Assembly: GCA_023823795.1 (NCBI GenBank)
Contig: CP085710.1
Span: 1,142,001-1,206,000 of the forward strand
Source: Bacillus sp. F19
GTDB lineage: Bacteria; Bacillota; Bacilli; Bacillales; Bacillaceae
Reading direction: 5' to 3'
DNA length: 64,000 nucleotides
A model generated the notes under the pieces. That model made no database searches, was not told the origin of the DNA, and saw only the letters and a list, made by a program, of their open reading frames with translations. Position numbers and translations under genes: made by a program. Below, piece after piece: positions 1-64,000 of this stretch. Each line of letters begins with the position of its first letter. Position 1 is the first letter of the stretch.

Positions 1-314
1 GAGAAGTATTCATCATGCAGAGCATCATACAGGTTCAATATTTCTTCTGTCGGTTCAACTTTAAGATAAATGACGTTGTTTACTGGTGAAAAGGAACTGA
101 ATTTTCTGATTGAGAGTGAGAGCGGCTGCATTCTTTGTGCAATCTGACGCAGTTCTCTTGAAATGTCCCTTACCTGCTCATCTGTCGCTTCAAATGGCTG
201 TTTAAGCGTCAAATGAGGCGGGATCAAAGCATAGTTGGTGTCATAGCGCTTTCGGTAAGAGTTAGCTGAATCCTGCAGTTTTTTTGATGGAAAAATGGCA
301 ATACCGTACTTCAT
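1..314 (-). CDS. yjcG: YjcG, 2'-5' RNA ligase-like 2H phosphoesterase (partial, C-terminus outside window)
   Basis: The gene reads leftward out of the window, so only the first 104 codons are present. The protein starts [12 protein letters not shown] and has the HxTx signature of the 2H phosphoesterase superfamily at H34-L-T36. The second HxTx motif would lie beyond the edge. The family hydrolyses or ligates 2',3'- or 2',5'-phosphate bonds in RNA; the substrate of the Bacillus member is not known to me. The ATG is supported by a GGGAGGGA ribosome binding site at 321-328. The neighbour on the same strand is yjcH, the order found in B. subtilis, which strengthens the name. Confidence 0.85.
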
Positions 315-386
315 ATGTGTTCCCTCCCATGTATAAATATGTATTCATAGTATATCAAAAATTAAGGTTTGAAGCATATGAGACAA

Positions 387-1109
387 TTAGAACATTGTTT
401 TTAAAATCTTTTTCAAAGACGGCTGCCAGAACGTCCATTTGTGGTCGCCTTCAAATTCTTCATAGACGGATGGAATTCCTTTAGCGGAAATGGCCGCGTG
501 CAGTTCCCTGTTTGGGGTAATGAAGTCCTGCACTGCGCCGTCAGTCGTTTTGACTTCTGTTTCTTTCGTGCCAATTTGGTGATAGACCGATAATAAAGCC
601 GGGAAAGAAAAATCCTTCACCATTTGCAGAACAGCTTCATCTGAATAAGGTGATTGCATCATTACTTTTCCAAACGTATTCGGATAAGTAAGAGCGGTCA
701 TAAAGGATACAGTTCCAGCAAGAGAATCTCCGATTAGAGCTCGCCCGGCTCCTATTTGATAGGTCGGAAACTCCTTGTCCAGATAGGGAACAACTTCATT
801 AGCCAAAAAGCGAATATAGGCTTTTTGCTTCGGCCCTTCCGGATGATATTTATCACGGCGATCATGCACGTCACGATACGGAATGCCTACAATGATTACA
901 TTTTCGATTTCTTTTTCACTTAATAGCTCCTCTGTCTGCCTTGGGATGCGCCCGAGTCTGAAGTAATCCTGACCGTCCTGTGCAATGATCAGGCTGTACT
1001 TATAAAGAGGCGAATAATTCTTCGGCAAATAAATCAGGAGCGTTACTTCTTCTTCTAATTCTTTTGAATAAAGCAGCGTCTCTTTTACAATTCCTGCTTT
1101 CGCTGTCAT
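387..1109 (-). CDS. yjcH: YjcH, alpha/beta-hydrolase of the esterase D family
   Basis: A 240-residue cytosolic hydrolase of the putative esterase (esterase D-like) family. The nucleophile elbow is GDSLAG with Ser129. A late Asp-His pair in EGDHKW (about residue 223) is the likely charge relay. No signal peptide is visible. An upstream in-frame TTG at 1124 exists, but the ATG at 1109 sits 7 nt behind GGAGG and is preferred. It lies directly upstream of yjcG on the minus strand, as in B. subtilis. The natural ester substrate cannot be inferred; members range from S-formylglutathione hydrolases to siderophore esterases. Confidence 0.85.
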   Translation of the reverse strand: MTAKAGIVKETLLYSKELEEEVTLLIYLPKNYSPLYKYSLIIAQDGQDYFRLGRIPRQTEELLSEKEIENVIIVGIPYRDVHDRRDKYHPEGPKQKAYIRFLANEVVPYLDKEFPTYQIGAGRALIGDSLAGTVSFMTALTYPNTFGKVMMQSPYSDEAVLQMVKDFSFPALLSVYHQIGTKETEVKTTDGAVQDFITPNRELHAAISAKGIPSVYEEFEGDHKWTFWQPSLKKILKTMF

Positions 1110-1201
1110 CACAAATACCTCCAAAGATGTTGGACGCTGTCACATCCATTATTAAAAACGCTTCCATTCATTTTAGCATGAATTGTGACAAAATTCTTGC
1201 T

Positions 1202-2257
1202 TCATGCACGATTGATTTTTGCTGATACGTCTGACATGAATTGTCGGGCCTCATCCGCATTCAGATGAATAACATCCGCATTTTTTTTAAAACCATACAT
1301 GTAATCCACGGTTACAGCTTCTTTTAAAACGATTTGAATGGCCGGTTTTTCTTTTATGAATTCCGGCAGGCTCAAATCCAGAACGGTTCGTTCTTGTATT
1401 TTTGTTGATTTTTCAGGGAAATCATTGTCCTTGATCTCATTTATTAAGTGAAGCGGAATGGTGACTCTTTTAGATATTCCTGCCTGAAGGTATAAGCTAG
1501 TATCTGTCAGTCTATACGGAGTCAGCCGGATTGCTTGAAGATCAGCCAGAATAAAGAGGACGCCATATCCGTTTAAAATAAGCAATATCCATGAAAGAAC
1601 CGGACTAAACGAATGGAGAAGAAAATGGAATCCCGCTGTTTCCAGGACAATCGCATGAATCAGCATAATATTGAGGGCAGCCACACTTGTTTTATGATGG
1701 GCTGTGAAATAAACCCCTGTTCGTTCAGGCGCTTTTTTCCTCCAAGTGAAGAAAGCGTAGTAGAAAAGGGATATTTCAGTAAAAAGGATATCCATCAGAC
1801 GGTTAGAGGGAACATGCTTTTCGAAAGCAGCTTTAGCTTTTGGAATAAAGAAAGGGAGATCAGTCATTTTATACTGTGCAAGGATTCGCGGCAGTTTCTT
1901 GATAAATAGAACGAGAATAAAAATCTCTGCGAGTAAAACAAGAGCTTCACAAGCAAAGAGCATCCAGGGAATGAACGAGAAAGTCTCCATCTGCTGTGCG
2001 GGTATCAGAAAGCGGGCAAATACATAGCCGGCCAGGATTACAGGCACTAGATAGGAAAGGGAGTACCTTTTTCTCAAAATAAACAAATAGGTTAAGAGCG
2101 GTATAACAATCAAGAAGTCAAGCAGGGAACCAAGAGCTGCTCCCGCTGGAACAGGCTGCATAAATGGAAAACGGTAAATCGCTGCATTTGATCCCGCTAT
2201 GAGAAGAACAAGGATTGAAAAAAGACCCCATTTTGGCTTTGTTAATGAATATGTCAT
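1202..2257 (-). CDS. Multi-pass membrane protein of unknown function
   Basis: A 351-residue protein with about six to seven hydrophobic segments. Four lie within the first 130 residues and further ones around 160-180 and 200-250. A hydrophilic C-terminal domain of roughly 100 residues follows (residues 250-351). I do not recognise a catalytic motif. Related Bacillus proteins are sometimes labelled beta-carotene monooxygenase, but no carotenoid-oxygenase iron ligands are evident, so I do not use that name. The ATG follows AAAGGCGG by 8 nt. It stands alone between yjcH and the divergent EamA gene. Confidence 0.7.
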   Translation of the reverse strand: MTYSLTKPKWGLFSILVLLIAGSNAAIYRFPFMQPVPAGAALGSLLDFLIVIPLLTYLFILRKRYSLSYLVPVILAGYVFARFLIPAQQMETFSFIPWMLFACEALVLLAEIFILVLFIKKLPRILAQYKMTDLPFFIPKAKAAFEKHVPSNRLMDILFTEISLFYYAFFTWRKKAPERTGVYFTAHHKTSVAALNIMLIHAIVLETAGFHFLLHSFSPVLSWILLILNGYGVLFILADLQAIRLTPYRLTDTSLYLQAGISKRVTIPLHLINEIKDNDFPEKSTKIQERTVLDLSLPEFIKEKPAIQIVLKEAVTVDYMYGFKKNADVIHLNADEARQFMSDVSAKINRA

Positions 2258-2424
2258 CCGTATCGCCGCCTTTCACTTATAGGATAAATATACCATGTAA
2301 ATATGTAAAAAAAATACAGTTAATTTGAACACTCTTTGACAGATATAAACCCATCATAATTCCTTTATTCAGTACATATTCCTTATATGAAGACAAGCCT
2401 GATAAAGGGAGGGAATGCCTGAAA

Positions 2425-3312
2425 ATGAGGAAATCAATTCATGTCACGGCAGGTATCTATGCAGCTGTCTCAATTTCTTTCTGGGGAATTTCCTTTGTAT
2501 CAACAAAAGCCGTTTTAGTTCAGCTGGAACCTTTTACATTGCTTGTTTTGCGTTTTGGTATTGCATCACTCTTTTTATTCCTCCTTCTTTTCATCCTTCG
2601 ACAGCCTTTAAAAATAAAAATGGATTATCTCCCTGAGGTTTTTATACTTGCCGTACTCGGCATCTTTGTCCATCAAGTCATTCAGGCTGCAGCACTGCAG
2701 TCCATTCAGGCATCGCAGGCAGGATGGATCATCTCTTTTTCCCCGATTTTCACAGCTGTTCTGGCATCTCTATTTTTGAAAGAAACGTTTACGCTTTTTA
2801 AAGCAGCAGGCATGACAATTGCTGTACTAGGCGTTCTCTTGATTACATCTCATGGACAAGGCGGGTCATTAACCTTTCATGCAAATGCGGGATACGCACT
2901 GATGATCTTAAGTACATTAAATTGGGCGGTTTATTCCATTCTTATAAAAAAATTAAAAATCCCTTATCCTGCATTAACCATTACTTTTTATACAAGCTTT
3001 TTTGGTTTTATGATGACAATTCCATTCTTTATAAGAAATAACGGCTGGATTCAGATGAGTGTACTGACTCAGGAAAACTGGACTCATTTGCTGTTTCTCG
3101 GAATCTTTGTCTCGGCAGTCGCTTACTGGTTTTGGGGAAAAGCCCTGGAGGTCATGGAGGCGACTAAAGTGTCATCCTTTCTTTACTTTGAACCGCTTGC
3201 AACTGTTATTGCGGCAGTCATCTTGCTGAATGAACCGATTTTATTAATGAGCGGGGCAGGCGGTTTGTTGATTATTGCCGGTGTGATGATTGTAAATCGT
3301 AAATATTCATAA
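2425..3312 (+). CDS. EamA/DMT-family transporter
   Basis: A 295-residue protein with ten predicted hydrophobic helices arranged as two EamA repeats (about residues 8-140 and 152-292). The second repeat starts near GYALMILSTLNWAVYSILIK. The family exports or imports small metabolites such as amino acids, purines or cofactors; the substrate is not readable from sequence. GGGAGGG at 2406-2412 serves the ATG at 2425. An overlapping ATG at 2413 is in another frame and gives only a short peptide. The gene stands between an unknown membrane gene and the methionine riboswitch. A second EamA protein occurs at 28795. Confidence 0.85.
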   Translation: MRKSIHVTAGIYAAVSISFWGISFVSTKAVLVQLEPFTLLVLRFGIASLFLFLLLFILRQPLKIKMDYLPEVFILAVLGIFVHQVIQAAALQSIQASQAGWIISFSPIFTAVLASLFLKETFTLFKAAGMTIAVLGVLLITSHGQGGSLTFHANAGYALMILSTLNWAVYSILIKKLKIPYPALTITFYTSFFGFMMTIPFFIRNNGWIQMSVLTQENWTHLLFLGIFVSAVAYWFWGKALEVMEATKVSSFLYFEPLATVIAAVILLNEPILLMSGAGGLLIIAGVMIVNRKYS

Positions 3313-3383
3313 AAAAACCCCTTGCAAATTATTTGGTAATGAGATAAGGTTATAAAAACAATTCAAAAAGTTCATACTATTTA

Positions 3384-3566
3384 TTCTTATCCAGAGAGAT
3401 GGAGGGTTCTGGCCCTGTGAAATCTCAGCAACCGGAAAAGAACAGAGAATGTTCCTGTTCGAACCAAGGTGCTAAATCCAGCAAGCGCAGGTAATAAGCT
3501 TGGGAGATAAGGAGAAGCAATCATTCGATATCAACGTCTTCTTCTTAAATGAGGAAGACGTTTTTT
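3384..3566 (+). promoter_or_regulatory. S-box (SAM-I) riboswitch with intrinsic terminator
   Basis: The aptamer runs from about 3384 to 3511. It shows the diagnostic blocks CTTATCCAGAGAG, GGCCCTGTGAAATC followed by CAGCAACC, AAGGTGCTAAATCC and finally GGGAGATAAGG closing helix P1. A terminator follows at 3533-3566: AACGTCTTCTTC pairs with the downstream GGAAGACGTT and ends in a T-run. Family knowledge: SAM binding stabilises the aptamer and favours the terminator, switching off methionine genes when SAM is plentiful. It precedes metI by about 30 nt and is expected to control metI-metC. Confidence 0.95.
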
Positions 3567-3598
3567 ATTGTTGAAAAAACTATGGGACGGTGTTGGAA

Positions 3599-4723
3599 AT
3601 GTCAGAACGCATTGAAACAATCTTGGCTCAAATTGGAAATCGAAGTGAAAACGTAACGGGAACAGTGAATCCGCCCGTCTATTTTTCTACAGCATACAGG
3701 CACAATGGAATTGGGGAATCAACTGGATTTGACTACATCCGCACTGGAAATCCTACTCGGACGATACTTGAAAAAGCCATTGCAGAGCTTGAGCATGGAG
3801 ATCAGGGATATGCCTTCAGTTCAGGAATGGCTGCGATTCAGACATTGATGGCATTGTTTAAAAGCGGAGACGAGTTCATTGTTTCCTCAGATTTGTATGG
3901 AGGAACCTACCGTTTATTCGAGCGGGAATGGAGAAAATACGGACTTGTTTTTCATTACGCTGATTTTAAAGACGAAGACTGTACGCAGCGGCTGATCAAT
4001 GAACGCACAAAGGCCATTTTTCTGGAAACCCCGACAAATCCTTTGATGCAGGAAACAGAGGTCAGCAAGATTGCAAAAATTACCCGCGATAACAATTTGC
4101 TGCTGATTGTCGACAACACGTTCTACACGCCTATCCTGCAAACGCCGATATTAGATGGAGCGGACATCGTTATACATAGTGCCACCAAATATTTGGGCGG
4201 ACACAATGATGTGCTTGCCGGTTTGGTTGTTGCTAAGGGAACAGAGCTTTGTGAAGAGCTTGCACAACATCACAACGCAATCGGGGGGGTGCTTTCTCCT
4301 TTTGATTCCTGGCTCTTGATCCGCGGCATGAAAACCCTTGCCCTGCGGATGAACCAGCATGAGAAAAATGCCGCTCAGCTTGCAGCATTTCTTGAAAATC
4401 AAACAGAAGTGACAGACGTGCTTTATCCTGGCAAAGGCGGAATGCTTTCGTTCAGGCTGCAGAAGGAAGAATGGGTGAATCCATTTTTGAAAGCCTTAAA
4501 GACAATCACATTTGCAGAAAGCCTGGGCGGATTGGAAAGCTTTATCACATATCCAGCGACGCAGACTCATATGGATATTCCTGAAGAGATACGCGCGGAA
4601 AATGGCGTGTGCAACAGGCTATTGCGCTTTTCTGTCGGAATTGAATACGCAGGAGATTTGGAACTGGACTTAACACAGGCATTTGAACGGATGAAGGAGG
4701 CGGAGAAAGTTGAGCAGCGATGA
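3599..4723 (+). CDS. metI: MetI, cystathionine gamma-synthase/O-acetylhomoserine thiolyase
   Basis: A 374-residue PLP enzyme of the Cys/Met metabolism family. It joins an acylated homoserine to cysteine, giving cystathionine, or to sulfide, giving homocysteine. Visible signatures are FSSGMAAI (phosphate contact), the SDLYGGTYRLF block and the PLP lysine in HSATKYLGGH (K197). Length and sequence closely match B. subtilis MetI (373 residues). I chose ATG 3599 over the GTG at 3590 because MSERIET aligns with the known N-terminus and GGGACGG lies 8 nt upstream. It is the first gene behind the S-box leader and overlaps metC by 14 nt. Confidence 0.95.
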   Translation: MSERIETILAQIGNRSENVTGTVNPPVYFSTAYRHNGIGESTGFDYIRTGNPTRTILEKAIAELEHGDQGYAFSSGMAAIQTLMALFKSGDEFIVSSDLYGGTYRLFEREWRKYGLVFHYADFKDEDCTQRLINERTKAIFLETPTNPLMQETEVSKIAKITRDNNLLLIVDNTFYTPILQTPILDGADIVIHSATKYLGGHNDVLAGLVVAKGTELCEELAQHHNAIGGVLSPFDSWLLIRGMKTLALRMNQHEKNAAQLAAFLENQTEVTDVLYPGKGGMLSFRLQKEEWVNPFLKALKTITFAESLGGLESFITYPATQTHMDIPEEIRAENGVCNRLLRFSVGIEYAGDLELDLTQAFERMKEAEKVEQR

Positions 4724-5894
4724 TTGGAAGTTTGAGACGAAGCTTCTCCACAATCGTCAAAAGGTGCAAAAAGAAACTGGAGCGGTAAGCGTGCCGATCC
4801 ATCATTCTTCTACTTTTCACCAATTTGACTTTGATGACTACGGAAAATTTGATTACAGCAGATCGGGGAACCCGACACGCGAGGCATTAGAAGAAACGAT
4901 TGCCGAACTAGAAGGCGGCACAAAAGGATTTGCCTTTGCTTCTGGAATGGCGGCCATTTCAACCTGTTTCTTGCTCCTTTCTAAAGGAGACCACGTTTTA
5001 ATTACTGAAGACGTATACGGCGGAACGTACCGGATCATCACAGATGTATTGAGCAGATTCGGCATTGAATACAGCTTTGTCGACATGACCGATTTGCATG
5101 AAGTGGCGTCACACATCAAGCCAAATACAAAAGTAATCTATGTTGAGACACCGTCAAATCCGCTTTTGAAAATTACCGACATCCAGGGCATTACGAAACT
5201 TGCAAAAGCAAATAACTGTTTAACATTTTTAGACAATACGTTTTTAACACCTGTTCTGCAGCGGCCGCTCGAGCTGGGAGTTGATATCGTACTTCACAGC
5301 GCAACCAAGTTTTTGGCCGGACACAGTGATGTCCTTGCAGGACTCGCAGTTGTAAAAGACGCAGAGCTTGCTGCACAGGTAGGAAAACTGCAAAATGCGT
5401 TCGGTGCGGTACTAGGAGTGCAGGACAGCTGGCTTGTGCTCCGCGGAATTAAAACACTGAACGTCAGACTTCAACAATCATCGGCATCTGCGCGGAAGCT
5501 GGCAGAGTACTTGTCTAAGCATAAAGCTGTCCGTCACGTTTATTATCCAGGATTAACGTTCCATCCTGGCCACTCAATTCAGCGTTACCAGGCGGACGGA
5601 CCAGGTGCCGTGCTATCATTCACATTAGCCGATGAAGACGCTGTCCGCACCCTTGTTAAAAATGTCGAGCTCCCTGTATTCGCTGTAAGCCTCGGCGCAG
5701 TAGAATCTATTCTTTCCTACCCGGCGAGAATGTCTCACGCCGCTATGCCAAAAGAAGAGCGGGAGCGCCGCGGGATCTCGGACGGTTTATTGCGCATCAG
5801 CGTTGGCCTTGAGGATGCAGACGACTTGATCAAAGATTTTGAGCAGGCCTTGGCGAAGCTGCCTGCACATGCTAATAACAAGTTGAGAGCTTGA
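4710..5894 (+). CDS. metC: MetC, cystathionine beta-lyase
   Basis: A 394-residue PLP enzyme that cleaves cystathionine to homocysteine, pyruvate and ammonia, the next methionine step after MetI. The PLP lysine is K200 in HSATKFLAGH. FASGMAAI and EDVYGGTYR are also present. The start is a TTG at 4710, 9 nt behind AAGGAGG, inside the end of metI, so the two genes are probably translationally coupled. It ends just before a terminator. Length fits B. subtilis MetC (390). Confidence 0.95.
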   Translation: MSSDDWKFETKLLHNRQKVQKETGAVSVPIHHSSTFHQFDFDDYGKFDYSRSGNPTREALEETIAELEGGTKGFAFASGMAAISTCFLLLSKGDHVLITEDVYGGTYRIITDVLSRFGIEYSFVDMTDLHEVASHIKPNTKVIYVETPSNPLLKITDIQGITKLAKANNCLTFLDNTFLTPVLQRPLELGVDIVLHSATKFLAGHSDVLAGLAVVKDAELAAQVGKLQNAFGAVLGVQDSWLVLRGIKTLNVRLQQSSASARKLAEYLSKHKAVRHVYYPGLTFHPGHSIQRYQADGPGAVLSFTLADEDAVRTLVKNVELPVFAVSLGAVESILSYPARMSHAAMPKEERERRGISDGLLRISVGLEDADDLIKDFEQALAKLPAHANNKLRA

Positions 5895-5905
5895 TAGAGT
5901 TTAGG

Positions 5906-5937
5906 ACGATTCCTTTGTGGGGAGTCGTTTTTTTTTC
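5906..5937 (+). terminator. Terminator of metI-metC
   Basis: An inverted repeat (ACGATTCC and GGAGTCGT, with one G-T pair) is followed by nine T residues. It lies about 12 nt after the metC stop. Confidence 0.8.
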
Positions 5938-6101
5938 ATGTAGATTTGGAAACTTTCGCACGACAACTACGAAATGGATGGTCAAAATTACTCTAAATTG
6001 GACGGTTATTACATTTGTTCTTAATTGTATAATACAATAGAGTTTATAAGTAACGCAGATAAGCTGAGAAGTTACCCTGAGCAGATAATGAGGTGCATAC
6101 C

Positions 6102-6296
6102 ATGGAGCTTGCAATAGGTTTAGTGATAATTATTGGAATGGTTTCACTTATTTCCACTTTATTAATAGCCGGAAAAGGTGATAAAGATTACAGGAACGCA
6201 GTAAAACGAAACACTTCCAATCTAACTTGGATTTACGTTATTGTTATTTTAATTTCTCTTATTGCAGTAGGTGTATATATATCATGGTTTACCTAA
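6102..6296 (+). CDS. Small two-helix membrane protein
   Basis: A 64-residue protein with two hydrophobic helices (about residues 2-24 and 44-62) joined by a basic loop containing KGDKDYRNAVKRN. The ATG at 6102 follows ATGAGGTG by 6 nt; an in-frame GTG at 6093 would add three residues. No family is recognised. It stands alone between metC and a tandem repeat array. Confidence 0.5.
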   Translation: MELAIGLVIIIGMVSLISTLLIAGKGDKDYRNAVKRNTSNLTWIYVIVILISLIAVGVYISWFT

Positions 6297-6440
6297 TTTA
6301 AATCATTTCAATCACCTAAAGAAGCTATAATCGAGATGTAATTTATGTTCCAGGTTCTACCTGGGGATTTTTTGGAATAAAAAGTTGATGGGCTCTTTAA
6401 AAACAGTGAAGATTATTGAAAACAGACAATACCTGGATTT

Positions 6441-6640
6441 GAGCTGGTTGAGAGTCTCATATGTGCTCTATGATTACCCAATGCCTCGATTTGAGCTGGT
6501 TTAGGGTCTCATACGTGCTCTATGATTACCCAATGCCTCGATTTAGTGGTTGAGGGTCATACGTGCTCTATGATTATCCAATTCCTCGATTTGTGCTAGT
6601 TTAGGGTCCCATACAGCTCTATGATTACCTGGGATATGAA
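6441..6640. repeat. Tandem array, four units of about 52 bp
   Basis: Units start at 6441, 6493, 6545 and about 6593. The first two are exactly 52 bp, the third has lost 4 bp and the last is partial. Each contains GCTCTATGATTACCC or a close variant followed by CCTCGATTT. There is no open frame worth calling. Nothing else was seen in the 6297-6695 gap. A related partial copy occurs at 21412-21488. Confidence 0.85.
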
Positions 6641-6695
6641 TAAATTTATAGTTATTTTATAAAAACTCAGTTTTTAAAGTAAGGGGATGAAAGAT

Positions 6696-7151
6696 ATGGA
6701 TATGACTTGGGCAGTTTTGCTTTCGTTAATTCTAATGAGTGCTGTTAAAATAGTAATGACCTGTATTCCAACATTTGGTGCGGAATGGCTGATCAGCAAA
6801 TTTGAGATTCATTCAAAACTTACTGACTCAAATTCCACACTAACCATTAATGGGGATTTATTAGAAGGTGAAGACAAAATTCAGGTTATTAATTATTTTA
6901 ACGAAGCTACATTTTTTAAAAAATATTATATATATCCAGGGAGCGAGAAATTATTTTTACATCCAGAGAACGGTGGGACTCCAATAGTCATTGAGACTAA
7001 AAGAGGAAAAAAGGATGTTAGGTTATTTGTATACAGTTACAAAGATCACGTTTATGTAGTAAAACAGAACAAAAAGAAAATAGCCGCCTACAGTCTGCTT
7101 TCTGATAGCCTCCAAAAACGTTCTAATTCAGTAACAGAGGAAGTCGTTTAA
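6696..7151 (+). CDS. YfmQ-like protein
   Basis: A 151-residue protein with one N-terminal membrane helix (MTWAVLLSLILMSAVKIVM) followed by a soluble domain of about 120 residues rich in beta and charged segments. The N-terminal pattern and size resemble the Bacillus YfmQ family, whose function is unknown. ATG 6696 is preferred to ATG 6687, because the AAGGGG site at 6681-6686 would touch the earlier start. The protein is probably membrane-anchored with the bulk on one face. Confidence 0.6.
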   Translation: MDMTWAVLLSLILMSAVKIVMTCIPTFGAEWLISKFEIHSKLTDSNSTLTINGDLLEGEDKIQVINYFNEATFFKKYYIYPGSEKLFLHPENGGTPIVIETKRGKKDVRLFVYSYKDHVYVVKQNKKKIAAYSLLSDSLQKRSNSVTEEVV

Positions 7152-7323
7152 CAATCCTTCTGCCAAAAAGAGTTTAAATAACTCCCCTCAAGCATTCGTG
7201 CCTAAAATACAGGTACCCGCCTGCCTCCCAAAACTGCATCCAAACCGTCAGCCCAAAAAACAGAAAATACATTCTCTAGCTTCCAGAATCATGATATTAT
7301 TTTTGAGAAAGGTGTGAGATGCA

Positions 7324-7647
7324 GTGGGGTGTTTAGGTTTTTTGTTTAGACTCTTTTTTCTTTTGGGTGCGTCTTTTTTTGTTTTGATTACAGGAGTGCT
7401 TGCCATTTTTAAGTTTATTGCGATTCCTTTTGATGGGACCTTCGGTGAATTCCTGCAGACTTACTTGATCTGGCTTGTGGGGAGCTACTTTGTTGGGTGG
7501 TTCATTGAGGCAAAAATGAGGAATGATGATGTTGAGACCGGCAGTTTTTTTATGGATGCATTGTTGTGGTTTAATGTTTTAAATTATAAAATGATCAATC
7601 GGATTTTCAGACGAAGACATAATCGGGAAAGCAGCCGTTCGGTTTGA
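7324..7647 (+). CDS. Small membrane protein, unknown
   Basis: A 107-residue protein with a long N-terminal hydrophobic region (residues 3-35), a second helix around 48-65 and a basic tail (RIFRRRHNRESSR). It begins with GTG at 7324, with AAAGGTGTG at 7308-7316 as ribosome binding site. No known domain is recognised. Its neighbours (a YfmQ-like gene and a threonine-synthase-like pseudogene) give no functional hint. Confidence 0.5.
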   Translation: MGCLGFLFRLFFLLGASFFVLITGVLAIFKFIAIPFDGTFGEFLQTYLIWLVGSYFVGWFIEAKMRNDDVETGSFFMDALLWFNVLNYKMINRIFRRRHNRESSRSV

Positions 7648-7753
7648 CTATTTAAAAAAGATAAGCTATCTTTCTATACATATGCTGATCGGAAAACCGA
7701 AGGCCCTTAACATCCACTTGTTAGGGGTCTTTTCTATTTGGAGGGATTTGTTC

Positions 7754-8950
7754 ATGAACTATAGTTATCTATCACATTTAAGCTGCCCGAAATGCGGGGC
7801 GGAGTATTCAGCAGAAACGATTCAGCAGAAACGATTCAGCAGCTTTGCGCGTGCGGATCGCCTTTGCTGGTAAACTATCATTTGGATCAAATTAAATCTG
7901 TTTTGACGAAAGAAGAGGTAAGTCATTGAGAGAACAGTCTATGGAAATATCATGAGCTGCTTCCGGTAGAAAATCCGGACAATATTGTTTCGATGGGAGA
8001 GGGAATGATACCGCTGCTTAACATGGATAGAATCGGAAGCGAACTCGGGATTCAACACCTTCTTATGAAAGATGAAGGTCTCATTCCAACCGGTTCTTTT
8101 AAAGCGAGAGGAGCTGCTGTCGGTATTTCGAAAGCGAAGGAACTGGGTGTGAAAACTTTTGCGATGCCGACAAACGGGAAGGCGGGTGCAGCGTGGTCAC
8201 TCTATGCAGCAAGAGCGGGAATTGAGCCGTTTATTATCATGCCGCTTGATGCGCCTCTTATTATTAGAAAAGAAACAGCAATATCCGGTCAGTGATGCCG
8301 GAAAAGTTGTAGCGCAGCTTGTAAGTGATGAGGGTTTTTACGCTGCTCTACTCTAAAAGAGCCATACCGCATTGAAGGGAAAAAGATGATGGGGTATGAA
8401 ATCGCGGAACAGCTGAACTGGAGTGTGCCTGATGTTATCCTGTACCCGACTGGCGGGGGTGTGGGCATAATCGGAATCTACAAAGCACTTCTTGAATTGC
8501 AGGAGCTTCTCTGGAGCAGCAAGGACAAGCTTCCCCGTCTTGTTGCTGTTCAGGCTGAGGGCTGCGCACCCATTGTGAAAGCTTTTGATGAAGGCAAAAC
8601 GGAATCAGAGTTCTGTGAAAACTCACAGACGGATGCGTTTGGCATTAATGTTCCTAAAGCGATAGGTGATTTTCTGGTTCTTCAGGGAATTTATGAAACG
8701 AATGGCTGTGCCATTGCTGTTTCTGAAAAAGAGATTCATGCGGAGCAGTCACATGTTGCTGAATTAGAAGGCTGTTTTATTTGTCCGGAGGGGGCGGCGA
8801 CTTTTGCGGCGGCACGTCTTTTAAGAGAAAGAAGCTGGATTAAAGAAGATGAGACAGGTCTGCCTGAATACTGGGCAGGGAATCAAATATCCGGAAACAG
8901 TTCATGCAGAAGCACCGCTGCTCCGAAAAGGTGAAATGCTGAAACTATAA
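7754..8950 (+). pseudogene. Threonine-synthase-like PLP enzyme, multiply disrupted
   Basis: Joined across frames, this is a complete threonine-synthase-type protein. It has an N-terminal zinc ribbon (LSCPKCGAEY with a later CAC), the PLP lysine motif TGSFKARG, the phosphate loop GGGVG and a normal C-terminus ending at TAA 8948-8950. Lesions visible: a 14-bp tandem duplication (AGCAGAAACGATTC) near 7818-7845 shifts the frame; an in-frame TGA lies at 7927-7929; a small deletion near 8290 removes about ten residues and shifts the frame; a 1-bp loss lies near 8347; another shift lies near 8870. The initiating ATG 7754 keeps a GGAGGG site. The number of independent lesions argues for true decay rather than sequencing error. 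Confidence 0.85.
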
Positions 8951-8961
8951 GCTTCTACTAG

Positions 8962-9024
8962 CCATGGCCGAAACATATAATTTACCAATGTACAGCATGT
9001 CTTGTACATAATAGGCCGTGGAGG
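8962..9024 (+). promoter_or_regulatory. Possible leader hairpin touching the DUF948 ribosome binding site
   Basis: Outer arms CCATGGCC (8962-8969) and GGCCGTGG (9014-9021) enclose inner arms ATGTACA (8988-8994) and TGTACAT (9003-9009). The right outer arm overlaps the GGAGG site at 9020-9024. It could mask the site or be a protein-binding palindrome. Confidence 0.35.
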
Positions 9025-9030
9025 TGCTAT

Positions 9031-9405
9031 ATGTTAATTGAGCTAAGTGCTGCCGGAGCTGCTTTAGCGTTTATTTGTCTTGTCGGGTATTTGATTCAAA
9101 CGCTCAGAAGGGGAATGATTACACTCGAAGAGACTAATGATACGCTAGTTGAGGTAAGAAAGGCTGTTCATGATTTGTCTGGTGAGGCGGAGGATCTGAT
9201 TCACTCTGCCAATCAAATTACAGTCGATGTGAAAAGCAAAATGAAATCAGTCGAACCTTTGCTAGAATCTGCTCAGGATATGGGCGAGGTCATCCACAGT
9301 GTAACGAATACGGTAAAACAGGCGGCAACTGGGTATGGATATGGACTTCCGCCGGTGAAAAACGATAAGGCACCAAACCGCGAAGTGAAAATTAAGCTAA
9401 AATGA
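9031..9405 (+). CDS. DUF948-family membrane-anchored protein
   Basis: A 124-residue protein with one N-terminal membrane helix (residues 5-25) and a long amphipathic helical region with regular hydrophobic spacing (residues 30-95), then a basic tail. This is the layout of the DUF948 family, to which B. subtilis YtxG belongs; YtxG is linked to general stress. The ATG is 7 nt behind GGAGG, and the leader can fold (see the 8962-9024 entry). It converges with the WYL regulator gene across a shared terminator. Confidence 0.75.
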   Translation: MLIELSAAGAALAFICLVGYLIQTLRRGMITLEETNDTLVEVRKAVHDLSGEAEDLIHSANQITVDVKSKMKSVEPLLESAQDMGEVIHSVTNTVKQAATGYGYGLPPVKNDKAPNREVKIKLK

Positions 9406-9432
9406 AAATTCCCCGGAAAGGGGAATTTTTTA
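9406..9432. terminator. Bidirectional terminator between convergent genes
   Basis: AATTCCCC pairs with GGGGAATT around a GGAAA loop. T-rich sequence flanks it on both strands. It serves the DUF948 gene and the WYL regulator. Confidence 0.8.
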
Positions 9433-10365
9433 ATTGTTATACCGATCCAGCATGGCACTCGCATGTGATAATATCACCTCTATCAGTTCCTGCGGTTCTT
9501 CTACGAAAACGTCCCCTCCAAGCAAATAAAAGTGCCTGGCCATAAAGTTGATTTCATCTATAGGGATTTTGGCAGAGATGCTGCCTGTTCCATCATGTTG
9601 AAGAGTGATATGATCAGCAAGGTATGGTATGCTCTTGCATTCCCTCACTCCATTTTTCGTCAATTGAACCTTTAAAGGAATCTGTTCCCGCTGTTCCATT
9701 TTAGATACCCATTCTGATAGGTTCGTTCTTATAGATACTTCTGCATCCATGAACTTAATGCCGCAGATTCGGTCCACTCTGAATAATCGGTCCTCCTCAT
9801 TGCTGTAGTCATAGGCTGGACAATACCATAACCCTTTAGATGCATAAATGCCATATGGAAGAATTTTGCGAAAGGCTTTCCCTTTCTTTCCCTCATATTC
9901 TATCTCGATTTGCGTTTGGCTGACGGCGCTGCCGAGAACATCATTTAGAAAAGGCGCGGAAATTTTCTGAGGAGGAGTCCAAAAGGACACGTGATTCCTT
10001 ATTTCGTTTATTTTCTTTTTGATTGCGTCATTAAATGATAAATATAGTTTATCGGAAGCGGCCTTAATTTCAGTTTGAAACGGCAGGGTTTGGTAGTGCA
10101 TCAGGTGCTCATATGAAAAATATAAAGCCAGTCCTTCGTCTTCAGTAAAGAAAAGCGGCGGAAGAATGTTATTTTTCAAAACAGTGTATCCCCCGTGAGG
10201 TCCTTGTTTACTATATATAGGCATGCCCCATTCTTCAAGCTCGGCCAAATCACGCTGGATGGTGCGGACAGATACTCCAAACTCATTAGATAATTCCTTT
10301 GCCGTTACTTTTCTGTTCCGGTTTATGTGGAACAGGATCCTGAATAATCGCTGAAATTTTGACAT
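9430..10365 (-). CDS. WYL-domain transcriptional regulator (YafY-like)
   Basis: A 311-residue regulator. The N-terminal winged helix (residues 1-65) carries the DeoR-like pattern TAKELSNEFGVSVRTIQRDL. A WYL domain follows at about residues 135-215 with LPYGIYASKGLWYCPAYD, and then a C-terminal WCX-like extension. WYL proteins bind nucleic acid or small ligands. ATG 10365 is chosen because AAAGGA sits 7 nt upstream; the longer version from 10404 is not supported. It is transcribed divergently from the reductase gene at 10459 and may control it. Confidence 0.85.
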   Translation of the reverse strand: MSKFQRLFRILFHINRNRKVTAKELSNEFGVSVRTIQRDLAELEEWGMPIYSKQGPHGGYTVLKNNILPPLFFTEDEGLALYFSYEHLMHYQTLPFQTEIKAASDKLYLSFNDAIKKKINEIRNHVSFWTPPQKISAPFLNDVLGSAVSQTQIEIEYEGKKGKAFRKILPYGIYASKGLWYCPAYDYSNEEDRLFRVDRICGIKFMDAEVSIRTNLSEWVSKMEQREQIPLKVQLTKNGVRECKSIPYLADHITLQHDGTGSISAKIPIDEINFMARHFYLLGGDVFVEEPQELIEVILSHASAMLDRYNN

Positions 10366-10458
10366 GTTTTTTTCCTTTCTGATCACGACTAATTCTGTCG
10401 TCATTATCTGTTACTATGAAAGCGAAAGTCAATCCTATCTACTAAAGGAGATGTAAAT

Positions 10459-10983
10459 ATGAGCCGAAAGATTGTTTTATTCATTGCAATTAGTCTTGAT
10501 GGATACATTGCACGAACAGATGGGGATATCAGCTGGCTAGATGAGGTACAGGGTGAAGGGGACAATGGCTTTAGTGAGTTTATCGGATCCATTGATACGG
10601 TCGTGATGGGAAAAAAAACGTATGACCATGTTCTTGTTTTAACCAATAATCAGTATCCGTATGAAGGAAAAACCAGCTATGTATTTACAAGAAATGAAAC
10701 CAGCACGAATTCAGATATTCATTTTACAAATGAAGACCCTGTTTCGTTAGCTGGAAAATTAAAATCACAGAAAGGCGAAGACATATGGCTTGTTGGAGGA
10801 GCCGGACTATTGGACAGCTTTATGAAAGAAAAATTGGTCGATGAGTACATAATCACGACTGCCCCGATTATTTTAGGTGACGGCATTCCGCTGTTTAAGA
10901 CAAATAATCCTGAAATCAAGCTTAAGCTGAAGAGCACCAGACAGTTTGGGGAATTTGTAGAGAATCATTATGTGAATGTCTGA
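10459..10983 (+). CDS. Dihydrofolate reductase-like protein (RibD C-terminal domain family)
   Basis: A 174-residue protein with the RibD/DHFR fold. It has the N-terminal ISLDGYIA motif, DTVVMGKKTYD in the middle and WLVGGAGLLDSF for nucleotide binding. Small stand-alone members reduce unknown substrates with NADPH; YwjB-type proteins in Bacillus are similar. AAAGGAGATG lies just before the ATG. The gene is divergent from the WYL regulator, with under 100 bp between starts, which suggests a regulator-target pair. It ends at a hairpin shared with the AraC gene. Confidence 0.8.
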   Translation: MSRKIVLFIAISLDGYIARTDGDISWLDEVQGEGDNGFSEFIGSIDTVVMGKKTYDHVLVLTNNQYPYEGKTSYVFTRNETSTNSDIHFTNEDPVSLAGKLKSQKGEDIWLVGGAGLLDSFMKEKLVDEYIITTAPIILGDGIPLFKTNNPEIKLKLKSTRQFGEFVENHYVNV

Positions 10984-10986
10984 AAA

Positions 10987-11012
10987 AAACGCATGGAGAG
11001 ATCCATGCGTTT
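10987..11012. terminator. Bidirectional terminator
   Basis: A perfect hairpin (AAACGCATGGA, GAGA loop, TCCATGCGTTT) lies between the convergent reductase and AraC-type genes. Confidence 0.8.
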
Positions 11013-11019
11013 CCTGACT

Positions 11020-12261
11020 TTATACGAACAGAATTTCATCCGTCAGCCGATATTCGCTCGGGGTAATGCTCACGTATTTTTTAAAGGTAGAACTGAAATA
11101 GTTCGGGGTATTAAAGCCAAGTTCATCTGCAATTTGCTCAATTGTTTGATCCGTATGCCGGAGCATCCAGACTGCGCGCTGGAGCCTGACGAAGGTTACA
11201 TATTCAACAAAGCTGCGTCCGGTTTCTTTTTTGAAGAGTTTGCAGAAATAAGGCACACTGATGTTAATTTGATCTGCAACAATTTTAGTCGTCAGTTCAC
11301 TTTGACAGTGCTCGGCAATAAAGTTTGTGCATGTATTGATTTGAGGATTATCGGTTATTTCCTCAAAATAGCGAAGGGAGAGCCGGTTGTAGTGCGGAGT
11401 GCGTCTTGCTTTGCGTGCTTCCCGGTAAGAATGGGACAAAAGCAAAGGCTCTCTGTAAATGGAACCGACACCTATATATAAATGAATGCCATGTTTATTT
11501 CTCAGTACTTCCATTCCATGGAGCAATTTGCTTTCACCTTCCTGCCAGGACCGAATGGATGAGAAGTCATGCGGAACCTGGATGAGCATTAGCAAATGTT
11601 TTTTGTAAGCAAGAAAAGACAGCTGCTGGCCCACTTGTGAAAAAAGCTCTTTAAAGACTGTCTGAATGAGAAGAGGGGCAGATTCTGTTTTTTCCCTGCT
11701 CTGATTGTGAATAAATCCCTGTATGAAGCAAACTGCGTTTGGAACTGAGTTATCAGGAAGATAGGGACGTGCTGCAAACAGCTCTTCTTCTGATTTTACT
11801 TCGGCACGGAGCAGTCTGCGCAGGAAAGCTTCTTGAAAAGGAAGGAGACGCGCATCTGTCCCGCGGTCATGTTCCAGCTGCTGAACGATTGAACCATAAT
11901 TTGTTATGACTGCGCTTTCATTTTTATTAGACGTAATCACTTTCCTTAAGCTTTTAATAAAGGTATGTTTTTTGACGGGTTTCACAAGCATGGATTGCAG
12001 CTTCAGTTCGATGGCAATTGGAGATGTTTTCAGCATAGATGGGTCAAGAAGCGGAAAGATGATGCAGTCATGGTGCTGTTTTTGCAGCCGGTGAATTTTG
12101 ACCCAGTCAAATAGCTTAGCAATCTCTACGACGGCAATATTAATAGAAGTGATCTTATTGCCTTCATCTTTTTTCAGGGAATCCTTTAATTCTTCATGTA
12201 TCCATGCAGTCATTTTATCTTTTTCTGCTGTTTCTTCCACTATGAATGTAACGTTGTACAC
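11020..12261 (-). CDS. AraC-family regulator with degenerate receiver-like N-terminus
   Basis: A 413-residue protein. The C-terminal 100 residues (about 310-410) hold two AraC-type helix-turn-helix units, with KIVADQINISVPYFCKLFKK and the conserved ELGFNTPNYFSSTFKKY. The first 120 residues look like a response-regulator fold with VEIAKLFDW and LVKPVKK near the end, but no clear phospho-acceptor Asp. The middle part (130-300) resembles the central domains of YesN-like regulators. The start is GTG 12261 with GGGGA upstream. It is divergent from the symporter pair, so regulation of carboxylate uptake is a reasonable inference. Confidence 0.8.
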   Translation of the reverse strand: MYNVTFIVEETAEKDKMTAWIHEELKDSLKKDEGNKITSINIAVVEIAKLFDWVKIHRLQKQHHDCIIFPLLDPSMLKTSPIAIELKLQSMLVKPVKKHTFIKSLRKVITSNKNESAVITNYGSIVQQLEHDRGTDARLLPFQEAFLRRLLRAEVKSEEELFAARPYLPDNSVPNAVCFIQGFIHNQSREKTESAPLLIQTVFKELFSQVGQQLSFLAYKKHLLMLIQVPHDFSSIRSWQEGESKLLHGMEVLRNKHGIHLYIGVGSIYREPLLLSHSYREARKARRTPHYNRLSLRYFEEITDNPQINTCTNFIAEHCQSELTTKIVADQINISVPYFCKLFKKETGRSFVEYVTFVRLQRAVWMLRHTDQTIEQIADELGFNTPNYFSSTFKKYVSITPSEYRLTDEILFV

Positions 12262-12431
12262 GCTTAATTCCCCATCCCTTACAGTATGTCTCTAGTACTA
12301 GTATACATGAAATGGAGAATATATTAAATATTTATATATTTCTGATAATTTATTGTAAGGTATGCCGTTTCCTTCTATTGTAAAATACAAGCATGCAGTG
12401 AAAATTGATAAAAACAAAGGGGGAACGGATT

Positions 12432-12797
12432 TTGGCCGCTGAGTTTAAAGACTATGATTATGTAGAAGCAGGGACAATTGACGTCCGGGAGCTTGCGCCG
12501 CTTGATCAGCAGACACGCCACTTGATGAAGAGTGAATTTCGTACAGGTTCGAAACTCACACTGTTTTATTTTGCCTTTATTTTTGCGATGCCGATTCTGA
12601 ATTGGTTTGCACCCGAGTTTATGTTTTCAAGTTTTTACGGCGGAATGACATATGCCTGGTTTTTTACAGGGATTGTTGCGATGGGAATGGCCTTTATTAT
12701 TGCTTATATTCATACTGCTTTATATGAGAAGAGATTGAAAAAGAGCCAGACGATAGACAGCTCCATTCATCCTTCTGACGGAAGGGGTGTCAACTGA
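12432..12797 (+). CDS. DUF485 membrane protein paired with symporter
   Basis: A 121-residue protein with two membrane helices (about residues 48-68 and 80-104) typical of DUF485. Such proteins are nearly always encoded directly before an acetate-type sodium:solute symporter (E. coli YjcH-ActP, B. subtilis YwcB-YwcA) and probably assist it. The TTG at 12432 follows AAAGGGGGA by about 8 nt; an upstream in-frame TTG at 12405 lacks a site. Its stop overlaps the symporter ATG by one base, so translation is coupled. Confidence 0.85.
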   Translation: MAAEFKDYDYVEAGTIDVRELAPLDQQTRHLMKSEFRTGSKLTLFYFAFIFAMPILNWFAPEFMFSSFYGGMTYAWFFTGIVAMGMAFIIAYIHTALYEKRLKKSQTIDSSIHPSDGRGVN

Positions 12798-14362
12798 TGG
12801 CTGCTTTATTTGAACCCAAAATGCTGCTCACCATTTTTCTGATGGGAACGATTGTCTACATTACGTATCTTTCAAAGCGGAATACAACGGCTTCAGACTT
12901 TTTTGTAGGCGGCCGAAGCTTCGGCTGGTTTACAAATGGATCTGCCATCGGAGGGGATTATTTAAGTGCTGCCACATTCCTCGGGATTGCAGGCCTGACG
13001 TTTCAGCTTGGCTATGATGGAGCCTATTATGCTTTTTGCTTCTCTATCGGATTAACCCTTCTTGCAATCTTTGTTGCGGGACCGTTACGCAGATTTGGTG
13101 CTTATACGGTTGCGGATTTTCTTGGCTACCGCTTTCACAGCAAACGGGCACGACTTGCTGCGGTTGCCGTCGTATTGGCTATTTCAGGATTCTATGCTGC
13201 GCCGCAATTATTGGGAGCGGCACAAATTTTAAGCATGTTCTTTGGTACAAGTTATGAATTTGGAATTATTTTTACTTGCAGTGTCATGATCTTCTACGTT
13301 GGAATCGGCGGAATGAAAGGAACTACTTTAAACCAGGCGCTCGAATTATGGATTCGTCTTGGCGCATTTATTTTAATGGTAGTAGCGGCGATATACGGCG
13401 GTTTATATTATGAAAGAATTCTTGCATCCGTTACAGAATTTACAGGAACCATTGCCGGAACTGCAACGTTTGCTCCTGACGGAAAAGACGTTGTCCATGA
13501 CGGTCAAACTTGGATTGGCACCGGAAACTACTTTCCTTCCTTCTGGCAGACCATTTCTATGACAATCGGACTTGCGTTAGGTACGATTGGTCTTCCGCAT
13601 ATTCTATTGCGCTTTTATACAAACCCAAGTGCAAAGGCTGCTCGTAAATCAGCTCTTATGGCGATCTTAATTGCAAGCGTTTTCTTTTTCTTCGCGGTTT
13701 ACCTTGGAGCAGTTGGAAGATCAATTTTCTTAAGCGGTTCAGCGGATCCTCAAGTGATGAAAGATCTTGTAGCCGGAGGAAACAACATGGTCATTCCTTC
13801 AACTGCACAGGCTCTAGGCGGAGAATGGCTGCTTGGGCTTGTTATTGCAGGTGCATTTGCAGCAGTATTCTCAAACTTGTCCGGATTATTTATCGCAAGC
13901 TCTGGTGCTTTGGCACATGATTTATATGCAACTTTTTTAAGAAAGAATATTACTCAAAAAGAACGCGTTATTGCAGGTAAGGTCTCGATTCTCGTTTTAG
14001 GTGTTCTATATGGAGCACTTGGTCTTCTTGTAAAAGAAGCATCAATTGGTCACCTTGTTGCACTGGCCTTTACTGTTGCTGCAAGTACATTTACACCTAT
14101 CTTCATCCTCGGTATCTGGTGGAGAGGCATGACAGAAAAAGGGGCAATCGCAGGACTGGTTCTCGGGCTGCTCTCATCCATGTATATGATTTTCTTCCCG
14201 ACGACACTGCCTGAATTCCTTCAATTCAGAGTACCTGGCCTGATCACCGTTCCAATCGGATTCCTGTCTGTTTATATTGTATCGAAACTTGACCGTAAAG
14301 TTCCTTCTGATGTAAACGACTTTATGAGAAAAGTGCATTCGAAAGAATCTGAGATTGCTTGA
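12797..14362 (+). CDS. Sodium:solute symporter, ActP/YwcA-type
   Basis: A 521-residue integral membrane protein of the SSS family with about 13 helices. Signatures include SDFFVGGRSFGWFTNGSAIG near the N-terminus and AGAFAAVFSNLSGL around residue 350. The family couples sodium entry to uptake of acetate, pyruvate or other short carboxylates; the pairing with DUF485 favours acetate-like substrates. The ATG overlaps the preceding stop codon. A terminator follows 10 nt after the gene. The divergent AraC-type gene is the likely regulator. Confidence 0.9.
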   Translation: MAALFEPKMLLTIFLMGTIVYITYLSKRNTTASDFFVGGRSFGWFTNGSAIGGDYLSAATFLGIAGLTFQLGYDGAYYAFCFSIGLTLLAIFVAGPLRRFGAYTVADFLGYRFHSKRARLAAVAVVLAISGFYAAPQLLGAAQILSMFFGTSYEFGIIFTCSVMIFYVGIGGMKGTTLNQALELWIRLGAFILMVVAAIYGGLYYERILASVTEFTGTIAGTATFAPDGKDVVHDGQTWIGTGNYFPSFWQTISMTIGLALGTIGLPHILLRFYTNPSAKAARKSALMAILIASVFFFFAVYLGAVGRSIFLSGSADPQVMKDLVAGGNNMVIPSTAQALGGEWLLGLVIAGAFAAVFSNLSGLFIASSGALAHDLYATFLRKNITQKERVIAGKVSILVLGVLYGALGLLVKEASIGHLVALAFTVAASTFTPIFILGIWWRGMTEKGAIAGLVLGLLSSMYMIFFPTTLPEFLQFRVPGLITVPIGFLSVYIVSKLDRKVPSDVNDFMRKVHSKESEIA

Positions 14363-14372
14363 CAAATAGGGA

Positions 14373-14397
14373 AGAGGGCTGAAACAGCCCTCATTTT
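14373..14397 (+). terminator. Terminator of the symporter operon
   Basis: GAGGGCTG, AAA loop, CAGCCCTC, then ATTTTTG. Confidence 0.85.
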
Positions 14398-14468
14398 TGT
14401 GGTGCTTTTTGGATGTGTATAGAGCCGGTTCCTAATGGAAAAGGCGGACGCAGCTATCATGTCGTTTT

Positions 14469-14549
14469 CCTGAAAAAAGTACATCATAGCGGTTGAATGG
14501 AACAGAAAAACCGTCTTCACCCTGAAAAAAGTGCGTCAAAGCGGTTGAA
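14469..14549. repeat. Two related segments exactly 52 bp apart
   Basis: CCTGAAAAAAGT followed by TCA-N-AGCGGTTGAA occurs at 14469-14497 and again at 14521-14549. The offset of 52 bp matches the period of the larger arrays in this window, although the sequence differs. Confidence 0.6.
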
Positions 14550-14551
14550 CA

Positions 14552-14580
14552 TAAAAAAACTCCTTCAACTATAAGGAGTT
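14552..14580 (-). terminator. Terminator of yndG-yndH-yndJ
   Basis: AACTCCTT pairs with AAGGAGTT and is followed on the minus strand by seven T residues. One stem arm overlaps the last codons of yndJ. Confidence 0.8.
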
Positions 14581-16173
14581 TTCTTGTTTTTTTACAATTG
14601 AATAATAAATAGTCAAAAAGGGAATCGAAAAAATCCACATCTTATGCTTTGCTTTAAGATTACTTCCAGCTGTTTCCTCAACATGAAAAACTTCCTCAAT
14701 CGGCAGCTTGAAAAGATATTGTCCAAAAGCTAAGTACACACCGCCATCTGAATCCGGCTTCTCTCTTTTACTTGAAAGCTGAAGGTTCTGCCCATTCTGC
14801 TTGAGTTCCAGTATCCCAATCATGGCTGAGCGAGGGAGAGGAAGCGCAATGTTCATATAAGTTTTTTCATTTGTTCTGTGATACGAATAGAGGGCTACAA
14901 AGGCAGTTTCGCCATTTACTTTCCTCACCCATGCCCGGGCAGATTCTCTGTCATCGTTTTCTTTTTTTACCGGATAGATGTTTCCGGTCATTTCAGCCTG
15001 CTTGCTTGATACCGGCAGATTAATTTGCTTCACTTGCCGGCTGATAAATCGGTAGAGGATTGCGAATGTCTTGAACCAGTTGTGCCATTTCACCTCTGCA
15101 AGCAGGCGGTATTGATTCGTATTTTCATAAAAGCTGATAATGTCTTTAGACAGGGTATTCAGAGAAATGTGAGGTTCATAGATTCCCATATTATCTACCA
15201 GTCCCTCGTATTCAGCTGAATTCTTGTCTGCTATCTTATCCAGTATTTTTTCGCCAATCACTCTTTTTCCTCTGATTTTGCTGATTGGAAAGGCCGCAGC
15301 ATCTGGGGCAGAAGGCGTGAAATTGGACCATCCAATCACCCCAAGTAAAGCAAATAAGCCGCAATTCAGCATGCCATGAAAATTAAGCATAAAGGTAATG
15401 GTTACGGTGAAATCTCCCCATACATTTCCCAGGGCATAAGCCAAAGAAAAAAGAATCGTGATCCCAAGAGATGAAAAGGACAGTCTGATCAGCCATTTCG
15501 CTTGTTGAAGCGGCACATTAAATGAGAGATAGATCAAACCATATATGCCAACAATGTAAAATAGGACCGACAATAGCTCAAGCCAGACTGAAAAGGTAAT
15601 CCCCAGCGCTACAATAATTGGGGATACAATCAGGATTGAAGTCGAAAGCCGGTAAAATGGAGGTTTCGAAATTCTTCCCAAAAACCCTGCAAAAATCGGC
15701 AGCAAAAAGGAAGAATAGTGAAAGTGAATGCCTGTCAGCCACCTGATGATAGGGGAAAAGCCAGTTTCAATATCTGCTATATGGGCAAAGAACCAAGCCC
15801 CGCCGACCATTAAGGAAAAAAGACCTATATCCACGGAAAATTCCTCAAAATGGATAAAACCCCGGCTTAAAAAACGTGAGCATCCATAAGCTGCTGTGAT
15901 AATCGTAAAGAACAAATAGACACCTGCAAAAAAGACATCAAATGAGTTTTCACCCGTTATTTGCAAGATAAATACAGATGCATAACCAGGAATCGAAACA
16001 TAGGGATACAGCTTATAAAACCAGTCCCCTTTTTTCATGACGAGCTGCAAAACTAGCGGAACATAGACAAGCTGTGCTGCTGTAAGCAATAAAAAATACC
16101 ATGGACCTGCATGGAAAAGCACGGATACTAGAAATAATACAATGTGAATAATAGCTATGCTACGAAACTTCAT
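14569..16173 (-). CDS. yndJ: YndJ-family membrane protein
   Basis: A 534-residue protein. About nine to ten hydrophobic helices fill residues 1-300. A hydrophilic C-terminal region of about 200 residues carries mixed alpha/beta character, and a final helix lies near residue 515. The size and its position after a DUF4166 gene match B. subtilis YndJ, whose function is unknown. ATG 16173 follows AAGGAGAG by 9 nt and overlaps the end of yndH by 14 nt. Third gene of a three-gene operon. Confidence 0.75.
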   Translation of the reverse strand: MKFRSIAIIHIVLFLVSVLFHAGPWYFLLLTAAQLVYVPLVLQLVMKKGDWFYKLYPYVSIPGYASVFILQITGENSFDVFFAGVYLFFTIITAAYGCSRFLSRGFIHFEEFSVDIGLFSLMVGGAWFFAHIADIETGFSPIIRWLTGIHFHYSSFLLPIFAGFLGRISKPPFYRLSTSILIVSPIIVALGITFSVWLELLSVLFYIVGIYGLIYLSFNVPLQQAKWLIRLSFSSLGITILFSLAYALGNVWGDFTVTITFMLNFHGMLNCGLFALLGVIGWSNFTPSAPDAAAFPISKIRGKRVIGEKILDKIADKNSAEYEGLVDNMGIYEPHISLNTLSKDIISFYENTNQYRLLAEVKWHNWFKTFAILYRFISRQVKQINLPVSSKQAEMTGNIYPVKKENDDRESARAWVRKVNGETAFVALYSYHRTNEKTYMNIALPLPRSAMIGILELKQNGQNLQLSSKREKPDSDGGVYLAFGQYLFKLPIEEVFHVEETAGSNLKAKHKMWIFSIPFLTIYYSIVKKQENSL

Positions 16174-16762
16174 CTGCTGTAAACTCTCCTTCATATGTAA
16201 AAACAGTGCCAATGACAGGATTTTTGACTGCAACCTTTATTAAAAAGATATTTCTTTCATCGTCATATGATTCTGTAACCGAGGCCAATCCCTGAAGCAT
16301 TCTCGGCATGGGAATCTCAAGATTTCCAAGAACAAGCCGCTGACATCTGGACTCTATTTTTAATTGACCGTTATCATTCACATGGAAAGCTAAATCTGAA
16401 TAGAACAGTTTCGGCTCACCCAGGTAATCTTTAATCAAGTTTCTTTTAGAATCCAGACTCATTAAGGCATTGAAGTACCTTTTCTTATTTTTAAAATAAA
16501 AGATCCGTTCCCAGTGAACCTGTTCTTCTCCATTTGAACCAGTGCACGGTGTATTCCTGATCGTAAACGGAATATCTTTCCCATACTCCGGAAATAGGAG
16601 TTTAAAGCGGACTCCTGCTAAAAAGACGGGATATAACCATTTAGGACCGCCTTTTATTGTTCTCATCACCCCTTTAGCTGTAAAGGGAAACTCATACCTT
16701 TTTTGAAGCTTGGGATGGAGCCGCTTATACTGATCGCCTAATACACTTCTATAAATAGACAT
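16160..16762 (-). CDS. yndH: YndH-like DUF4166 protein
   Basis: A 200-residue soluble protein. The N-terminal YRSVLGDQYKRLHPKLQKRY is characteristic of DUF4166, and a C-terminal beta-rich lipocalin-like part follows. No catalytic residues are apparent. AAGGAGATAACG precedes ATG 16762. It lies 10 nt behind yndG and overlaps yndJ, so the three are one transcript. In B. subtilis the same order yndG-yndH-yndJ occurs. Confidence 0.75.
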   Translation of the reverse strand: MSIYRSVLGDQYKRLHPKLQKRYEFPFTAKGVMRTIKGGPKWLYPVFLAGVRFKLLFPEYGKDIPFTIRNTPCTGSNGEEQVHWERIFYFKNKKRYFNALMSLDSKRNLIKDYLGEPKLFYSDLAFHVNDNGQLKIESRCQRLVLGNLEIPMPRMLQGLASVTESYDDERNIFLIKVAVKNPVIGTVFTYEGEFTADEVS

Positions 16763-16772
16763 CGTTATCTCC

Positions 16773-17675
16773 TTATCTCTTTCTCTTGCAGCTGCTGGCT
16801 GTCGGAAGGTCCCGGCTTTGGAGGAATCCAATTATAGAAAGGGTGAATAAAGCAGCATTGAAGGTAATTGGACTGAATGGATGAACCAGGTTTGCAGGCT
16901 CTGCCAAAACGGCTGAAAGCGATAGAAGCGGAAAAGCCATGATCTGCACGCCAAATAACCTTCTTTTATTAATCGGCAAAAGCCACAGCAGTCCGAAGAG
17001 AATTTCAGCTATGCCAACCGCAGATACGATTGAGGAAGCCTGTCTCATGGAAATGGACAGCAAGTTTTGCGTCATAGATACTTCTTCGGGCTGCTGAAAA
17101 AGCAATTTAGGCACTGTGCCGTGATAGGTCCATATAAAAAAGAAAAGATAGGAAATAAGCCATGTACTAAAAAAGCGTAAATACTGGGAGGATGGCGCTT
17201 CGTTCTTTTCAAGCCATCTTTTCAGGACATCAAAGCTTAAGGCAGTTGCCCAGCCGATTAACGGCCGAAAGATCATTCCATCACAGAACGTTCCTAATCG
17301 GCCAAAGTTCACTTTATAATCGTATTGTGTCAGAAAAGTCAGTGTGTCTTGTTTTTGTATGTACTTCCAGTAACCCTTGCCTTCTTTGATAAGGGAGATT
17401 TTTTGATCAGTTCCGAAATGAAGGGAGGATGTCCTCGATCCATCTTCAGCATGAAAGGTCCCTGCACTTTTTCCCCATCCATGGACGCTCTGCCCAAAGC
17501 CAATGTTGGTTTTGTATAAAAAATGCTGAGGTTCGTTCTCTTTTTTCGGAAGGTATGTAATCGATGAAAAACGCAAATCCCAGCTCGAATGCAAGTCTGG
17601 AGTTTGTGTTGCGTTCCATAGTTTTTCCATGTCTGAGCCGATCGGTATTTCTACGAAAATTGGTTTTCTTTTCAT
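16773..17675 (-). CDS. yndG: YndG-like SRPBCC/DoxX-like fusion membrane protein
   Basis: A 300-residue two-part protein. Residues 1-150 read as a START/SRPBCC-like ligand-binding domain (EIPIGSDMEKLWNATQTPDLHSSWD). Residues 165-295 hold four hydrophobic helices in a DoxX-like arrangement. ATG 17675 follows GAGGTG by 6 nt. First gene of yndGHJ. The combination of a lipid-binding-type domain with membrane partners suggests envelope or lipid handling, but this is inference only. Confidence 0.7.
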   Translation of the reverse strand: MKRKPIFVEIPIGSDMEKLWNATQTPDLHSSWDLRFSSITYLPKKENEPQHFLYKTNIGFGQSVHGWGKSAGTFHAEDGSRTSSLHFGTDQKISLIKEGKGYWKYIQKQDTLTFLTQYDYKVNFGRLGTFCDGMIFRPLIGWATALSFDVLKRWLEKNEAPSSQYLRFFSTWLISYLFFFIWTYHGTVPKLLFQQPEEVSMTQNLLSISMRQASSIVSAVGIAEILFGLLWLLPINKRRLFGVQIMAFPLLSLSAVLAEPANLVHPFSPITFNAALFTLSIIGFLQSRDLPTASSCKRKR

Positions 17676-17762
17676 CGTCTTCACCTCTCTTTTAGAGTAT
17701 CATAATCTTAGATGGAAGAATTAGAGAATGATAGAAATTAATTGAAAGGAAATGATCCAATC

Positions 17763-18335
17763 ATGACGAAAATAGGGATTATCCGCCATGGACGCACGGC
17801 TTGGAATGTAGAGAGAAGAGCACAAGGGAGCTCAGATATTCCGCTTGATGAAAATGGAATGGAAGAAGCCGTGAAGCTTGCGGAAAGGTTAAGCTCTGAG
17901 GACTGGAATCTGATTTATGCAAGTCCGTTGGCAAGGGCAAAACAGACCGCGGAATACATAGCAGCAAAGCTTGGAAATCTGCCCATTCAATTCGATGCAA
18001 GACTAAAGGAAGTGGACGGAGGTCAAATAGAAGGAACGACAGAAGCGGAAAGAATAAAGAAATGGGGAGCTGACTGGAGGGAGCTCGATCTTGGAATTGA
18101 GAAGACTGACGCTGTCATCAAAAGAGGTCAGTTGTTTTTTGAAGAATTAATAAAGAAGCACCCTGAAAAAAACATTTTGATTGTCAGTCACGGAATGTTT
18201 ATCTCCCACTTTTTAAGACAGGTTGTGCCTCATTTAGAAATGAAGGATGCACTGAGAAATACGTCGATCTCGACAATCGTCAAAGGGGAAAAGGGATGGA
18301 ATTGCGACTTATATAATTGTACAAGACATTTGTAA
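17763..18335 (+). CDS. Histidine phosphatase family protein (PhoE/GpmB-like)
   Basis: A 190-residue member of the phosphoglycerate-mutase-like superfamily. The catalytic motif is IIRHGRTAWN, with the His attacking the phosphate. The second histidine lies in IVSHGMFISH (about residue 143). YASPLARAKQTAEYI supplies the Arg/acid part. Bacillus members are broad-specificity phosphatases; the substrate is unknown. ATG 17763 is the natural start since MTKIGIIRHG leads straight into the motif. The following AraC gene starts 77 nt after the stop. Confidence 0.85.
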   Translation: MTKIGIIRHGRTAWNVERRAQGSSDIPLDENGMEEAVKLAERLSSEDWNLIYASPLARAKQTAEYIAAKLGNLPIQFDARLKEVDGGQIEGTTEAERIKKWGADWRELDLGIEKTDAVIKRGQLFFEELIKKHPEKNILIVSHGMFISHFLRQVVPHLEMKDALRNTSISTIVKGEKGWNCDLYNCTRHL

Positions 18336-18412
18336 GAGCAGTCACCACAAAGCATAAAATGACAGGATTGAAAGAATCTGAATTGGTAAGATTGGTTCAA
18401 GGAGTGAGCGAT

Positions 18413-19267
18413 ATGACATGGATTAAGTCAATACAGAAGGCGATTGACTATATGGAAGAACATTTGCTTGAAGATATTTCGATTGAGCAGATTGCTAAAG
18501 AGGCAAATGCTTCAGCCTTTCATTTTCAGCGGACGTTTACAATCTTAACGGACATTTCTGTTGGGGAATATCTTCGGCGCAGACGTTTAACATTAGCCGC
18601 CCAGGAACTTGCAAACAGCAGCTCTAAAGTGATTGATCTTGCCTATAAGTATGGCTATGACACTCCCGAATCGTTTACAAAGGCTTTCAGAAGGCAGCAC
18701 GGGATTTCACCTAGTGATGCCAGAAAAAGCACGTGTAAACTAAAATTCTACAGCCGCCTGACCATTCAGGTGAGTTTGAAAGGGGCAGATCCATTGAATT
18801 ACAAAGTGGCAGAACGAAAAGGGTTTGATGCAGTCGGGATTAAACGTGAGTTTTCTTGTGAGAATGAGGAAAATCTGATCGGAATTCCTAAGCTTTGGAA
18901 TGAAGTAAATCAGGATGGAACCAATGAGCTGCTGATGAATCTGAACAATGGAGAAATTAAAGGCGTGATGGGGATTTGTGTAGCAGGCAGTAACAAGATG
19001 ATGGATTATTGGGTAGCTGCAGAGTATGAAGGTGAACCGCCTGAAGGCCTGTCAAAGCTTACAATTCCAGCGACAAAATGGATTGTATTTGAAGTTCATG
19101 GCTCAATGCCGGATGCCATGCAAAATACGTGGAAGCAAATTTTCTCAGAATGGTTCCCGACGAGCGGATATGAGCATGCGGGCACACCTGATTTAGAGGT
19201 GTATACAAATGATGATCCATTTAGCTCAAACTATTATTCAGAGATTTGGATTCCTGTAAAAGCATAA
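18413..19267 (+). CDS. AraC-family regulator with GyrI-like ligand domain
   Basis: A 284-residue regulator. Two helix-turn-helix units occupy residues 5-105, with EDISIEQIAKEANASAFHFQ and YGYDTPESFTKAFRRQHG. A GyrI-like/AraC effector-binding domain follows at about 125-284. It is a Rob/BltR-like architecture, in which the C-terminal domain binds hydrophobic ligands. ATG 18413 has AAGGAG 8 nt upstream. A close paralogue lies at 20475. Confidence 0.85.
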   Translation: MTWIKSIQKAIDYMEEHLLEDISIEQIAKEANASAFHFQRTFTILTDISVGEYLRRRRLTLAAQELANSSSKVIDLAYKYGYDTPESFTKAFRRQHGISPSDARKSTCKLKFYSRLTIQVSLKGADPLNYKVAERKGFDAVGIKREFSCENEENLIGIPKLWNEVNQDGTNELLMNLNNGEIKGVMGICVAGSNKMMDYWVAAEYEGEPPEGLSKLTIPATKWIVFEVHGSMPDAMQNTWKQIFSEWFPTSGYEHAGTPDLEVYTNDDPFSSNYYSEIWIPVKA

Positions 19268-19282
19268 AAGACAATAAAAGAT

Positions 19283-19318
19283 AAACACTCTTAATTTATT
19301 TTGAGTGTTTTTTTTTTT
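19283..19318 (+). terminator. Terminator
   Basis: AAACACTC pairs with GAGTGTTT and is followed by a long T-run. Confidence 0.85.
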
Positions 19319-19519
19319 GCAATAGGAAAAGGCTGATGCAAATTTAACATCAGCTCCCATAATCACGAAGCTACTTGTCAAACCATCTTTTCCAAAGCTT
19401 TGTAGACTGTGCAGCTTCATTAATCGTTTCATTTTCAGGTGTTTCTTCAATTGCTGGTGCGTTTTTTAATTAGCATTTTATGATAGTGTTAGATTAAATG
19501 AAAATGCGGGGTATAAGGA

Positions 19520-20239
19520 ATGAAACAAGATAAAATTTTAGAAAAGGATTTATATCTGCCAATACAAAGATATTTTCTAAAACGGGGATTTGAAGTGTAT
19601 GGAGAAGTAAATGACTGTGATCTGGCTGCGGTTAAGGCTGAAGAGCTGATTTTAGTAGAACTGAAGCTCAGGTTAAACGTAGAACTGCTCATTCAGGCTG
19701 CGAAAAGACAGCGGTATACTGAGCAAGTTTATATTGCTGTTCCCAAACCATCATACAGTTTGCGTTCAAAAAAATGGAAGGATCTTTGCTACTTGGTGAA
19801 GCGGCTGGAGCTCGGTCTGATTATCGTATCTTTTCGTCAAGGAAAAGGCTATGCTGAAATGAAAATGGAACCTGCTTCCTTCGATAGAGGTAAAAGTATG
19901 AAGCAAAGCAAGAAAAAGAGAGACAGAATACTCGCTGAAATTGCCGGGAGAAGCGGAGATCACAATGTCGGCGGAGTGAATAAAACGAAAATCATGACAG
20001 CTTACAAGGAAAGGTGTATTCACATTGCCTGCTGCCTCGACCGGAAAGGTCAGCTCAGTCCTAAAATTCTCCGTGAAATGGGAACTGGTGATAAAACGCT
20101 CTCGATCTTAAATAAAAATTACTATGGCTGGTTTGAAAGGGTAGAAAGAGGGACGTATATCTTGAGTGAAACCGGGAAAAAAGGATTGCTGATGCATGAA
20201 GCATTGAGTGAGTACTACTATACTAAGATTGAAGATTAG
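19520..20239 (+). CDS. DUF2161 protein, putative PD-(D/E)xK nuclease fold
   Basis: A 239-residue protein. The N-terminal 130 residues hold a PD-(D/E)xK-like core, with D34 in NDCDLAAVKAEE and E47-x-K49 in LVELKL. A basic C-terminal domain (150-239) contains winged-helix-like sequence and ends in LSETGKKGLLMHEALSEY. This matches DUF2161. Family function is unproven; nuclease activity is a structural inference. The ATG is preceded by AAGGA at about 8 nt. The neighbours are AraC regulators, with no restriction or defence partner in sight. Confidence 0.75.
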   Translation: MKQDKILEKDLYLPIQRYFLKRGFEVYGEVNDCDLAAVKAEELILVELKLRLNVELLIQAAKRQRYTEQVYIAVPKPSYSLRSKKWKDLCYLVKRLELGLIIVSFRQGKGYAEMKMEPASFDRGKSMKQSKKKRDRILAEIAGRSGDHNVGGVNKTKIMTAYKERCIHIACCLDRKGQLSPKILREMGTGDKTLSILNKNYYGWFERVERGTYILSETGKKGLLMHEALSEYYYTKIED

Positions 20240-20474
20240 ATCCTGCGGTTATGTGTGCTGCAGGTTTTTAATGTTTTTTAGCAGAACAAACGGATTTAAT
20301 AGGTGATTGACGGCTGAAAATCTGGCAATTTCGGCTTGAAAAAGATCGGGTTTGGCTGAAAGCAATATGAGATGATGCAAGTAATTATTCGAAATATAGC
20401 ACAAAAAATCAAAAAAGGAATACAGGCATCTTGTAAAATATGGGTATAAGGACGACGAAGAAGGGTGTGAAGAC

Positions 20475-21341
20475 ATGGATACATACCATCGGATTCAAAA
20501 AGCAATTGAGTATATTGAAACAAATCTTTTTGAAGATTTAAAGATTCATCACGTTGCATCTCAGGCTTTTTTCTCTCCGTTTCACTTTCAGAGAATGTTT
20601 CAGGCAATTTCAGGATTTACTGTTCAAGAATACATTCGAAACAGAAGGCTGTCTGAAGCAGCTGTTCTTCTGAAAAAAGACATTCCTATATTACAAATAG
20701 CACTCGATTGCCAATATGGCTCGCAAGAATCGTTTACAAGATCATTCTCTGCATTCGCAGGAATACCGCCATCTAAGTACCGTAAATCACAGATATCCCT
20801 AAAGCTGCAGCCTAAAATGAATTTTCTGGATTTCAAGCAAAGGATGAGAGGTGAAATTCATGTGAACAAGCCTCATATTGTAAACCTTTCCCCTATTCAT
20901 ATCATTGGATGTGAATACAAAACAAACTTAAACAATGATGCCCATTATGAAGAAATACCAGGATTCTATCATGATTTCGGCATGAATGAATACTACATGA
21001 AAATAGCGGATAAACTCGCGCCGGGCATGTCCTACGGGATCGCCTGCAGCTTTGAAGATGATGGAGGTTTTTCATTTATCATTGGTGAGGAAGCAAAAGA
21101 ATCAAATGCTAAATTGCATGAGCCCCTTATTCATTTTAAAATTCCTGAAGGGAAATACGCGGAATTCAAAGTGAATGGCTCCGCTGACATGGTTCAAAAT
21201 AATCGCAGGTACATTTACGGCACTTGGCTGCCTCAATCCAACTTTGAACGGAGAGAGGGGCCGGATTTTGAGGTAACGGATGTACTGGGCTCAAGCTACC
21301 CTGACAAAATGAAGATAAATATTTATATTCCTGTTTATTAA
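20475..21341 (+). CDS. AraC-family regulator with GyrI-like ligand domain (second copy)
   Basis: A 288-residue protein with the same architecture as the one at 18413. Two helix-turn-helix units lie in residues 5-105 (YGSQESFTRSFSAFAG in the second). An effector-binding GyrI-like domain lies at about 128-288, beginning HIVNLSPIHIIGCEYK. The sequences are only moderately alike, so this is an old duplication or independent recruitment. The ATG follows GAAGGGTGTG. A strong terminator follows directly. Confidence 0.85.
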   Translation: MDTYHRIQKAIEYIETNLFEDLKIHHVASQAFFSPFHFQRMFQAISGFTVQEYIRNRRLSEAAVLLKKDIPILQIALDCQYGSQESFTRSFSAFAGIPPSKYRKSQISLKLQPKMNFLDFKQRMRGEIHVNKPHIVNLSPIHIIGCEYKTNLNNDAHYEEIPGFYHDFGMNEYYMKIADKLAPGMSYGIACSFEDDGGFSFIIGEEAKESNAKLHEPLIHFKIPEGKYAEFKVNGSADMVQNNRRYIYGTWLPQSNFERREGPDFEVTDVLGSSYPDKMKINIYIPVY

Positions 21342-21371
21342 ACCAATTCTTCCGAGAAGAATTGGTTTTTT
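21341..21371 (+). terminator. Terminator
   Basis: A perfect 12-bp stem (AACCAATTCTTC, CGA loop, GAAGAATTGGTT) followed by T residues. Confidence 0.9.
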
Positions 21372-21411
21372 GATGGAAGAAATCTGTAAAATGGGTTTAG
21401 ATCTGATGTGA

Positions 21412-21488
21412 GGAATCATACACATCCAAGGGTTACCCGATTCATGTTTTTGCGCAGTTATGGGGAATCTCTCTATGATTACCCGATT
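21412..21488. repeat. Degenerate pair of repeat segments related to the 6441 array
   Basis: GGAATC begins at 21412 and 21464, exactly 52 bp apart. TTACCCGATT occurs in both halves. The second half contains CTCTATGATTACCCGATT, nearly the core of the 6441 array. Confidence 0.5.
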
Positions 21489-21614
21489 AAAAAAAACGGC
21501 CAAATAAGGTCCCGAATAGAAAATATTTTTTCCAAGCTTACTCACAAATGGTTTGAGATTCTAAACGTATAGTACTATTCTTATAGATAGAACAACGTTT
21601 TGGAAAGGAGAACC

Positions 21615-21763
21615 ATGCAAACTAAAAACAAATTACACACAACCCTTAAGAAAATAAATAAAGAGATTTAAGATTAAAAACAAGAACTGATCCAAGCTAT
21701 AAAAGTAGAAAAGAGCATCAAAAAATGATTTTTAGTAAAGAAAAGGCCTCAGTGAAGGAGTGA
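21615..21763 (+). pseudogene. Small frameshifted gene, about 49 codons
   Basis: An AAAGGAG site precedes ATG 21615, which opens a short basic peptide (MQTKNKLHTTLKKINKEI) that stops at 21669. A second frame continues without a stop from 21665 (DLRLKTRTDPSYKSRKEHQK) to TGA 21761. Joined by one indel near 21663, the two make a charged helical protein of about 49 residues. No family is recognised. It could also be two unrelated chance frames, but the good ribosome binding site and continuous coding-like sequence favour a lost small gene. Confidence 0.4.
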
Positions 21764-21768
21764 AGTAA

Positions 21769-22386
21769 TTGGAGAACTGGATTACGGATTTTATGGAGCA
21801 ATATGGATACTTTGGCATCTTCCTGATGATCGCATTAGAAAACATTTTCCCTCCTATTCCTTCAGAAGTTGTATTGCCTTTTGGAGGCTTCATGACAACC
21901 AATTCCGACATGAATGTGATTGGAGTCATACTTGCCGCTACAGCAGGTTCTGTTGTCGGAGCAGTTATTTTATTCTGGATCGGACTGCAGCTGGATGTTG
22001 AACGGCTCGAAAAAATCATTGATAAGTGGGGACATATCCTAAGAGTAAAGAAGAAGGATGTGCACCGGGCAGATGCATGGTTTGATAAATACGGCATATG
22101 GACTGTTTTTTTCTGCCGTATGATTCCGCTTCTTCGCAGCCTCATCTCCATTCCGGCAGGCATGTCGAATATGAATTTCCTGAAATTCGCTCTATTTACA
22201 ACTTTTGGAACCTTGATCTGGAATATTGCACTTGTTATGCTGGGGGCATCACTCGGTGAAGCCTGGCCTAAAATCAATGATTATGTCGGCGTCTATTCGT
22301 CAGTCATTTATGCAGTTCTTGGAGTTGCAGCTGTTGTATTTATTATCTGGTTTATTCGCAGAAGGCAAACGAAGAGTACACATTAA
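21769..22386 (+). CDS. DedA-family membrane protein
   Basis: A 205-residue protein with about five hydrophobic segments and the DedA signatures: ENIFPPIPSEVVLPFGG near residue 24 and FFCRMIPLLRSLISIPAGM around residue 120. Family knowledge: DedA/VTT proteins help flip phospholipids or undecaprenyl phosphate and support membrane energetics. The start is TTG 21769 behind a GGAG site. It resembles B. subtilis YngC. A strong terminator follows the stop. Confidence 0.9.
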   Translation: MENWITDFMEQYGYFGIFLMIALENIFPPIPSEVVLPFGGFMTTNSDMNVIGVILAATAGSVVGAVILFWIGLQLDVERLEKIIDKWGHILRVKKKDVHRADAWFDKYGIWTVFFCRMIPLLRSLISIPAGMSNMNFLKFALFTTFGTLIWNIALVMLGASLGEAWPKINDYVGVYSSVIYAVLGVAAVVFIIWFIRRRQTKSTH

Positions 22387-22396
22387 ATGGATGAAA

Positions 22397-22431
22397 AAGA
22401 CCCAATCCGAGTGGGGATTGGGTCTTTTTTT
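22397..22431 (+). terminator. Terminator between convergent genes
   Basis: AAGACCCAATCC pairs with GGATTGGGTCTT and is followed by T7. Confidence 0.9.
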
Positions 22432-23083
22432 ATGCAGCCTGCGGCTTACTGTATGCCTGTTTAAATGTATTCATCATGGAAATGTTCACAAGCATTCCAG
22501 CAGAGATGCAGAGCAGGATCAGCGATGATCCCCCGTAGCTTACGAATGGAAGGGTAACACCCGTAATCGGAAGCAGTCCGACTACAGCTCCAAGGTTGAC
22601 GATTGCCTGAATTCCGATCATGGATGAAATGCCAATGGCAAGGAGTGAGCCAAATGGATCGGGACAGTTTTTGCTGATCGCAAAGCCTTTTAACACGATA
22701 AACGAAATCAGCCCGATGACAAAGAGTACTCCGAACAGTCCTAGCTCTTCACTGATGACCGCCATAATAAAATCCGTATGGCTTTCCGGCAAATAGCCAT
22801 ATTTTTGAATGCTGTTTCCAAGGCCGAGCCCGACCATGCCGCCGCTGCTGATTGCATAGTAGGAGCTGACCAGCTGATAGCCTGAATCGGCGATATTTTC
22901 AAAGGGATCCATAAAACCTGTGAATCTCGAAATTCTCTCAGATGAGAAGACATCGGCTAATTTATTTGTGACAAATAAAAGCAAAAGCCCGATCGTCACT
23001 GCAAGCGCTATAAAGGCCGATAATTTAATAAAGCTTTTTAACGTAATACCGGAACAAAGAATGATGATCGCAGCATTCAGAGG
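22430..23083 (-). pseudogene. Truncated FtsW/RodA/SpoVE-type (SEDS) protein
   Basis: About 217 codons of the C-terminal half of a SEDS glycan polymerase or flippase remain. They include GYLPESHTDFIMAV and the late GVTLPFVSYGGSSLI. SEDS proteins are about 390-400 residues, so roughly the first 180 are missing. The frame runs back to NAAIIILCSGITL and then meets an in-frame TGA at 23084-23086. Sequence further upstream shows no SEDS similarity, so a deletion or rearrangement joined it to the region before 23243. An internal ATG at 22999 lacks a good site. A full-length SEDS gene lies at 27457. Confidence 0.8.
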
Positions 23084-23242
23084 TCAGCGCCGGTTTCTTT
23101 AATTTGATCACTGAGGGGACAGTTAAAATTAGCTTCCAATCTATTAAGACTGCATCATACTTGTTATATAACACATTCTCACATTTGTGCTATAATTATT
23201 TTGAAAAATAATTGAATATTTCGACTAAAAGGGGATGAAGAG

Positions 23243-24832
23243 ATGAAGGTGCCATTGCTGCTGCCTCAGTTTTTGGATCGGGCTGTCAAGCTTTACGGGG
23301 AGAAAACAGCTGTGATTGATGAGTTAAAAGAATTTACATATGCAGAGGTAAATGAAAGAGTCAATCAGCTTTCGCGGGGGCTAAGGGAATTAGGGATTGA
23401 AAAAGGGGATCGTGTTGCGTATCTTGCACCAAATTCTTCTGAAATGTACGAGGGGTTTTACGGGGTTCTTCAGCTTGGAGCGGTTATTGTTCCTCTGAAT
23501 ACACGACTGATTCCGGATGATTATGTGTATATATTAAATCACAGTGAAACAAAAGCATTGTTTGTTGATCATGAACTTTATTCACAGATTGAGCCTGTCG
23601 CAGATCAATTGAAAACCGTTAAAACAATTATTGTCCACGGTCTTGAAATCAGTGAAGACGGGCCGGTTGCTTATGAGCAATGGCTTAGTCAATTTGAAAA
23701 ACATGAAATCGATCGTCCTGAGATGGAGGAGGACGATCTGGCAACTCTCCTTTATACTAGCGGGACAACCGGAAAGCCTAAAGGTGTCATGTTGACACAC
23801 CGCAGCAACTATTTGCATGCACTCGCTTCGATGCATCATCTTCGGGTTTCTGATCGGGATGTTCTTCTGCATGTTCTTCCGATGTTCCATGTCAGTGGAT
23901 GGGGATCGCCATTTTATTACACGGCAAATGGCGCGACACAGGTATGTCTTAGAAAAGTGCTGCCGGCCGATATTTTCAAAAAGATAAATGACTATAGAGT
24001 AACCGTCATGCATATGGCTCCAACTGTCCTAAACAGCCTGCTTCAGTTCTCGGAAGTGAACGGCTTCGCAAAACAGCCGCAGGATATCCGGATAGTCATA
24101 GCAGGATCTGCCCCGCCGCCTGCATTTGTGAAGCGGGTGGAAGAGGAATTGAAGTGGGAGTTTATCCAAGTCTATGGCATGACTGAAACATCCCCGCTAA
24201 TTACAACTTCCATTATTCGTGATACACAGGAGCGTCTTTTGCCGGAGGAAAAATATCGTTTAAAAGCAAAAGCAGGCTATCAGTTCATAGGAAGCGATGT
24301 GAGAGTTTTTAATGAGCTTGGAGAGGAAGTTAAGCACAACAGTCAGGAAATCGGTGAGATTGCGGTGCGCGGAAACGGAGTAATGGAAGGCTATTGGAAC
24401 AATCAGGAAGGAACAGATGATGTCATTCGCGGCGGCTGGTACTATACCGGTGACATGGCTGTTGTGGATGAGGATGGCAACATTGAAATTGCTGATCGAA
24501 AAAAAGATATTATTATCAGCGGAGGAGAAAACATTTCTTCCATCGAAGTCGAAGGCGTCCTGTATGATCACCCTGCAGTGCAGGAGGTCGCTGTCATTTC
24601 TGTCCCCCATGAAAAATGGGGAGAAACGCCGCAGGCCATTGTCGTCATAAAGGATGGACTGCTGACAAGCGAGGAAGAACTTATCGCCTTTGCGCGCAGC
24701 AAGCTAGCCCATTTCAAAGCTCCGACGAAAGTGATATTTGCAGATGAGCTGCCTAAAACGGCATCAGGCAAAATTCAAAAAGTTCATCTTCGGAAGGAAT
24801 TCTGGAAGGAAAAAGAGAAGTTTATAAACTGA
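23243..24832 (+). CDS. Long-chain fatty acid-CoA ligase family (AMP-forming)
   Basis: A 529-residue acyl-adenylate enzyme. The P-loop is LYTSGTTGKPKG (residues 170-181). The adenine-binding motif is QVYGMTETSPL and the hinge region is YYTGDMAVVDEDGNIEIADR. The C-terminal catalytic lysine lies in LPKTASGKIQK. The enzyme activates a carboxylic acid with ATP and transfers it to CoA, probably for beta-oxidation or lipid turnover; chain length is not predictable. GGGGATGAAGAG precedes the ATG. It is monocistronic, with a terminator 25 nt after the stop. Confidence 0.9.
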   Translation: MKVPLLLPQFLDRAVKLYGEKTAVIDELKEFTYAEVNERVNQLSRGLRELGIEKGDRVAYLAPNSSEMYEGFYGVLQLGAVIVPLNTRLIPDDYVYILNHSETKALFVDHELYSQIEPVADQLKTVKTIIVHGLEISEDGPVAYEQWLSQFEKHEIDRPEMEEDDLATLLYTSGTTGKPKGVMLTHRSNYLHALASMHHLRVSDRDVLLHVLPMFHVSGWGSPFYYTANGATQVCLRKVLPADIFKKINDYRVTVMHMAPTVLNSLLQFSEVNGFAKQPQDIRIVIAGSAPPPAFVKRVEEELKWEFIQVYGMTETSPLITTSIIRDTQERLLPEEKYRLKAKAGYQFIGSDVRVFNELGEEVKHNSQEIGEIAVRGNGVMEGYWNNQEGTDDVIRGGWYYTGDMAVVDEDGNIEIADRKKDIIISGGENISSIEVEGVLYDHPAVQEVAVISVPHEKWGETPQAIVVIKDGLLTSEEELIAFARSKLAHFKAPTKVIFADELPKTASGKIQKVHLRKEFWKEKEKFIN

Positions 24833-24856
24833 CAAAATAGGAATGCACGATCAAAA

Positions 24857-24884
24857 GAAAACCAGGGAAACCTGGTTCTTTTTT
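24857..24884 (+). terminator. Terminator
   Basis: AACCAGG, GAAA loop, CCTGGTT, then a T-rich run. Confidence 0.85.
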
Positions 24885-24904
24885 AGGGGAAAAAGGGGTG
24901 ACAC

Positions 24905-25540
24905 ATGTTTACAATTCTTTTAATTATGTTCGTTTTTGCTTCTGGAACGGCTTACATGGCAGCCATTTATTATAAAAAAGAAACATGGATTTATGCGCTG
25001 AAACCAGGAACGATGCTTTTGATCATTGGAATTGCCTTAATTAATCTGAAGGCCGCCGGCATTTACGGAATACTGGTTGTCTCGGGATTGCTGTTTTCGC
25101 TGGCAGGCGATGTCTTTCTCATGCAGCCTGCTGATCGTTTTTTGCAGGGGTTAAGTTCTTTTTTCATAGCTCATGTTCTTTACACTGCGGCATTTATCTC
25201 TGAGCGGGACGGTGCAAGCAATCCCCTTATTTGGAGTGTGCTGATTGTCATTGCTCTCCTCTTTTTCCGCCTTCTTTTTAAGGGAGTAAAAGAAAAAGGG
25301 GGGATTGTAATGATCGCAGCTGTTTCGCTGTATATAACGGTCATTACACTGATGACCGGGACGTCTTTTTTCAGCGGACAAGTCCTGATCATTGCAGCAG
25401 CATTATTCTTTTACCTATCAGATGCAGTGCTGGCATGGGACCGATTCAGGAGTTCTTTAAAATACAGGGACTATATGGTGATGAGCACTTATTTTCTGGC
25501 GCAGCTTCTATTTGCTGTCAGTGTCTATCTTTTTAAATAA
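24905..25540 (+). CDS. YhhN-family membrane protein (lysoplasmalogenase-like)
   Basis: A 211-residue protein with about eight hydrophobic helices and the conserved polar motifs of the YhhN/TMEM86 family: SLAGDVFLM (about residue 61), FFIAHVLY and YLSDAVLAWDRF (about residue 170). Animal TMEM86 members hydrolyse the vinyl-ether bond of lysoplasmalogens; the bacterial role is less clear. AAAGGGGTGACAC lies before the ATG. The next gene starts 15 nt after the stop and is probably co-transcribed. Confidence 0.8.
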   Translation: MFTILLIMFVFASGTAYMAAIYYKKETWIYALKPGTMLLIIGIALINLKAAGIYGILVVSGLLFSLAGDVFLMQPADRFLQGLSSFFIAHVLYTAAFISERDGASNPLIWSVLIVIALLFFRLLFKGVKEKGGIVMIAAVSLYITVITLMTGTSFFSGQVLIIAAALFFYLSDAVLAWDRFRSSLKYRDYMVMSTYFLAQLLFAVSVYLFK

Positions 25541-25555
25541 GGAAGGGTGATAGAA

Positions 25556-26299
25556 ATGAAAGCAACAGATGAAATCTTATCAGTATGGAAGAAATTTGAT
25601 GAATTTCCGATGGAAACCCTTACTAAGGCATGGTATTACGGGAAAGCCGGTTCAAAAAAGCAGAGAGATCTTTCGTTAATGAAGGAACACAAGGAGCAGT
25701 ACGGCATAACAGGCAACTGTTTTGATTTATCGATTTGGCTGCTGGATGAGCTTGCAAAAGGAGGAATTGATGCTTACCCAATTGGATTAGATCATGCAGC
25801 TGTCATTGCGCTTGATGAATTGGGCAGAAGATATTTGTGTGACTTGGGAGATCAGTGGCTGAATCCAATCTTGATTGACGCCAAAGCACAGGATTTCACG
25901 ACTGAAAAACTAAAGGGATTTTTTCCTGCTGCAGAAATAAAGGTGGAACCGGTCGGAGATGATGTGAAGATTACTTACTATCGTCCGAATGGAAAGTCGT
26001 CCGCACAAATCTATCAGACTGTACCTATCGATCGAACACTGTTCATGGCTGCAGCTGAACAATCTCAAAATACAATCAAGCGGGAGCCTCTTTTAGAAAA
26101 AAGAGTTGAACTTGGAAAAGAAACAGCTCATTTTGAATTTTATAATTGGAAAAGCTTTTTAAGCACCAATAGCGGATTGTTTGACGACCTGGACGCAGAA
26201 ACCATAGATGAATGGGCTGATCGAATTCATCAAAAAACGGCGTATGATAGAGAGTTTCTATTGGAAACATTGATGATTTATAAAAAGATGGAAAAATAG
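25556..26299 (+). CDS. Uncharacterised protein with a possible Cys-His-Asp triad
   Basis: A 247-residue soluble protein without a family name that I recognise. Residues 50-100 show the order used by transglutaminase-like and arylamine N-acetyltransferase folds: Cys55 in ITGNCFDLSIWLLDEL, His80 in GLDHAAVIALDE and Asp96 in YLCDLGDQW. The C-terminal 100 residues are charged and helical. ATG 25556 is preferred, since GGAAGGG lies 8 nt upstream; an in-frame GTG at 25547 overlaps that site. It follows the YhhN gene closely. An acyl- or peptide-transfer reaction is possible but is inference. Confidence 0.6.
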   Translation: MKATDEILSVWKKFDEFPMETLTKAWYYGKAGSKKQRDLSLMKEHKEQYGITGNCFDLSIWLLDELAKGGIDAYPIGLDHAAVIALDELGRRYLCDLGDQWLNPILIDAKAQDFTTEKLKGFFPAAEIKVEPVGDDVKITYYRPNGKSSAQIYQTVPIDRTLFMAAAEQSQNTIKREPLLEKRVELGKETAHFEFYNWKSFLSTNSGLFDDLDAETIDEWADRIHQKTAYDREFLLETLMIYKKMEK

Positions 26300-26382
26300 T
26301 TGTGTGTTTTCCTATTCTTGTTATGTTATATAATGGAAGATTGTAAAGCGGTGAAAGAAGAGAATTGAGAGGACATCAAAAG

Positions 26383-27009
26383 ATGGATAAAGAATTACTT
26401 CGTATTTATGATGAGAATCACAATCCAATAGGAACAGCTGCCCGCTCAGATGTCCATAAGTCCGGCTACTGGCATGAAACCTTTCATTGCTGGTTTGCGG
26501 GAAGAGAGAACGGCAGGGTGTACCTCTATTTTCAGTTGAGGAGCAAAGCGAAAAAGGATTACCCCAATTTATATGATATTACGGCTGCAGGCCACATTCT
26601 GGCCGATGAAACGATTGAGGATGGAACCAGGGAGGTAGAAGAGGAAATCGGCATTCGCCTCTCCTTCTCAGATCTAGTCCTGTTGGATGTTCTGAAGTAT
26701 TGTGTATCTCAAAAAGGGTTAATTGATAATGAAATTGCACATGTGTTTTTTTATCCATTTAATCTGCCCTTTGAAAGATTTACCTTGCAAAAAGAAGAAG
26801 TAGCGGGAATGGCTCGGGCAGAATTGCAATTAGTTAAAGACCTTATGGCTGGGAGAAGAACTAGTCTTCTAATGGACGGTTTTGAAGTGAATCAGGACGG
26901 AACTAGAAAAAATGTCCAAACAAAAGTAGATAAATCTAGATTCGTGCCTCATGAAGATACCTATTATGAGAGAGTTTTAGAATTGATTGAAGATGAGATG
27001 ATGAGATAA
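26383..27009 (+). CDS. Nudix hydrolase
   Basis: A 208-residue protein with a Nudix box around AGHILADETIEDGTREVEEE, ending EIGI. It shows the G, E, REVEEE and G positions, with one residue fewer than usual between E and RE. The N-terminal part (LLRIYDENHNPIGTAARSDVH) resembles the IPP-isomerase-like/YfcD subgroup of Nudix enzymes, which act on diphosphate-linked substrates. The C-terminal 60 residues are an extra helical tail. ATG 26383 sits about 10 nt behind AGAGGA; an upstream in-frame TTG at 26365 is less likely. Confidence 0.85.
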   Translation: MDKELLRIYDENHNPIGTAARSDVHKSGYWHETFHCWFAGRENGRVYLYFQLRSKAKKDYPNLYDITAAGHILADETIEDGTREVEEEIGIRLSFSDLVLLDVLKYCVSQKGLIDNEIAHVFFYPFNLPFERFTLQKEEVAGMARAELQLVKDLMAGRRTSLLMDGFEVNQDGTRKNVQTKVDKSRFVPHEDTYYERVLELIEDEMMR

Positions 27010-27108
27010 TGAGAAAGTAATAGGGAAATAGAGTTTGAAAAAAATCTATGATTTCCTGAAACCTTTTCTCAAAATTTTTCGTATTTACATATTAGAGAGG
27101 GAAACAAG

Positions 27109-27234
27109 ATGATTCCAGTTTGGGTTGTGGTTTTAACTGTTAGTGCCTGCAATCAGGTTTATGATTTGAAGCCAGCCATCTTCATGTATGCGGTCATACT
27201 AATCAGCAGACAGGAAATGGTGAATGCAGCTTAG
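27109..27234 (+). CDS. Possible small membrane protein, 41 residues
   Basis: ATG 27109 is preceded by GAGAGGG and opens a 41-residue frame that starts MIPVWVVVLTVSACNQVYDL and has a second hydrophobic stretch (AIFMYAVILI). No homologue is recognised. It lies in a 450-bp gap between the Nudix gene and the SEDS gene and is followed by a hairpin and T-run at 27295-27320. This layout would fit a short independent transcript. Confidence 0.35.
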   Translation: MIPVWVVVLTVSACNQVYDLKPAIFMYAVILISRQEMVNAA

Positions 27235-27294
27235 ACGGTAACGTGCACCGTATGCCGGACAAGGCAGTAAGCCTATTTTGATTGTAAAGACATA

Positions 27295-27320
27295 AGGACT
27301 GCGATCAGCAGTCTTTTTTT
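27295..27320 (+). terminator. Terminator
   Basis: GACTGC, loop, GCAGTC, then eight T residues. Confidence 0.7.
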
Positions 27321-27360
27321 TAGTATTACTGCAATTTTTATAGTATGTAGGGTCTTTGTC

Positions 27361-27424
27361 AAGCTCCAGCGCCTAGATCCTTATCTGCCTGTCGGATCTG
27401 ATCAAGGTGCATGCGCTTTTCTGC
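27361..27424. repeat. Dispersed Bacillaceae-type intergenic element (short copy)
   Basis: CAAGCTCCAGCGCCTAGATC and, further on, GCCTGTCGGATCTGATCAAG with GCATGCGCTTTTC. A longer related copy lies at 36290-36400. From memory, similar AGCGCCTA...TTGCGCTTTT elements recur between genes in many Bacillaceae genomes. Confidence 0.6.
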
Positions 27425-27456
27425 AGCTTAAAGTGATGTGAGAGGATTTGCAAAAA

Positions 27457-28614
27457 ATGGAGAAAAACGAACATCCTTTTGATTTTAGTCTGGTTTTCAT
27501 TGTATTTTTATTTTCGATCATCAGTTTTCTATCAATCAGCACGGCTCAGGAATTCGGACAGTATAATGAAAATTTTCTTGTGAAGCAAATGGCCTGGTAT
27601 ATCGCAGGCTGCGGAATTATTTTGGCAGTCATGTATTTTGATATGGAGCAAATTGAGAGAATGCAATGGTTTGCTTACGGTTTTGCCATGCTTCTGCTTA
27701 TCTTTCTGATTCTCGCGCCAGAATCGATTGCAAGGCCGGTAAACGGAGCGAAAAGCTGGTTTCAGATTCCTGGTATTGGCTCCCTGCAGCCGTCTGAACT
27801 TTCCAAAATCGCCCTCATACTTACACTCAGTCATCTTATTTCAGCGCATCATGAGAAATATGTATTCAGAGATTTGAAATCAGATTTTCTCCTTTTAAGC
27901 AAAATGGGTCTCGCAACATTTGCTCTGATTGCGATTATTATGCAGCAGCCTGATTTAGGGACTTCACTTGTGCTCATTGCCATTTTCAGCGGACTGATTT
28001 TAGTTTCGGGCATTTCGTGGAAAGTGATTGTCCCTATCTCCCTTTTAATGAGCTCTGTTGGATGTCTGCTTATTTATTTCATTGTATTTCAGCCAGATGT
28101 TCTGAGTATCATCGGAGTCAAGCAATATCAGCTGGGACGAATTTACGCATGGCTCAGCCCGGAAGAATTCAAAGAAGGGGACGGGTATCACTTGTATCAG
28201 TCCATGCTTGCGATTGGATCCGGATTGGTTACAGGAAAAGAAGCAAGCTTAGGCAATGTCCATTTGCCGGAGGGGCATACTGATTTCATTTTCAGTGTCA
28301 TCGGAGAAAAATATGGTTTTGTCGGAGCGAGCTTTGTCATCAGCCTGTATTTTCTTTTAATCTATCGAATCATCAGCCTTTCACTTGATGTGAAGGACCC
28401 TTTTTCTTCGTACATATGTACAGGAGTTATTTCAATGATTGCTTTTCACGTGTTTCAAAATGCCGGAATGACGATCGGCTTATTGCCGATTACCGGAATT
28501 CCTCTTCCATTCATCAGCTATGGAGGAAGCTCAATGATCAGCAACATGCTTGCACTGGGGCTCGTTTTCAGTATTAGCATCCGGAATAAGAAATATTTTT
28601 TTGATCGTGAATGA
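27457..28614 (+). CDS. FtsW/RodA/SpoVE-family (SEDS) protein
   Basis: A 385-residue membrane protein with about ten helices and the SEDS hallmarks: PVNGAKSWFQIPGIGSLQPS, QPDLGTSLVL, LPEGHTDFIFSVIGEKYG and GIPLPFISYGGSS. SEDS proteins polymerise lipid II into glycan strands together with a class B penicillin-binding protein, for division (FtsW), elongation (RodA) or spore cortex (SpoVE). None of those partners is adjacent, so the exact role is undecided. ATG 27457 has GAGAGGA 10 nt upstream; TTG 27448 is too close to that site. Confidence 0.9.
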   Translation: MEKNEHPFDFSLVFIVFLFSIISFLSISTAQEFGQYNENFLVKQMAWYIAGCGIILAVMYFDMEQIERMQWFAYGFAMLLLIFLILAPESIARPVNGAKSWFQIPGIGSLQPSELSKIALILTLSHLISAHHEKYVFRDLKSDFLLLSKMGLATFALIAIIMQQPDLGTSLVLIAIFSGLILVSGISWKVIVPISLLMSSVGCLLIYFIVFQPDVLSIIGVKQYQLGRIYAWLSPEEFKEGDGYHLYQSMLAIGSGLVTGKEASLGNVHLPEGHTDFIFSVIGEKYGFVGASFVISLYFLLIYRIISLSLDVKDPFSSYICTGVISMIAFHVFQNAGMTIGLLPITGIPLPFISYGGSSMISNMLALGLVFSISIRNKKYFFDRE

Positions 28615-28640
28615 AAAAAATCCTCCTTCAAATTAATCTG

Positions 28641-28688
28641 TACCCTATAGAGTAGACACTTAAAAAGAGTCTACCTATAGGGTATTTT
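28641..28688 (+). terminator. Long-stem terminator
   Basis: TACCCTATAG and GTAGAC pair with GTCTAC and CTATAGGGTA around an A-rich loop, and a T-run follows. The stem is about 16 bp with one mismatch, longer than the other terminators here. Confidence 0.75.
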
Positions 28689-28794
28689 TTTCATGAAACC
28701 ATGCAAGATAATTCTTTTGATCAAAAGAAGGAAAGCCAGTCCTAATCACAGAAGTTTATAAGCATAGATAAAACCAGAAAAGGAATGAATAGCT

Positions 28795-29733
28795 TTGAAT
28801 AAACGCAACCCCTATTTTCTTCTTGTTCTTGCGACAATTTTATGGGGAGGGAATTTTGTCATCGGCCGTGCCATAACAGACAGCATGCCTCCATTTACCC
28901 TCTCCCTGCTCAGGTGGTGTACTGCATTAATCATTTTTCTGCCCTTTGCATGGCCTCATCTTAAAAAAGAGTACGTACAGTTAAAAAAGAACTGGCACAT
29001 CCTGATTTTGATGTCTATAACAGGAATTGCAGGATTTAACAGCCTGCTTTATCTTGCGCTGCATTACACAACATCCATTAATGCTTCATTAGTAAACATG
29101 TCGACTCCAATTGTGATTTATATCCTTTCCTTTTTTATTCTCAGGGAGCAGCTGAACAGAAATCAGATGATCGGAACCGTTCTTTCTCTTGCGGGGCTAT
29201 TTTTTATTCTTTCAAAAGGATCTCTTTCAGTCCTTGTCAATTTCTCGTTTAATTTTGGGGACTTCATTGTCCTTGCCGCGGTTGTTTGCTGGAGCATCTA
29301 TTCCATTTTAATAAAGCGTTATACAGGAATTTTGCCTGGATACAGCACATTTCTCGTATGTATAGCTTTCGGTATTCTCGTTCTGCTTCCGCTTTCTTTT
29401 TATGAGACTTTCATTTTAAATATTCCTATCGTGTGGTCAAGTTCTTCGGTTTTCACCATTTTATACACAGGAGTTTTTGCATCTATTGTTGCTTTCATCT
29501 CCTGGAATACGGCTGTTGTCAGAGTAGGAGCAAATAAAGCGGGTATCTTTCTGAACTTGATTCCGGTCTTTGCCGTCATTTTTGCTGTTTTATTTATTGG
29601 AGAAAAAATAATGTGGTATCAGCTTGCAGGAGGCCTTTTTGTCATAGCTGGAGTCTACCTTTCAGCAAGGTCTATTCCGCTTGAGAAAAAGGAGAAAAAG
29701 ATGTTTTTAAGAGATAAGGAGTTTTACAGATGA
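28795..29733 (+). CDS. EamA/DMT-family transporter
   Basis: A 312-residue protein with ten hydrophobic helices in two EamA repeats (about 5-140 and 155-295). The first repeat starts with ATILWGGNFVIGRA and the second with VVCWSIYSILIKRY. Substrate unknown. The start is TTG 28795, 10 nt after AAAAGGA. Its TGA overlaps the ATG of the next, broken, reading frame as ATGA, suggesting a former two-gene operon. The basic tail after residue 295 is unusually long. Confidence 0.85.
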   Translation: MNKRNPYFLLVLATILWGGNFVIGRAITDSMPPFTLSLLRWCTALIIFLPFAWPHLKKEYVQLKKNWHILILMSITGIAGFNSLLYLALHYTTSINASLVNMSTPIVIYILSFFILREQLNRNQMIGTVLSLAGLFFILSKGSLSVLVNFSFNFGDFIVLAAVVCWSIYSILIKRYTGILPGYSTFLVCIAFGILVLLPLSFYETFILNIPIVWSSSSVFTILYTGVFASIVAFISWNTAVVRVGANKAGIFLNLIPVFAVIFAVLFIGEKIMWYQLAGGLFVIAGVYLSARSIPLEKKEKKMFLRDKEFYR

Positions 29734-30111
29734 AAAAAGCAAGCCGTTTTTTACTCGGTTTGGACAGCTTATCTTTCTATTCGCCCTTCTGGCAGGCACC
29801 TTTTTTTCTGGTTTCATGATTTATGACTGCATTCTTATCCATGTATACGATAAAATGGACATATACATTTTTATGCTCCTTTTTTGCATGTATTTTCTCG
29901 GCATGCTTATGGAGAAGAACAATTTTGATGGGGTAGCTGGTACGGATTTTATTGCAATGGCTGTTTCATTCTTTTTGTCCTTTTAGTAGGACTTTTTTAT
30001 CACGGGATAAACACAATAAGAAAACATATTTATTGGCTCTTGTTCCCTCATCGAAAACAAGTCAGGAAGAGTGAGCCCTTTTCGTATAAGAAGGCCAGGA
30101 AGAATAGGTAA
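29730..30111 (+). pseudogene. Frameshifted small membrane protein
   Basis: ATG 29730 overlaps the preceding stop and encodes MKKASRFLLG before losing frame. A second frame from 29762 gives hydrophobic sequence (GQLIFLFALLAGTFFSG, then MDIYIFMLLFCMYFLGML) to a TAG near 29986. A third frame gives FLVGLFYHGINTIRKHIYW and a basic tail to TAA 30109. Together this is about 127 residues with three helices, broken by two indels. No family is recognised. Confidence 0.6.
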
Positions 30112-30121
30112 ACTCTTACCG

Positions 30122-30770
30122 TTAGACATGTAAAAATTTAAAATAAACGAGTATGATTCCTAAATCTGCGAGCATGTGACAAAGTACGGCAGGGATCAAT
30201 GTCTGAAATTTATGGCGAACATACCCCCAGACCATTCCTGCCAGGAAGACAGGTATGACTCCTAGAAGGTTAATGGGCCATTTAAACAAGGAGATCAGAG
30301 ACAGCATGTGATATAGGCTGTAGAAAAAAGATGTAATCAGCAGCGTATTAAAAATACCCATTTTCTGGTTCAGTTTGGCATACATGAATTCCCGCCAATA
30401 AAATTCTTCCAAAAGAGGATTGACGATCAGCAGGATCAGAATAAGCAAGATATGATGCCCTCCAGTAAAGTTCCAGTCTATTAACAGCTTCTTAAGCTTT
30501 GCTGAATCAAAAAAAGATTCAGAGAAAGCTGATACTGTGCCAAAGATTAAGGCTAAAAAGATGATTCCAGTAATAAAACCAGTTAACAAACCTTCTTTTT
30601 TAGAATAATAGGTTTCTCTCAGATTTAAGGCATTGACGAATTCTGGCGCCGGAGACCAGCAGAAGCCAGCCGTAAAACAGAAAAAAAGTCAGGGGAACGC
30701 TCTTCAATCCGTGCAGTCCCAAAGCAATCATGATCGTTGGTCCAATAAAAAGCAGCATGGATTTTAACAC
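30122..30770 (-). pseudogene. CPBP intramembrane protease, single frameshift
   Basis: The span is 649 nt, one base off a multiple of three. GTG 30770 (behind AGAGGTG) begins LKSMLLFIGPTIMIALG in one frame until about 30620. A second frame carries the catalytic core to 30122: LLEEFYWREFM (EExxxR motif), SFFYSLYHM and LCHMLADLGI. These are the glutamate and histidine motifs of CAAX/CPBP proteases. The break lies between 30610 and 30665. A single indel could be a sequencing error, so the gene may be intact in the living cell. Confidence 0.65.
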
Positions 30771-31078
30771 ATCATCACCTCTTCCAAATGCGTTCCATTT
30801 CTTCTTCTGGGTGAAGATGGAAAACACCTTCAAAAAAGAACCTCTTACTTTTTAAATTTGATTTATCTTAAACCTGTTTTTATTAACAAAAATACTGACA
30901 AAATAAACGGAAAATCTTCTTTATTCGACAAATTCCACATCTATTCTTGCAATGTTTTCTTATTTTATGGCTCCCGCTGTAAACAAGAGTCGATATTTTT
31001 ACATATCTTTCAAGTTCTATCTGGGGTAATATAAACATACTTCCTAGTTTCTATTTTTTGGGAGGGACCATTATCATC
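30771..31078. other. AT-rich intergenic region before the sigma factor gene
   Basis: About 310 bp without a convincing gene. TTGCAA at 30953 and TAATAT at 31027 are isolated promoter-like words, but no pair has good spacing. I see no repeat. Confidence 0.4.
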
Positions 31079-31105
31079 ATGAAATCTGCGGAGGGATCTG
31101 TATGA
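31079..31105 (+). CDS. Possible eight-codon leader peptide
   Basis: GGGAGGG lies about 10 nt before ATG 31079, which reads MKSAEGSV and stops with TGA overlapping the sigma factor ATG (ATGA). The GGAGGG ribosome binding site of the sigma gene lies inside this frame. It may couple translation or simply be chance. Confidence 0.3.
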   Translation: MKSAEGSV

Positions 31106-31752
31106 GTGTTACATTAGAAGTGAGGAAGATTGAAAGTTATGCTGAGTTGACAGATGAGATTTTGCTTGAACTCGTTCAAGAAGGAGATTCAGAATCGACC
31201 GACTTTTTAATCAGCAAATATCGCAATTTTGTCCGGGCAAAAGCGAGCAGATATTTTCTCATTGGCGGAGAACGAGAAGATATCGTGCAAGAAGGAATGA
31301 TTGGTCTATATAAAGCCATTCGTGACTTCAAAGTGGACAAGCAGGCTTCATTCAAGGCGTTTGCAGAATTATGCATTACCAGACAGATCATAACGGCCAT
31401 TAAAACAGCCACCCGTCAAAAGCACACCCCTCTTAATTCCTATGTCTCTTTGTACAAGCCTCTTTTTGAAGATGATAACCACACGCTGCTCGACGTGATT
31501 CCAGGAACAAAAACAATGGATCCGGCCACCTTGATCATTAATCAGGAAAAAGCGCTGGATATTGAAATGAAAATGGCCGAAATGCTGAGTGATCTGGAAA
31601 GAAAAGTATTGGCCCTTTACATGGACGGACAATCATACGTTGAAATCTCCGAAGAGCTGAATAAGCACGTTAAATCAATAGACAATGCTCTCCAGCGGGT
31701 AAAGAGAAAACTCGAAAGATACATGGAGATGCGGGATTACAGCCTGATATAG
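31102..31752 (+). CDS. SigH (Spo0H)-like RNA polymerase sigma factor
   Basis: A 216-residue sigma-70-type factor very like B. subtilis SigH. Region 2 reads YRNFVRAKASRYFLIGG, then REDIVQEGMIGLYKAIRDF. ELCITRQIITAIKTATRQKH follows, and region 4 carries LERKVLALYMDGQSYVEISE and HVKSIDNALQRVKRKL. SigH drives entry into sporulation and competence. Here the gene is flanked by a CPBP remnant and a WGR protein, not by the rpmG-secE-nusG neighbourhood of the canonical sigH. It is therefore probably a second SigH-type factor. GGAGGG precedes the ATG by 6 nt. Confidence 0.85.
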   Translation: MSVTLEVRKIESYAELTDEILLELVQEGDSESTDFLISKYRNFVRAKASRYFLIGGEREDIVQEGMIGLYKAIRDFKVDKQASFKAFAELCITRQIITAIKTATRQKHTPLNSYVSLYKPLFEDDNHTLLDVIPGTKTMDPATLIINQEKALDIEMKMAEMLSDLERKVLALYMDGQSYVEISEELNKHVKSIDNALQRVKRKLERYMEMRDYSLI

Positions 31753-31902
31753 AGAGAAATATCAGAATAGCGGGAAAATGGATGGCATGACTTTAATCGG
31801 TGATGCTTTTTGTTTTGTTTGTTTTTTTAGATATTAAAGAAATTGATAGTCTTGTAAAATGTAAATAGTAGATTATAAAATGAGAGGGTTTGATGTAGGT
31901 TT

Positions 31903-32691
31903 ATGGAAAAACTGCTTATTTTCAATGATGGAGCATCCAATAAATTTTGGAAGATAAAAGCAGAAGAGACCTCCTATACAATTACATATGGGAAGATAGG
32001 CACAGGCGGAGCAGTCAAAACTAAAACATTTGAGACTGCTGAGATCTGTCAAAAAGAAGCTGAAAAACTAATAAAGTCTAAGGTAAAAAAAGGCTATATT
32101 CCTGCTGAGGGAAGCGAGGGGATTATAAAAGAAAGCGCCATGAAAGATAAAGCGTTTTGGGATCTATTGAAATTGGTTAAGAGCAAGGCTGAAGATAGTG
32201 AGGAGCAAATAGAGTGTCTGATTGACTATTTATCCAAATTGAGTGTTAAAGACTTGATTAAATTTGATTCTATTCTAAATCAGTACATGAACAAATCGTA
32301 TACTTCAAACCTATGGGCTGCTGCCTATATCATTTTGGGCGGATGTTCTGATGATTGTTTTGACTATTTTAGAGCATGGCTTATTTTTCAAGGAAAAGAT
32401 GTTTATGATAATGGCAATAAAGATCCAGAAAGTCTTATTCCTTTCCTTATAAAAATGGAAGAACTTGATGATTTGCCGCAGTTAGAGGATTTATTATCAG
32501 CGGCATGCATGGCTTTTGAAGAAAAAACTGGTCAGGATGATGAAGCCTATTACGATCTCTATGAACAGCTTGCAGGGTTTGAGGAGCAGCCTGAATTGGA
32601 ATTTGACTGGGATGAAGACGATGAGGAAGGTATGAAAAAGAGGTTTCCAAAGCTATGGGAACGATATGGTGAAGTCCCGGTCGAATGGTAG
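31903..32691 (+). CDS. WGR-domain protein with DUF4240
   Basis: A 262-residue soluble protein. Residues 1-75 form a WGR-type domain (FWKIKAEETSYTITYGKIGT and a basic stretch KSKVKKGYIP). Residues 80-262 match DUF4240 (KDKAFWDLLKLVKSKAED, WAAAYIILGGCSDDCFDYF), with a very acidic end. WGR domains bind nucleic acids or partner proteins in PARPs and some bacterial regulators; the biochemical role here is unknown. The ribosome binding site is weak (GTAGG). A strong terminator follows. Confidence 0.8.
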   Translation: MEKLLIFNDGASNKFWKIKAEETSYTITYGKIGTGGAVKTKTFETAEICQKEAEKLIKSKVKKGYIPAEGSEGIIKESAMKDKAFWDLLKLVKSKAEDSEEQIECLIDYLSKLSVKDLIKFDSILNQYMNKSYTSNLWAAAYIILGGCSDDCFDYFRAWLIFQGKDVYDNGNKDPESLIPFLIKMEELDDLPQLEDLLSAACMAFEEKTGQDDEAYYDLYEQLAGFEEQPELEFDWDEDDEEGMKKRFPKLWERYGEVPVEW

Positions 32692-32692
32692 A

Positions 32693-32727
32693 AAAGCTTG
32701 CAGCGTTAGGAGAGCTGCAAGCTTTTT
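32693..32727 (+). terminator. Terminator
   Basis: AAAAGCTTGCAGC pairs with GCTGCAAGCTTTT and a T-run follows. It lies between convergent genes. Confidence 0.85.
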
Positions 32728-33518
32728 TATTGTCGGGCAGATAAGGTTTCAGGCTGTTCATTGAATTCTTTTATGTGCTTCAACTGAGCCACAATCATAA
32801 AACTGACAATCACCAGCAGCAGCCATGAGCTGATTTTTCCGATATGGACAATTTCCCAGTTTTGCTGCTGATTTGGATAGGCCCATGCCCCAAAGAAAGT
32901 CGCAATATTTTCTGCTATCCAAATGAAGAATCCTATTAGAAAAAAGGATAAAGTAAGCGGCATGGAATAGGCAGTTTTGTTTATTGTGAATGATACAAAC
33001 GTCTTTAGGAAAACAAGAAGGATCAAAAGTTTCAAAATCCAGCGCACATCATAGATGTAATGATGCGTGTAAAAGTTTAAGTAAATAGCAGCTCCAAGTA
33101 TGACTACGATCCATAAGGCCGGCCAGCTGCTGATCCGCAAATCCATTCTCCTCCACGCCTGGCACATATAGCTTGCCACACTCGCATACATAAACCCGCT
33201 GTACAATGGCACCCCGAATACTTTGCTTATCCCTTCTTCAGGATACGCCCACGAACCCATCTGCACCTTATAAAGCTCAAGGGCAAGTCCGATAATATGA
33301 AAAACAAAAATAACCTTCACTTCATCTGCTGTTTCGTATTTGAAATGAATCATCAGGATTTGAGCAGCAAGACAAATCAGCAAAATCAGATCATAGCGGG
33401 CAATTGAAGGAACTTCTATGTATTTTGTCAAAGCGAGAGTTAGAAAGATAATAACCGGAAAAAGGCAGGACACGGCTTGCACGTAACCAAAGTAAAAAAG
33501 ATTTTTTAGATGTTTCAT
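32727..33518 (-). CDS. DUF817 membrane protein (YoaT-like)
   Basis: A 263-residue protein with seven to eight hydrophobic helices and conserved pockets such as MGSWAYPEEG, PLYSGFMYASVASY and FFGAWAYPNQQQNW. This matches DUF817, whose B. subtilis member is YoaT. Family function is unknown. The ATG at 33518 is preceded by AGAGGTGCTC. It converges with the WGR gene and is divergent from catE. Confidence 0.8.
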   Translation of the reverse strand: MKHLKNLFYFGYVQAVSCLFPVIIFLTLALTKYIEVPSIARYDLILLICLAAQILMIHFKYETADEVKVIFVFHIIGLALELYKVQMGSWAYPEEGISKVFGVPLYSGFMYASVASYMCQAWRRMDLRISSWPALWIVVILGAAIYLNFYTHHYIYDVRWILKLLILLVFLKTFVSFTINKTAYSMPLTLSFFLIGFFIWIAENIATFFGAWAYPNQQQNWEIVHIGKISSWLLLVIVSFMIVAQLKHIKEFNEQPETLSARQ

Positions 33519-33738
33519 AAGAGCACCTCTGGTAAAAGCGATCGTTTAAGCTTTTGAATTTAGATATTGGAAAGAATAAATATTGTGCTTTGATGGTATC
33601 TCAAGCTCCGCATCTCGCATTCGTATCTGCTTTTCGGAGCGGGCCTTGGTTCTATCCTTTTTCTTAGTATGGTTGAAACGAATTGGGAAGTCTATATAAT
33701 TAAGTGCTTTTCTTATTTGACAATTGTAAATTAATTGC
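33519..33738. other. Intergenic region with a faint repeat-like segment
   Basis: No gene was seen. At 33603-33648 the words AGCTCCGCATCTCG and CTTTTCGGAGCGGGCCTTGG loosely recall the dispersed elements at 27361 and 36290, probably a decayed copy. Confidence 0.3.
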
Positions 33739-33784
33739 TTGACTTCTTATGGTTACGAAAATATAATTACTTACATAAAGTAAG
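33739..33784 (+). promoter_or_regulatory. SigA promoter and operator-like palindrome of catE
   Basis: TTGACT (33739-33744), a 17-bp spacer and TATAAT (33762-33767) form a near-consensus promoter. Immediately downstream TTACTT-ACATA-AAGTAA (33767-33783) is an inverted repeat placed where a repressor would block initiation. In B. subtilis catE-type genes are controlled by the DUF24/MarR-type repressors CatR and YodB; such a site is expected here. Confidence 0.65.
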
Positions 33785-33818
33785 TTATAATCATATCATA
33801 TTAAAGGGGGATTCATTT

Positions 33819-34667
33819 ATGGAGTTTCATCAGCATCCGCATACGTATGTAGGTCAAGTCACCATTAAAGTTCAGGATTTAAACAGGGCATTAACGTTTT
33901 ATCAGGATGTGATCGGTTTTAAGATTCTTGATCAAACTGAAAAGCATGCTAATTTGACAGCTGACGGCAAGACGGTTCTTCTGTCGCTTGAACAGCCGGA
34001 AAATCTTTCAGCTAAACAGCCTCGAACAACAGGGCTTTATCATTTTGCTCTGCTGCTGCCAAATCGGTCAGACTTAGGCAGGGTCCTGCAGCATTTGGTT
34101 CAGATCAACTATCCTATTGGGGCATCCGATCATTATGTGAGTGAAGCCCTTTACTTAAATGATCCGGACGGCAACGGAATTGAAATTTATGCAGACCGTG
34201 CAGCATCAGAGTGGACATGGCAGGATGGTCAGGTCTCCATGGCTACAGAACCGCTTGACGCTCAAAGTGTTCTGGCTGAAGGGAAAGGTGGACCATGGAC
34301 TGTTCTTCCTGATGAAACAGTAATGGGGCATATCCATCTGCATGTATCTCATTTGAAAGATACAGAAGAATTTTATGGAAAAGGTCTGGGATTTGAGGTT
34401 GTCACCCGTTACGGCAGACAAGCTTTATTCATGTCAACAGGCGGCTATCATCACCATATTGGTTTAAACACATGGGCTGGAGAAGGTGCCCCTGCTCCGT
34501 CCGAAAACAGCGTCGGGTTAAAATGGTTTACACTCGTCTTTCCTGATGAAGAAGCAAGAACTAATGCTATTCAGCAATTGAAGCAAACAGGTGCAGACGT
34601 CTTGGAGGAAAACGGCGAGTTGATCACGGCAGACCCTTCCGGTAACCGGATTTTATTAAAAATTTAA
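33819..34667 (+). CDS. catE: CatE-like catechol-2,3-dioxygenase (two VOC domains)
   Basis: A 282-residue extradiol-dioxygenase-like protein with two vicinal-oxygen-chelate domains (about residues 8-128 and 165-280). Possible metal ligands include His in LYHFALLLP, His in GHIHLHVSH and Glu in NGIEIYAD. B. subtilis CatE opens the catechol ring and protects against catechols and quinones. The ATG is 33819, with AAAGGGGGA before it. The gene is followed by two repeat arrays and a damaged DoxX gene. In B. subtilis the catE partner catD is also a DoxX-type protein, but the remnant here looks like a different DoxX subgroup. Confidence 0.85.
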   Translation: MEFHQHPHTYVGQVTIKVQDLNRALTFYQDVIGFKILDQTEKHANLTADGKTVLLSLEQPENLSAKQPRTTGLYHFALLLPNRSDLGRVLQHLVQINYPIGASDHYVSEALYLNDPDGNGIEIYADRAASEWTWQDGQVSMATEPLDAQSVLAEGKGGPWTVLPDETVMGHIHLHVSHLKDTEEFYGKGLGFEVVTRYGRQALFMSTGGYHHHIGLNTWAGEGAPAPSENSVGLKWFTLVFPDEEARTNAIQQLKQTGADVLEENGELITADPSGNRILLKI

Positions 34668-34740
34668 TCATTGCTGCAGTCTTATTGGCGACGCCTGTAA
34701 GGCTGTTTTTTGTTACATCTGAGAAAACTGATTAAAGTTT

Positions 34741-34803
34741 GATTTGCACTGATTGGACATAGATTTACACTAATAGAATCTGGATTTGTTCTGATAGAGC
34801 TAT
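34741..34803. repeat. Three 21-bp units
   Basis: GATTT begins at 34741, 34762 and 34783. Each unit continues with a variant of CACTGATAGAA. It sits directly before the 52-bp array. A related single unit lies near 55890. Confidence 0.65.
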
Positions 34804-35838
34804 GGAGCCCCAAAACTGGGTAAAAGGTGAAAAAAGTGTTCCAAAGGATCAGAATGGAGCCCCAAAACCGGGTAAAAGCTAAAAAAAGTGTTCCAAAGGA
34901 TCAGAATGGAGCCCCAAAACCGGGTAAAAGCTGAAAAAAGTGTTCCAAAGGATCAGAATGGAGCCCCAAAACCGGGTAAAAGCTGAAAAAAGTGTTCCAA
35001 AGGATCAGAATGGAGCCCCAAAACCGGTTGAAAGCTGAAAAAAGTGTTCCAAAGGATCAGAATGGAGCCCCAAAACCGGGTAAAAGCTAAAAAAAGTGTT
35101 CCAAAGGAGCAGAATGGAGCTCCAAAACCGGGTAAAAGGTGAAAAAAGTGTTCCAAAGGAGCAGAATGGAGCCCCAAAACCGGGTAAAAGGTGAAAAAAG
35201 TGTTCCAAAGGAGCAGAATGGAGCCCCAAAACCGTGTAAAAGGTGAAAAAAGTGTTCCAAAGGAGCAGAATGGAGCACAAAAACTGGGTAAAAGGTGAAA
35301 AAAGTGTTCCAAAGGAGCAGAATGGAGCACTAAAACCGGGTAAAAGCTAAAAAAAGTGTTCCAAAGGATCAGAATGGAGCCCCAAAACCGGGTAAAAGCT
35401 GAAAAAAGTGTTCCAAAGGATCAGAATGGAGCCCCAAAACCGGGTAAAAGCGGAAAAAAGTGTTCCAAAGGAGCAGAATGGAGCACTAAAATCGGGTAAA
35501 GGCTGAAAAATGTGTTCCAAAGGATCAGAATGGAGCCCCAAAACCGGGTAAAAGCTAAAAAAAGTGTTCCAAAGGATCAGAATGGAGCCCCAAAACCGGG
35601 TAAAGGCTGAAAAATGTGTTCCGAAGGGGCAGAATGGAGCCCCAAAACTGGGTAAAAGCTGGAACAAGTGTTCCAAAGGAGCAGAATGGAGCCCCAAAAC
35701 CGGGTAAAAGCTGGAACAAGTGTTCCAAAGGATCAGAATGGAACCCCAAAACCGGGTAAAAGCTGAAAAAAGTGTTCCAAAGGAACAGAATGGAGCACTA
35801 AAATCGGGTAAAGGCTGAAAAATGTGTTCCGAAGGGGC
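34799..35838. repeat. Twenty tandem 52-bp units without any length change
   Basis: AGAATGGAGC or its variant begins every 52 bp exactly: 34799 (first, diverged), 34851, 34903, 34955 and so on to 35787, ending at 35838. Units vary by substitution (AGC/ATC/AAC before the unit boundary, GCTG/GGTG/GCTA in the middle) but never by indel. The core reads CCCCAAAACCGGGTAAAAGC, then TGAAAAAAGTGTTCCAAAGG. Apparent minus-strand reading frames across it (rich in FGTLF and WGSILLLWNTFF) are artefacts: 52 is not a multiple of three and no stop happens to occur in the unit. The array abuts a truncated DoxX gene. Confidence 0.95.
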
Positions 35839-35843
35839 ACTAG

Positions 35844-36230
35844 AACTCGGATCATCCCTGTTCGAACGGGTTTTCAACTGCTGTACAAGGCTGGTATGCG
35901 GCTTTTCTAAAACATGCAGCTTTGCCGAATGCTGATCTGATCAATTTTCTTGTTCCATGGGGTGAAACGCTTGTAGGAATTGCTTTAATCGTAGGACTTG
36001 CAACACTCCCGGCTCTATTAGCAGGTGCATTCTTGAATCTTAATTTTATGCTGGCAGGGACAACAAGCACAAATCCAATTCTCTACACCGCAGCTATGCT
36101 ATTAATGGCAGCCGGTGCAGTAACATGGTTTTACGGGGCTGACCGCTTTGTCATTCCAACTATCAAAAATTATTTGAAACGAAATCAAGGGCTGAAAAAA
36201 ACGAATCAAAAACATGCTGCAGCTCATTAA
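35844..36230 (+). pseudogene. DoxX-family membrane protein, N-terminus replaced by the repeat array
   Basis: Translation in frame from 35844 gives FSTAVQGWYAAFLKHAALPN, then LINFLVPWGETLVGIALIVG and further helices, ending in a basic tail at 36230. This is the C-terminal two thirds of a DoxX/thiosulfate-quinone-reductase large-subunit-like protein of about 170-180 residues. The first roughly 60-70 residues are absent; the frame runs back into a TAG at 35841-35843, two bases after the last repeat unit. A TTG at 35922 could start a 102-residue remnant but lacks a good ribosome binding site. Confidence 0.75.
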
Positions 36231-36289
36231 TGATAAGCCTGGACCAGAGGGTGAAAAAGGATTGAAAGGATATAATTTTTAGCGCTTCT

Positions 36290-36400
36290 GTCTAGTGTCA
36301 GCGCCTAACTTCGGACAGAACGGATCCGCAGTAAAAGCAAAAAGCGCATTTACTGGCGGATCCTTCTCTGCCTTTCGGAGCTGACCAAGATGCTTGCACG
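36290..36400. repeat. Dispersed intergenic element with internal hairpin
   Basis: The element starts TGTCTAGTGTCAGCGCCTAA and ends GGAGCTGACCAAGATGCTTG. Inside, GGATCCGCAGTAAA (36322-36335) pairs with TTTACTGGCGGATCC (36349-36363). It resembles the shorter copy at 27361 in its ends. It fits a non-coding repeat family of Bacillaceae; no transposase is present. Confidence 0.65.
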
Positions 36401-36407
36401 GTTCTAT

Positions 36408-36896
36408 TTAAGAAGTTGGAGCTCCCATATCAGACCATTCTTCTTTTGATGGCCCATAAGCGCCCGTAACTGGAAGTCCTGCCTGACGCATCAAAACAGT
36501 CAGCTGTCCGCGATGGTGGATTTCGTGTTTAACGAATAGAGATAAGGTCATCCCGTTTTTCCACTGAAAACCAAACACTTCTTTTGTTTCCTGCATCTTC
36601 TCATCATCCCAATCACTTACGCCCTCAAGAAGAGATTGAACCGCCACGCGGTATTGCTCCGCAATCTCTGCTGCTTTAGCCGGATGCTCGCTGTTTGCAG
36701 GTCCCTGAACTTTTAACCCCATCGGTTCAAGCATTCCTGAAGCCGGCACTAAATGCCATGCCAGATCACCAAGAGACCGATGCCCGGGTGCAACTTCCTG
36801 CTTTAGTGAGGCATCTGTTAAAGAATCCAGCAATTTTTGAGTGACCGCTGCTTCATTTTTGTAGTCGCTGATAAAGCTTTGTACGGTTAAATACAT
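36408..36896 (-). CDS. DinB-family protein
   Basis: A 162-residue four-helix-bundle protein of the DinB/YfiT superfamily. Metal-binding histidines are likely in GDLAWHLVPAS and in VKHEIHHRGQL. Family members can be thiol-dependent (bacillithiol) transferases or of unknown role. ATG 36896 follows GGGAG by 8 nt; the longer frame from 36950 is not favoured. Two further DinB-type proteins lie in this window (42238 and 45238). Confidence 0.85.
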   Translation of the reverse strand: MYLTVQSFISDYKNEAAVTQKLLDSLTDASLKQEVAPGHRSLGDLAWHLVPASGMLEPMGLKVQGPANSEHPAKAAEIAEQYRVAVQSLLEGVSDWDDEKMQETKEVFGFQWKNGMTLSLFVKHEIHHRGQLTVLMRQAGLPVTGAYGPSKEEWSDMGAPTS

Positions 36897-37076
36897 GTGA
36901 TTAGCTCCCATCCGATTTGAATTTGCAATAAGAACATACGTACTGTTCACTATACAATTCTACATAAGATCTTTATTTCCTTCTTTTAATTGATAAGGTT
37001 TTTTAAATCTCAAAAAACACGTATAGAATATTTTTAACCTGCAGAAAATGAATGTGGAAATCATCTCCATTCCCTA

Positions 37077-37143
37077 TATGACATTTATCATGTATCCAGC
37101 ATGACACCTATGTCTGCACAGATGAATGGAATACCTCTATAAT
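37077..37143 (+). promoter_or_regulatory. des promoter with two putative DesR palindromes
   Basis: TATGACATTTATCATGTA (37077-37094) and CATGACACCTATGTC (37100-37114) are dyad-like sites. They end just before a poor -35 (TGCACA at 37115-37120), which is 17 bp from a perfect TATAAT (37138-37143). A weak -35 with tandem upstream sites is what an activator-dependent promoter looks like. DesR activates des this way in B. subtilis. Confidence 0.65.
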
Positions 37144-37177
37144 TTGAATTACCTTATTTAGAAGGGAATCAAAAACA

Positions 37178-38197
37178 ATGAGCAAAGAATTGCAAAAAAA
37201 CTTACGAAAACAAGTAGCTCCATATGAAAAAGCAAATACGAAAGACAGCATCATGCAGATCATCAATACGATAGGACCCTTTATGATCATTTGGGTGCTT
37301 GCGTATCAGAGTCTGTCGATTTCATACTTCCTGACACTTGGACTTGCTGTCTTAGCTGCTGGATTTTTAACAAGAATTTTCATTATTTTTCACGATTGCT
37401 GTCATCACTCGTTCTTTAAGAACCGTAAAGCAAATAAAATCGTTGGTACGATTACAGGGGTTTTAACGCTGTTTCCTTACAACCAATGGCAGCATGACCA
37501 TTCGATTCATCATGCAACTAGCAGTAATTTAGATAAGCGCGGAACTGGCGACATTTGGGTTCTCACAGTGGATGAATATCTGGCAGAGCCGGTGTGGCGC
37601 AGAATTGCCTACCGTCTATACCGAAATCCGCTTGTGATGTTCGGACTAGGACCAACTTACGTATTTATTTTCAAGAACCGTTTTAATAAAAAAGGTGCAA
37701 AGACAAGTGAGAAAATGAACACTTATCTTACGAATGCATTAATTGCGGCAGCAACGGCTGCTTTGTGTTTCACGATTGGATGGGAAGCCTTTCTTTTAGT
37801 ACAAGGTCCGATTTTCTTAATCTCGGGATCAATGGGAGTATGGCTTTTCTACGTACAGCATACATTTGAGGATTCTTATTTTGAAGAAGATGAAAACTGG
37901 GATTATGTAAAAGCAGCTGTAGAAGGAAGTTCATTTTATAAGCTTCCAAAGCCGCTTCAATGGCTTACGGGCAACATCGGCTATCATCATGTTCATCACT
38001 TGAGCCCGAGGGTGCCGAACTACCGTCTTGAAGAAGCACACAACAACACAGCGCCTCTTCAAAACATTCCGACAATTACACTTGCAACAAGCTTGCAGTC
38101 ACTTAAATTCCGTTTATGGGATGAAAGAAGCAAAAAGTTTGTCGGATATAAAGAAATAAGAGCTCTCTCGAAAATGAGAAGCAGTCATCAAGTATAA
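37178..38197 (+). CDS. des: Des, acyl-lipid desaturase
   Basis: A 339-residue integral membrane di-iron desaturase. The three histidine boxes are HDCCHH (residues 72-77), HDHSIHH (106-112) and HVHH in GYHHVHHLSPRVPNY. In B. subtilis Des inserts a delta-5 double bond into acyl chains of existing phospholipids after cold shock and so restores fluidity. Four to six membrane helices surround the boxes. AAGGGA lies 11 nt before the ATG. The desKR genes follow after a hairpin, as in B. subtilis. Confidence 0.95.
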   Translation: MSKELQKNLRKQVAPYEKANTKDSIMQIINTIGPFMIIWVLAYQSLSISYFLTLGLAVLAAGFLTRIFIIFHDCCHHSFFKNRKANKIVGTITGVLTLFPYNQWQHDHSIHHATSSNLDKRGTGDIWVLTVDEYLAEPVWRRIAYRLYRNPLVMFGLGPTYVFIFKNRFNKKGAKTSEKMNTYLTNALIAAATAALCFTIGWEAFLLVQGPIFLISGSMGVWLFYVQHTFEDSYFEEDENWDYVKAAVEGSSFYKLPKPLQWLTGNIGYHHVHHLSPRVPNYRLEEAHNNTAPLQNIPTITLATSLQSLKFRLWDERSKKFVGYKEIRALSKMRSSHQV

Positions 38198-38212
38198 GAG
38201 AAATTGGAAAAT

Positions 38213-38246
38213 ACATGCAGTCTTTATAGGCTGCATGTGTTTTATT
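38213..38246 (+). terminator. Hairpin between des and desK
   Basis: ACATGCAG pairs with CTGCATGT and is followed by GTTTTATT. It would separate the strongly induced des transcript from desKR, or only partly attenuate read-through. Confidence 0.7.
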
Positions 38247-38279
38247 ATGATAAAATAGTTAAAAAAAGGAGTTTCCATC

Positions 38280-39404
38280 ATGTTTAAACGATATATTAAT
38301 AACGGAATTTCTCCTTATATATGGGCCGTACTCAGCATTCTGCCATTTTATTTTATCCTTCAATCATCCTCAACGGCTGAGATCATCGTTGGAATCTCTT
38401 TGACCATTTTATTTTTTATTATTTTTAGGTTTGCATTTATTTCAAAGGGCTGGCCTGTTTATCTTTGGACGAGTCTATTAATAGCCATTTCTTTTACGTC
38501 GATGTTTTTATTTACTTACATTTACTTTGCGTTTTATATTGCTTATCTGATCGGAAATATAAGAGACCGCATCGCTTTTCTGACACTTTACGTCATCCAT
38601 TTAGTTGTTACTACAGTTGCCATTAACTTAACTATTATTTTTCAGGAAGCATCGTTTTTAGAGCAGCTCCCATTTATTATTATCACGTGCATCAGTGTCA
38701 TTCTTCTTCCTTTTAATATCTATAATAAAAAGGAGAGGGGACAGCTTGAAGAAAAGCTTGAGGATGCCAACAAGAAAATCTCCGTGTTTGTAAAGCTTGA
38801 AGAGCGTCAGAGAATTGCCCGCGATCTGCATGATACGTTAGGACAAAAGCTATCGCTTATAGGTCTGAAAAGTGATTTGGCCAGGAAATTAATCTATAAA
38901 GATCCTGAAAAAGCACGCGAAGAATTAAAAGATGTTCAGGCTACAGCAAGGACAGCCTTAAATGAAGTGAGAAAGATGGTCTCGCAAATGCGGGGCATCA
39001 GGCTTAAAGAGGAAATGGTCCGCGTAAAACAGATTTTAAAAGCGGCTGAAATTGAGTTTGTGCTTGAACAGGATGCAGCACTTTCAAATGTTTCCCTGCT
39101 TACTGAAAATATATTGAGCATGTGTTTAAAAGAAGCGGTAAACAATGTTGTGAGGCACAGCAAGGCAAAAACCTGTTATTTCCGGGTTGAACAGACGTGG
39201 GACGGAATTGTGATGACGGTCCGTGATGATGGAATCGGAAGCATCACAGAGGGTGATTTTACAAAAGGCAACGGGCTGAACGGCATGAAAGAGCGCTTGG
39301 AATTTGTAAATGGAAGTCTCGAGATTTACTCAGAAAATGGAACCACGCTTATCATTAAAGTACCGAATGATGTAAAACAAAAGGATAAGGAGGATTTCAT
39401 ATGA
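38280..39404 (+). CDS. desK: DesK, membrane-thickness sensor kinase
   Basis: A 374-residue histidine kinase. Five hydrophobic helices fill residues 12-148. A linker helix leads to the HisKA_3 dimerisation domain with the phospho-acceptor His184 in ARDLHDTLGQKL. The HATPase domain includes LKEAVNNVVRHSKA and VRDDGIGS. Family knowledge: DesK senses ordered or thick membranes at low temperature and phosphorylates DesR. AAAAGGAG precedes the ATG. The stop overlaps the DesR start (ATGA). Confidence 0.95.
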   Translation: MFKRYINNGISPYIWAVLSILPFYFILQSSSTAEIIVGISLTILFFIIFRFAFISKGWPVYLWTSLLIAISFTSMFLFTYIYFAFYIAYLIGNIRDRIAFLTLYVIHLVVTTVAINLTIIFQEASFLEQLPFIIITCISVILLPFNIYNKKERGQLEEKLEDANKKISVFVKLEERQRIARDLHDTLGQKLSLIGLKSDLARKLIYKDPEKAREELKDVQATARTALNEVRKMVSQMRGIRLKEEMVRVKQILKAAEIEFVLEQDAALSNVSLLTENILSMCLKEAVNNVVRHSKAKTCYFRVEQTWDGIVMTVRDDGIGSITEGDFTKGNGLNGMKERLEFVNGSLEIYSENGTTLIIKVPNDVKQKDKEDFI

Positions 39405-40000
39405 TCCGAATCGTTATTGCAGAGGATCAGCAAATGCTTTTGGGCGCATTAGGATCACTGCTGAATTTGGAAGATGATATGGAAGTTGTAGGGAAGGCTC
39501 ATAACGGGGAAGAGGCTGTGGCCCTTGTGAAAAAATTCAAGCCGGATGTTTGCATCACAGACATAGAAATGCCTGGAATGAATGGACTCGAAGCCGCCGA
39601 GCAGCTGAAGGCGGAAGGCTGTAAAGTGATTATTTTAACAACGTTCTCTCGCTCTGGATATTTTCAGAGAGCGGTAAAAGCAGGAGTTAGTGCTTATCTA
39701 TTAAAGGACAGCCCAAGCGAGGAGCTTGCAAGCTCAATCCGCAGTGTAATGGAAGGCAGAAGAATTTACGCACCTGAACTCATGGATGATGTGTACAGTG
39801 AAGAAAATCCTTTAACGGAACGGGAAAAAGAAGTGCTGGAGCTCGTCGCAGACGGAATGAACACAAAAGAAATAGCCGAAGAACTTAGCATTAAAGCAGG
39901 AACAGTCCGGAATTATATCTCAACAATCTTTGATAAGCTGGAAGTGAAAAATCGGATAGAGGCCATTTCCCAATCAAAGGAAAAGGGCTGGTTTAAATAA
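39401..40000 (+). CDS. desR: DesR, NarL/FixJ response regulator
   Basis: A 199-residue regulator with a receiver domain (residues 1-120; phospho-acceptor Asp54 in CITDIEMPGMNG; conserved K in YLLKDSPSE). The LuxR-type helix-turn-helix lies at about 135-195 (LTEREKEVLELVADGMNTKE, then IKAGTVRNYIS). Phosphorylated DesR activates des. It is translationally coupled to desK, with AAGGAGG upstream. Length and Asp position agree with B. subtilis DesR. Confidence 0.95.
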   Translation: MIRIVIAEDQQMLLGALGSLLNLEDDMEVVGKAHNGEEAVALVKKFKPDVCITDIEMPGMNGLEAAEQLKAEGCKVIILTTFSRSGYFQRAVKAGVSAYLLKDSPSEELASSIRSVMEGRRIYAPELMDDVYSEENPLTEREKEVLELVADGMNTKEIAEELSIKAGTVRNYISTIFDKLEVKNRIEAISQSKEKGWFK

Positions 40001-40008
40001 ATGACTGT

Positions 40009-40047
40009 AAACCTTGATAAAGTGGAAAACACTGAATTGAGGTTTTT
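40009..40047 (+). terminator. Imperfect terminator after desR
   Basis: AAACCT and AGTG pair with CACT and AGGTTT, followed by T6. Confidence 0.5.
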
Positions 40048-40215
40048 TGTTTTGGCGGGAATTGGCAGCTGTTTGAAAAAAAAGTATTTTGTAAAATCGG
40101 ACACTATTTTATTGAATTGGGATAGTAACTTAATTATATTGGCAAGTAAAAGTATTATTTAAGAAAGTGAAAAAAAGCTCACGATCAAGTTTTGAATTCG
40201 GTTAATCAGTGCAAA

Positions 40216-40283
40216 CAAATCAACTAACAAATGAAACAGCATACCAATTGGCATTGTAATTTGTATGCTCTTTTGTTGATTTG
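40216..40283. repeat. Imperfect long inverted repeat
   Basis: CAAATCAAC, AACAAA and GCATAC on the left (40216-40244) pair with GTATGC, TTTTGTTGATTTG on the right (40263-40283). It lies downstream of the minus-strand oxidoreductase and may be its terminator or a relic of a mobile end. Nothing else was seen between 40048 and 40327. Confidence 0.5.
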
Positions 40284-40327
40284 ATCGGTTTTTACAAAAA
40301 GCACCCTTTAGCTGCAGATTACCGTAA

Positions 40328-41232
40328 TCAAAAACGTTCCATAGTTAGATCAGTATTTACGGAAACTGCAGCTTTACTGCCATCTGCGGCAGAAATCATT
40401 AATGAGGAAGGTCCGGATTTTTCAGTTTCTCCCGCAATATATATATTTTTTTGTGTTGTTCTACCAACACCATCTGTTACAACTGTTCCGTTTTCTTGAA
40501 CTTCACACCCAAGCTTCTCGGCAAATTGATTTGGACGATAAAAAGATGGAACAACAAACCCAGCTGATCTTATGATCGTTTCTCCTGATAAAAATTCAAT
40601 CTTTTGTAGATAACCGTCATCACCTATTAAGTTTTTTATCGGCTCCGATTTTATTATGATATTGCGTTTTGTAACTCTTGAACTCCTTCTTTAGAAAGTT
40701 CCGCTCCATTTGTTATGACTACTATATCCTTCGACCAGTTATAAATTAATTTTGCCATATGCAGGACATGCTCTTCTTTTTCTGCTATTACAATTAATGG
40801 CTTATCCCTTAACTCCCAGCCATCACAATACGGGCAGCTAAAAAGGCTTTTCCCATAATAATTTCTCACACTTGGAATAGAAAATATCTCTTGAATACCG
40901 GTGGCTAATATAATCTTTTCTGCAGCAAATTCCTGACCATCTGTTGTTGTAACAAAAAATCTTTCATTGCCAATATCTTTGATTATTTCAGTAATTGTGG
41001 TATTAAAATATGATACGGATGGATAATTCTCCAACTCTTTTAACCCTATTTCTTTAAACCCTTGTGGTTTTATCCCATCTCGAGTAATAAATCCATGTGA
41101 CTCTTGTGTGACTCTATTCCTGTTCGTTCCATCGTCAAATAATGCAATCTTTTTCCTGGCCCTCCCTAAAGTTAAACTAGCACTTAACCCAGAGGGACCT
41201 CCACCTATAATGATACAATCAAAAACATTCAT
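40328..41232 (-). pseudogene. Thioredoxin-reductase-like flavoprotein with one frameshift
   Basis: The first 190 codons encode an FAD-binding GGGPSGLSASLTLGRARK motif, the redox pair CPYC (SCPYCDGWE) and part of the NAD(P) domain. The frame breaks near 40665. The other frame carries the rest: KSEPIKNLIGDDGYLQKIEF, RSAGFVVPSFYRPN and the FAD-site end IYIAGETEKSGPSSLMISAA to TGA 40328. Total span 905 nt, about 301 residues, normal for this family. A single indel might be a sequencing error. It is preceded by the Rrf2 regulator on the same strand. Confidence 0.75.
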
Positions 41233-41454
41233 TTTTTTACCTCCCTATTCATTTTTTTCACCTGTTTTAACAACCATTAAAGACCTTTTATGTCTATAAT
41301 TAAACTAAAAAAATGACATACGTCACTTATTAATCTGTATCCACACAATTATCAATGTTAATTTTCATAAAAATCCTTGCTCAATTCGACTCCAATTTTA
41401 ACGACATTAAAGATATTTTATATCCGCAATTGCGGTATAAAAGACAACTTTGTT

Positions 41455-41853
41455 TTATATTGTTGTCCTTTTATCAATCAAATCAGCGATTGTTTGTTTT
41501 CTTAGTTCTTCTTCCATTTTTTCTTCTGATCTCAACATGACTTTTTGAATTGAGCATTCAGATCCATGATCATAATCACAATCAAACAAAGAAGACTTCC
41601 CTTCAATTGCATAGATAATATCGAGAAAAGAAATGGATTCCCACCCCTTAGTTAATGAGTATCCGCCATTAGCTCCTGAAGCAGAAGTAACCATGCCTTC
41701 TTTAACAAGCTTTGTTAGTATCTTAGATAAATAAGTAGGTGATACTTTTTGCTGTTCTGCCAGCATCTGTACACCAACAGGTTTTGCGGAATTTGACAAT
41801 GCTAAGTGCAGCATCGTGTGAAGAGCGTAATTAGTGGCTTTTGAATACTTCAA
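41455..41853 (-). CDS. Rrf2-family transcriptional regulator
   Basis: A 132-residue winged-helix regulator. The N-terminal helix-turn-helix includes YALHTMLHLALS and VSPTYLSKILTKLVKEGMV, the wing is SASGANGGYSL, and two cysteines lie in FDCDYDHGSECSIQ. Rrf2 proteins sense Fe-S clusters, nitric oxide or redox state through such cysteines. The start is TTG 41853 behind GGGAGA. The frameshifted flavoprotein downstream is the likely target. The Cys pattern fits redox sensing, but the effector is unknown. Confidence 0.85.
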   Translation of the reverse strand: MKYSKATNYALHTMLHLALSNSAKPVGVQMLAEQQKVSPTYLSKILTKLVKEGMVTSASGANGGYSLTKGWESISFLDIIYAIEGKSSLFDCDYDHGSECSIQKVMLRSEEKMEEELRKQTIADLIDKRTTI

Positions 41854-41877
41854 TGGTTTTCATCATCTCCCTATAAA

Positions 41878-41929
41878 AGACTTTAAGAGTCTGTAATGTC
41901 CATTATAATTCAGGTGATTTGATTGTCAA
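41878..41929 (-). promoter_or_regulatory. Promoter and palindrome before the Rrf2 gene
   Basis: On the minus strand TTGACA (41924-41929), a 16-bp spacer and TATAAT (41902-41907) form a consensus promoter. AGACT-TTAAG-AGTCT (41878-41892) lies near the predicted transcription start and is a candidate autoregulatory operator. Confidence 0.65.
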
Positions 41930-41939
41930 GTTAAAGGTA

Positions 41940-42160
41940 ATCTTACTCTCAAAATATACACAATCTTAAAAGTTGCTTTTCCACTAACCAGCCCGTTCGT
42001 TTAAGTGAAAATCTTCACAATTTCCATGATGTGTTTTAACATAGATCTTCGATTTTATTAATAACGTTCTATAACAATCTGACCGATGATCAGAAATCTA
42101 GAAACCATTCTTCAACTAAACTGCTGGAATTTCCATTTTATCATTGATTATATCAACGAA
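41940..42160. other. AT-rich intergenic region with a segment similar to 48315
   Basis: No gene was seen. TTTAAGT, CTTCACAAT, TC and TTTAACATA occur in this order at 42000-42044 and again at 48326-48368 with similar spacing. Confidence 0.35.
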
Positions 42161-42164
42161 AAAT

Positions 42165-42201
42165 CAGACCATTTTCATGCTAAATGGTCTGCTGATAAGT
42201 A
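42165..42201 (-). terminator. Terminator of the DinB gene at 42238
   Basis: AGACCATTT pairs with AAATGGTCT and is followed on the minus strand by GATTTTTCG. Confidence 0.75.
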
Positions 42202-42237
42202 TGCGATTTTACTGTTTTGCACCTCTGAACTTTTTGA

Positions 42238-42723
42238 CTAAGCAGTCTGTTCCGCTTTTTTAATGGCTTTGAAGATGCGCTTTATTGTTTCAATATGCAT
42301 GGCTTCGTGATAGAAACTGAATAAAAAGGTCTCTCCTACAGTATGAAATGTAATGCCGGCCCGGTTGGTGAAAGGCTCTTTCAACTTTTGATGAAAGTGA
42401 CCCGGGATGTACTCCTTTAACCTATCCTTTTGATTTTTCAGCACTTCTGAAATCTCAGCAAATGAAGGCGGTGTTCCATTCCAATCAGACGGTTTAGTGC
42501 CAGCGCTGAACAGCTCCTTGTAATGCCCAGGAACTCCAGCTTCTTCTCCAGCGAGTTCAAAAACAAGCTTTTCCTGTATGTAGGCAATATGTCCAAAGTT
42601 CCAGCGGATGTTATTGTTATAGCCTGCAGGAATGATGTCCGCTGTTTCATCAGGTATTTTGCTGAGTGTGTTTTCTGTAATTCCTCTCACAATCTCCATG
42701 TGCTGCATAATTGTATGTTCCAT
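42238..42723 (-). CDS. DinB-family protein
   Basis: A 161-residue four-helix protein. Candidate metal histidines are in WNFGHIAYIQEK (about residue 45) and FYHEAMHIETIK (about residues 139-143). It belongs to the DinB/DUF664-like superfamily and is distantly related to the other two in this window. The ATG follows AAAGGAGTGA. It is divergent from the acetyltransferase at 42866. Role unknown; bacillithiol-linked transferase chemistry is a family possibility. Confidence 0.8.
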   Translation of the reverse strand: MEHTIMQHMEIVRGITENTLSKIPDETADIIPAGYNNNIRWNFGHIAYIQEKLVFELAGEEAGVPGHYKELFSAGTKPSDWNGTPPSFAEISEVLKNQKDRLKEYIPGHFHQKLKEPFTNRAGITFHTVGETFLFSFYHEAMHIETIKRIFKAIKKAEQTA

Positions 42724-42865
42724 GAAAAAATCACTCCTTTATATATAATTTATTCGTGTCTATGCCCTGTTTTCCTCCTCTTTTGCCTTTTTTAAAAGGA
42801 TTTTTGATTTCTTTTAAAGAATAATACTTTGATAGTCAAAACTTTATAGTTTCTGGAGGAACAAT

Positions 42866-43696
42866 ATGTTAACTGAAAAACAGCTGATTGAGATTGGGGA
42901 GCTTCAGCATGAATGCGAAGCTAACGATAAAATACAATTAAAACTGAACTGGGAGATGCTTAGAAATCGTTCTGAAAATGAACAGAGTGATTTTCTTCAT
43001 TATGAAGACGGAAAGCTTGCGGCATTTTTGGGAATATACAGCTTTGGAAAAAAAGCTGAATTATGCGGCATGGTCAATCCAGAGTACAGAAGAAAAGGGA
43101 TTTTCTCAAAGCTTATGAAACAGGCTTTGTCAGCCTGCACAGAGCAAAAGTACAGGGAAGTTCTTTTTAATGCTCCTGGACAGTCTGCAGCTGCAAAGGA
43201 TTTTCTGACAACTATTTCATGTGAATATTCCTTTTCTGAATATCAAATGAAGTGGGCGGAAAAAGAACTTGCCGCTGATAATCATGTCACGTTAAGGCAA
43301 TCTGAACCTAGCGATCTGCCGCTCGAGATTCAGCTGGATGTAAGATGCTTTGGATACATGGAACAAGATGCATCAGATTACAACCATTCCATCAAACGTG
43401 AAGATGATCAGGATTTTATTATGATTGAATTTGAAAACAAAGCAGTGGGGAAAATGCGTGTTTCTCATATAAATGGCGAGGCATGGATCTACGGATTTGC
43501 TGTGCTGCCTGCTTATCAGGGCAGGGGCATCGGAAGAAATGCCTTGCATAAAATAATCGCAAAGGAAAATGAAGCAGGCTATCCGATCTTCCTTGAAGTT
43601 GAGGCTGAAAATGCTCATGCTCTTAAACTGTATGAATCATGCGGATTCAGGTCGTTTCATGTTCAGGATTATTATGAATGGCAGAAAAGCAATTAG
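42866..43696 (+). CDS. GNAT N-acetyltransferase with two GNAT-like halves
   Basis: A 276-residue protein. The N-terminal half has an acetyl-CoA motif MVNPEYRRKGIFSKLM (about residues 70-86). The C-terminal half has the stronger one, VLPAYQGRGIGRNALHKII (about 213-231), and ends LKLYESCGFRSFHVQDYYEW. Tandem GNAT proteins acetylate small amines or antibiotics; the substrate is unknown. A TGGAGG site precedes the ATG. Confidence 0.85.
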   Translation: MLTEKQLIEIGELQHECEANDKIQLKLNWEMLRNRSENEQSDFLHYEDGKLAAFLGIYSFGKKAELCGMVNPEYRRKGIFSKLMKQALSACTEQKYREVLFNAPGQSAAAKDFLTTISCEYSFSEYQMKWAEKELAADNHVTLRQSEPSDLPLEIQLDVRCFGYMEQDASDYNHSIKREDDQDFIMIEFENKAVGKMRVSHINGEAWIYGFAVLPAYQGRGIGRNALHKIIAKENEAGYPIFLEVEAENAHALKLYESCGFRSFHVQDYYEWQKSN

Positions 43697-43793
43697 AAAT
43701 CTTTTGTCAGGCGTTATCAATTTATTTGATGACGCTTGTTATCTCTTTTAAGCTGACAGCATGTTTTTTTAAAAAAATAAGAAAAAAATGCTA

Positions 43794-43845
43794 CTCCTCA
43801 TTAAATGCCTCTTTATAACTTTTTTGACAGGAAGTTATGAGGAGG
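43794..43845 (+). promoter_or_regulatory. Leader hairpin that can mask a ribosome binding site
   Basis: CTCCTCAT (43794-43801) and ATAACTT (43815-43821) together complement the continuous segment AAGTTATGAGGAG (43832-43844). This segment contains the GAGGAGG ribosome binding site (43839-43845) of the gene at 43856. The structure has a 13-nt bulge on the left arm and a 10-nt loop. Confidence 0.5.
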
Positions 43846-43855
43846 AATTTTTCTG

Positions 43856-44608
43856 ATGAAAAAAAGGATTGATTTTCTTGCATGCCCTGAGACTTATAAA
43901 AAACTGCAGCTCTTTAGCACATGCGAAGAGCTTGACGCATCCATCTACAATCATTTGAAAGATGAGAATAATAGGCTTACCAAAACAATGATTGAGGTTT
44001 TAAAGCTTATTGGAAGATACAGTTTGAAGTACATGGGAGTCTCTTTTTTATCAAAAAATAAAATAGGTGAATTAACAGGGAAATGCCGGAGAACGGTTAT
44101 CCGTGTTTGTCATCAATTAGAGGAATTTGGAATTATCAGGCAGTATGCACTTAAGCGTAAAAGCGACAATCAGCAAACGTCAAATGCTATTGTTATTCTC
44201 CCTCATCAGCAAAAGCAAAATGTCACACAAGAGAAGATGCAAAATGTCACACCTTTAAGCCATCCTTCTTTAAGCATAAAAAAAGAATTAAATACGTATC
44301 CAGAGATCCAGCCTTTGTCACCTTTTCTCCAATTTCAGCATATGTGCCAATGCTTTACAAAAGATCAAAAATTAATTAACCGCATGTATGGAATTTATAC
44401 AGCACAAATTGTCCATTTAAATGGTATTTACATAGAAAAGGCGTTATTAAAAATAGGAATTGAATCAGTCAAAATTTTGTTTCAAGCTGTAAAGCGAAAA
44501 AAGGTACGCAGCATCACAGGGTACTTTAATGGCGTTCTAAATCAGCTTCTTGATCGATTGTATTATGAGGATATGGAGGAAAATCATTGGAAGTATAAGG
44601 AAAGATAA
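43856..44608 (+). CDS. Helix-turn-helix protein of a Bacillus RepA-like/unknown family
   Basis: A 250-residue basic protein. Residues 45-105 contain a winged helix-turn-helix with SFLSKNKIGELTGKCRRTVI and HQLEEFGIIRQYALKRK. A glutamine-rich linker follows, then a helical C-terminal domain (160-245). Similar proteins occur in multiple copies in Bacillus genomes and plasmids and are annotated only as helix-turn-helix proteins; plasmid-replication-like origin is possible. The ribosome binding site can be sequestered by the hairpin described at 43794. Confidence 0.65.
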   Translation: MKKRIDFLACPETYKKLQLFSTCEELDASIYNHLKDENNRLTKTMIEVLKLIGRYSLKYMGVSFLSKNKIGELTGKCRRTVIRVCHQLEEFGIIRQYALKRKSDNQQTSNAIVILPHQQKQNVTQEKMQNVTPLSHPSLSIKKELNTYPEIQPLSPFLQFQHMCQCFTKDQKLINRMYGIYTAQIVHLNGIYIEKALLKIGIESVKILFQAVKRKKVRSITGYFNGVLNQLLDRLYYEDMEENHWKYKER

Positions 44609-44678
44609 GAAGTTGGTGTGTTCATTAATTTACAATTCACCTGTGACATTCCTGAAAAGCAGAGCATAATCATCTCAA

Positions 44679-45184
44679 ATGACCAAGCACATTCTCTTCG
44701 CAGAATTCAGGGAGGAATAGACTATCAGGAGCCGATCAGAATTTGATGACTTTTTAAGCGCAGATGAATCCGAAATGGTTTCATTTCAGCCGTTGGCAGG
44801 ATCTTTTGTTATTTTCAAATGCAGGGGGAAATTCCTGCTTTGTTTCAGTATAAAGAGAAAGCAATGGGAGCTTCCCGGCGGGAGAAGGAAAATCGGGGAA
44901 TCTCCAAAAGAATGCGCAATAAGAGAGTTATAGGAGACCGGGCAATTTATTCCGGAACTGGATTTTGCCGGTTTGCTGAAAAAAGAAAGAAGCGCACGGG
45001 AAAAGTAAAATACAGTCCAATTTTTTTCGCTGCTGCAGAGGATTTAAAGCTGTTTAAAGTGAATAAGGAAACATCCAAGATTCAATTATGGAACCTTTCT
45101 AAAAACATAGGCTCTGTAGATGAAACCCACTTTAGGCTTTTGATCCGGTTGGAAAAGATGCTGAGGGATGGGAATTGGTCATAG
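44679..45184 (+). pseudogene. Nudix hydrolase, inactivated
   Basis: In the frame of ATG 44679 there is a TAG at 44718. Sequence then runs through QWELPGGRRKIGESPKECAI, followed by REL, where a complete Nudix box is interrupted by TAG at 44931-44933 (REL-stop-ETG). Near 45005 the frame shifts, and the C-terminal part continues as KYSPIFFAAAEDLKLFKVNK to 45184. Two nonsense codons plus a frameshift make this a genuine pseudogene. The open frame from 44819 is mainly the wrong frame. Confidence 0.75.
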
Positions 45185-45237
45185 AATGAAGAATAAGAGT
45201 GTATAAAAGAGAAAATATTTGATAAAGGATGAGGAGC

Positions 45238-45774
45238 ATGAACAAACGCCCGGAACAAAATGAATATGCACAGTATTATGCAGGATATATCAGCATGATA
45301 CCTGAAGGAGATATTGAACAGCTTTTAAAGCAGCAAGTAAAGGATACCCTGCATTTGCTTAACGACCTTTCTGAAGCAGAAGGGGAATTCAGATACGCAA
45401 CGGGTAAATGGAGCATAAAGGAAGTGATCGGCCATGTTGTGGATACGGAAAGAATCATGGCATACCGTCTTTTATCCATTGCAAGGGGAGATGCGGCGCA
45501 GCTGCCTGGCTATGATGAAAATGCATATGTAGCTCAGGCGAATTTTAATCAGGAGAAGATGGAAGATCTCCTTCAGAACCTGTTCGTTGTCCGAGAGGGA
45601 ACGCTGCTCCTGCTTAAGAGTTTAAAAGAAAAAGACTGGCTGAGATGGGGAATGGCAAATCAATTGGATGTTACAGTACGTGCGATAGCATGTATTATTG
45701 CCGGTCATGAGCTTCATCACAGGAAAATCCTTAAAGAACGCTATTTGGGGGCGAAGGAATTTTCAGCTGGATGA
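45238..45774 (+). CDS. DinB-family protein
   Basis: A 178-residue DinB_2-type protein. Candidate ligands are His in EVIGHVVDTERIMAYR (about residue 67) and the pair in GHELHHRKILKERY (about 158-162). The signature ATGKWSIKEV near residue 58 is common in this group. ATG 45238 follows AAAGGA by 9 nt. An MFS transporter gene follows after about 70 bp and could be co-transcribed. Confidence 0.85.
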   Translation: MNKRPEQNEYAQYYAGYISMIPEGDIEQLLKQQVKDTLHLLNDLSEAEGEFRYATGKWSIKEVIGHVVDTERIMAYRLLSIARGDAAQLPGYDENAYVAQANFNQEKMEDLLQNLFVVREGTLLLLKSLKEKDWLRWGMANQLDVTVRAIACIIAGHELHHRKILKERYLGAKEFSAG

Positions 45775-45845
45775 AGCTTGAAGATTACTGCTGTGAAATA
45801 CTATGGTTAATATAAAATAGAATAAAAGAGAATGAAGGTACATAT

Positions 45846-47120
45846 ATGAAACGTATTCACTATAGCTGGATCATTTTATCTGTCACTTTTTTGGCCATTA
45901 TTGTAGCCGGCATTATCAGATCTTCCTCGGGAGTATTTATCGTGCCTTTTGAGAAGGAGTTTGGCTGGGACCGCCCCGTCATATCGCTTGCTTTTGCTAT
46001 CAGTCTGTTTCTATATGGCCTGTCAGGACCATTTATGGCTGCCCTGATCGAAGTGCTTGGCTTAAAAAGAATGATGATTCTTGCGATGACCACCTTACTG
46101 TCAGGGATTGTACTCACTTTTTTCATGCAGGATTCCTGGCAGCTCATTCTTATATGGGGTGTTATTATAGGTCTTGGTTCAGGGTTGTTTTTGACCGTAT
46201 TGAGCCCTTATGTTGCAAATCGATGGTTTGTTAAAAGGAGAGGGCTTGCCGTTGGTATTCTGACAGCAAGCACTGCAACCGGCCAGTTGATTTTACTGCC
46301 GGTTTTAGCCTGGATCACTGAGGCTTATTCATGGCGGGAAGCCATTTCCCTCGTTTTATTTCTTTGTCTTGGAATGTTTGTAATCATCCTGATTTTTATG
46401 AAAAATTCACCAGTGGATATCGGGATTTTGCCTTATGGATCAGAGGATGAAGAACCAATAGAAAGCTCGGTCCAAAAGAAAAATCCGATCATCATGGCAT
46501 TTCAGGGCTTAATTGAAGCAATAAAAGCAAAGGAATTTTGGCTGCTTGCAGGAAGTTTTTTTATATGCGGACTATCGACGAGCGGGTTGATCGGAACGCA
46601 TTTTATTCCGGTTTGCATCAGTTTTGGTATTCCGGCAGTGACAGCTGCGGGCTTGCTGTCCTTTATGGGCATCTTTGATTTAATCGGAACAACGGCGTCT
46701 GGATGGCTTTCAGACCGATTTGATAATCGCTGGCTGCTGTTTTGGTATTACGGACTTAGAGGTTTGTCTTTGCTGTTATTGCCATATGCATTATTTGAAG
46801 GCTCTACAAGTCTACTAATCATTTTTTCTATTTTTTACGGTTTGGACTGGATTGCGACTGTTCCGCCTACGATTGGAATATCGCGGCAAGTCTTTGGGAT
46901 TGAAAAGAGCGGCATTATTTATGGATGGATATTTGCAGCACATCAAGCTGGTGCTGCAGCGGCTGCCTTTGGCGGGGGAATGATCTATAAGGTTCTCAGC
47001 TCTTACACGTGGGCTTTTCTTATATCTGGTCTATTCTGCTTGGTGGCGAGTCTGTTTGTTTTAGTGATTAAGAAGCAGGAAGCACCTGTAATTTTGAAAG
47101 ACCGTACTGTAAAAGGGTAG
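45846..47120 (+). CDS. MFS transporter (monocarboxylate/oxalate-formate type)
   Basis: A 424-residue protein with twelve hydrophobic helices and a central charged loop (about 200-225). The N-terminal SSGVFIVPFEKEFGWDR and the cytoplasmic loop RWFVKRRGLAVGI are typical of the oxalate/formate-antiporter-like MFS subgroup. Substrate unknown. The start codon ATG has only a weak AAGG site. The gene ends in a symmetric terminator. Confidence 0.85.
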   Translation: MKRIHYSWIILSVTFLAIIVAGIIRSSSGVFIVPFEKEFGWDRPVISLAFAISLFLYGLSGPFMAALIEVLGLKRMMILAMTTLLSGIVLTFFMQDSWQLILIWGVIIGLGSGLFLTVLSPYVANRWFVKRRGLAVGILTASTATGQLILLPVLAWITEAYSWREAISLVLFLCLGMFVIILIFMKNSPVDIGILPYGSEDEEPIESSVQKKNPIIMAFQGLIEAIKAKEFWLLAGSFFICGLSTSGLIGTHFIPVCISFGIPAVTAAGLLSFMGIFDLIGTTASGWLSDRFDNRWLLFWYYGLRGLSLLLLPYALFEGSTSLLIIFSIFYGLDWIATVPPTIGISRQVFGIEKSGIIYGWIFAAHQAGAAAAAFGGGMIYKVLSSYTWAFLISGLFCLVASLFVLVIKKQEAPVILKDRTVKG

Positions 47121-47161
47121 CTAGAAAAAGCTGTGCCACATTGAGGACATAGCTTTTTCTA
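47121..47161 (+). terminator. Terminator
   Basis: CTAGAAAAAGCTGTG pairs with CATAGCTTTTTCTAG. Confidence 0.8.
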
Positions 47162-47214
47162 GTTATATAGCCTGGCTCTGTTTCAGACAAACGTCTTTTG
47201 TTCACAATTATGCG

Positions 47215-47290
47215 GAATTAATGGAAAAAGTCTTGGAATTAACTCGAAAAGTCTCGGAATTAACTCGAAAAGTCTTGTAATTCACTCACA
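47215..47290. repeat. 21-bp tandem repeat
   Basis: GAATTAA units begin at 47215, 47236 and 47257, with a degenerate TAATTC at 47278. The unit is GAATTAACTCGAAAAGTCT plus two bases. The rest of the gap to 47507 shows no gene. Confidence 0.8.
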
Positions 47291-47507
47291 GACTAAATGG
47301 GTAGTTCGGTATTCCCTTGTCAGAAAGCTCTTTTTCAGTCGCATTACAGATACCGCTTAAAGCGCCTGTAATAAATTACAACTTTATTTTCAGCTGTGAG
47401 AAATTTTCATAACCTCGCTTTGATAAGAATGATAAACAGGTATCTCTCCCTGTTTGCGCCCAGTTAAACTTTATAACTGCAGATGAAAAAGGAAGGAGCT
47501 GAATCAA

Positions 47508-47658
47508 TTGACTCTATTCTGCTGCTAATACCGCTTCTGCTGTATATAGGATTCTTTTTTTAGGGATCTTTGCGGTCATCTATTTTCTTAAATTAACAAA
47601 AGAAAGAAATGATGTTTTAAAAGAGATAAGAGATGAGCTGAATAAAAGACAGCTTTAG
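47508..47658 (+). pseudogene. Small membrane protein broken in a T-homopolymer
   Basis: AAGGAGC precedes TTG 47508. The frame one base later reads DSILLLIPLLLYIGFFF and hits TAG after a run of seven T. Adding one T restores LGIFAVIYFLKLTKERN, then DVLKEIRDELNKRQL to TAG 47656. The joined product is a 50-residue single-helix protein. It may be a decayed gene, a homopolymer sequencing error or a slippage-prone gene. Confidence 0.5.
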
Positions 47659-47675
47659 TTATAGAGGGGGATTGC

Positions 47676-48146
47676 ATGCAGTTATTAATAAAAAAGATGA
47701 GCCGAAGAATGGCTGCTGAAATTCTGCAATGGAACTATGAACCGCCTTATGATTTTTATAACATGGATCTTACAGAAGGCAATATCAATGGAATGCTGTC
47801 AAACTCTTATTATGCAGTGGTTGACATGAACAGCAGATTAATAGGCTTTTTTTGCCTGGGAAAACCGGCTCAAGTTCCGAACGGCTCTCTACCGGACATC
47901 TATTCAGAGAATATGATTGATATCGGCCTTGGTCTTGAGCCGGACAGAACAGGCAGGGGATTGGGCTATTTGTTTTTTTCGTTCATCCTGCATCATGTTC
48001 AGCTGGGATTTCCAAATATGCCTCTAAGATTAACTGTGGCTTCTTTTAATAAAAGGGCCATTCGTCTATACAAAAAAGCAGGCTTCATTGAAACAGTAAG
48101 TTTTGACAAGGGGCAGTCAACCTTCTTAGTCATGGTCAAAAAATAA
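47676..48146 (+). CDS. GNAT N-acetyltransferase
   Basis: A 156-residue single-domain GNAT protein. The acetyl-CoA-binding motif is EPDRTGRGLGYLFFSFIL (about residues 88-105) and the C-terminal signature is SFNKRAIRLYKKAGFIET. Small proteins of this kind acetylate ribosomal proteins, amino acids or polyamines; the substrate is undetermined. GAGGGGG precedes the ATG. Its stop lies at the left inverted repeat of the 48145-50255 segment. Confidence 0.85.
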   Translation: MQLLIKKMSRRMAAEILQWNYEPPYDFYNMDLTEGNINGMLSNSYYAVVDMNSRLIGFFCLGKPAQVPNGSLPDIYSENMIDIGLGLEPDRTGRGLGYLFFSFILHHVQLGFPNMPLRLTVASFNKRAIRLYKKAGFIETVSFDKGQSTFLVMVKK

Positions 48147-48251
48147 AGGCTCTGTCTTTTAATAGTAAAGGGTTCCGTTTTGAGGTGCTTTTCTGAAATT
48201 TCAAATCGAAATGACAGTCGTTTTGACATAGCTAATGGTATATAAAAAAGC

Positions 48252-48295
48252 AAAACTCGCCGCTGTATTGGCGAGTTTTCTTTATTTTAGTTTAC
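48252..48295. terminator. Terminator
   Basis: AAAACTCGCC pairs with GGCGAGTTTT and is followed by CTTTATTTT. Confidence 0.8.
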
Positions 48296-48590
48296 CGGAT
48301 TCTTATTTAACTAAACCACCCTATAGTTTAAGTAGAGACCTTCACAATCTCTTATAGACTTTAACATAATCCAATCCCTTAAATGTATGGTTCTTGAATC
48401 TAACTCATTACAAAAAGACGCCTTCTTATTAAAGAAAAGTGCCCAATTGCTGTAGAAGTGAAGTTGGAGTCCACTAGAGTAATAATCAAGCATTCTAATC
48501 TTTATTTTTAAATATCTTAATATAGAAAAAGTCTCAATCCTTTTCGAATAAAGGATCAAGACTTTCCAATTTCTTCTTTCAATAATTGGC
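48296..48590. other. AT-rich gap
   Basis: No supported gene. An 82-residue minus-strand frame (48311-48559) lacks a ribosome binding site and any recognisable similarity. The segment 48315-48372 resembles 41990-42045. Confidence 0.4.
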
Positions 48591-49499
48591 TTAGTAAGTC
48601 AAAGTCAAATCTGCCATAACAGGATAATGATCACTTGGGAATTGGCCATGTTTATGATCATCGAGAATTTCAATTGTATGCGCTTGGACATTCCCTTTAG
48701 AAAGAATCCAATCAATACGCTTCTCCGGCCCTCCACCAGTCGGGTCTTTGAAAGCATTAGCTGTACCAAGTTCTTCGTTAATTCTTGTTTCCGCTACTTT
48801 CCATAAATCAACAAATGGTCCTTCCGTCGTAAGGAGTTGATAAGGTTTGCTGTCAGGGCTCGCATTAAAATCCCCTGTTAATACAATAGGAAGCTCTGGA
48901 TTGAAGGCTTTTATTTTTTCTTTAATTAATTCTGCACTCTTCTCTCTAGCATTTGCAGATTTATGGTCAAAATGAGTATTTACAACATAAAATTGTTGAT
49001 TGGTTTGCTTGTCAAGAAACTTCGCCCATGTTACCATACGTGGAATTGTATTTCCCCAAGTCATGGATCCTATCACATTTGGTGTATCTGATAACCAAAA
49101 GTGGTCATACTCTAAAGGAGTGTAGCGATTTTCATTATAGAAAATAGCTGAGTATTCGCCTTTGCTTCCTCCCTCACGGCCTAAACCAATCCATTCGTAT
49201 TGCGGCAAATTTTCTTCAAGATCTAGAAGCTGTTTATGTAAAACTTCCTGTGTACCAATAATATCTGGTTGTTCCCTTTCAATGAGTTTTTTAATTGCCG
49301 GAAGCCTCTCTGCCCAAGTATGCGGTGAAGGATCACTGCTATTTTGATATCTTACATTATAAGTCATTACCTTTAAATCTACTTCAGATACTTGTTCTGA
49401 TTCTTCTGAAGCGAACACATTTGATGTTACTGAAAAAGCACTGCCTACCAACATTGCTACAATTGCTACTAATAAAACAGGATTAAACAACTTTCTCAA
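48591..49499 (-). CDS. Secreted endonuclease/exonuclease/phosphatase-family protein
   Basis: A 302-residue exported protein. It has a signal peptide at residues 1-30 (MRKLFNPVLLVAIVAMLVGS, ending in NVFAS) and then an EEP-fold domain: MTYNVRYQN, the metal-binding Glu in IIGTQEVLHKQ, catalytic VVNTHFDHKS, LTGDFNASPDS and the terminal SDHYPVMADL. Such proteins act as DNases, sphingomyelinase-like or sugar-phosphate phosphodiesterases; the exact substrate is open. The start is TTG 49499 behind AGGAGGG. It is the only gene in the inverted-repeat-bounded segment. Confidence 0.85.
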   Translation of the reverse strand: MRKLFNPVLLVAIVAMLVGSAFSVTSNVFASEESEQVSEVDLKVMTYNVRYQNSSDPSPHTWAERLPAIKKLIEREQPDIIGTQEVLHKQLLDLEENLPQYEWIGLGREGGSKGEYSAIFYNENRYTPLEYDHFWLSDTPNVIGSMTWGNTIPRMVTWAKFLDKQTNQQFYVVNTHFDHKSANAREKSAELIKEKIKAFNPELPIVLTGDFNASPDSKPYQLLTTEGPFVDLWKVAETRINEELGTANAFKDPTGGGPEKRIDWILSKGNVQAHTIEILDDHKHGQFPSDHYPVMADLTLTY

Positions 49500-50160
49500 T
49501 TTATTTCCCTCCTAGTTTTGTATTCAAAAAAATCATACCGTTTGTATGTAAACTTGATTAAAGAAAAATTTAAATATTCATAAAGATTATTTAATTAGAT
49601 GAAGGCGTTTAATATCAAGGGTTACAAACTAATAATTAGTATAATAGACTGAGAAATTTAAGATCTTTGGTAAATATTTCAGTGAGGTATTACCTATAAA
49701 AAATTACATTCTTTATTAGTATGTAATAATTTTTTCTTTTATTTTACTACTATGTAATAATCTTCTTAATTTCAGAAAAATGGTATAAACAGTAAAGTAG
49801 TTGCTGCTATGCGCAAAAAATTAGTCCATGAAAACACCCACTTTAACGAAACATTTATGATTTATTTGCTTTGTATTATATGTAGCATCACTAAGGGAAC
49901 TACAATTTCAAGTAAACATTCAACATTGATTTGGTAGAAAAAAGAAAATTTAGGTTCTCAAAGTTAGCCCAACTAGCCTGATCCGTTAGTTGAAGAAGGG
50001 AAACAACTTTTTCATTATACCGGCACCCAAAATGACATTAATATTGGCAGTCAATTTGGCACTCTTCCTGAATTGTACAATACTTATTGTCCATTAAAAA
50101 ATGATGTCAATTGCAATGTAAAAAAGCATAAAAAAGTCTAAAATCCTTGGTAAATATAGA
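49500..50160. other. Long AT-rich region without a supported gene
   Basis: About 660 bp with no credible reading frame. TAGTATGTAATAAT and CTACTATGTAATAAT recur around 49716 and 49746. TTGGTAAATAT occurs at 49668 and 50141. It could be decayed cargo of the segment bounded by inverted repeats. Confidence 0.4.
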
Positions 50161-50190
50161 AAATGACGTGTGCCAATTCACACGTCATTT
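50161..50190. terminator. Perfect 12-bp palindrome
   Basis: AAATGACGTGTG, CCAATT, CACACGTCATTT. It lies downstream of the esterase gene (minus strand) and could terminate it, although no long U-run follows. Confidence 0.5.
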
Positions 50191-50262
50191 CTTATGTCAT
50201 TTATAAAGAAAGCACCCGAAAACGGAACCCTTTATTTTAATAGATAGAGCCTTTTATGTGCA

Positions 50263-51018
50263 TTAAACGGCAGTCTGATTCAGTACTTTTTTAATAAAGT
50301 GAAGCGTCTCATCAATAATCTGCTGCTGGTCATGATCAAGCGTAGCGACATGGTAGCTGTTTTCAAGAGTGATCAGATTTTTATCCCTTGAAGAAATCTC
50401 TTCATAAATGACCTTTGAGTTATCCGGCGGGACAACGTTGTCCACTGAGGAAACGAAAATAAGCGCAGGACATGTGATCTCGTACAGGCTGTTTTTTACT
50501 AATGCCATGAGCTTATTAATCTCTTTTAATGATTGAACAGGTGTTTTTTCATAAGCAAGCTCGGCTACCGCAGGATTTTTAATGTCAGATCCAATTGCGT
50601 CCAGAAATCTGGCCTGAATTTGCTGGGCTCCTGCCATGGTCGGAATATCAATAGCAGCATTTATGGGAATGATCGCTTTTATTTCCGGATGTTTTTGGGC
50701 GAGATAGAGAGTAAGGGTGCCTCCCATTGAAAGTCCTGTAACAAAGATGGTGCTGCAGCGCTCAGACAGCCATTGATAGCCTTCTTCAACAGAAGCAGCC
50801 CAATCCTCATAAGTGGTTTCTTCCATTTCCTCATAATGTGTACCGTGGCCTTTAAGGCGAGGTCCGCACACAGTGTATCCAGCTTTTGCGTAGGCTTCTC
50901 CAAGCGGGCGCATGCTTTGTGTTGAGCCTGTGAATCCGTGTGATACAAGAATCCCAACCGAATTCCCTTCAAAATAAAATGGTTCTGCTCCTTTTAATAC
51001 CGGATATCTTTCTGACAT
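50263..51018 (-). CDS. Carboxylesterase (Est30/YvaK-like alpha/beta hydrolase)
   Basis: A 251-residue cytosolic serine hydrolase. SHGFTGSTQSM forms the oxyanion region. The nucleophile elbow is GLSMGG (about Ser94). The acid lies in VSSVDNVVPP and the His in ENSYHVATLDHD. Relatives hydrolyse short- to medium-chain esters or monoacylglycerols. ATG 51018 follows GGAGG by 7 nt; the frame from 51036 is not needed. It is divergent from the MFS gene at 51181. Confidence 0.9.
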   Translation of the reverse strand: MSERYPVLKGAEPFYFEGNSVGILVSHGFTGSTQSMRPLGEAYAKAGYTVCGPRLKGHGTHYEEMEETTYEDWAASVEEGYQWLSERCSTIFVTGLSMGGTLTLYLAQKHPEIKAIIPINAAIDIPTMAGAQQIQARFLDAIGSDIKNPAVAELAYEKTPVQSLKEINKLMALVKNSLYEITCPALIFVSSVDNVVPPDNSKVIYEEISSRDKNLITLENSYHVATLDHDQQQIIDETLHFIKKVLNQTAV

Positions 51019-51180
51019 AAAAAAACCTCCTGCCAATTATTTAAAAACCTCAACGTTTTACCATTCGCTATTAGACTTGCAATCTCCTACTAAAGGATGA
51101 GATTCATCCTTCCATTTTAGGATTCAGAAAATGAGAAATTGTGGTAAACTAGCTTTTATCACAAGGTGGAGGGTACATTC

Positions 51181-52413
51181 ATGAAACAGCTTAAACAGAT
51201 TCATCCGCTTGGGTGGAACATCTTAATCGGCACGATATTCGGCAGAATGGCAACATCCATGAGCATTCCATTCCTTGCCATCTATTTAACGCAAGTGAAA
51301 GGCGTCTCTGCGTCCATGACAGGGACGATTATTGCCGTCAGCTCACTTGCCGGCATTTTATCAAGCTTTTATGGAGGCTATTTGTCTGACAAACTAGGAA
51401 GGGAAAAAGTGCTGCTGACATCCATCTTTCTTTGGATACTTGTTTTTATTGGTTTTGGAGTGGCAGACAGTGTGCTTTCATTTTTTATAATGAATGCTCT
51501 GAACGGGGTGTGCAGATCGGTATTTGAACCAACCACGAGAGCGCTGTTATCGGATATTACCGATCAGAAAAATAAGCTGCTGATTTTTAATTTGAGATAT
51601 GCTGCCATCAATGTCGGGGTGGTATTCGGACCAATACTTGGCATCTTTTTGGGATCAGCAAAAACGACCTTTCCCTTTTATATTGCTGCCGCGATTTATA
51701 CCCTTTACGGCATCTCACTGCTGCTCACATTTATGAAAACGGAACTTGCAAGTGAAGCAGATGACACTGCCCGCATTTCATTTCGGGAGGCATTTCATGT
51801 AACGAGAAAAGATAAACTGCTTCTGTTAACTTTAGTCGGCATTATTTTATGCATTACAGGATTTTCACAGCTTACTTCTACATTGCCCCAATACTTTGCC
51901 ATGTCTCCTGAGATTAAGGACGGGGCCAAAACGTTTTCCATTCTGCTGTCCCTGAATGCTGTCGTGGTTTTGATCTTTCAGTATCCGGTTGTCAGAATTG
52001 CGAGGAACTATTCTCCCATCAGATCCATTATGCTTGGGAATTTATTTGTCGGTTTAAGCCTTTTCAGCTTTGCTTTTGCAAAAAGCATTTGGATGATCGG
52101 CCTGGTTGTCATTTTCTTTACAGTTGGAGAGGTCCTGCTCTTCTCGATGATGGATGTCCTGATTGATGAAATTTCCAATCCTGATATGAAAGGTACTTAT
52201 TTTGGCGCAATGGGATTTACTCAGCTCGGGAATGTTCTCGGTCCATGGATCGGAGGGCTGCTTCTCGATTCTTACGGTGTCAGTGATCCAGCCATCTTAT
52301 TCGGCTGTCTGATGCTTATCACATTAAGCGGTCTGCCGGTTCTGCTGCTTGTGAAAAAAGAAATGGAGAAAAAGGAAAAAAGTACAATTATTAAACAGCA
52401 TGTTCAAGTGTAA
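51181..52413 (+). CDS. MFS multidrug-type exporter
   Basis: A 410-residue twelve-helix transporter. Motif A is GGYLSDKLGREK between helices 2 and 3, and a related loop occurs after helix 8. Similar Bacillus proteins (YttB group) are putative drug exporters. The ATG is 8 nt behind GGTGGAGGG. It is monocistronic, with a terminator straight after. Confidence 0.85.
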   Translation: MKQLKQIHPLGWNILIGTIFGRMATSMSIPFLAIYLTQVKGVSASMTGTIIAVSSLAGILSSFYGGYLSDKLGREKVLLTSIFLWILVFIGFGVADSVLSFFIMNALNGVCRSVFEPTTRALLSDITDQKNKLLIFNLRYAAINVGVVFGPILGIFLGSAKTTFPFYIAAAIYTLYGISLLLTFMKTELASEADDTARISFREAFHVTRKDKLLLLTLVGIILCITGFSQLTSTLPQYFAMSPEIKDGAKTFSILLSLNAVVVLIFQYPVVRIARNYSPIRSIMLGNLFVGLSLFSFAFAKSIWMIGLVVIFFTVGEVLLFSMMDVLIDEISNPDMKGTYFGAMGFTQLGNVLGPWIGGLLLDSYGVSDPAILFGCLMLITLSGLPVLLLVKKEMEKKEKSTIIKQHVQV

Positions 52414-52414
52414 G

Positions 52415-52452
52415 GAAGGAGGGATGCGTACAACGTGCACTTCCTTTTTTTT
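52415..52452 (+). terminator. Terminator
   Basis: AAGGAAG pairs with CTTCCTT with an additional inner TGC/GCA pairing, followed by a T-run. Confidence 0.75.
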
Positions 52453-52505
52453 TGACAGCAAAAAAGTTCAGATAACCTTCGCCATGTTTCGTGATTCTCT
52501 TTTAG

Positions 52506-52574
52506 TTACATACGGTACCAATAAAAGCAGAACGGGTTATCATCATAACCTGCTTGGAAAATTGCTGCCTGCAT
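52506..52574 (-). CDS. Possible 22-residue peptide with a strong ribosome binding site
   Basis: On the minus strand AAGGAGG stands 5 nt before ATG 52574, which opens MQAAIFQAGYDDNPFCFYWY plus two residues and stops at 52506. The quality of the site is unusual for chance. An internal GGTTAT/ATAACC hairpin covers the middle of the frame. It is rich in aromatics and has one Cys. It may be a micropeptide, a leader, or a random frame. Confidence 0.3.
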   Translation of the reverse strand: MQAAIFQAGYDDNPFCFYWYRM

Positions 52575-52640
52575 AACTTCCTCCTTATATAAAGGTTTTA
52601 TAGAATGATTCAAAGAGAAAATTTGGAAAAAACAATTGAT

Positions 52641-52676
52641 TATTATCAAATGATATATTATTATCAAAATTGATAA
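52641..52676 (+). promoter_or_regulatory. Operator-like repeats before the HTH regulator operon
   Basis: TATTATCAAA occurs at 52641-52650 and 52659-52668, 18 bp apart, followed by the inverse TTGATAA at 52670. This is a candidate autoregulatory site for the regulator at 52747. Confidence 0.4.
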
Positions 52677-52746
52677 ATGAAGTTAATTTTTGTAAATTCT
52701 ATCTTTATTAATAATGATAACAATGAATACACTGGAGGATAAAGAC

Positions 52747-53274
52747 TTGAATAAATCAAAGATGAACCTGATCCTGCATCCTGTGAGAATGAAAATTGTT
52801 CAATCTCTGCTGAACGGCAAAGAAATGACTGTTGGCCAATTGGGGGAGCGGGCCAAAGATGTTCCTAAGGCGACACTGTACAGACATCTTAATAAACTTC
52901 TTGAAGCCAAGGTCATTCAAGTTGTAAAAGAAAATCAAATTAGAGGAACAGTTGAAAAAGTTTATGCGCTAAATGAACCATCTGTACAGTCGCAGGAAGA
53001 CTTTTTAAACTTATCAAGTGAAGAGCATTTAGAATTATTCATGAATTTTACAACGCAGCTGATGGGCATGTATGAGAATTATTTACAGAAGGGAGCAGCT
53101 GATTTGATGAAAGATGGAGTTAGTTACACTGTAGCAAATGTTCATTTATCAGATTCCGAATTTATAGAACTGATAAAGGGTATGGCTGAACTGCTGCAAA
53201 AGGCTATGCTTAATGAACCTTCTCCCGAACGTACAGGAAGAAACATTGCAACGATAGTCATTCCGCAAAAGTAA
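52747..53274 (+). CDS. ArsR-like winged-helix regulator
   Basis: A 175-residue protein. Residues 5-75 form a winged helix: LHPVRMKIVQSLLNGKEMTV, RAKDVPKATLYRHLNKLLEA, and the wing VKENQIRGTVEKVY. The remaining 100 residues form a helical effector or dimerisation region. The start TTG 52747 follows TGGAGGA by 8 nt; the ATG at 52714 lacks a site. It is the first gene of a four-gene cluster with a CPBP protease and an ABC exporter. Control of that cluster is the natural inference. Confidence 0.75.
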   Translation: MNKSKMNLILHPVRMKIVQSLLNGKEMTVGQLGERAKDVPKATLYRHLNKLLEAKVIQVVKENQIRGTVEKVYALNEPSVQSQEDFLNLSSEEHLELFMNFTTQLMGMYENYLQKGAADLMKDGVSYTVANVHLSDSEFIELIKGMAELLQKAMLNEPSPERTGRNIATIVIPQK

Positions 53275-53305
53275 TAAAACGTAACAGCTGGAGAGGGAGA
53301 GGCTA

Positions 53306-54097
53306 ATGAAGGGGATGGATTTGAAAATAGCTTTATTGATTGCAGGCATCTGTTTTGGATCTGGTTTTCTTTTGCTGCCATATCAAATGGATTCATTAAA
53401 ATCAGCGGTGTCTGCAAATGAATTTGAGAAAATGACCGGCGGTGCCTCCATGGTTGTTTTATCTCTAGTATCATCTGTTCAATTATTTATCATGAGTTTC
53501 CTCCTTGCATTTCTTGGTTTTAAACTGGCACGAAAAACTGGTTTTTCTTTTGACATCCTTCAATCTCTCTTTGAAAAAGGAAAAAAGAGGCCATTCAACC
53601 GTTCATATCTGCTGCTTTCCATTGTTCTTGGAACAGTGGCAGGATTCATAATTGTCGGTTCAGACCGCTTTTACTTTCAGTATCAGATTCAGGAGATAGG
53701 GGGAAGCACGCCTGAATTCTCTTGGCTTGGATTATTCGCAGGTGTTCTGGCAGGCGGAGTGTTTGAGGAAACCCTGATGCGGCTGTTTTTAGTCAGTTTG
53801 CTGGTATGGATTTTTCAAAAAAAGGCCGGAAGAAAGAGGCATCAGCTGCCGAAATCTTATTTCTGGGCGGCCATCATCATCGCTTCACTAGTATTTGCTG
53901 CTGGCCATTTACCGTTCACTTCAATGGTATTTGGTGATTTAACGGGTATGGTTCTTTTCCGCTGCTTCCTGCTGAATGGTATTGGAGGTTTGTTCTTCGG
54001 TTACCTCTATTGGAAAAAAGGGTTTGAGTATGCAATTGTCTCGCACATGTTTGCTCATATCTCAATGCAGCTGCTGTTTATTCCATTATTCTATTAA
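53306..54097 (+). CDS. CPBP-family intramembrane protease
   Basis: A 263-residue membrane protein with about eight helices. The catalytic motifs of the CAAX/CPBP group are all present: FEETLMR (Glu154, Glu155, Arg159), FAAGHLPF and SHMFAHIS. Family members cleave prenylated or other membrane proteins and are often linked to bacteriocin self-protection. It lies between the regulator and the ABC transporter genes. GAGAGG precedes the ATG, and the ABC gene starts 19 nt after the stop. Confidence 0.85.
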   Translation: MKGMDLKIALLIAGICFGSGFLLLPYQMDSLKSAVSANEFEKMTGGASMVVLSLVSSVQLFIMSFLLAFLGFKLARKTGFSFDILQSLFEKGKKRPFNRSYLLLSIVLGTVAGFIIVGSDRFYFQYQIQEIGGSTPEFSWLGLFAGVLAGGVFEETLMRLFLVSLLVWIFQKKAGRKRHQLPKSYFWAAIIIASLVFAAGHLPFTSMVFGDLTGMVLFRCFLLNGIGGLFFGYLYWKKGFEYAIVSHMFAHISMQLLFIPLFY

Positions 54098-54116
54098 AAA
54101 GGGAGCTTGAATACAG

Positions 54117-55016
54117 ATGATTGAAGTCGCGGGTGTTTCAAAAACGTTTGGAAGTCAGACTGTGCTGAAGAACGTCCATTTCAAAGCAGAACAAGGAAAG
54201 ATTGTAGGGCTCCTTGGACCAAACGGAGCTGGGAAAACAACATTTATCCGAATATTAAACGGCGTCATTAAAGCTGACAGCGGGACGATTTCGATCCTGA
54301 ATCATGATCCTGTAACACAAGGCGATGAGATCAGAAAGATTTCAGGAATTGTCACAGAAGGTGCAGGTTTGTATCATCAATTAAGCGGTGAAGAAAACTT
54401 AGCTTTTTTTGCAGATTTATATGGAGTCAAGGATAAATCCAGAATCATTCAATTGCTTGAGCTGTTTGATCTGGCTGAGCATAAAGATAAACCTGCAGGA
54501 ACGTACAGTACAGGCATGAAAAAAAGGCTTGCGCTTGGAAAAGCGCTTTTACACAGTCCAAAATTGCTGTTTCTGGATGAACCGACAAATGGCCTCGATC
54601 CGGACGGCATCAAAATGGTACTCGCTTATTTGAAAAAATACAACGAAGAAACCGGCACAACTATGATTATCTGTTCTCATGTATTGCATCAGCTGGAACC
54701 TGTTTGCGATTCATTTGCTTTTCTTCTGAATCAAACCATTGTTGAGCAAGGCACAATGGCTGAACTTGAGAAAAAGTATTTAAAAGAAATCAAGGTAAAA
54801 GTAAACACAGATATGAAGCTTCATAGAAAAGGATACTTGGAGTTTCCTTGTGAACAACGTGCAGAAGGCGAAGTCATTTTCACACTGCCTGCAAAAGAAG
54901 ACATACCTTTTTTACTGAAGGGGATTTTAGAAAAGCATCATGTCTATTCCGCAGAAATTTTAAATAGTGATCTTGAATCCATTTATTTTAAAGTAAGGGA
55001 GATGCACAATGAATAG
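54117..55016 (+). CDS. ABC transporter ATP-binding protein
   Basis: A 299-residue ATPase. Walker A is GPNGAGKTT (34-42), the signature YSTGMKKRLALG (about 134) and Walker B LLFLDEPTNGLD (about 153). The switch His follows in IICSHVLHQL. A C-terminal extension of about 80 residues is typical for drug or peptide exporters of the CcmA/DrrA type. It overlaps the permease gene by 8 nt. The partner is encoded next, so they likely form an export complex. Confidence 0.9.
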   Translation: MIEVAGVSKTFGSQTVLKNVHFKAEQGKIVGLLGPNGAGKTTFIRILNGVIKADSGTISILNHDPVTQGDEIRKISGIVTEGAGLYHQLSGEENLAFFADLYGVKDKSRIIQLLELFDLAEHKDKPAGTYSTGMKKRLALGKALLHSPKLLFLDEPTNGLDPDGIKMVLAYLKKYNEETGTTMIICSHVLHQLEPVCDSFAFLLNQTIVEQGTMAELEKKYLKEIKVKVNTDMKLHRKGYLEFPCEQRAEGEVIFTLPAKEDIPFLLKGILEKHHVYSAEILNSDLESIYFKVREMHNE

Positions 55017-55836
55017 CGCAATGATGAAGGCGATCATCAAAAAAGATTTAAGGGATATTTTCCGCAGTAAAAATTTGTTTGCTACGCTGATTATTATTCC
55101 GGTTATTTTTTCAGCAATCATACCCGCAGCTCTCCTGGGAAGTGCTCTTATTTTTGATATCGAAGAGATGGCGGGAAATGATGCACAGAAGCTGATCAGC
55201 AGTTTCCTGACTCATTTGAAACAGGAGAATCTTGTGTTTGAAACAGCCGAACAGCAATTTGTTTATTTGTTTATTAACTACATGCTTCCGTCCTTGTTTT
55301 TGCTGGTGCCGATTATCACGGCAAGTGTTGTAGCCGCCAACAGCTTTGCAGGGGAAAAGGAGCGGCGTACACTTGAGAGTCTGCTTTTTTCTCCTGTGCC
55401 GATTAAAACACTCTTTGTGAGCAAAATCCTTGGATCTTTTATTCCGTCTCTTCTCGTCTCCTTTTTGAGCTTTTTGCTGAGCGGAATGATTATTAATATT
55501 CTGGGGTTTCAGCTGTTTGGAGAAATGATCTTTCCATCTGCCAATTGGCTTGCGCTGATCTTTTGTCTTTCACCAATGGTATCACTAATGACGGTCTTGC
55601 TTAACGTCTTTATCTCCTCCCGTGTCAAAACGTATCAGGAAGCGCAGAACATTGGAGGCTTGATTATCCTGCCTGCTGTGGGAATGATGGCTGGTCAGTC
55701 AAGCGGTTTATTTTTTGTGGGGGCACAAATTACGCTGCTGATCTCACTTGTGATTCTGATCGTGAATGCCGTTTTGCTGCAGAGAATCACGAAGTACAAT
55801 GATCGGTTTATGCTATTTGAAAAGCAGATTCATTGA
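55009..55836 (+). CDS. ABC-2-type permease
   Basis: A 275-residue protein with six hydrophobic segments, the first at about residues 22-45. A large external loop (45-95) follows. The coupling region ANSFAGEKERRTLESLLFSP is a hallmark of ABC-2 exporters of the NatB/YhaP type. It works with the ATPase encoded upstream. The substrate is unknown; a sodium, peptide or antibiotic exporter is possible. Confidence 0.85.
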   Translation: MNSAMMKAIIKKDLRDIFRSKNLFATLIIIPVIFSAIIPAALLGSALIFDIEEMAGNDAQKLISSFLTHLKQENLVFETAEQQFVYLFINYMLPSLFLLVPIITASVVAANSFAGEKERRTLESLLFSPVPIKTLFVSKILGSFIPSLLVSFLSFLLSGMIINILGFQLFGEMIFPSANWLALIFCLSPMVSLMTVLLNVFISSRVKTYQEAQNIGGLIILPAVGMMAGQSSGLFFVGAQITLLISLVILIVNAVLLQRITKYNDRFMLFEKQIH

Positions 55837-55908
55837 GGGGAATCGAATTTAGGCTGATGGAAATCAGGTTTTCTTTATATGGTAATCCTTGATTTACACT
55901 GACAGAAC

Positions 55909-55947
55909 TAAAAAACCCCCTTGCCGTCTCATCTGGCACAGGGGGTT
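55909..55947 (-). terminator. Terminator of the SurA-like gene
   Basis: AACCCCC and TTGCC pair with GGCA and GGGGGTT. On the minus strand it ends in TTTTTT. It lies between convergent genes. Confidence 0.85.
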
Positions 55948-55952
55948 AGCTG

Positions 55953-56720
55953 TTAAATCTTAAGATCAATCTTCGCGTTTTTCTTCAGTTCTTCCACTTT
56001 TTGAGCAAGCAGTTCCTGCTGTTTTTGCTGTTGAAGAGATTGTTCAATCTGAGGTTTTACTTCTTCAAGTTTTGGAACTTCCTGTCCGCTGCTTTTTCCT
56101 TGCTCAGCGTATTGGTCATATGTTTTTTGAATTTCTTCGTCTGAGATTTCACCTGCAGGCACTTCTTTTTCAACATACTGTCTGAATTTAATATCATCTG
56201 CAATTTGAGCTTCAAGTGTTTTCATGTCCATGCCAGATTTTTTAAGGGCTGCTTCGAATTCTTTTTCCGTTTTAAACTGTTTTTTCGTTTCGCCAATCTG
56301 CTTTTTAACGTCTTCATCAGATGCTTTATAGCCTTTTTTGTTTGCCTCTTGAAGAAGCAGGGTTTGTCCGACTAAGCTGTCAAGTGTTTGTTTTTTCACT
56401 TGCTCTGCAGCTTCTTTAGAAGTTGGGTCTTGTCCCATTTGCTGCATTTGGCCCTGAGTTGATTGCAGGACGCTGTTATAGTCGCTGCCAAGGATTTTTT
56501 CATCATTCACAAGAGCAACAGTTTTCTTTTCATCCACTTGCTGCGCTTTTAATTTCTTTTGCATTTCTTCCATTTGCTTTTGCTGATCCTTCTGCTGATC
56601 GGTTTCGGCTGTTTTTGCTTTATCATCCTTTTTTGCTTCTTTGCTTTCTTCATTGCCTCCGCATGCTGCTAAAGCAACGGCCATTAGACCGGTTATTAAT
56701 GGTAACATGACTTTTTTCAT
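55953..56720 (-). CDS. SurA/PrsA-like lipoprotein chaperone without parvulin domain
   Basis: A 255-residue lipoprotein. The lipobox is ALAAC with the modified Cys20. A charged, coiled-coil-like stretch (25-65) and then a SurA N-terminal-type helical chaperone domain (VALVNDEKILGSDYN, then QTLDSLVGQTLLLQEANKKG) follow. A Q/E-rich tail (205-250) ends the protein. No parvulin peptidyl-prolyl isomerase domain is seen, so it probably acts as a holdase for secreted proteins outside the membrane. GGAAGGAG precedes the ATG. It ends in a strong terminator. Confidence 0.85.
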   Translation of the reverse strand: MKKVMLPLITGLMAVALAACGGNEESKEAKKDDKAKTAETDQQKDQQKQMEEMQKKLKAQQVDEKKTVALVNDEKILGSDYNSVLQSTQGQMQQMGQDPTSKEAAEQVKKQTLDSLVGQTLLLQEANKKGYKASDEDVKKQIGETKKQFKTEKEFEAALKKSGMDMKTLEAQIADDIKFRQYVEKEVPAGEISDEEIQKTYDQYAEQGKSSGQEVPKLEEVKPQIEQSLQQQKQQELLAQKVEELKKNAKIDLKI

Positions 56721-56879
56721 AATCGATCTCCTTCCTCAAGCTAGAAGTATAATTTTTTCTTTAGAAAAAAAATCATCTAGTGCGAATTATAAAGGAAATC
56801 CTGTGAAAAAGAAACCTTATGGAGCCGATCTGACGAATTGTAACAGGATTGAAACGTTTAAAGTCAGCGGAGGGAATTG

Positions 56880-57245
56880 GGAAAATATGTTAGAGTATGG
56901 GGGTTATTCAGAAGAAATAAACGAAATAATGCAGATATGGATATCAGATGAGCACTTGAATATATACAAGCAAAATTAGAAGATATATACTTTTCCCTGC
57001 AGGATAGTATTGATTATGCATTGAAAAAAAATAATCTCGACGCCATCCTTTTTCCTTCGTATATCGGTTCAACTATCTGTGCAAAAGCTGGTTATCTTTC
57101 CATTGCCCTTCCTGCAGGGGATATGCAAAACGGAAGGCCCTTTGGAATTACTTTAGAGGCTTTTGCTTTTAGTGAGGGGCTTTTAATAAAGCTTGGATAT
57201 TCTTATGCACAGCATACGAAGCTTAGAAGAAGTCCATACTTTTAG
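56880..57245 (+). pseudogene. C-terminal remnant of an amidase-signature enzyme
   Basis: In one frame a stop (TGA 56949-56951) is followed by ALEYIQAKLEDIYFSLQDSI and then KKNNLDAILFPSYIGSTICA. AKAGYLSIALPAG and NGRPFGITLEAFAFSEGLLI follow, to the stop near 57245. These are the final strands of amidase-family proteins, whose catalytic Ser-Ser-Lys core lies far upstream and is missing. The sequence before 56880 shows no clear amidase, so most of the gene is deleted. Confidence 0.65.
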
Positions 57246-57294
57246 AAAAATATTCAGCAAAATTCTTAGAAATGCAATTAAAAAGGAGATTACT

Positions 57295-57807
57295 ATGACG
57301 CAGATACCTAACAGCAAACCGTGTTCAGAATCAAGAGTCTTCCAAACAAACCGTGTACTTCCGCCTGATACGAATAATCATGAAACCTTGTTCGGCGGAA
57401 AATTAATGGCTTCAATAGATGTTGTAGCCTCAATTTCAGCAGCTAAACATTGCCGGACAGAATGTGTCACAGCATCCATGGATTCGGTGGATTTTCTCCA
57501 TCCGATTCGTCCGACTGATGCGGTGCATCTTGAATCTTTCGTCACATTTACGGGAAGATCATCGATGGAGGTATTCGTGAAAGTAACGGCAGAAGATTTA
57601 ATAAGCGGTGAATCCAGAGTAGCAGCTACAAGCTTTATTACATTTGTTTCATTGAATGAACAAGGTAAGCCAAAAGCCGTTCCGGGAGTTTATCCTGAAA
57701 CAGAAGAGGAAAAATATTTATTCGATTCAGGTGAGGAGCGCTCGCTTATCAGGAAAGCGAGAAGAAAAGCAAGTATTACGTTCTCTGAGAAAATTAAGCA
57801 ATATTAA
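57295..57807 (+). CDS. ykhA: Acyl-CoA thioesterase, YkhA-like hotdog protein
   Basis: A 170-residue single-hotdog thioesterase of the BFIT/Acot type. The signature is NHETLFGGKLMASIDVVASI (about residues 27-46), with the SMDSVDFLHPIRPTDAVHLE strand following. It hydrolyses acyl-CoA to free acid and CoA; YkhA of B. subtilis is the closest named relative. ATG 57295 lies behind AAAAAGGAGAT; the longer upstream frame from 57193 overlaps amidase debris. A terminator follows. Confidence 0.85.
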   Translation: MTQIPNSKPCSESRVFQTNRVLPPDTNNHETLFGGKLMASIDVVASISAAKHCRTECVTASMDSVDFLHPIRPTDAVHLESFVTFTGRSSMEVFVKVTAEDLISGESRVAATSFITFVSLNEQGKPKAVPGVYPETEEEKYLFDSGEERSLIRKARRKASITFSEKIKQY

Positions 57808-57835
57808 TTGGTTATTTAAAATCAAAAATAAAAAA

Positions 57836-57866
57836 GAGGGAAGATCTTTTAGGGATCTTCCCTTTA
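57836..57866 (+). terminator. Terminator
   Basis: AGGGAAGATC pairs with GATCTTCCCT, followed by TT and A-rich sequence. Confidence 0.75.
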
Positions 57867-57966
57867 AAACAGATAAAACCCTTTATTTGACTGATAAAAT
57901 TGTTTATTAATAAAACACGAAGTTACACGGATAAATCTTGAAACAGACTGATTTTCAAAAGATAAG

Positions 57967-58614
57967 CTAGAATTTCTCTGGAAACTGCTTCATGATTCCT
58001 GCCGAAAGTACATCGGCCAGCATCATCAAATGATCCAGCCCTTTATCAAATGCTTCAATACTCGCATTCCAATCCTTTTTAAGGAGAGCAGACAGATCTT
58101 CAGAAAGAATTTGCAAATGAATATACAATGCTTCCTTCAGCTCTTTTTCTGACCAGTTCGGGTTTGCGCTGCTCAAGAACTTGGAGATGTCATCTGCATT
58201 CTTATGCCATTCTGCATTAAACTTTTTAAAGTCTGATTGATTGCCGCTTTTTGCAGCTGCAGTCAATTTTCCTGCAATCAGAATGTGCTCTCTTAAGAGC
58301 TCAGCAAGCTTATTTCCTGCTTCTTCCCCGTAGTAAGGCTTAATAGCATTTCCGAAGTCATCCTGATTTTTTAAGAGCCTTGCAAGCAGCTTTTTTTGAT
58401 TCTCTAGTTCGTTAAGGGAACTGACAATATAGCTTTTTGTCCAAACCGCATGATCAGTCCAGAGCCTCCTCATGGTTTCTTTTAAAGCAAGGGATTCTTT
58501 TGTGATGCATTCTTCGCGTGCCTGTGTCATGTCTTTTGCATCCGTTTTTATTGGCGACATGACGAAGACTAGGGACATAATCAGCATTCCAGCAGTTATT
58601 AAGTGTTTTTTCAA
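57967..58614 (-). CDS. Secreted helical protein of unknown function
   Basis: A 215-residue exported protein. The signal peptide is at residues 1-26 (MKKHLITAGMLIMSLVFVMS, ending in TDA). The mature part is almost entirely helical, with RRLWTDHAVWTKSYIVSSL, LLKNQDDFGNAIKPYYGEEA and FNAEWHKNADDISKFL. Conserved Trp, His and Asp residues suggest a ligand- or metal-binding bundle. I do not recognise an established family function. The ATG has AGGAGG upstream. Confidence 0.65.
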   Translation of the reverse strand: MKKHLITAGMLIMSLVFVMSPIKTDAKDMTQAREECITKESLALKETMRRLWTDHAVWTKSYIVSSLNELENQKKLLARLLKNQDDFGNAIKPYYGEEAGNKLAELLREHILIAGKLTAAAKSGNQSDFKKFNAEWHKNADDISKFLSSANPNWSEKELKEALYIHLQILSEDLSALLKKDWNASIEAFDKGLDHLMMLADVLSAGIMKQFPEKF

Positions 58615-58677
58615 GTTGGAAATCCTCCTTTTTAATAGTAGTGCGGGACATCAATCGTTTGCATGTAACCCTAAGTT

Positions 58678-58812
58678 TTATTCTTCTTCCGCATGAAACT
58701 CCCGATCTGCTTTTTCAATTGGATCATTTTCAAAACCGTATGCCTCATTGATCTCTTTTGTCACTTCATCTAAAAATTCATCAGATAATATCGGTATGTT
58801 TTCTTTAGTCAT
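58678..58812 (-). CDS. Small acidic protein, 44 residues
   Basis: ATG 58812 stands 6 nt behind a perfect AGGAGGA and opens MTKENIPILSDEFLDEVTKE, followed by NEAYGFENDPIEKADREFHA and EEE. The stop is at 58678. The protein is strongly acidic and soluble. It lies upstream of the secreted protein gene on the same strand and may share its transcript. No family recognised. Confidence 0.55.
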   Translation of the reverse strand: MTKENIPILSDEFLDEVTKEINEAYGFENDPIEKADREFHAEEE

Positions 58813-58978
58813 CAAAATCCTCCTATGCTTGAATAAAAATAGTGTTAGCGCATGGGCCCAATATCATACATTTCCTCCTTTTATTGACCGGTAGCTTATT
58901 GGTTTAAAAAAGTCAAAGGATATGAATTATTTTTATTTACATCTCTTAAGGATAGGAGTATGATAACCAACAGTTTCA

Positions 58979-59145
58979 TATTTATTAATCGCTTAATCCA
59001 TGAGGAGCGGGGAACCCGATATTGTGATAATATTCGCAAAGGGGTGAATCCTATTCATGTAGGTAGGGATACTCTTTTGTCCCGAATCCGTCAGCTAACC
59101 CCGTAAGCGTTAGGAGAGAGGATGTGTAGCGGTGAGACTGCGATT
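58979..59145 (+). promoter_or_regulatory. ydaO/yuaA-type c-di-AMP riboswitch
   Basis: Conserved blocks of this class are present in order: ATCGCTTAATCC, AGCGGGGAACCCGAT, GGGGTGAATCC, TAGGGATACTCTTTTGTCCC, GAATCCGTCAGCTAACC and CCGTAAGCGTTAGGAGAGAG. Family knowledge: c-di-AMP binding turns off the downstream gene, very often a potassium importer. It lies about 120 nt before kimA. I do not see a clear hairpin-plus-T-run terminator between aptamer and gene. Confidence 0.9.
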
Positions 59146-59268
59146 CTAATGTCCATTATGCTGTTCGTAATGACTTGCGGATAATTATGTTGATACGCTA
59201 ATTAAAGGTTTACATTCTTAAATGTCATCAAGAAAAAGTTCAAAAGAAGAAAAAATGGTGGTGCAGAA

Positions 59269-61095
59269 ATGTTTTCTATGCTTAAAAGAATAATCATTGG
59301 GGCTCCCTTAAAGTCTACAGAATTGGGAGAGCAAAAATTAAATAAAAAGAAAGCACTGGCTATTCTATCTTCAGATGCATTATCTTCTGTAGCGTACGGG
59401 CCAGAGCAGATCCTGCTTGTCTTAGTTACTATAAGTGCTGTTGCATTTTGGTATTCCATTCCAATTGCAGTAGGTGTACTATTTTTATTAACGGCTCTGA
59501 TCTTATCTTACCGTCAAATTATCTATGCTTATCCTCATGGCGGGGGAGCATATGTCGTTTCAAAAGAAAACCTTGGAGAAAATGCAGGGTTAATTGCAGG
59601 AGGTTCACTCTTAGTTGATTACATATTGACAGTTGCCGTGAGTGTCTCGGCAGGAACAGATGCGATTACTTCTGCCTTTCCTGCCTTGCATGATTATAAT
59701 GTCATCATAGCCTGTTTGCTGGTTGCTTTTATCACCATACTAAATCTCAGAGGAATCACCGAATCAGCCTCAATATTAGCCTATCCGGTCTATTTGTTTG
59801 TTTTGGCCCTTTTTATATTAATAGGGGTAGGAATATTTAAAATCATAACCGGGGATGTTTCACCGGATTTGCATGCACCGATAGGGACTCCTGTTGCAGG
59901 CATTAGCTTGTTTTTGCTGCTGAGAGCATTTGCTTCAGGAAGTTCTGCATTAACCGGAGTCGAAGCAATCTCGAATGCGATACCGAATTTTAAAGATCCT
60001 GGTCCTAAAAATGCAGTCAGAACGCTGATGGCAATGGGGTTATTGCTTGCCATTTTATTTTCAGGAATCGTATTTTTAGCCTATTACTTCGGGATAGCTC
60101 CAAAACACGAAGAAACAGTTGTTTCCCAAATTGCAGCTGAAACGTTTGGTAGAAACTTTATGTATTATTTTATCCAGGGAACAACAGCTATGATTCTTGT
60201 TCTCGCTGCTAACACCGGATATTCTGCTTTTCCTTTGCTTGCATTCAACCTTGCAAAAGATAAATACATTGCAAGAATGTTTACGATGAGAGGAGACCGA
60301 TTAGGGTATTCCAATGGGATCATCACTCTTGGAATCACGTCCATTTTACTAATCATTATTTTTAAAGGGCAGACAGAACAGCTCATCCCTCTTTATGCGG
60401 TAGGCGTGTTTATTCCATTTACCTTATCCCAGACTGGAATGCTCGTGAAGTGGCTGCGTGAGAAGCCTAAAGGCTGGGCGGTTAAACTTGCGGTAAATTT
60501 AACTGGAGCACTTATCAGCTTTCTTGTCATGATGATGTTCTTCATTACAAAGTTCTCACAGGTTTGGGCGGTCCTGATCTTTTTGCCTCTTATCGTTTTA
60601 GGATTTCATCAAATTAAGAAGCACTATGTGGCCGTTGGTGATCAGCTGAGACTCACAACATGTGAGCCGATCAAGCCGATTGAAGGGAATGTCATTATCG
60701 TGCCTGTAGCGGGAATGACTCACGTAGTAGAAAATTCTTTGAACTATGCAAAATCATTATCCGCAGATCAAATCATTGCGGTTTACGTTTCATTTGAACG
60801 AGTCGATGAAAAAATCTTTGAAGATAAATGGAACAAGTGGCAGCCGGATATTCGGCTTGTAACTCTGCAGTCTTATTATCGAAGCATCATTCAGCCATTG
60901 ACTAAATTCATTGATACAGTTGAGAAAAAAGCAAGTGAATCCAACTATAGGGTTACGGTTTTAATCCCGCAATTTATTCCCAAAAAAAGCTGGCACAATA
61001 TTCTTCATAACCAGTCAAGTATCTTAATCAGGACGTTTCTCTTGTATAAAAGAAATGTCATTGTCACTACTGTTCCGTATCATTTGAAAAAATAG
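59269..61095 (+). CDS. kimA: KimA, potassium importer
   Basis: A 608-residue APC-superfamily transporter. About twelve helices span residues 28-450, followed by a cytosolic universal-stress-like domain (about 460-608). SDALSSVAYGPEQILLVLV and YRQIIYAYPHGGGAYVVSKE are typical of KimA (formerly YdaO). KimA imports potassium with protons at high affinity and is inhibited by c-di-AMP both at the protein and at the riboswitch. Length equals that of B. subtilis KimA (607). The ribosome binding site is weak (GGTGGTG). Confidence 0.95.
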   Translation: MFSMLKRIIIGAPLKSTELGEQKLNKKKALAILSSDALSSVAYGPEQILLVLVTISAVAFWYSIPIAVGVLFLLTALILSYRQIIYAYPHGGGAYVVSKENLGENAGLIAGGSLLVDYILTVAVSVSAGTDAITSAFPALHDYNVIIACLLVAFITILNLRGITESASILAYPVYLFVLALFILIGVGIFKIITGDVSPDLHAPIGTPVAGISLFLLLRAFASGSSALTGVEAISNAIPNFKDPGPKNAVRTLMAMGLLLAILFSGIVFLAYYFGIAPKHEETVVSQIAAETFGRNFMYYFIQGTTAMILVLAANTGYSAFPLLAFNLAKDKYIARMFTMRGDRLGYSNGIITLGITSILLIIIFKGQTEQLIPLYAVGVFIPFTLSQTGMLVKWLREKPKGWAVKLAVNLTGALISFLVMMMFFITKFSQVWAVLIFLPLIVLGFHQIKKHYVAVGDQLRLTTCEPIKPIEGNVIIVPVAGMTHVVENSLNYAKSLSADQIIAVYVSFERVDEKIFEDKWNKWQPDIRLVTLQSYYRSIIQPLTKFIDTVEKKASESNYRVTVLIPQFIPKKSWHNILHNQSSILIRTFLLYKRNVIVTTVPYHLKK

Positions 61096-61103
61096 GGAAT
61101 GTG

Positions 61104-61131
61104 AAGGAGCTCTTTGAAAGAGCTCCTTTTC
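61104..61131 (+). terminator. Terminator of kimA
   Basis: AAGGAGCTCTTT pairs with AAAGAGCTCCTT, followed by TTC TT. Confidence 0.85.
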
Positions 61132-61259
61132 TTATGGGTAAAGAAATTGCAGTTTGTATGTCTTGACATTTTATAAACCGGACATTAAAGTTAAATCAGT
61201 TAATAGTTAAATTGTTGAATAATTAAATAATAGAATAATTTTTGAAATGAGGTAAAGAA

Positions 61260-61709
61260 ATGTCAGGAGAAAACATTAAAGAACTGGTCGACCGGTACAT
61301 AGCGGTTTCTTTTTCCGTTACAAGCATCGCCGAGACTCTGGTCAAAGAACAGATTGGGAGTGATCTGACGAATGACCAGCACTATGTGCTCAGGTATATC
61401 AATCAGTCAAAATCATGCACTTCTTCCGAATTGGCAGAAGTGTTTAATGTGAAAAAAAGCGCGATAACCGCGATTATCACAAGAATGTTTGAAAAAGGAC
61501 TGATTGAGAGGACGCGTGATGAAAATGACCGCCGTGTTGTCTATTTGACGCTCTCTGATAAAGGAAATGAACTGTATGAAAAAGCAGAAGACCGCATTCA
61601 TAAGCTTGTGGAATCCTTCATTAATAAGTTCGATCCGTTGGAAATTAAACAATTCATAGAAACGTATGAAAAACTCAATCAAGTTTTAATAGAAAGCAAA
61701 GAGGAATAA
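61260..61709 (+). CDS. MarR-family regulator
   Basis: A 149-residue winged-helix regulator. Recognition helix and wing: CTSSELAEVFNVKKSAITAI, then RTRDENDRRVVYLTLSDKG. GAGGTAAAGAA precedes ATG 61260. It lies 13 nt before the MMPL exporter, a classic repressor-pump arrangement in which a ligand releases the repressor. Confidence 0.9.
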   Translation: MSGENIKELVDRYIAVSFSVTSIAETLVKEQIGSDLTNDQHYVLRYINQSKSCTSSELAEVFNVKKSAITAIITRMFEKGLIERTRDENDRRVVYLTLSDKGNELYEKAEDRIHKLVESFINKFDPLEIKQFIETYEKLNQVLIESKEE

Positions 61710-61722
61710 CTGGGGGAAGATC

Positions 61723-64000
61723 ATGAAGACAATTATTAAAAGCAAATGGCTTGTTATGATTGCCTGGATTGCTGTTGTAACTGGATTATTGTTTGCGGCC
61801 CCGAATATGGCGGATTTAGTCAGGGAAAAAGGACAGATTGATGTGCCAGAAGGGTATTCTTCATCATATGCCTCCCGGATTTTAGACGAAGTGCAGAAGG
61901 ATGAAGGCGGCGAAGATGAAAGCCGCGTTGCGCTTGTTTTTTACAGTGAGAAAAAACTGACGAAAACAGAAATAGCCGAAGCTGAAAAAGCAATCCGGCT
62001 GCTTGAGAAGAATGAAGAAAAGCTTGGAATTACAGAAATTCTCACGCATTTTAACGAAGATAGTTTAAAAGAACAGCTTGTATCCAAGGATGGAAAAGCA
62101 ATATTGGCCTCAGTCAATGTGGCCTGGAATGAACGTGAGCCCACTGAGGTCAGAGAAGCCTTATACGGTGCGATTCAAGAAGTAAAAGTTGATCACGATT
62201 ATACGGGGAACTGGTTGATCAATGAAGATTTGATGAAAAGCTCGGAAGATGGCCTGAAAAAGACAGAAGGAATTACGGTTGTCTTTATTTTAGGCGTTCT
62301 GCTTTTGGTGTTCAGGTCGGTTGTTGCGCCCCTCATTCCGCTGCTTGCAGTTGGATTTAGTTATTTGGCTTCACAATCGATTGTTTCGTTTTTAGTCGAT
62401 TCATTTAATTTTCCGATTTCAAATTATACTCAAATCTTTTTAGTTGCCGTCCTGTTTGGGATTGGAACGGATTATTGTATTTTGATATTAAGCAGATTTA
62501 AAGAGGAATTATCAGCGCATGAAACGGTGCCGGAAGCCATTGTGGCCACTTACCGCAACGCCGGGCGCACCGTGTTTTTCAGCGGTGTTGCCGTTATGAT
62601 AGGCTTTGCAGCGATTGGTTTTTCACAGTTTAAACTCTATCAATCTGCTTCTGCAGTTGCGGTAGGTGTTGCTATTTTACTAGTAGCTTTGTTTACGATT
62701 GTGCCGTTTTTTATGGCGATTTTAGGCGGTAAGATTTTCTGGCCGTCAAAAAGCAAAGCAGAGCATGGAGAAAGTAAGCTATGGGGAGTATTAGGAAGAT
62801 TCTCTCTTGCACGTCCGTTCCTTTCGCTTCTGATCGTAGCGGCCATTTGCGTTCCATTTTTAGCGGTCTATGACGGAGAACTATCCTTTGATTCGCTTGA
62901 AGAGGTCAGCGGAGATGTTGCGTCCATTAAAGCATTCAATGCGATCTCAGACAGCTTTGGCCCAGGGGAATCCATGCCGACTCAGATTGTCATGAAAAAT
63001 GATGAAAAAATGGATTCTGCAGAATATGCGGCACTTGCAGAGAAAATCAGCCAGGAGCTCGAAAAAGTGGACCTGGTCGATAACGTCCGCTCAGTTACAC
63101 GTCCTGCAGGTGAACCGATAGAAGACTTCTTTGTCGCTAAGCAGGCAGAGAGCCTCGGTAAAGGCATAGGTGATGGAAAAGAAGGAATAGATGAAATCAG
63201 CAAAGGGCTTAATGAAGCAGGCAGCGAACTTTCAAAGTCTGAGCCTGAGCTGAATGATACAACAGATGGCATAAACGACTTGATTTCGGGTACTTCTGAG
63301 CTTCAATCGGGGCTGACTGAAGTACAAACGAACTTAGCAGCGATCGAGGATGGGATTCGCCAAGGCTCAGCGGGATCCTCTGAAATCAAAAGCAGGCTTC
63401 AGCAGGTTAAAGCAGGAAGTGAGAAGCTGCTTGCAGGCTATGAGGAGCTCCTTAAAGGATATGAAGATATTCAAGGGAATTTGAAAAACTTAACTGCACA
63501 ATATACGCAGGTTCAAAATGGTCTGTCAGCTTTAATTGAAACGATGGCTCAAATCCAGCAGCAGGATTTTGCCTATCTTGAAAAGAAATATGCAGGAATA
63601 GAAAATGAAGCCCAGTATCAAAAAATAAAAGGAACAGTGGGCGCCGCAAAGCAGGAGCTGCCTAAGCTTTCAGCAGGACTAAGTCAGCTGAACTCCGGTT
63701 TAGCTCAATTGACTGCAGGAATGAATCAGGCAAACGCAGGCTTCGGTGAAGCTAATGCAGGACAGCAAGGAGTAGCTGGGGGTCTTGATGCTCTTATTAA
63801 AGGTGTTGATCAGCAGCTCGAAGGACTTAATCAGCTTGCTGACGGACAGGGGCAAATCATAGATAACATGCCGAAGTTCACAGACGGACTCAGCGGAATT
63901 AACTCCGGCCAAAAACAGCTGCTTGACGGGTTTGAAGATCTTGGGGGCCAATTAGGTCAGCTCACAGATGGACTGAATCAAAGCGCAGACGGACTGAATA
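61723..64000 (+). CDS. MMPL/RND-family exporter (partial, C-terminus outside window)
   Basis: About 759 residues are visible, reading off the right edge. Helix 1 (residues 10-28) is followed by an external domain, then a helix bundle (about 180-345) with FGIGTDYCILILSRFKEEL, an MMPL signature. After a helix near residue 370 and a short domain, a long stretch from about 470 is built of repeats of the type L-x-x-G-x-x-x-L (ELQSGLTEVQTNL, GLSQLNSGLAQLTAGM). This is the YhgE/Pip-like heptad region seen in large Gram-positive MMPL proteins such as YdfJ. The second helix bundle should lie beyond the edge. GGGGGAAG precedes the ATG. Confidence 0.85.
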   Translation, partial: MKTIIKSKWLVMIAWIAVVTGLLFAAPNMADLVREKGQIDVPEGYSSSYASRILDEVQKDEGGEDESRVALVFYSEKKLTKTEIAEAEKAIRLLEKNEEKLGITEILTHFNEDSLKEQLVSKDGKAILASVNVAWNEREPTEVREALYGAIQEVKVDHDYTGNWLINEDLMKSSEDGLKKTEGITVVFILGVLLLVFRSVVAPLIPLLAVGFSYLASQSIVSFLVDSFNFPISNYTQIFLVAVLFGIGTDYCILILSRFKEELSAHETVPEAIVATYRNAGRTVFFSGVAVMIGFAAIGFSQFKLYQSASAVAVGVAILLVALFTIVPFFMAILGGKIFWPSKSKAEHGESKLWGVLGRFSLARPFLSLLIVAAICVPFLAVYDGELSFDSLEEVSGDVASIKAFNAISDSFGPGESMPTQIVMKNDEKMDSAEYAALAEKISQELEKVDLVDNVRSVTRPAGEPIEDFFVAKQAESLGKGIGDGKEGIDEISKGLNEAGSELSKSEPELNDTTDGINDLISGTSELQSGLTEVQTNLAAIEDGIRQGSAGSSEIKSRLQQVKAGSEKLLAGYEELLKGYEDIQGNLKNLTAQYTQVQNGLSALIETMAQIQQQDFAYLEKKYAGIENEAQYQKIKGTVGAAKQELPKLSAGLSQLNSGLAQLTAGMNQANAGFGEANAGQQGVAGGLDALIKGVDQQLEGLNQLADGQGQIIDNMPKFTDGLSGINSGQKQLLDGFEDLGGQLGQLTDGLNQSADGLN

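What the first reader, a model, noticed from the sequence alone, without database searches (positions are those of the whole stretch)
34799..35838. Twenty-unit, indel-free 52-bp tandem array in an intergenic site
Every unit is exactly 52 bp from 34799 to 35838, although units differ by many substitutions. Neutral arrays normally collect indels, so either recent expansion with conversion or selection on length is indicated. Some units are chimeras: the unit at 35787 combines the left part of the 35475 unit with the right part of the 35579 unit, which points to gene conversion or unequal crossing over. I cannot name a described function for it.
Basis: seen in the sequence. Interest (0 to 1): 0.82.

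Follow-up and report, generated by a model that had tools for sequence, protein, structure and literature searches.

The report
Five-turn 52-bp satellite array, Metabacillus
This is one of many 52-base tandem repeats in the chromosome of a Bacillus-related bacterium, a known but unexplained kind of bacterial satellite DNA, and its fixed length appears to be five turns of the double helix, with A/T-rich steps on one face of the DNA around a mirror-symmetric centre.

Summary
The array is real: 20 units of 52 bp at 34799-35838, no internal indel, about 91% pairwise identity. It belongs to a published class, the constant-length 52-nt satellites of Bacillus/Firmicutes (Subirana & Messeguer), whose function is unknown. 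The genome (Metabacillus) has at least 24 such arrays in several sequence families. "Indel-free" is not special: orthologous arrays in two relatives carry 1-3 bp indels, and copy number at this site is 0, ~1, 10.6, 20 or 27.8 in five close genomes. Chimeric units and concerted evolution are confirmed.

New here: (1) AA/TT steps are phased at 10.4 bp in published, other-species and genus arrays. (2) Many units carry a 25-29 bp dyad, and in 61 of 62 arrays with a good dyad A/T steps lie about 5, 15 and 25.5 bp from its centre (48.5% expected); the window array is strongly phased, but its own dyad is eroded. (3) One dyad, TGTCCnTCAT-N7-ATGAnGGACA, occurs in 38 of 397 genomes, usually 52 bp apart in the loci read. 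(4) Arrays favour convergent gene ends.

Best reading: dyad-centred five-turn modules, probably architectural, protein-bound DNA. The phasing is shown; curvature is predicted; protein and function are inferred.

The parts
34799..35838 (+). tandem array, 20 units of 52 bp; consensus AGAATGGAGCCCCAAAACCGGGTAAAAGCTGAAAAAAGTGTTCCAAAGGATC (purine-rich strand = leading strand)
34725..34801 (+). degenerate ~21-bp repeats that abut the array on the left (seen by eye here, not reported by TRF in the window; TRF reports 2.1-2.3 copies of period 21 at the same place in orthologues L020 and L021)
35839..35877 (+). right flank still shared with G001, before a deletion of about 360 bp relative to G001
35878..36230 (+). 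remnant of a DoxX/DoxD-like gene that has lost its promoter region and about 54 N-terminal codons; intact in G001, G002, G005 (also open in G003, G007)
6427..6629 (.). second 52-bp array of the same class in the window (4 copies, other sequence family)

Best explanation
The array is a member of the 52-nt constant-length satellite class of Bacillales. SHOWN from sequence: each unit is five helical turns with A/T steps phased at 10.4 bp; at class level, where a unit has a good 25-29 bp dyad, these steps sit in one register around it; arrays are enriched between convergent genes; units turn over by unequal exchange and are homogenised within a species. PREDICTED by wedge models: in-phase repetition adds up a static bend, strong at periods of about 42, 52-53 and 63 bp and nearly absent at 47 and 57. 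INFERRED: length is held constant because only units of whole turns keep dyads and bend on the same face; the arrays act as architectural DNA, either as a stacked or wrapped site for a dimeric chromosomal protein or as a curved segment that captures supercoil loops at gene ends. Why five turns rather than four or six is not explained.
For: AA/TT harmonic 5 (10.4 bp) is the strongest of 25 harmonics in three sets: 27 published families (3.01 vs 1.72 shuffled, p 0.002), 9 new arrays from other species (3.01 vs 1.66, p 0.014), 13 genus arrays (5.02 vs 1.90, p 0.002); 2905 non-coding 52-mers average 1.43. Window unit 8.35. Dyad arms: excess at odd widths, peak 27 (z 13.3 in 27 published, 6.6 in 9 other-species units), even widths z at most 2.3 and below 0 respectively. 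Of 62 arrays with at least 7/9 arm pairs (18 of 27 published, 7 of 10 other, 10 of 24 own, 27 of 27 pattern-picked), 61 have A/T steps in the register 5, 15, 25.5 bp; 20 of 21 with non-TGTC arms; null 48.5% of 3942 dyads in non-coding 52-mers and their shuffles. Linker-only shuffles p 0.001-0.002 in each set. Predicted end/contour of the array 0.28-0.33 vs window mean 0.864, sd 0.097; the 15 lowest 312-bp windows all overlap the array. Context: convergent 30 of 56 vs 198 of 903, divergent 3 of 56 vs 201 of 903.
Against: The window's own dyad is eroded: 6/9 pairs, p 0.31 (G006 orthologue 8/9, p 0.0045; G001 7/9, p 0.06). No good dyad in 14 of 24 own, 9 of 27 published, 3 of 10 other arrays. In own and near-genus units even widths are also slightly enriched. 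Harmonic 5 is the top one in only 33%, 44% and 62% of the units of the three sets, and a 31.8-copy own array has 0.89. Shuffled units repeated every 52 bp are also curved (window rank p 0.185; published mean z -0.29), so predicted curvature comes mostly from the period. Wedge parameters were recalled. Arrays within a family are not independent. No protein was identified; PF00808 (histone fold) in 0 of 8 genus genomes. If phase alone mattered, 31- and 63-bp arrays should occur; none was seen in 80 loci, and only four rows of 40-42 bp. The site is dispensable: empty in G005.
Confidence: 0.5

Rival explanations
1. Neutral satellite: arrays expand and contract by slippage and unequal exchange, persist at gene ends because insertions there are tolerated, and the 52-bp length comes from the amplification mechanism, not from a function.
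For: Fast turnover: copy number 0, ~1, 10.6, 20, 27.8 in five close genomes; units whose nearest units are only of the own species: 18 of 20 in G000, 28 of 28 in G001, 4 of 10 in G006; neighbouring gene eroded in two genomes. Rarity between divergent genes is also what tolerance predicts.
Against: Same length in unrelated sequence families across many genera, dyads with a fixed A/T register in 61 of 62, and one dyad sequence found in 19 of 135 genera are not expected of neutral sequence.
Confidence: 0.3
2. RNA-level role: arrays are transcribed into structured or regulatory RNA, or act as (bidirectional) transcription terminators.
For: 52-nt satellites are transcribed in B. coagulans according to PMC8625621 (passages); dyads could form 10-bp stems; convergent position.
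Against: Little covariation in the best inverted repeat of 35 arrays (significant or not): 6 double changes that keep pairing and 3 that do not, against 185 single breaks and 66 single G-U changes; fold z -1.9 and -0.7 for two window units on the two strands; no Rfam family over threshold in 33500-36500; the order A-run/stem/T-run in only 4 of 62 dyads; in published and other-species units dyads are nearly all of odd width, although loop parity should not matter for a hairpin.
Confidence: 0.1
3. The dyad is a recombinase or transposase site (10-7-10 like a tyrosine-recombinase core, or a REP/BIME element moved by a Y1 transposase), and arrays are its by-product.
For: Arms with a variable 7-bp centre in 38 of 397 genomes (the arms are fixed by the pattern, the centre is not); REP-like position at gene ends.
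Against: No Y1_Tnp in G000, G001, G006, which carry the array at this site; present in 2 of 8 genus genomes, G003 and G004. No recombinase was tested for co-occurrence. The tyrosine-recombinase likeness is recalled, not tested.
Confidence: 0.07
4. Protein-coding repeat on the minus strand (ORFs of 125 and 176 aa).
For: Open frames 34953-35330 and 35347-35877 on the minus strand.
Against: 52 is not a multiple of 3, orthologues carry indels that shift the frame, no Pfam match over cut-off.
Confidence: 0.01
5. Assembly artefact.
For: Tandem arrays are often mis-assembled (general knowledge).
Against: Two-contig genome; separately assembled relatives have arrays at the same site. Exact copy number remains unverified.
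Confidence: 0.02

Closest known systems
52-nt constant-length tandem repeats of Bacillus/Firmicutes (Subirana & Messeguer 2021, PMC8161180, main text read; their 2020 J Bacteriol paper is not held and is known here only from citations and recall)
   Same: 51-53 bp unit, intergenic, several sequence families per genome, taxon-restricted sequence, copy number varying among relatives, function unknown.
   Different: The paper states no sequence conservation and no reason for 52; here one dyad is shared across genera and the length is tied to helical phase. 'curv' and 'A-tract' do not occur in its main text, and its one mention of the helix likens the 20-21 nt class to two turns.
REP/BIME elements of enterobacteria (recalled)
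   Same: Palindromic, intergenic, gene ends, arrays.
   Different: No Y1 transposase found in this genome; fixed 52-bp period; REP motifs themselves were not tested.
Nucleosome-type A/T phasing around a dyad (recalled)
   Same: A/T steps at about 5, 15, 25 bp from a dyad, 10.4-bp repeat.
   Different: PF00808 histone fold found in none of 8 genus genomes; bacterial partner unknown.
CRISPR arrays
   Same: Regular array in an intergenic site.
   Different: The whole unit repeats; no constant-repeat/unique-spacer structure.

Membership tests
52-nt constant-length satellites | unit of 51-53 bp, at least 4 copies | tested here: met
52-nt constant-length satellites | non-coding, intergenic | tested here: met
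52-nt constant-length satellites | several sequence families of one length in one genome | tested here: met
   24 arrays on the chromosome
52-nt constant-length satellites | sequence restricted to species or genus | tested here: met
   window family in 4 of 81 genomes of the taxonomic family, 1 of 6 genera, with at most 5 candidates scored per genome; but the TGTCC dyad of other arrays spans 19 of 135 genera
52-nt constant-length satellites | array length varies between relatives | tested here: met
52-nt constant-length satellites | transcribed | not testable with these tools
   no RNA data; reported for B. coagulans (PMC8625621, passages)
REP/BIME elements | REP-associated Y1 transposase in the genome | tested here: not met
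   no PF01797 match in G000, G001, G006
REP/BIME elements | strong palindrome in the unit | tested here: inconclusive
   window 6/9 pairs p 0.31; G006 orthologue 8/9 p 0.0045
CRISPR | constant repeats with unique spacers | tested here: not met
   all 52 columns repeat
Rfam RNA family | match over gathering score | tested here: not met
   33500-36500 searched; one match, 15.2 bits against 37, outside the array

The most novel reading that the evidence does not exclude
The 52-nt satellites of Bacillales are one architecture rather than many unrelated sequences: arrays of a symmetric five-turn DNA module whose A/T face and dyad centre are in fixed register, read by an unidentified, widespread dimeric protein that bends or wraps DNA at gene ends, so that the chromosome carries dozens of nucleosome-like or supercoil-capturing segments. 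Families drift in sequence but stay bound because geometry is what is recognised.
Probability: 0.33. Interest if true: 0.88.

Novelty: new member of a known kind. Interest (0 to 1): 0.64.

Why it matters
Why some Bacillus chromosomes hold dozens of tandem repeats of one length and many sequences is left open in the paper that catalogues them (PMC8161180). The geometric rule found here (dyad near 27 bp, A/T steps at 5, 15, 25.5 bp, five turns) predicts what should happen when the period is changed by half a turn, gives a bait for finding a binding protein, and gives a sequence signature in 38 of 397 genomes for phylogenetic profiling of that protein.

Tried and rejected
Rejected or weakened: RNA structure (little covariation, weak folds), intrinsic terminators (flank runs wrong), coding (frame, indels, no Pfam), CRISPR, REP/RAYT (no Y1 transposase in the three genomes with the array), histone-fold partner (0 of 8 genomes). 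No blastn match of the array in the plasmid or phage collections. A claim that the unit sequence is selected for curvature failed against shuffles of the same period. Quantised 21/31-bp indels, suggested by TRF rows of periods 21, 31, 72, 103, did not hold as a general rule: 66 of 70 indels are 1 bp. A first pattern that fixed GGGT in the centre suggested a kept loop; the relaxed pattern showed a variable centre. Lone dyads look like array remnants: in 6 of 8 the arm score at offset -52 is 10 or more of 20 (background mean 5.2), in 2 of 8 it is not.

Dropped rows: tandem-repeat rows below score 80-140 or under 2-2.5 copies; overlapping rows; arrays without a 7/9 dyad in the register count (26 of 88: 14 own, 9 published, 3 other); 4 arrays at locus edges in the context counts (2 of 10, 2 of 26); one lone-dyad locus at a contig end. 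Gene contexts rest on ORF heuristics, not a gene caller; the background for the TGTCC loci was taken from other genomes (own samples and 79 gene-chosen loci). Own-genome arrays were found with four array queries plus evenly spaced samples, so the set of 24 is not complete and is biased to those families.

Literature: searches listed nothing on the dyad or on helical phasing of these repeats, but only the top of each list was seen (for the dyad strings 15 of 301 papers), and only open PMC papers are held. PMC8161180: main text read whole, supplements not. PMC8625621 and PMC6749651: passages. Other papers: search listings only.

Full report
What is there. The window holds 20 tandem units of 52 bp at 34799-35838 with no internal indel. 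Units one to seventeen places apart differ on average by 3.8-6.0 bases, the first and last by 13; the mean over all pairs is 4.44 of 52. The array lies after a glyoxalase/extradiol-dioxygenase-like gene and before a truncated DoxX/DoxD-like gene. The genome has a 5.09-Mb chromosome and a 0.51-Mb second contig. One genus relative (G002, 93% identical in the upstream protein) has the contig length and coordinates of Metabacillus idriensis DSM 19097, so the host is a Metabacillus.

History of the site. Seven other genus genomes were compared. G005 has an empty site with an intact DoxX-like gene. G002 has, by eye, degenerate ~21-bp repeats around one 52-type unit. G001 has 27.8 units and an intact gene. 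G006 has 10.6 units and has lost nearly the whole gene, its array being fused near the gene's 3' end. The window has 20 units and lacks about 360 bp relative to G001, including the promoter region and about 54 codons. The two losses have different boundaries. The more distant G004 has no TRF row in its 10-kb locus; G003 and G007 have none between the two genes but a 53-bp array of other sequence downstream of the DoxX-like gene. Units cluster by species (nearest units only in the own species: 18 of 20 in G000, 28 of 28 in G001, 4 of 10 in G006), site pairs fail the four-gamete test (27 of 78 in the window), and G001 shows a repeated block of units. The array therefore most likely grew in place and turns over by unequal exchange.

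Known class. PMC8161180 describes tandem repeats of constant 52-nt length and variable sequence in about 30% of the Bacillus species studied, with unknown function. This genome fits: 24 arrays on the chromosome in at least two families, three in 400 kb of evenly spaced chromosome samples, none in 100 kb of the second contig. The window's own sequence family occurs in 4 of 81 genomes of the taxonomic family, all of this genus, with at most five candidates scored per genome. In 80 loci chosen by a gene, not by repeats (one of them M. idriensis), rows with at least 2.5 copies and score 80 had periods 20-21 (10 rows), 33 (1), 40-42 (4), 51-53 (10), 103-104 (4), 123-126 (3) and 182 (1).

Length. 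Across 25 arrays and 219 units, 157 are 52 bp, 54 are 51 or 53, 8 are others; 70 indels were counted against 891 mismatches, 66 of them of one base. Mean unit length of 35 arrays is 51.25 to 53.0 except one of 56.9, probably misaligned. The constraint is on the class, not on this one copy.

Helical phase. The fifth harmonic of a 52-bp unit is 10.4 bp. For AA/TT steps it is the strongest of 25 harmonics in published units, in new units from other species and in genus units, though it is the top harmonic of only 33%, 44% and 62% of single units (9.5% of non-coding 52-mers). It is also the strongest in 27 arrays found by the TGTCC pattern (2.85 vs 1.70, p 0.007). Two wedge models (parameters recalled) make the array the most curved DNA of the window; varying the unit length gives curvature maxima at 42, 52-53 and 63 and nearly straight DNA at 47 and 57. 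Shuffled units at the same period are curved too, so the period does most of the work. That would explain why length is constant while sequence is free.

Dyad. Inverted repeats are frequent in published units (15 of 27 at p below 0.05) and in other species (5 of 9), weaker in this genome (4 of 22). Scanning widths shows excess pairing at odd widths, peak 27, in the published and other-species sets, with little or none at even widths. The own and near-genus set (27 units) peaks at 25 (z 5.2) with some excess at even widths too. A sharper form, TGTCCnTCAT-N7-ATGAnGGACA, occurs in 38 of 397 genomes of the order, 19 of 135 genera, up to 98 sites per genome, with 0 for the reversed control. In the loci read, 38 of 47 (some overlapping) have a neighbouring dyad at about 52 bp or a 50-54 bp array. 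The centre varies. None of the five genus genomes in this draw, the window's own included, has this exact form.

Register. Of 88 arrays, 62 have at least 7 of 9 arm pairs; in 61 of these A/T steps lie in the register near 5, 15 and 25.5 bp from the dyad centre; random dyads do so in 48.5% of 3942 cases. This includes 20 of 21 arrays whose arms lack TGTC; the exception is a B. alkalitelluris family. Shuffling only the linker destroys it in every set. The window array, centred by the dyad of its G006 orthologue, has steps at 4.5-5.5, 14.5-18.5 and 24.5-25.5 bp and one at 9.5, although its own dyad has decayed to 6 of 9 pairs. Families are partly homologous and 27 of the 62 were fetched by the pattern, so the effective number is smaller than 62.

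Setting. Purine-rich strands are the leading strand in 20 of 24 own arrays (p 0.0015), taking dnaA at C1:1 and the skew change near 2.4-2.56 Mb; this may be plain replication skew. Arrays sit between convergent genes in 30 of 56 cases (background 198 of 903) and between divergent genes in 3 of 56 (201 of 903). Own genome alone: convergent 10 of 24 (p 0.007), divergent 2 of 24 (p 0.18) (ORF-based).

Mechanism. The sequence shows a five-turn, phased, often dyad-registered module in tandem at gene ends; models predict that it is curved. The inferred part is that a dimeric architectural protein, or the supercoil itself, uses this geometry. RNA, terminator, coding, CRISPR and REP readings were tested and are weaker. 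A neutral satellite with a length set by its amplification mechanism remains the main rival. Why five turns is not explained.

Noticed in passing
window 35878-36230; L020, L021, L022, L023: DoxX/DoxD-like gene truncated here, almost wholly deleted in G006, intact in G001, G002, G005: losses with different boundaries beside the array.
   Followed up: partly
window 6427-6629: Second 52-bp array (4 copies) of another sequence family.
   Followed up: partly
window 14473-14549: 77-bp fragment related to the GTGCGTCA/TGGAGC array family elsewhere in the chromosome.
   Followed up: no
window 47214-47287: 21-bp tandem repeat, 3.5 copies.
   Followed up: no
L120:1140-2003, L126:2672-3063, L092:2131-2752, L066:10974-11290: A further class of tandem repeats with periods of 122-126 bp in this and other genomes.
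   Followed up: no
L021, L022, L023 upstream of the DoxX-like gene: TGTGAAnnnnTTCACA-like boxes (Rex-like by recall) before the gene, seen by eye; the region is absent from the window copy.
   Followed up: no
loci L226-L255 and L259-L275: TGTCCnTCAT-N7-ATGAnGGACA dyad, often at 52-bp spacing, across families of the order.
   Followed up: partly
G000 chromosome, 24 arrays: Purine-rich strand of arrays is the leading strand in 20 of 24.
   Followed up: partly
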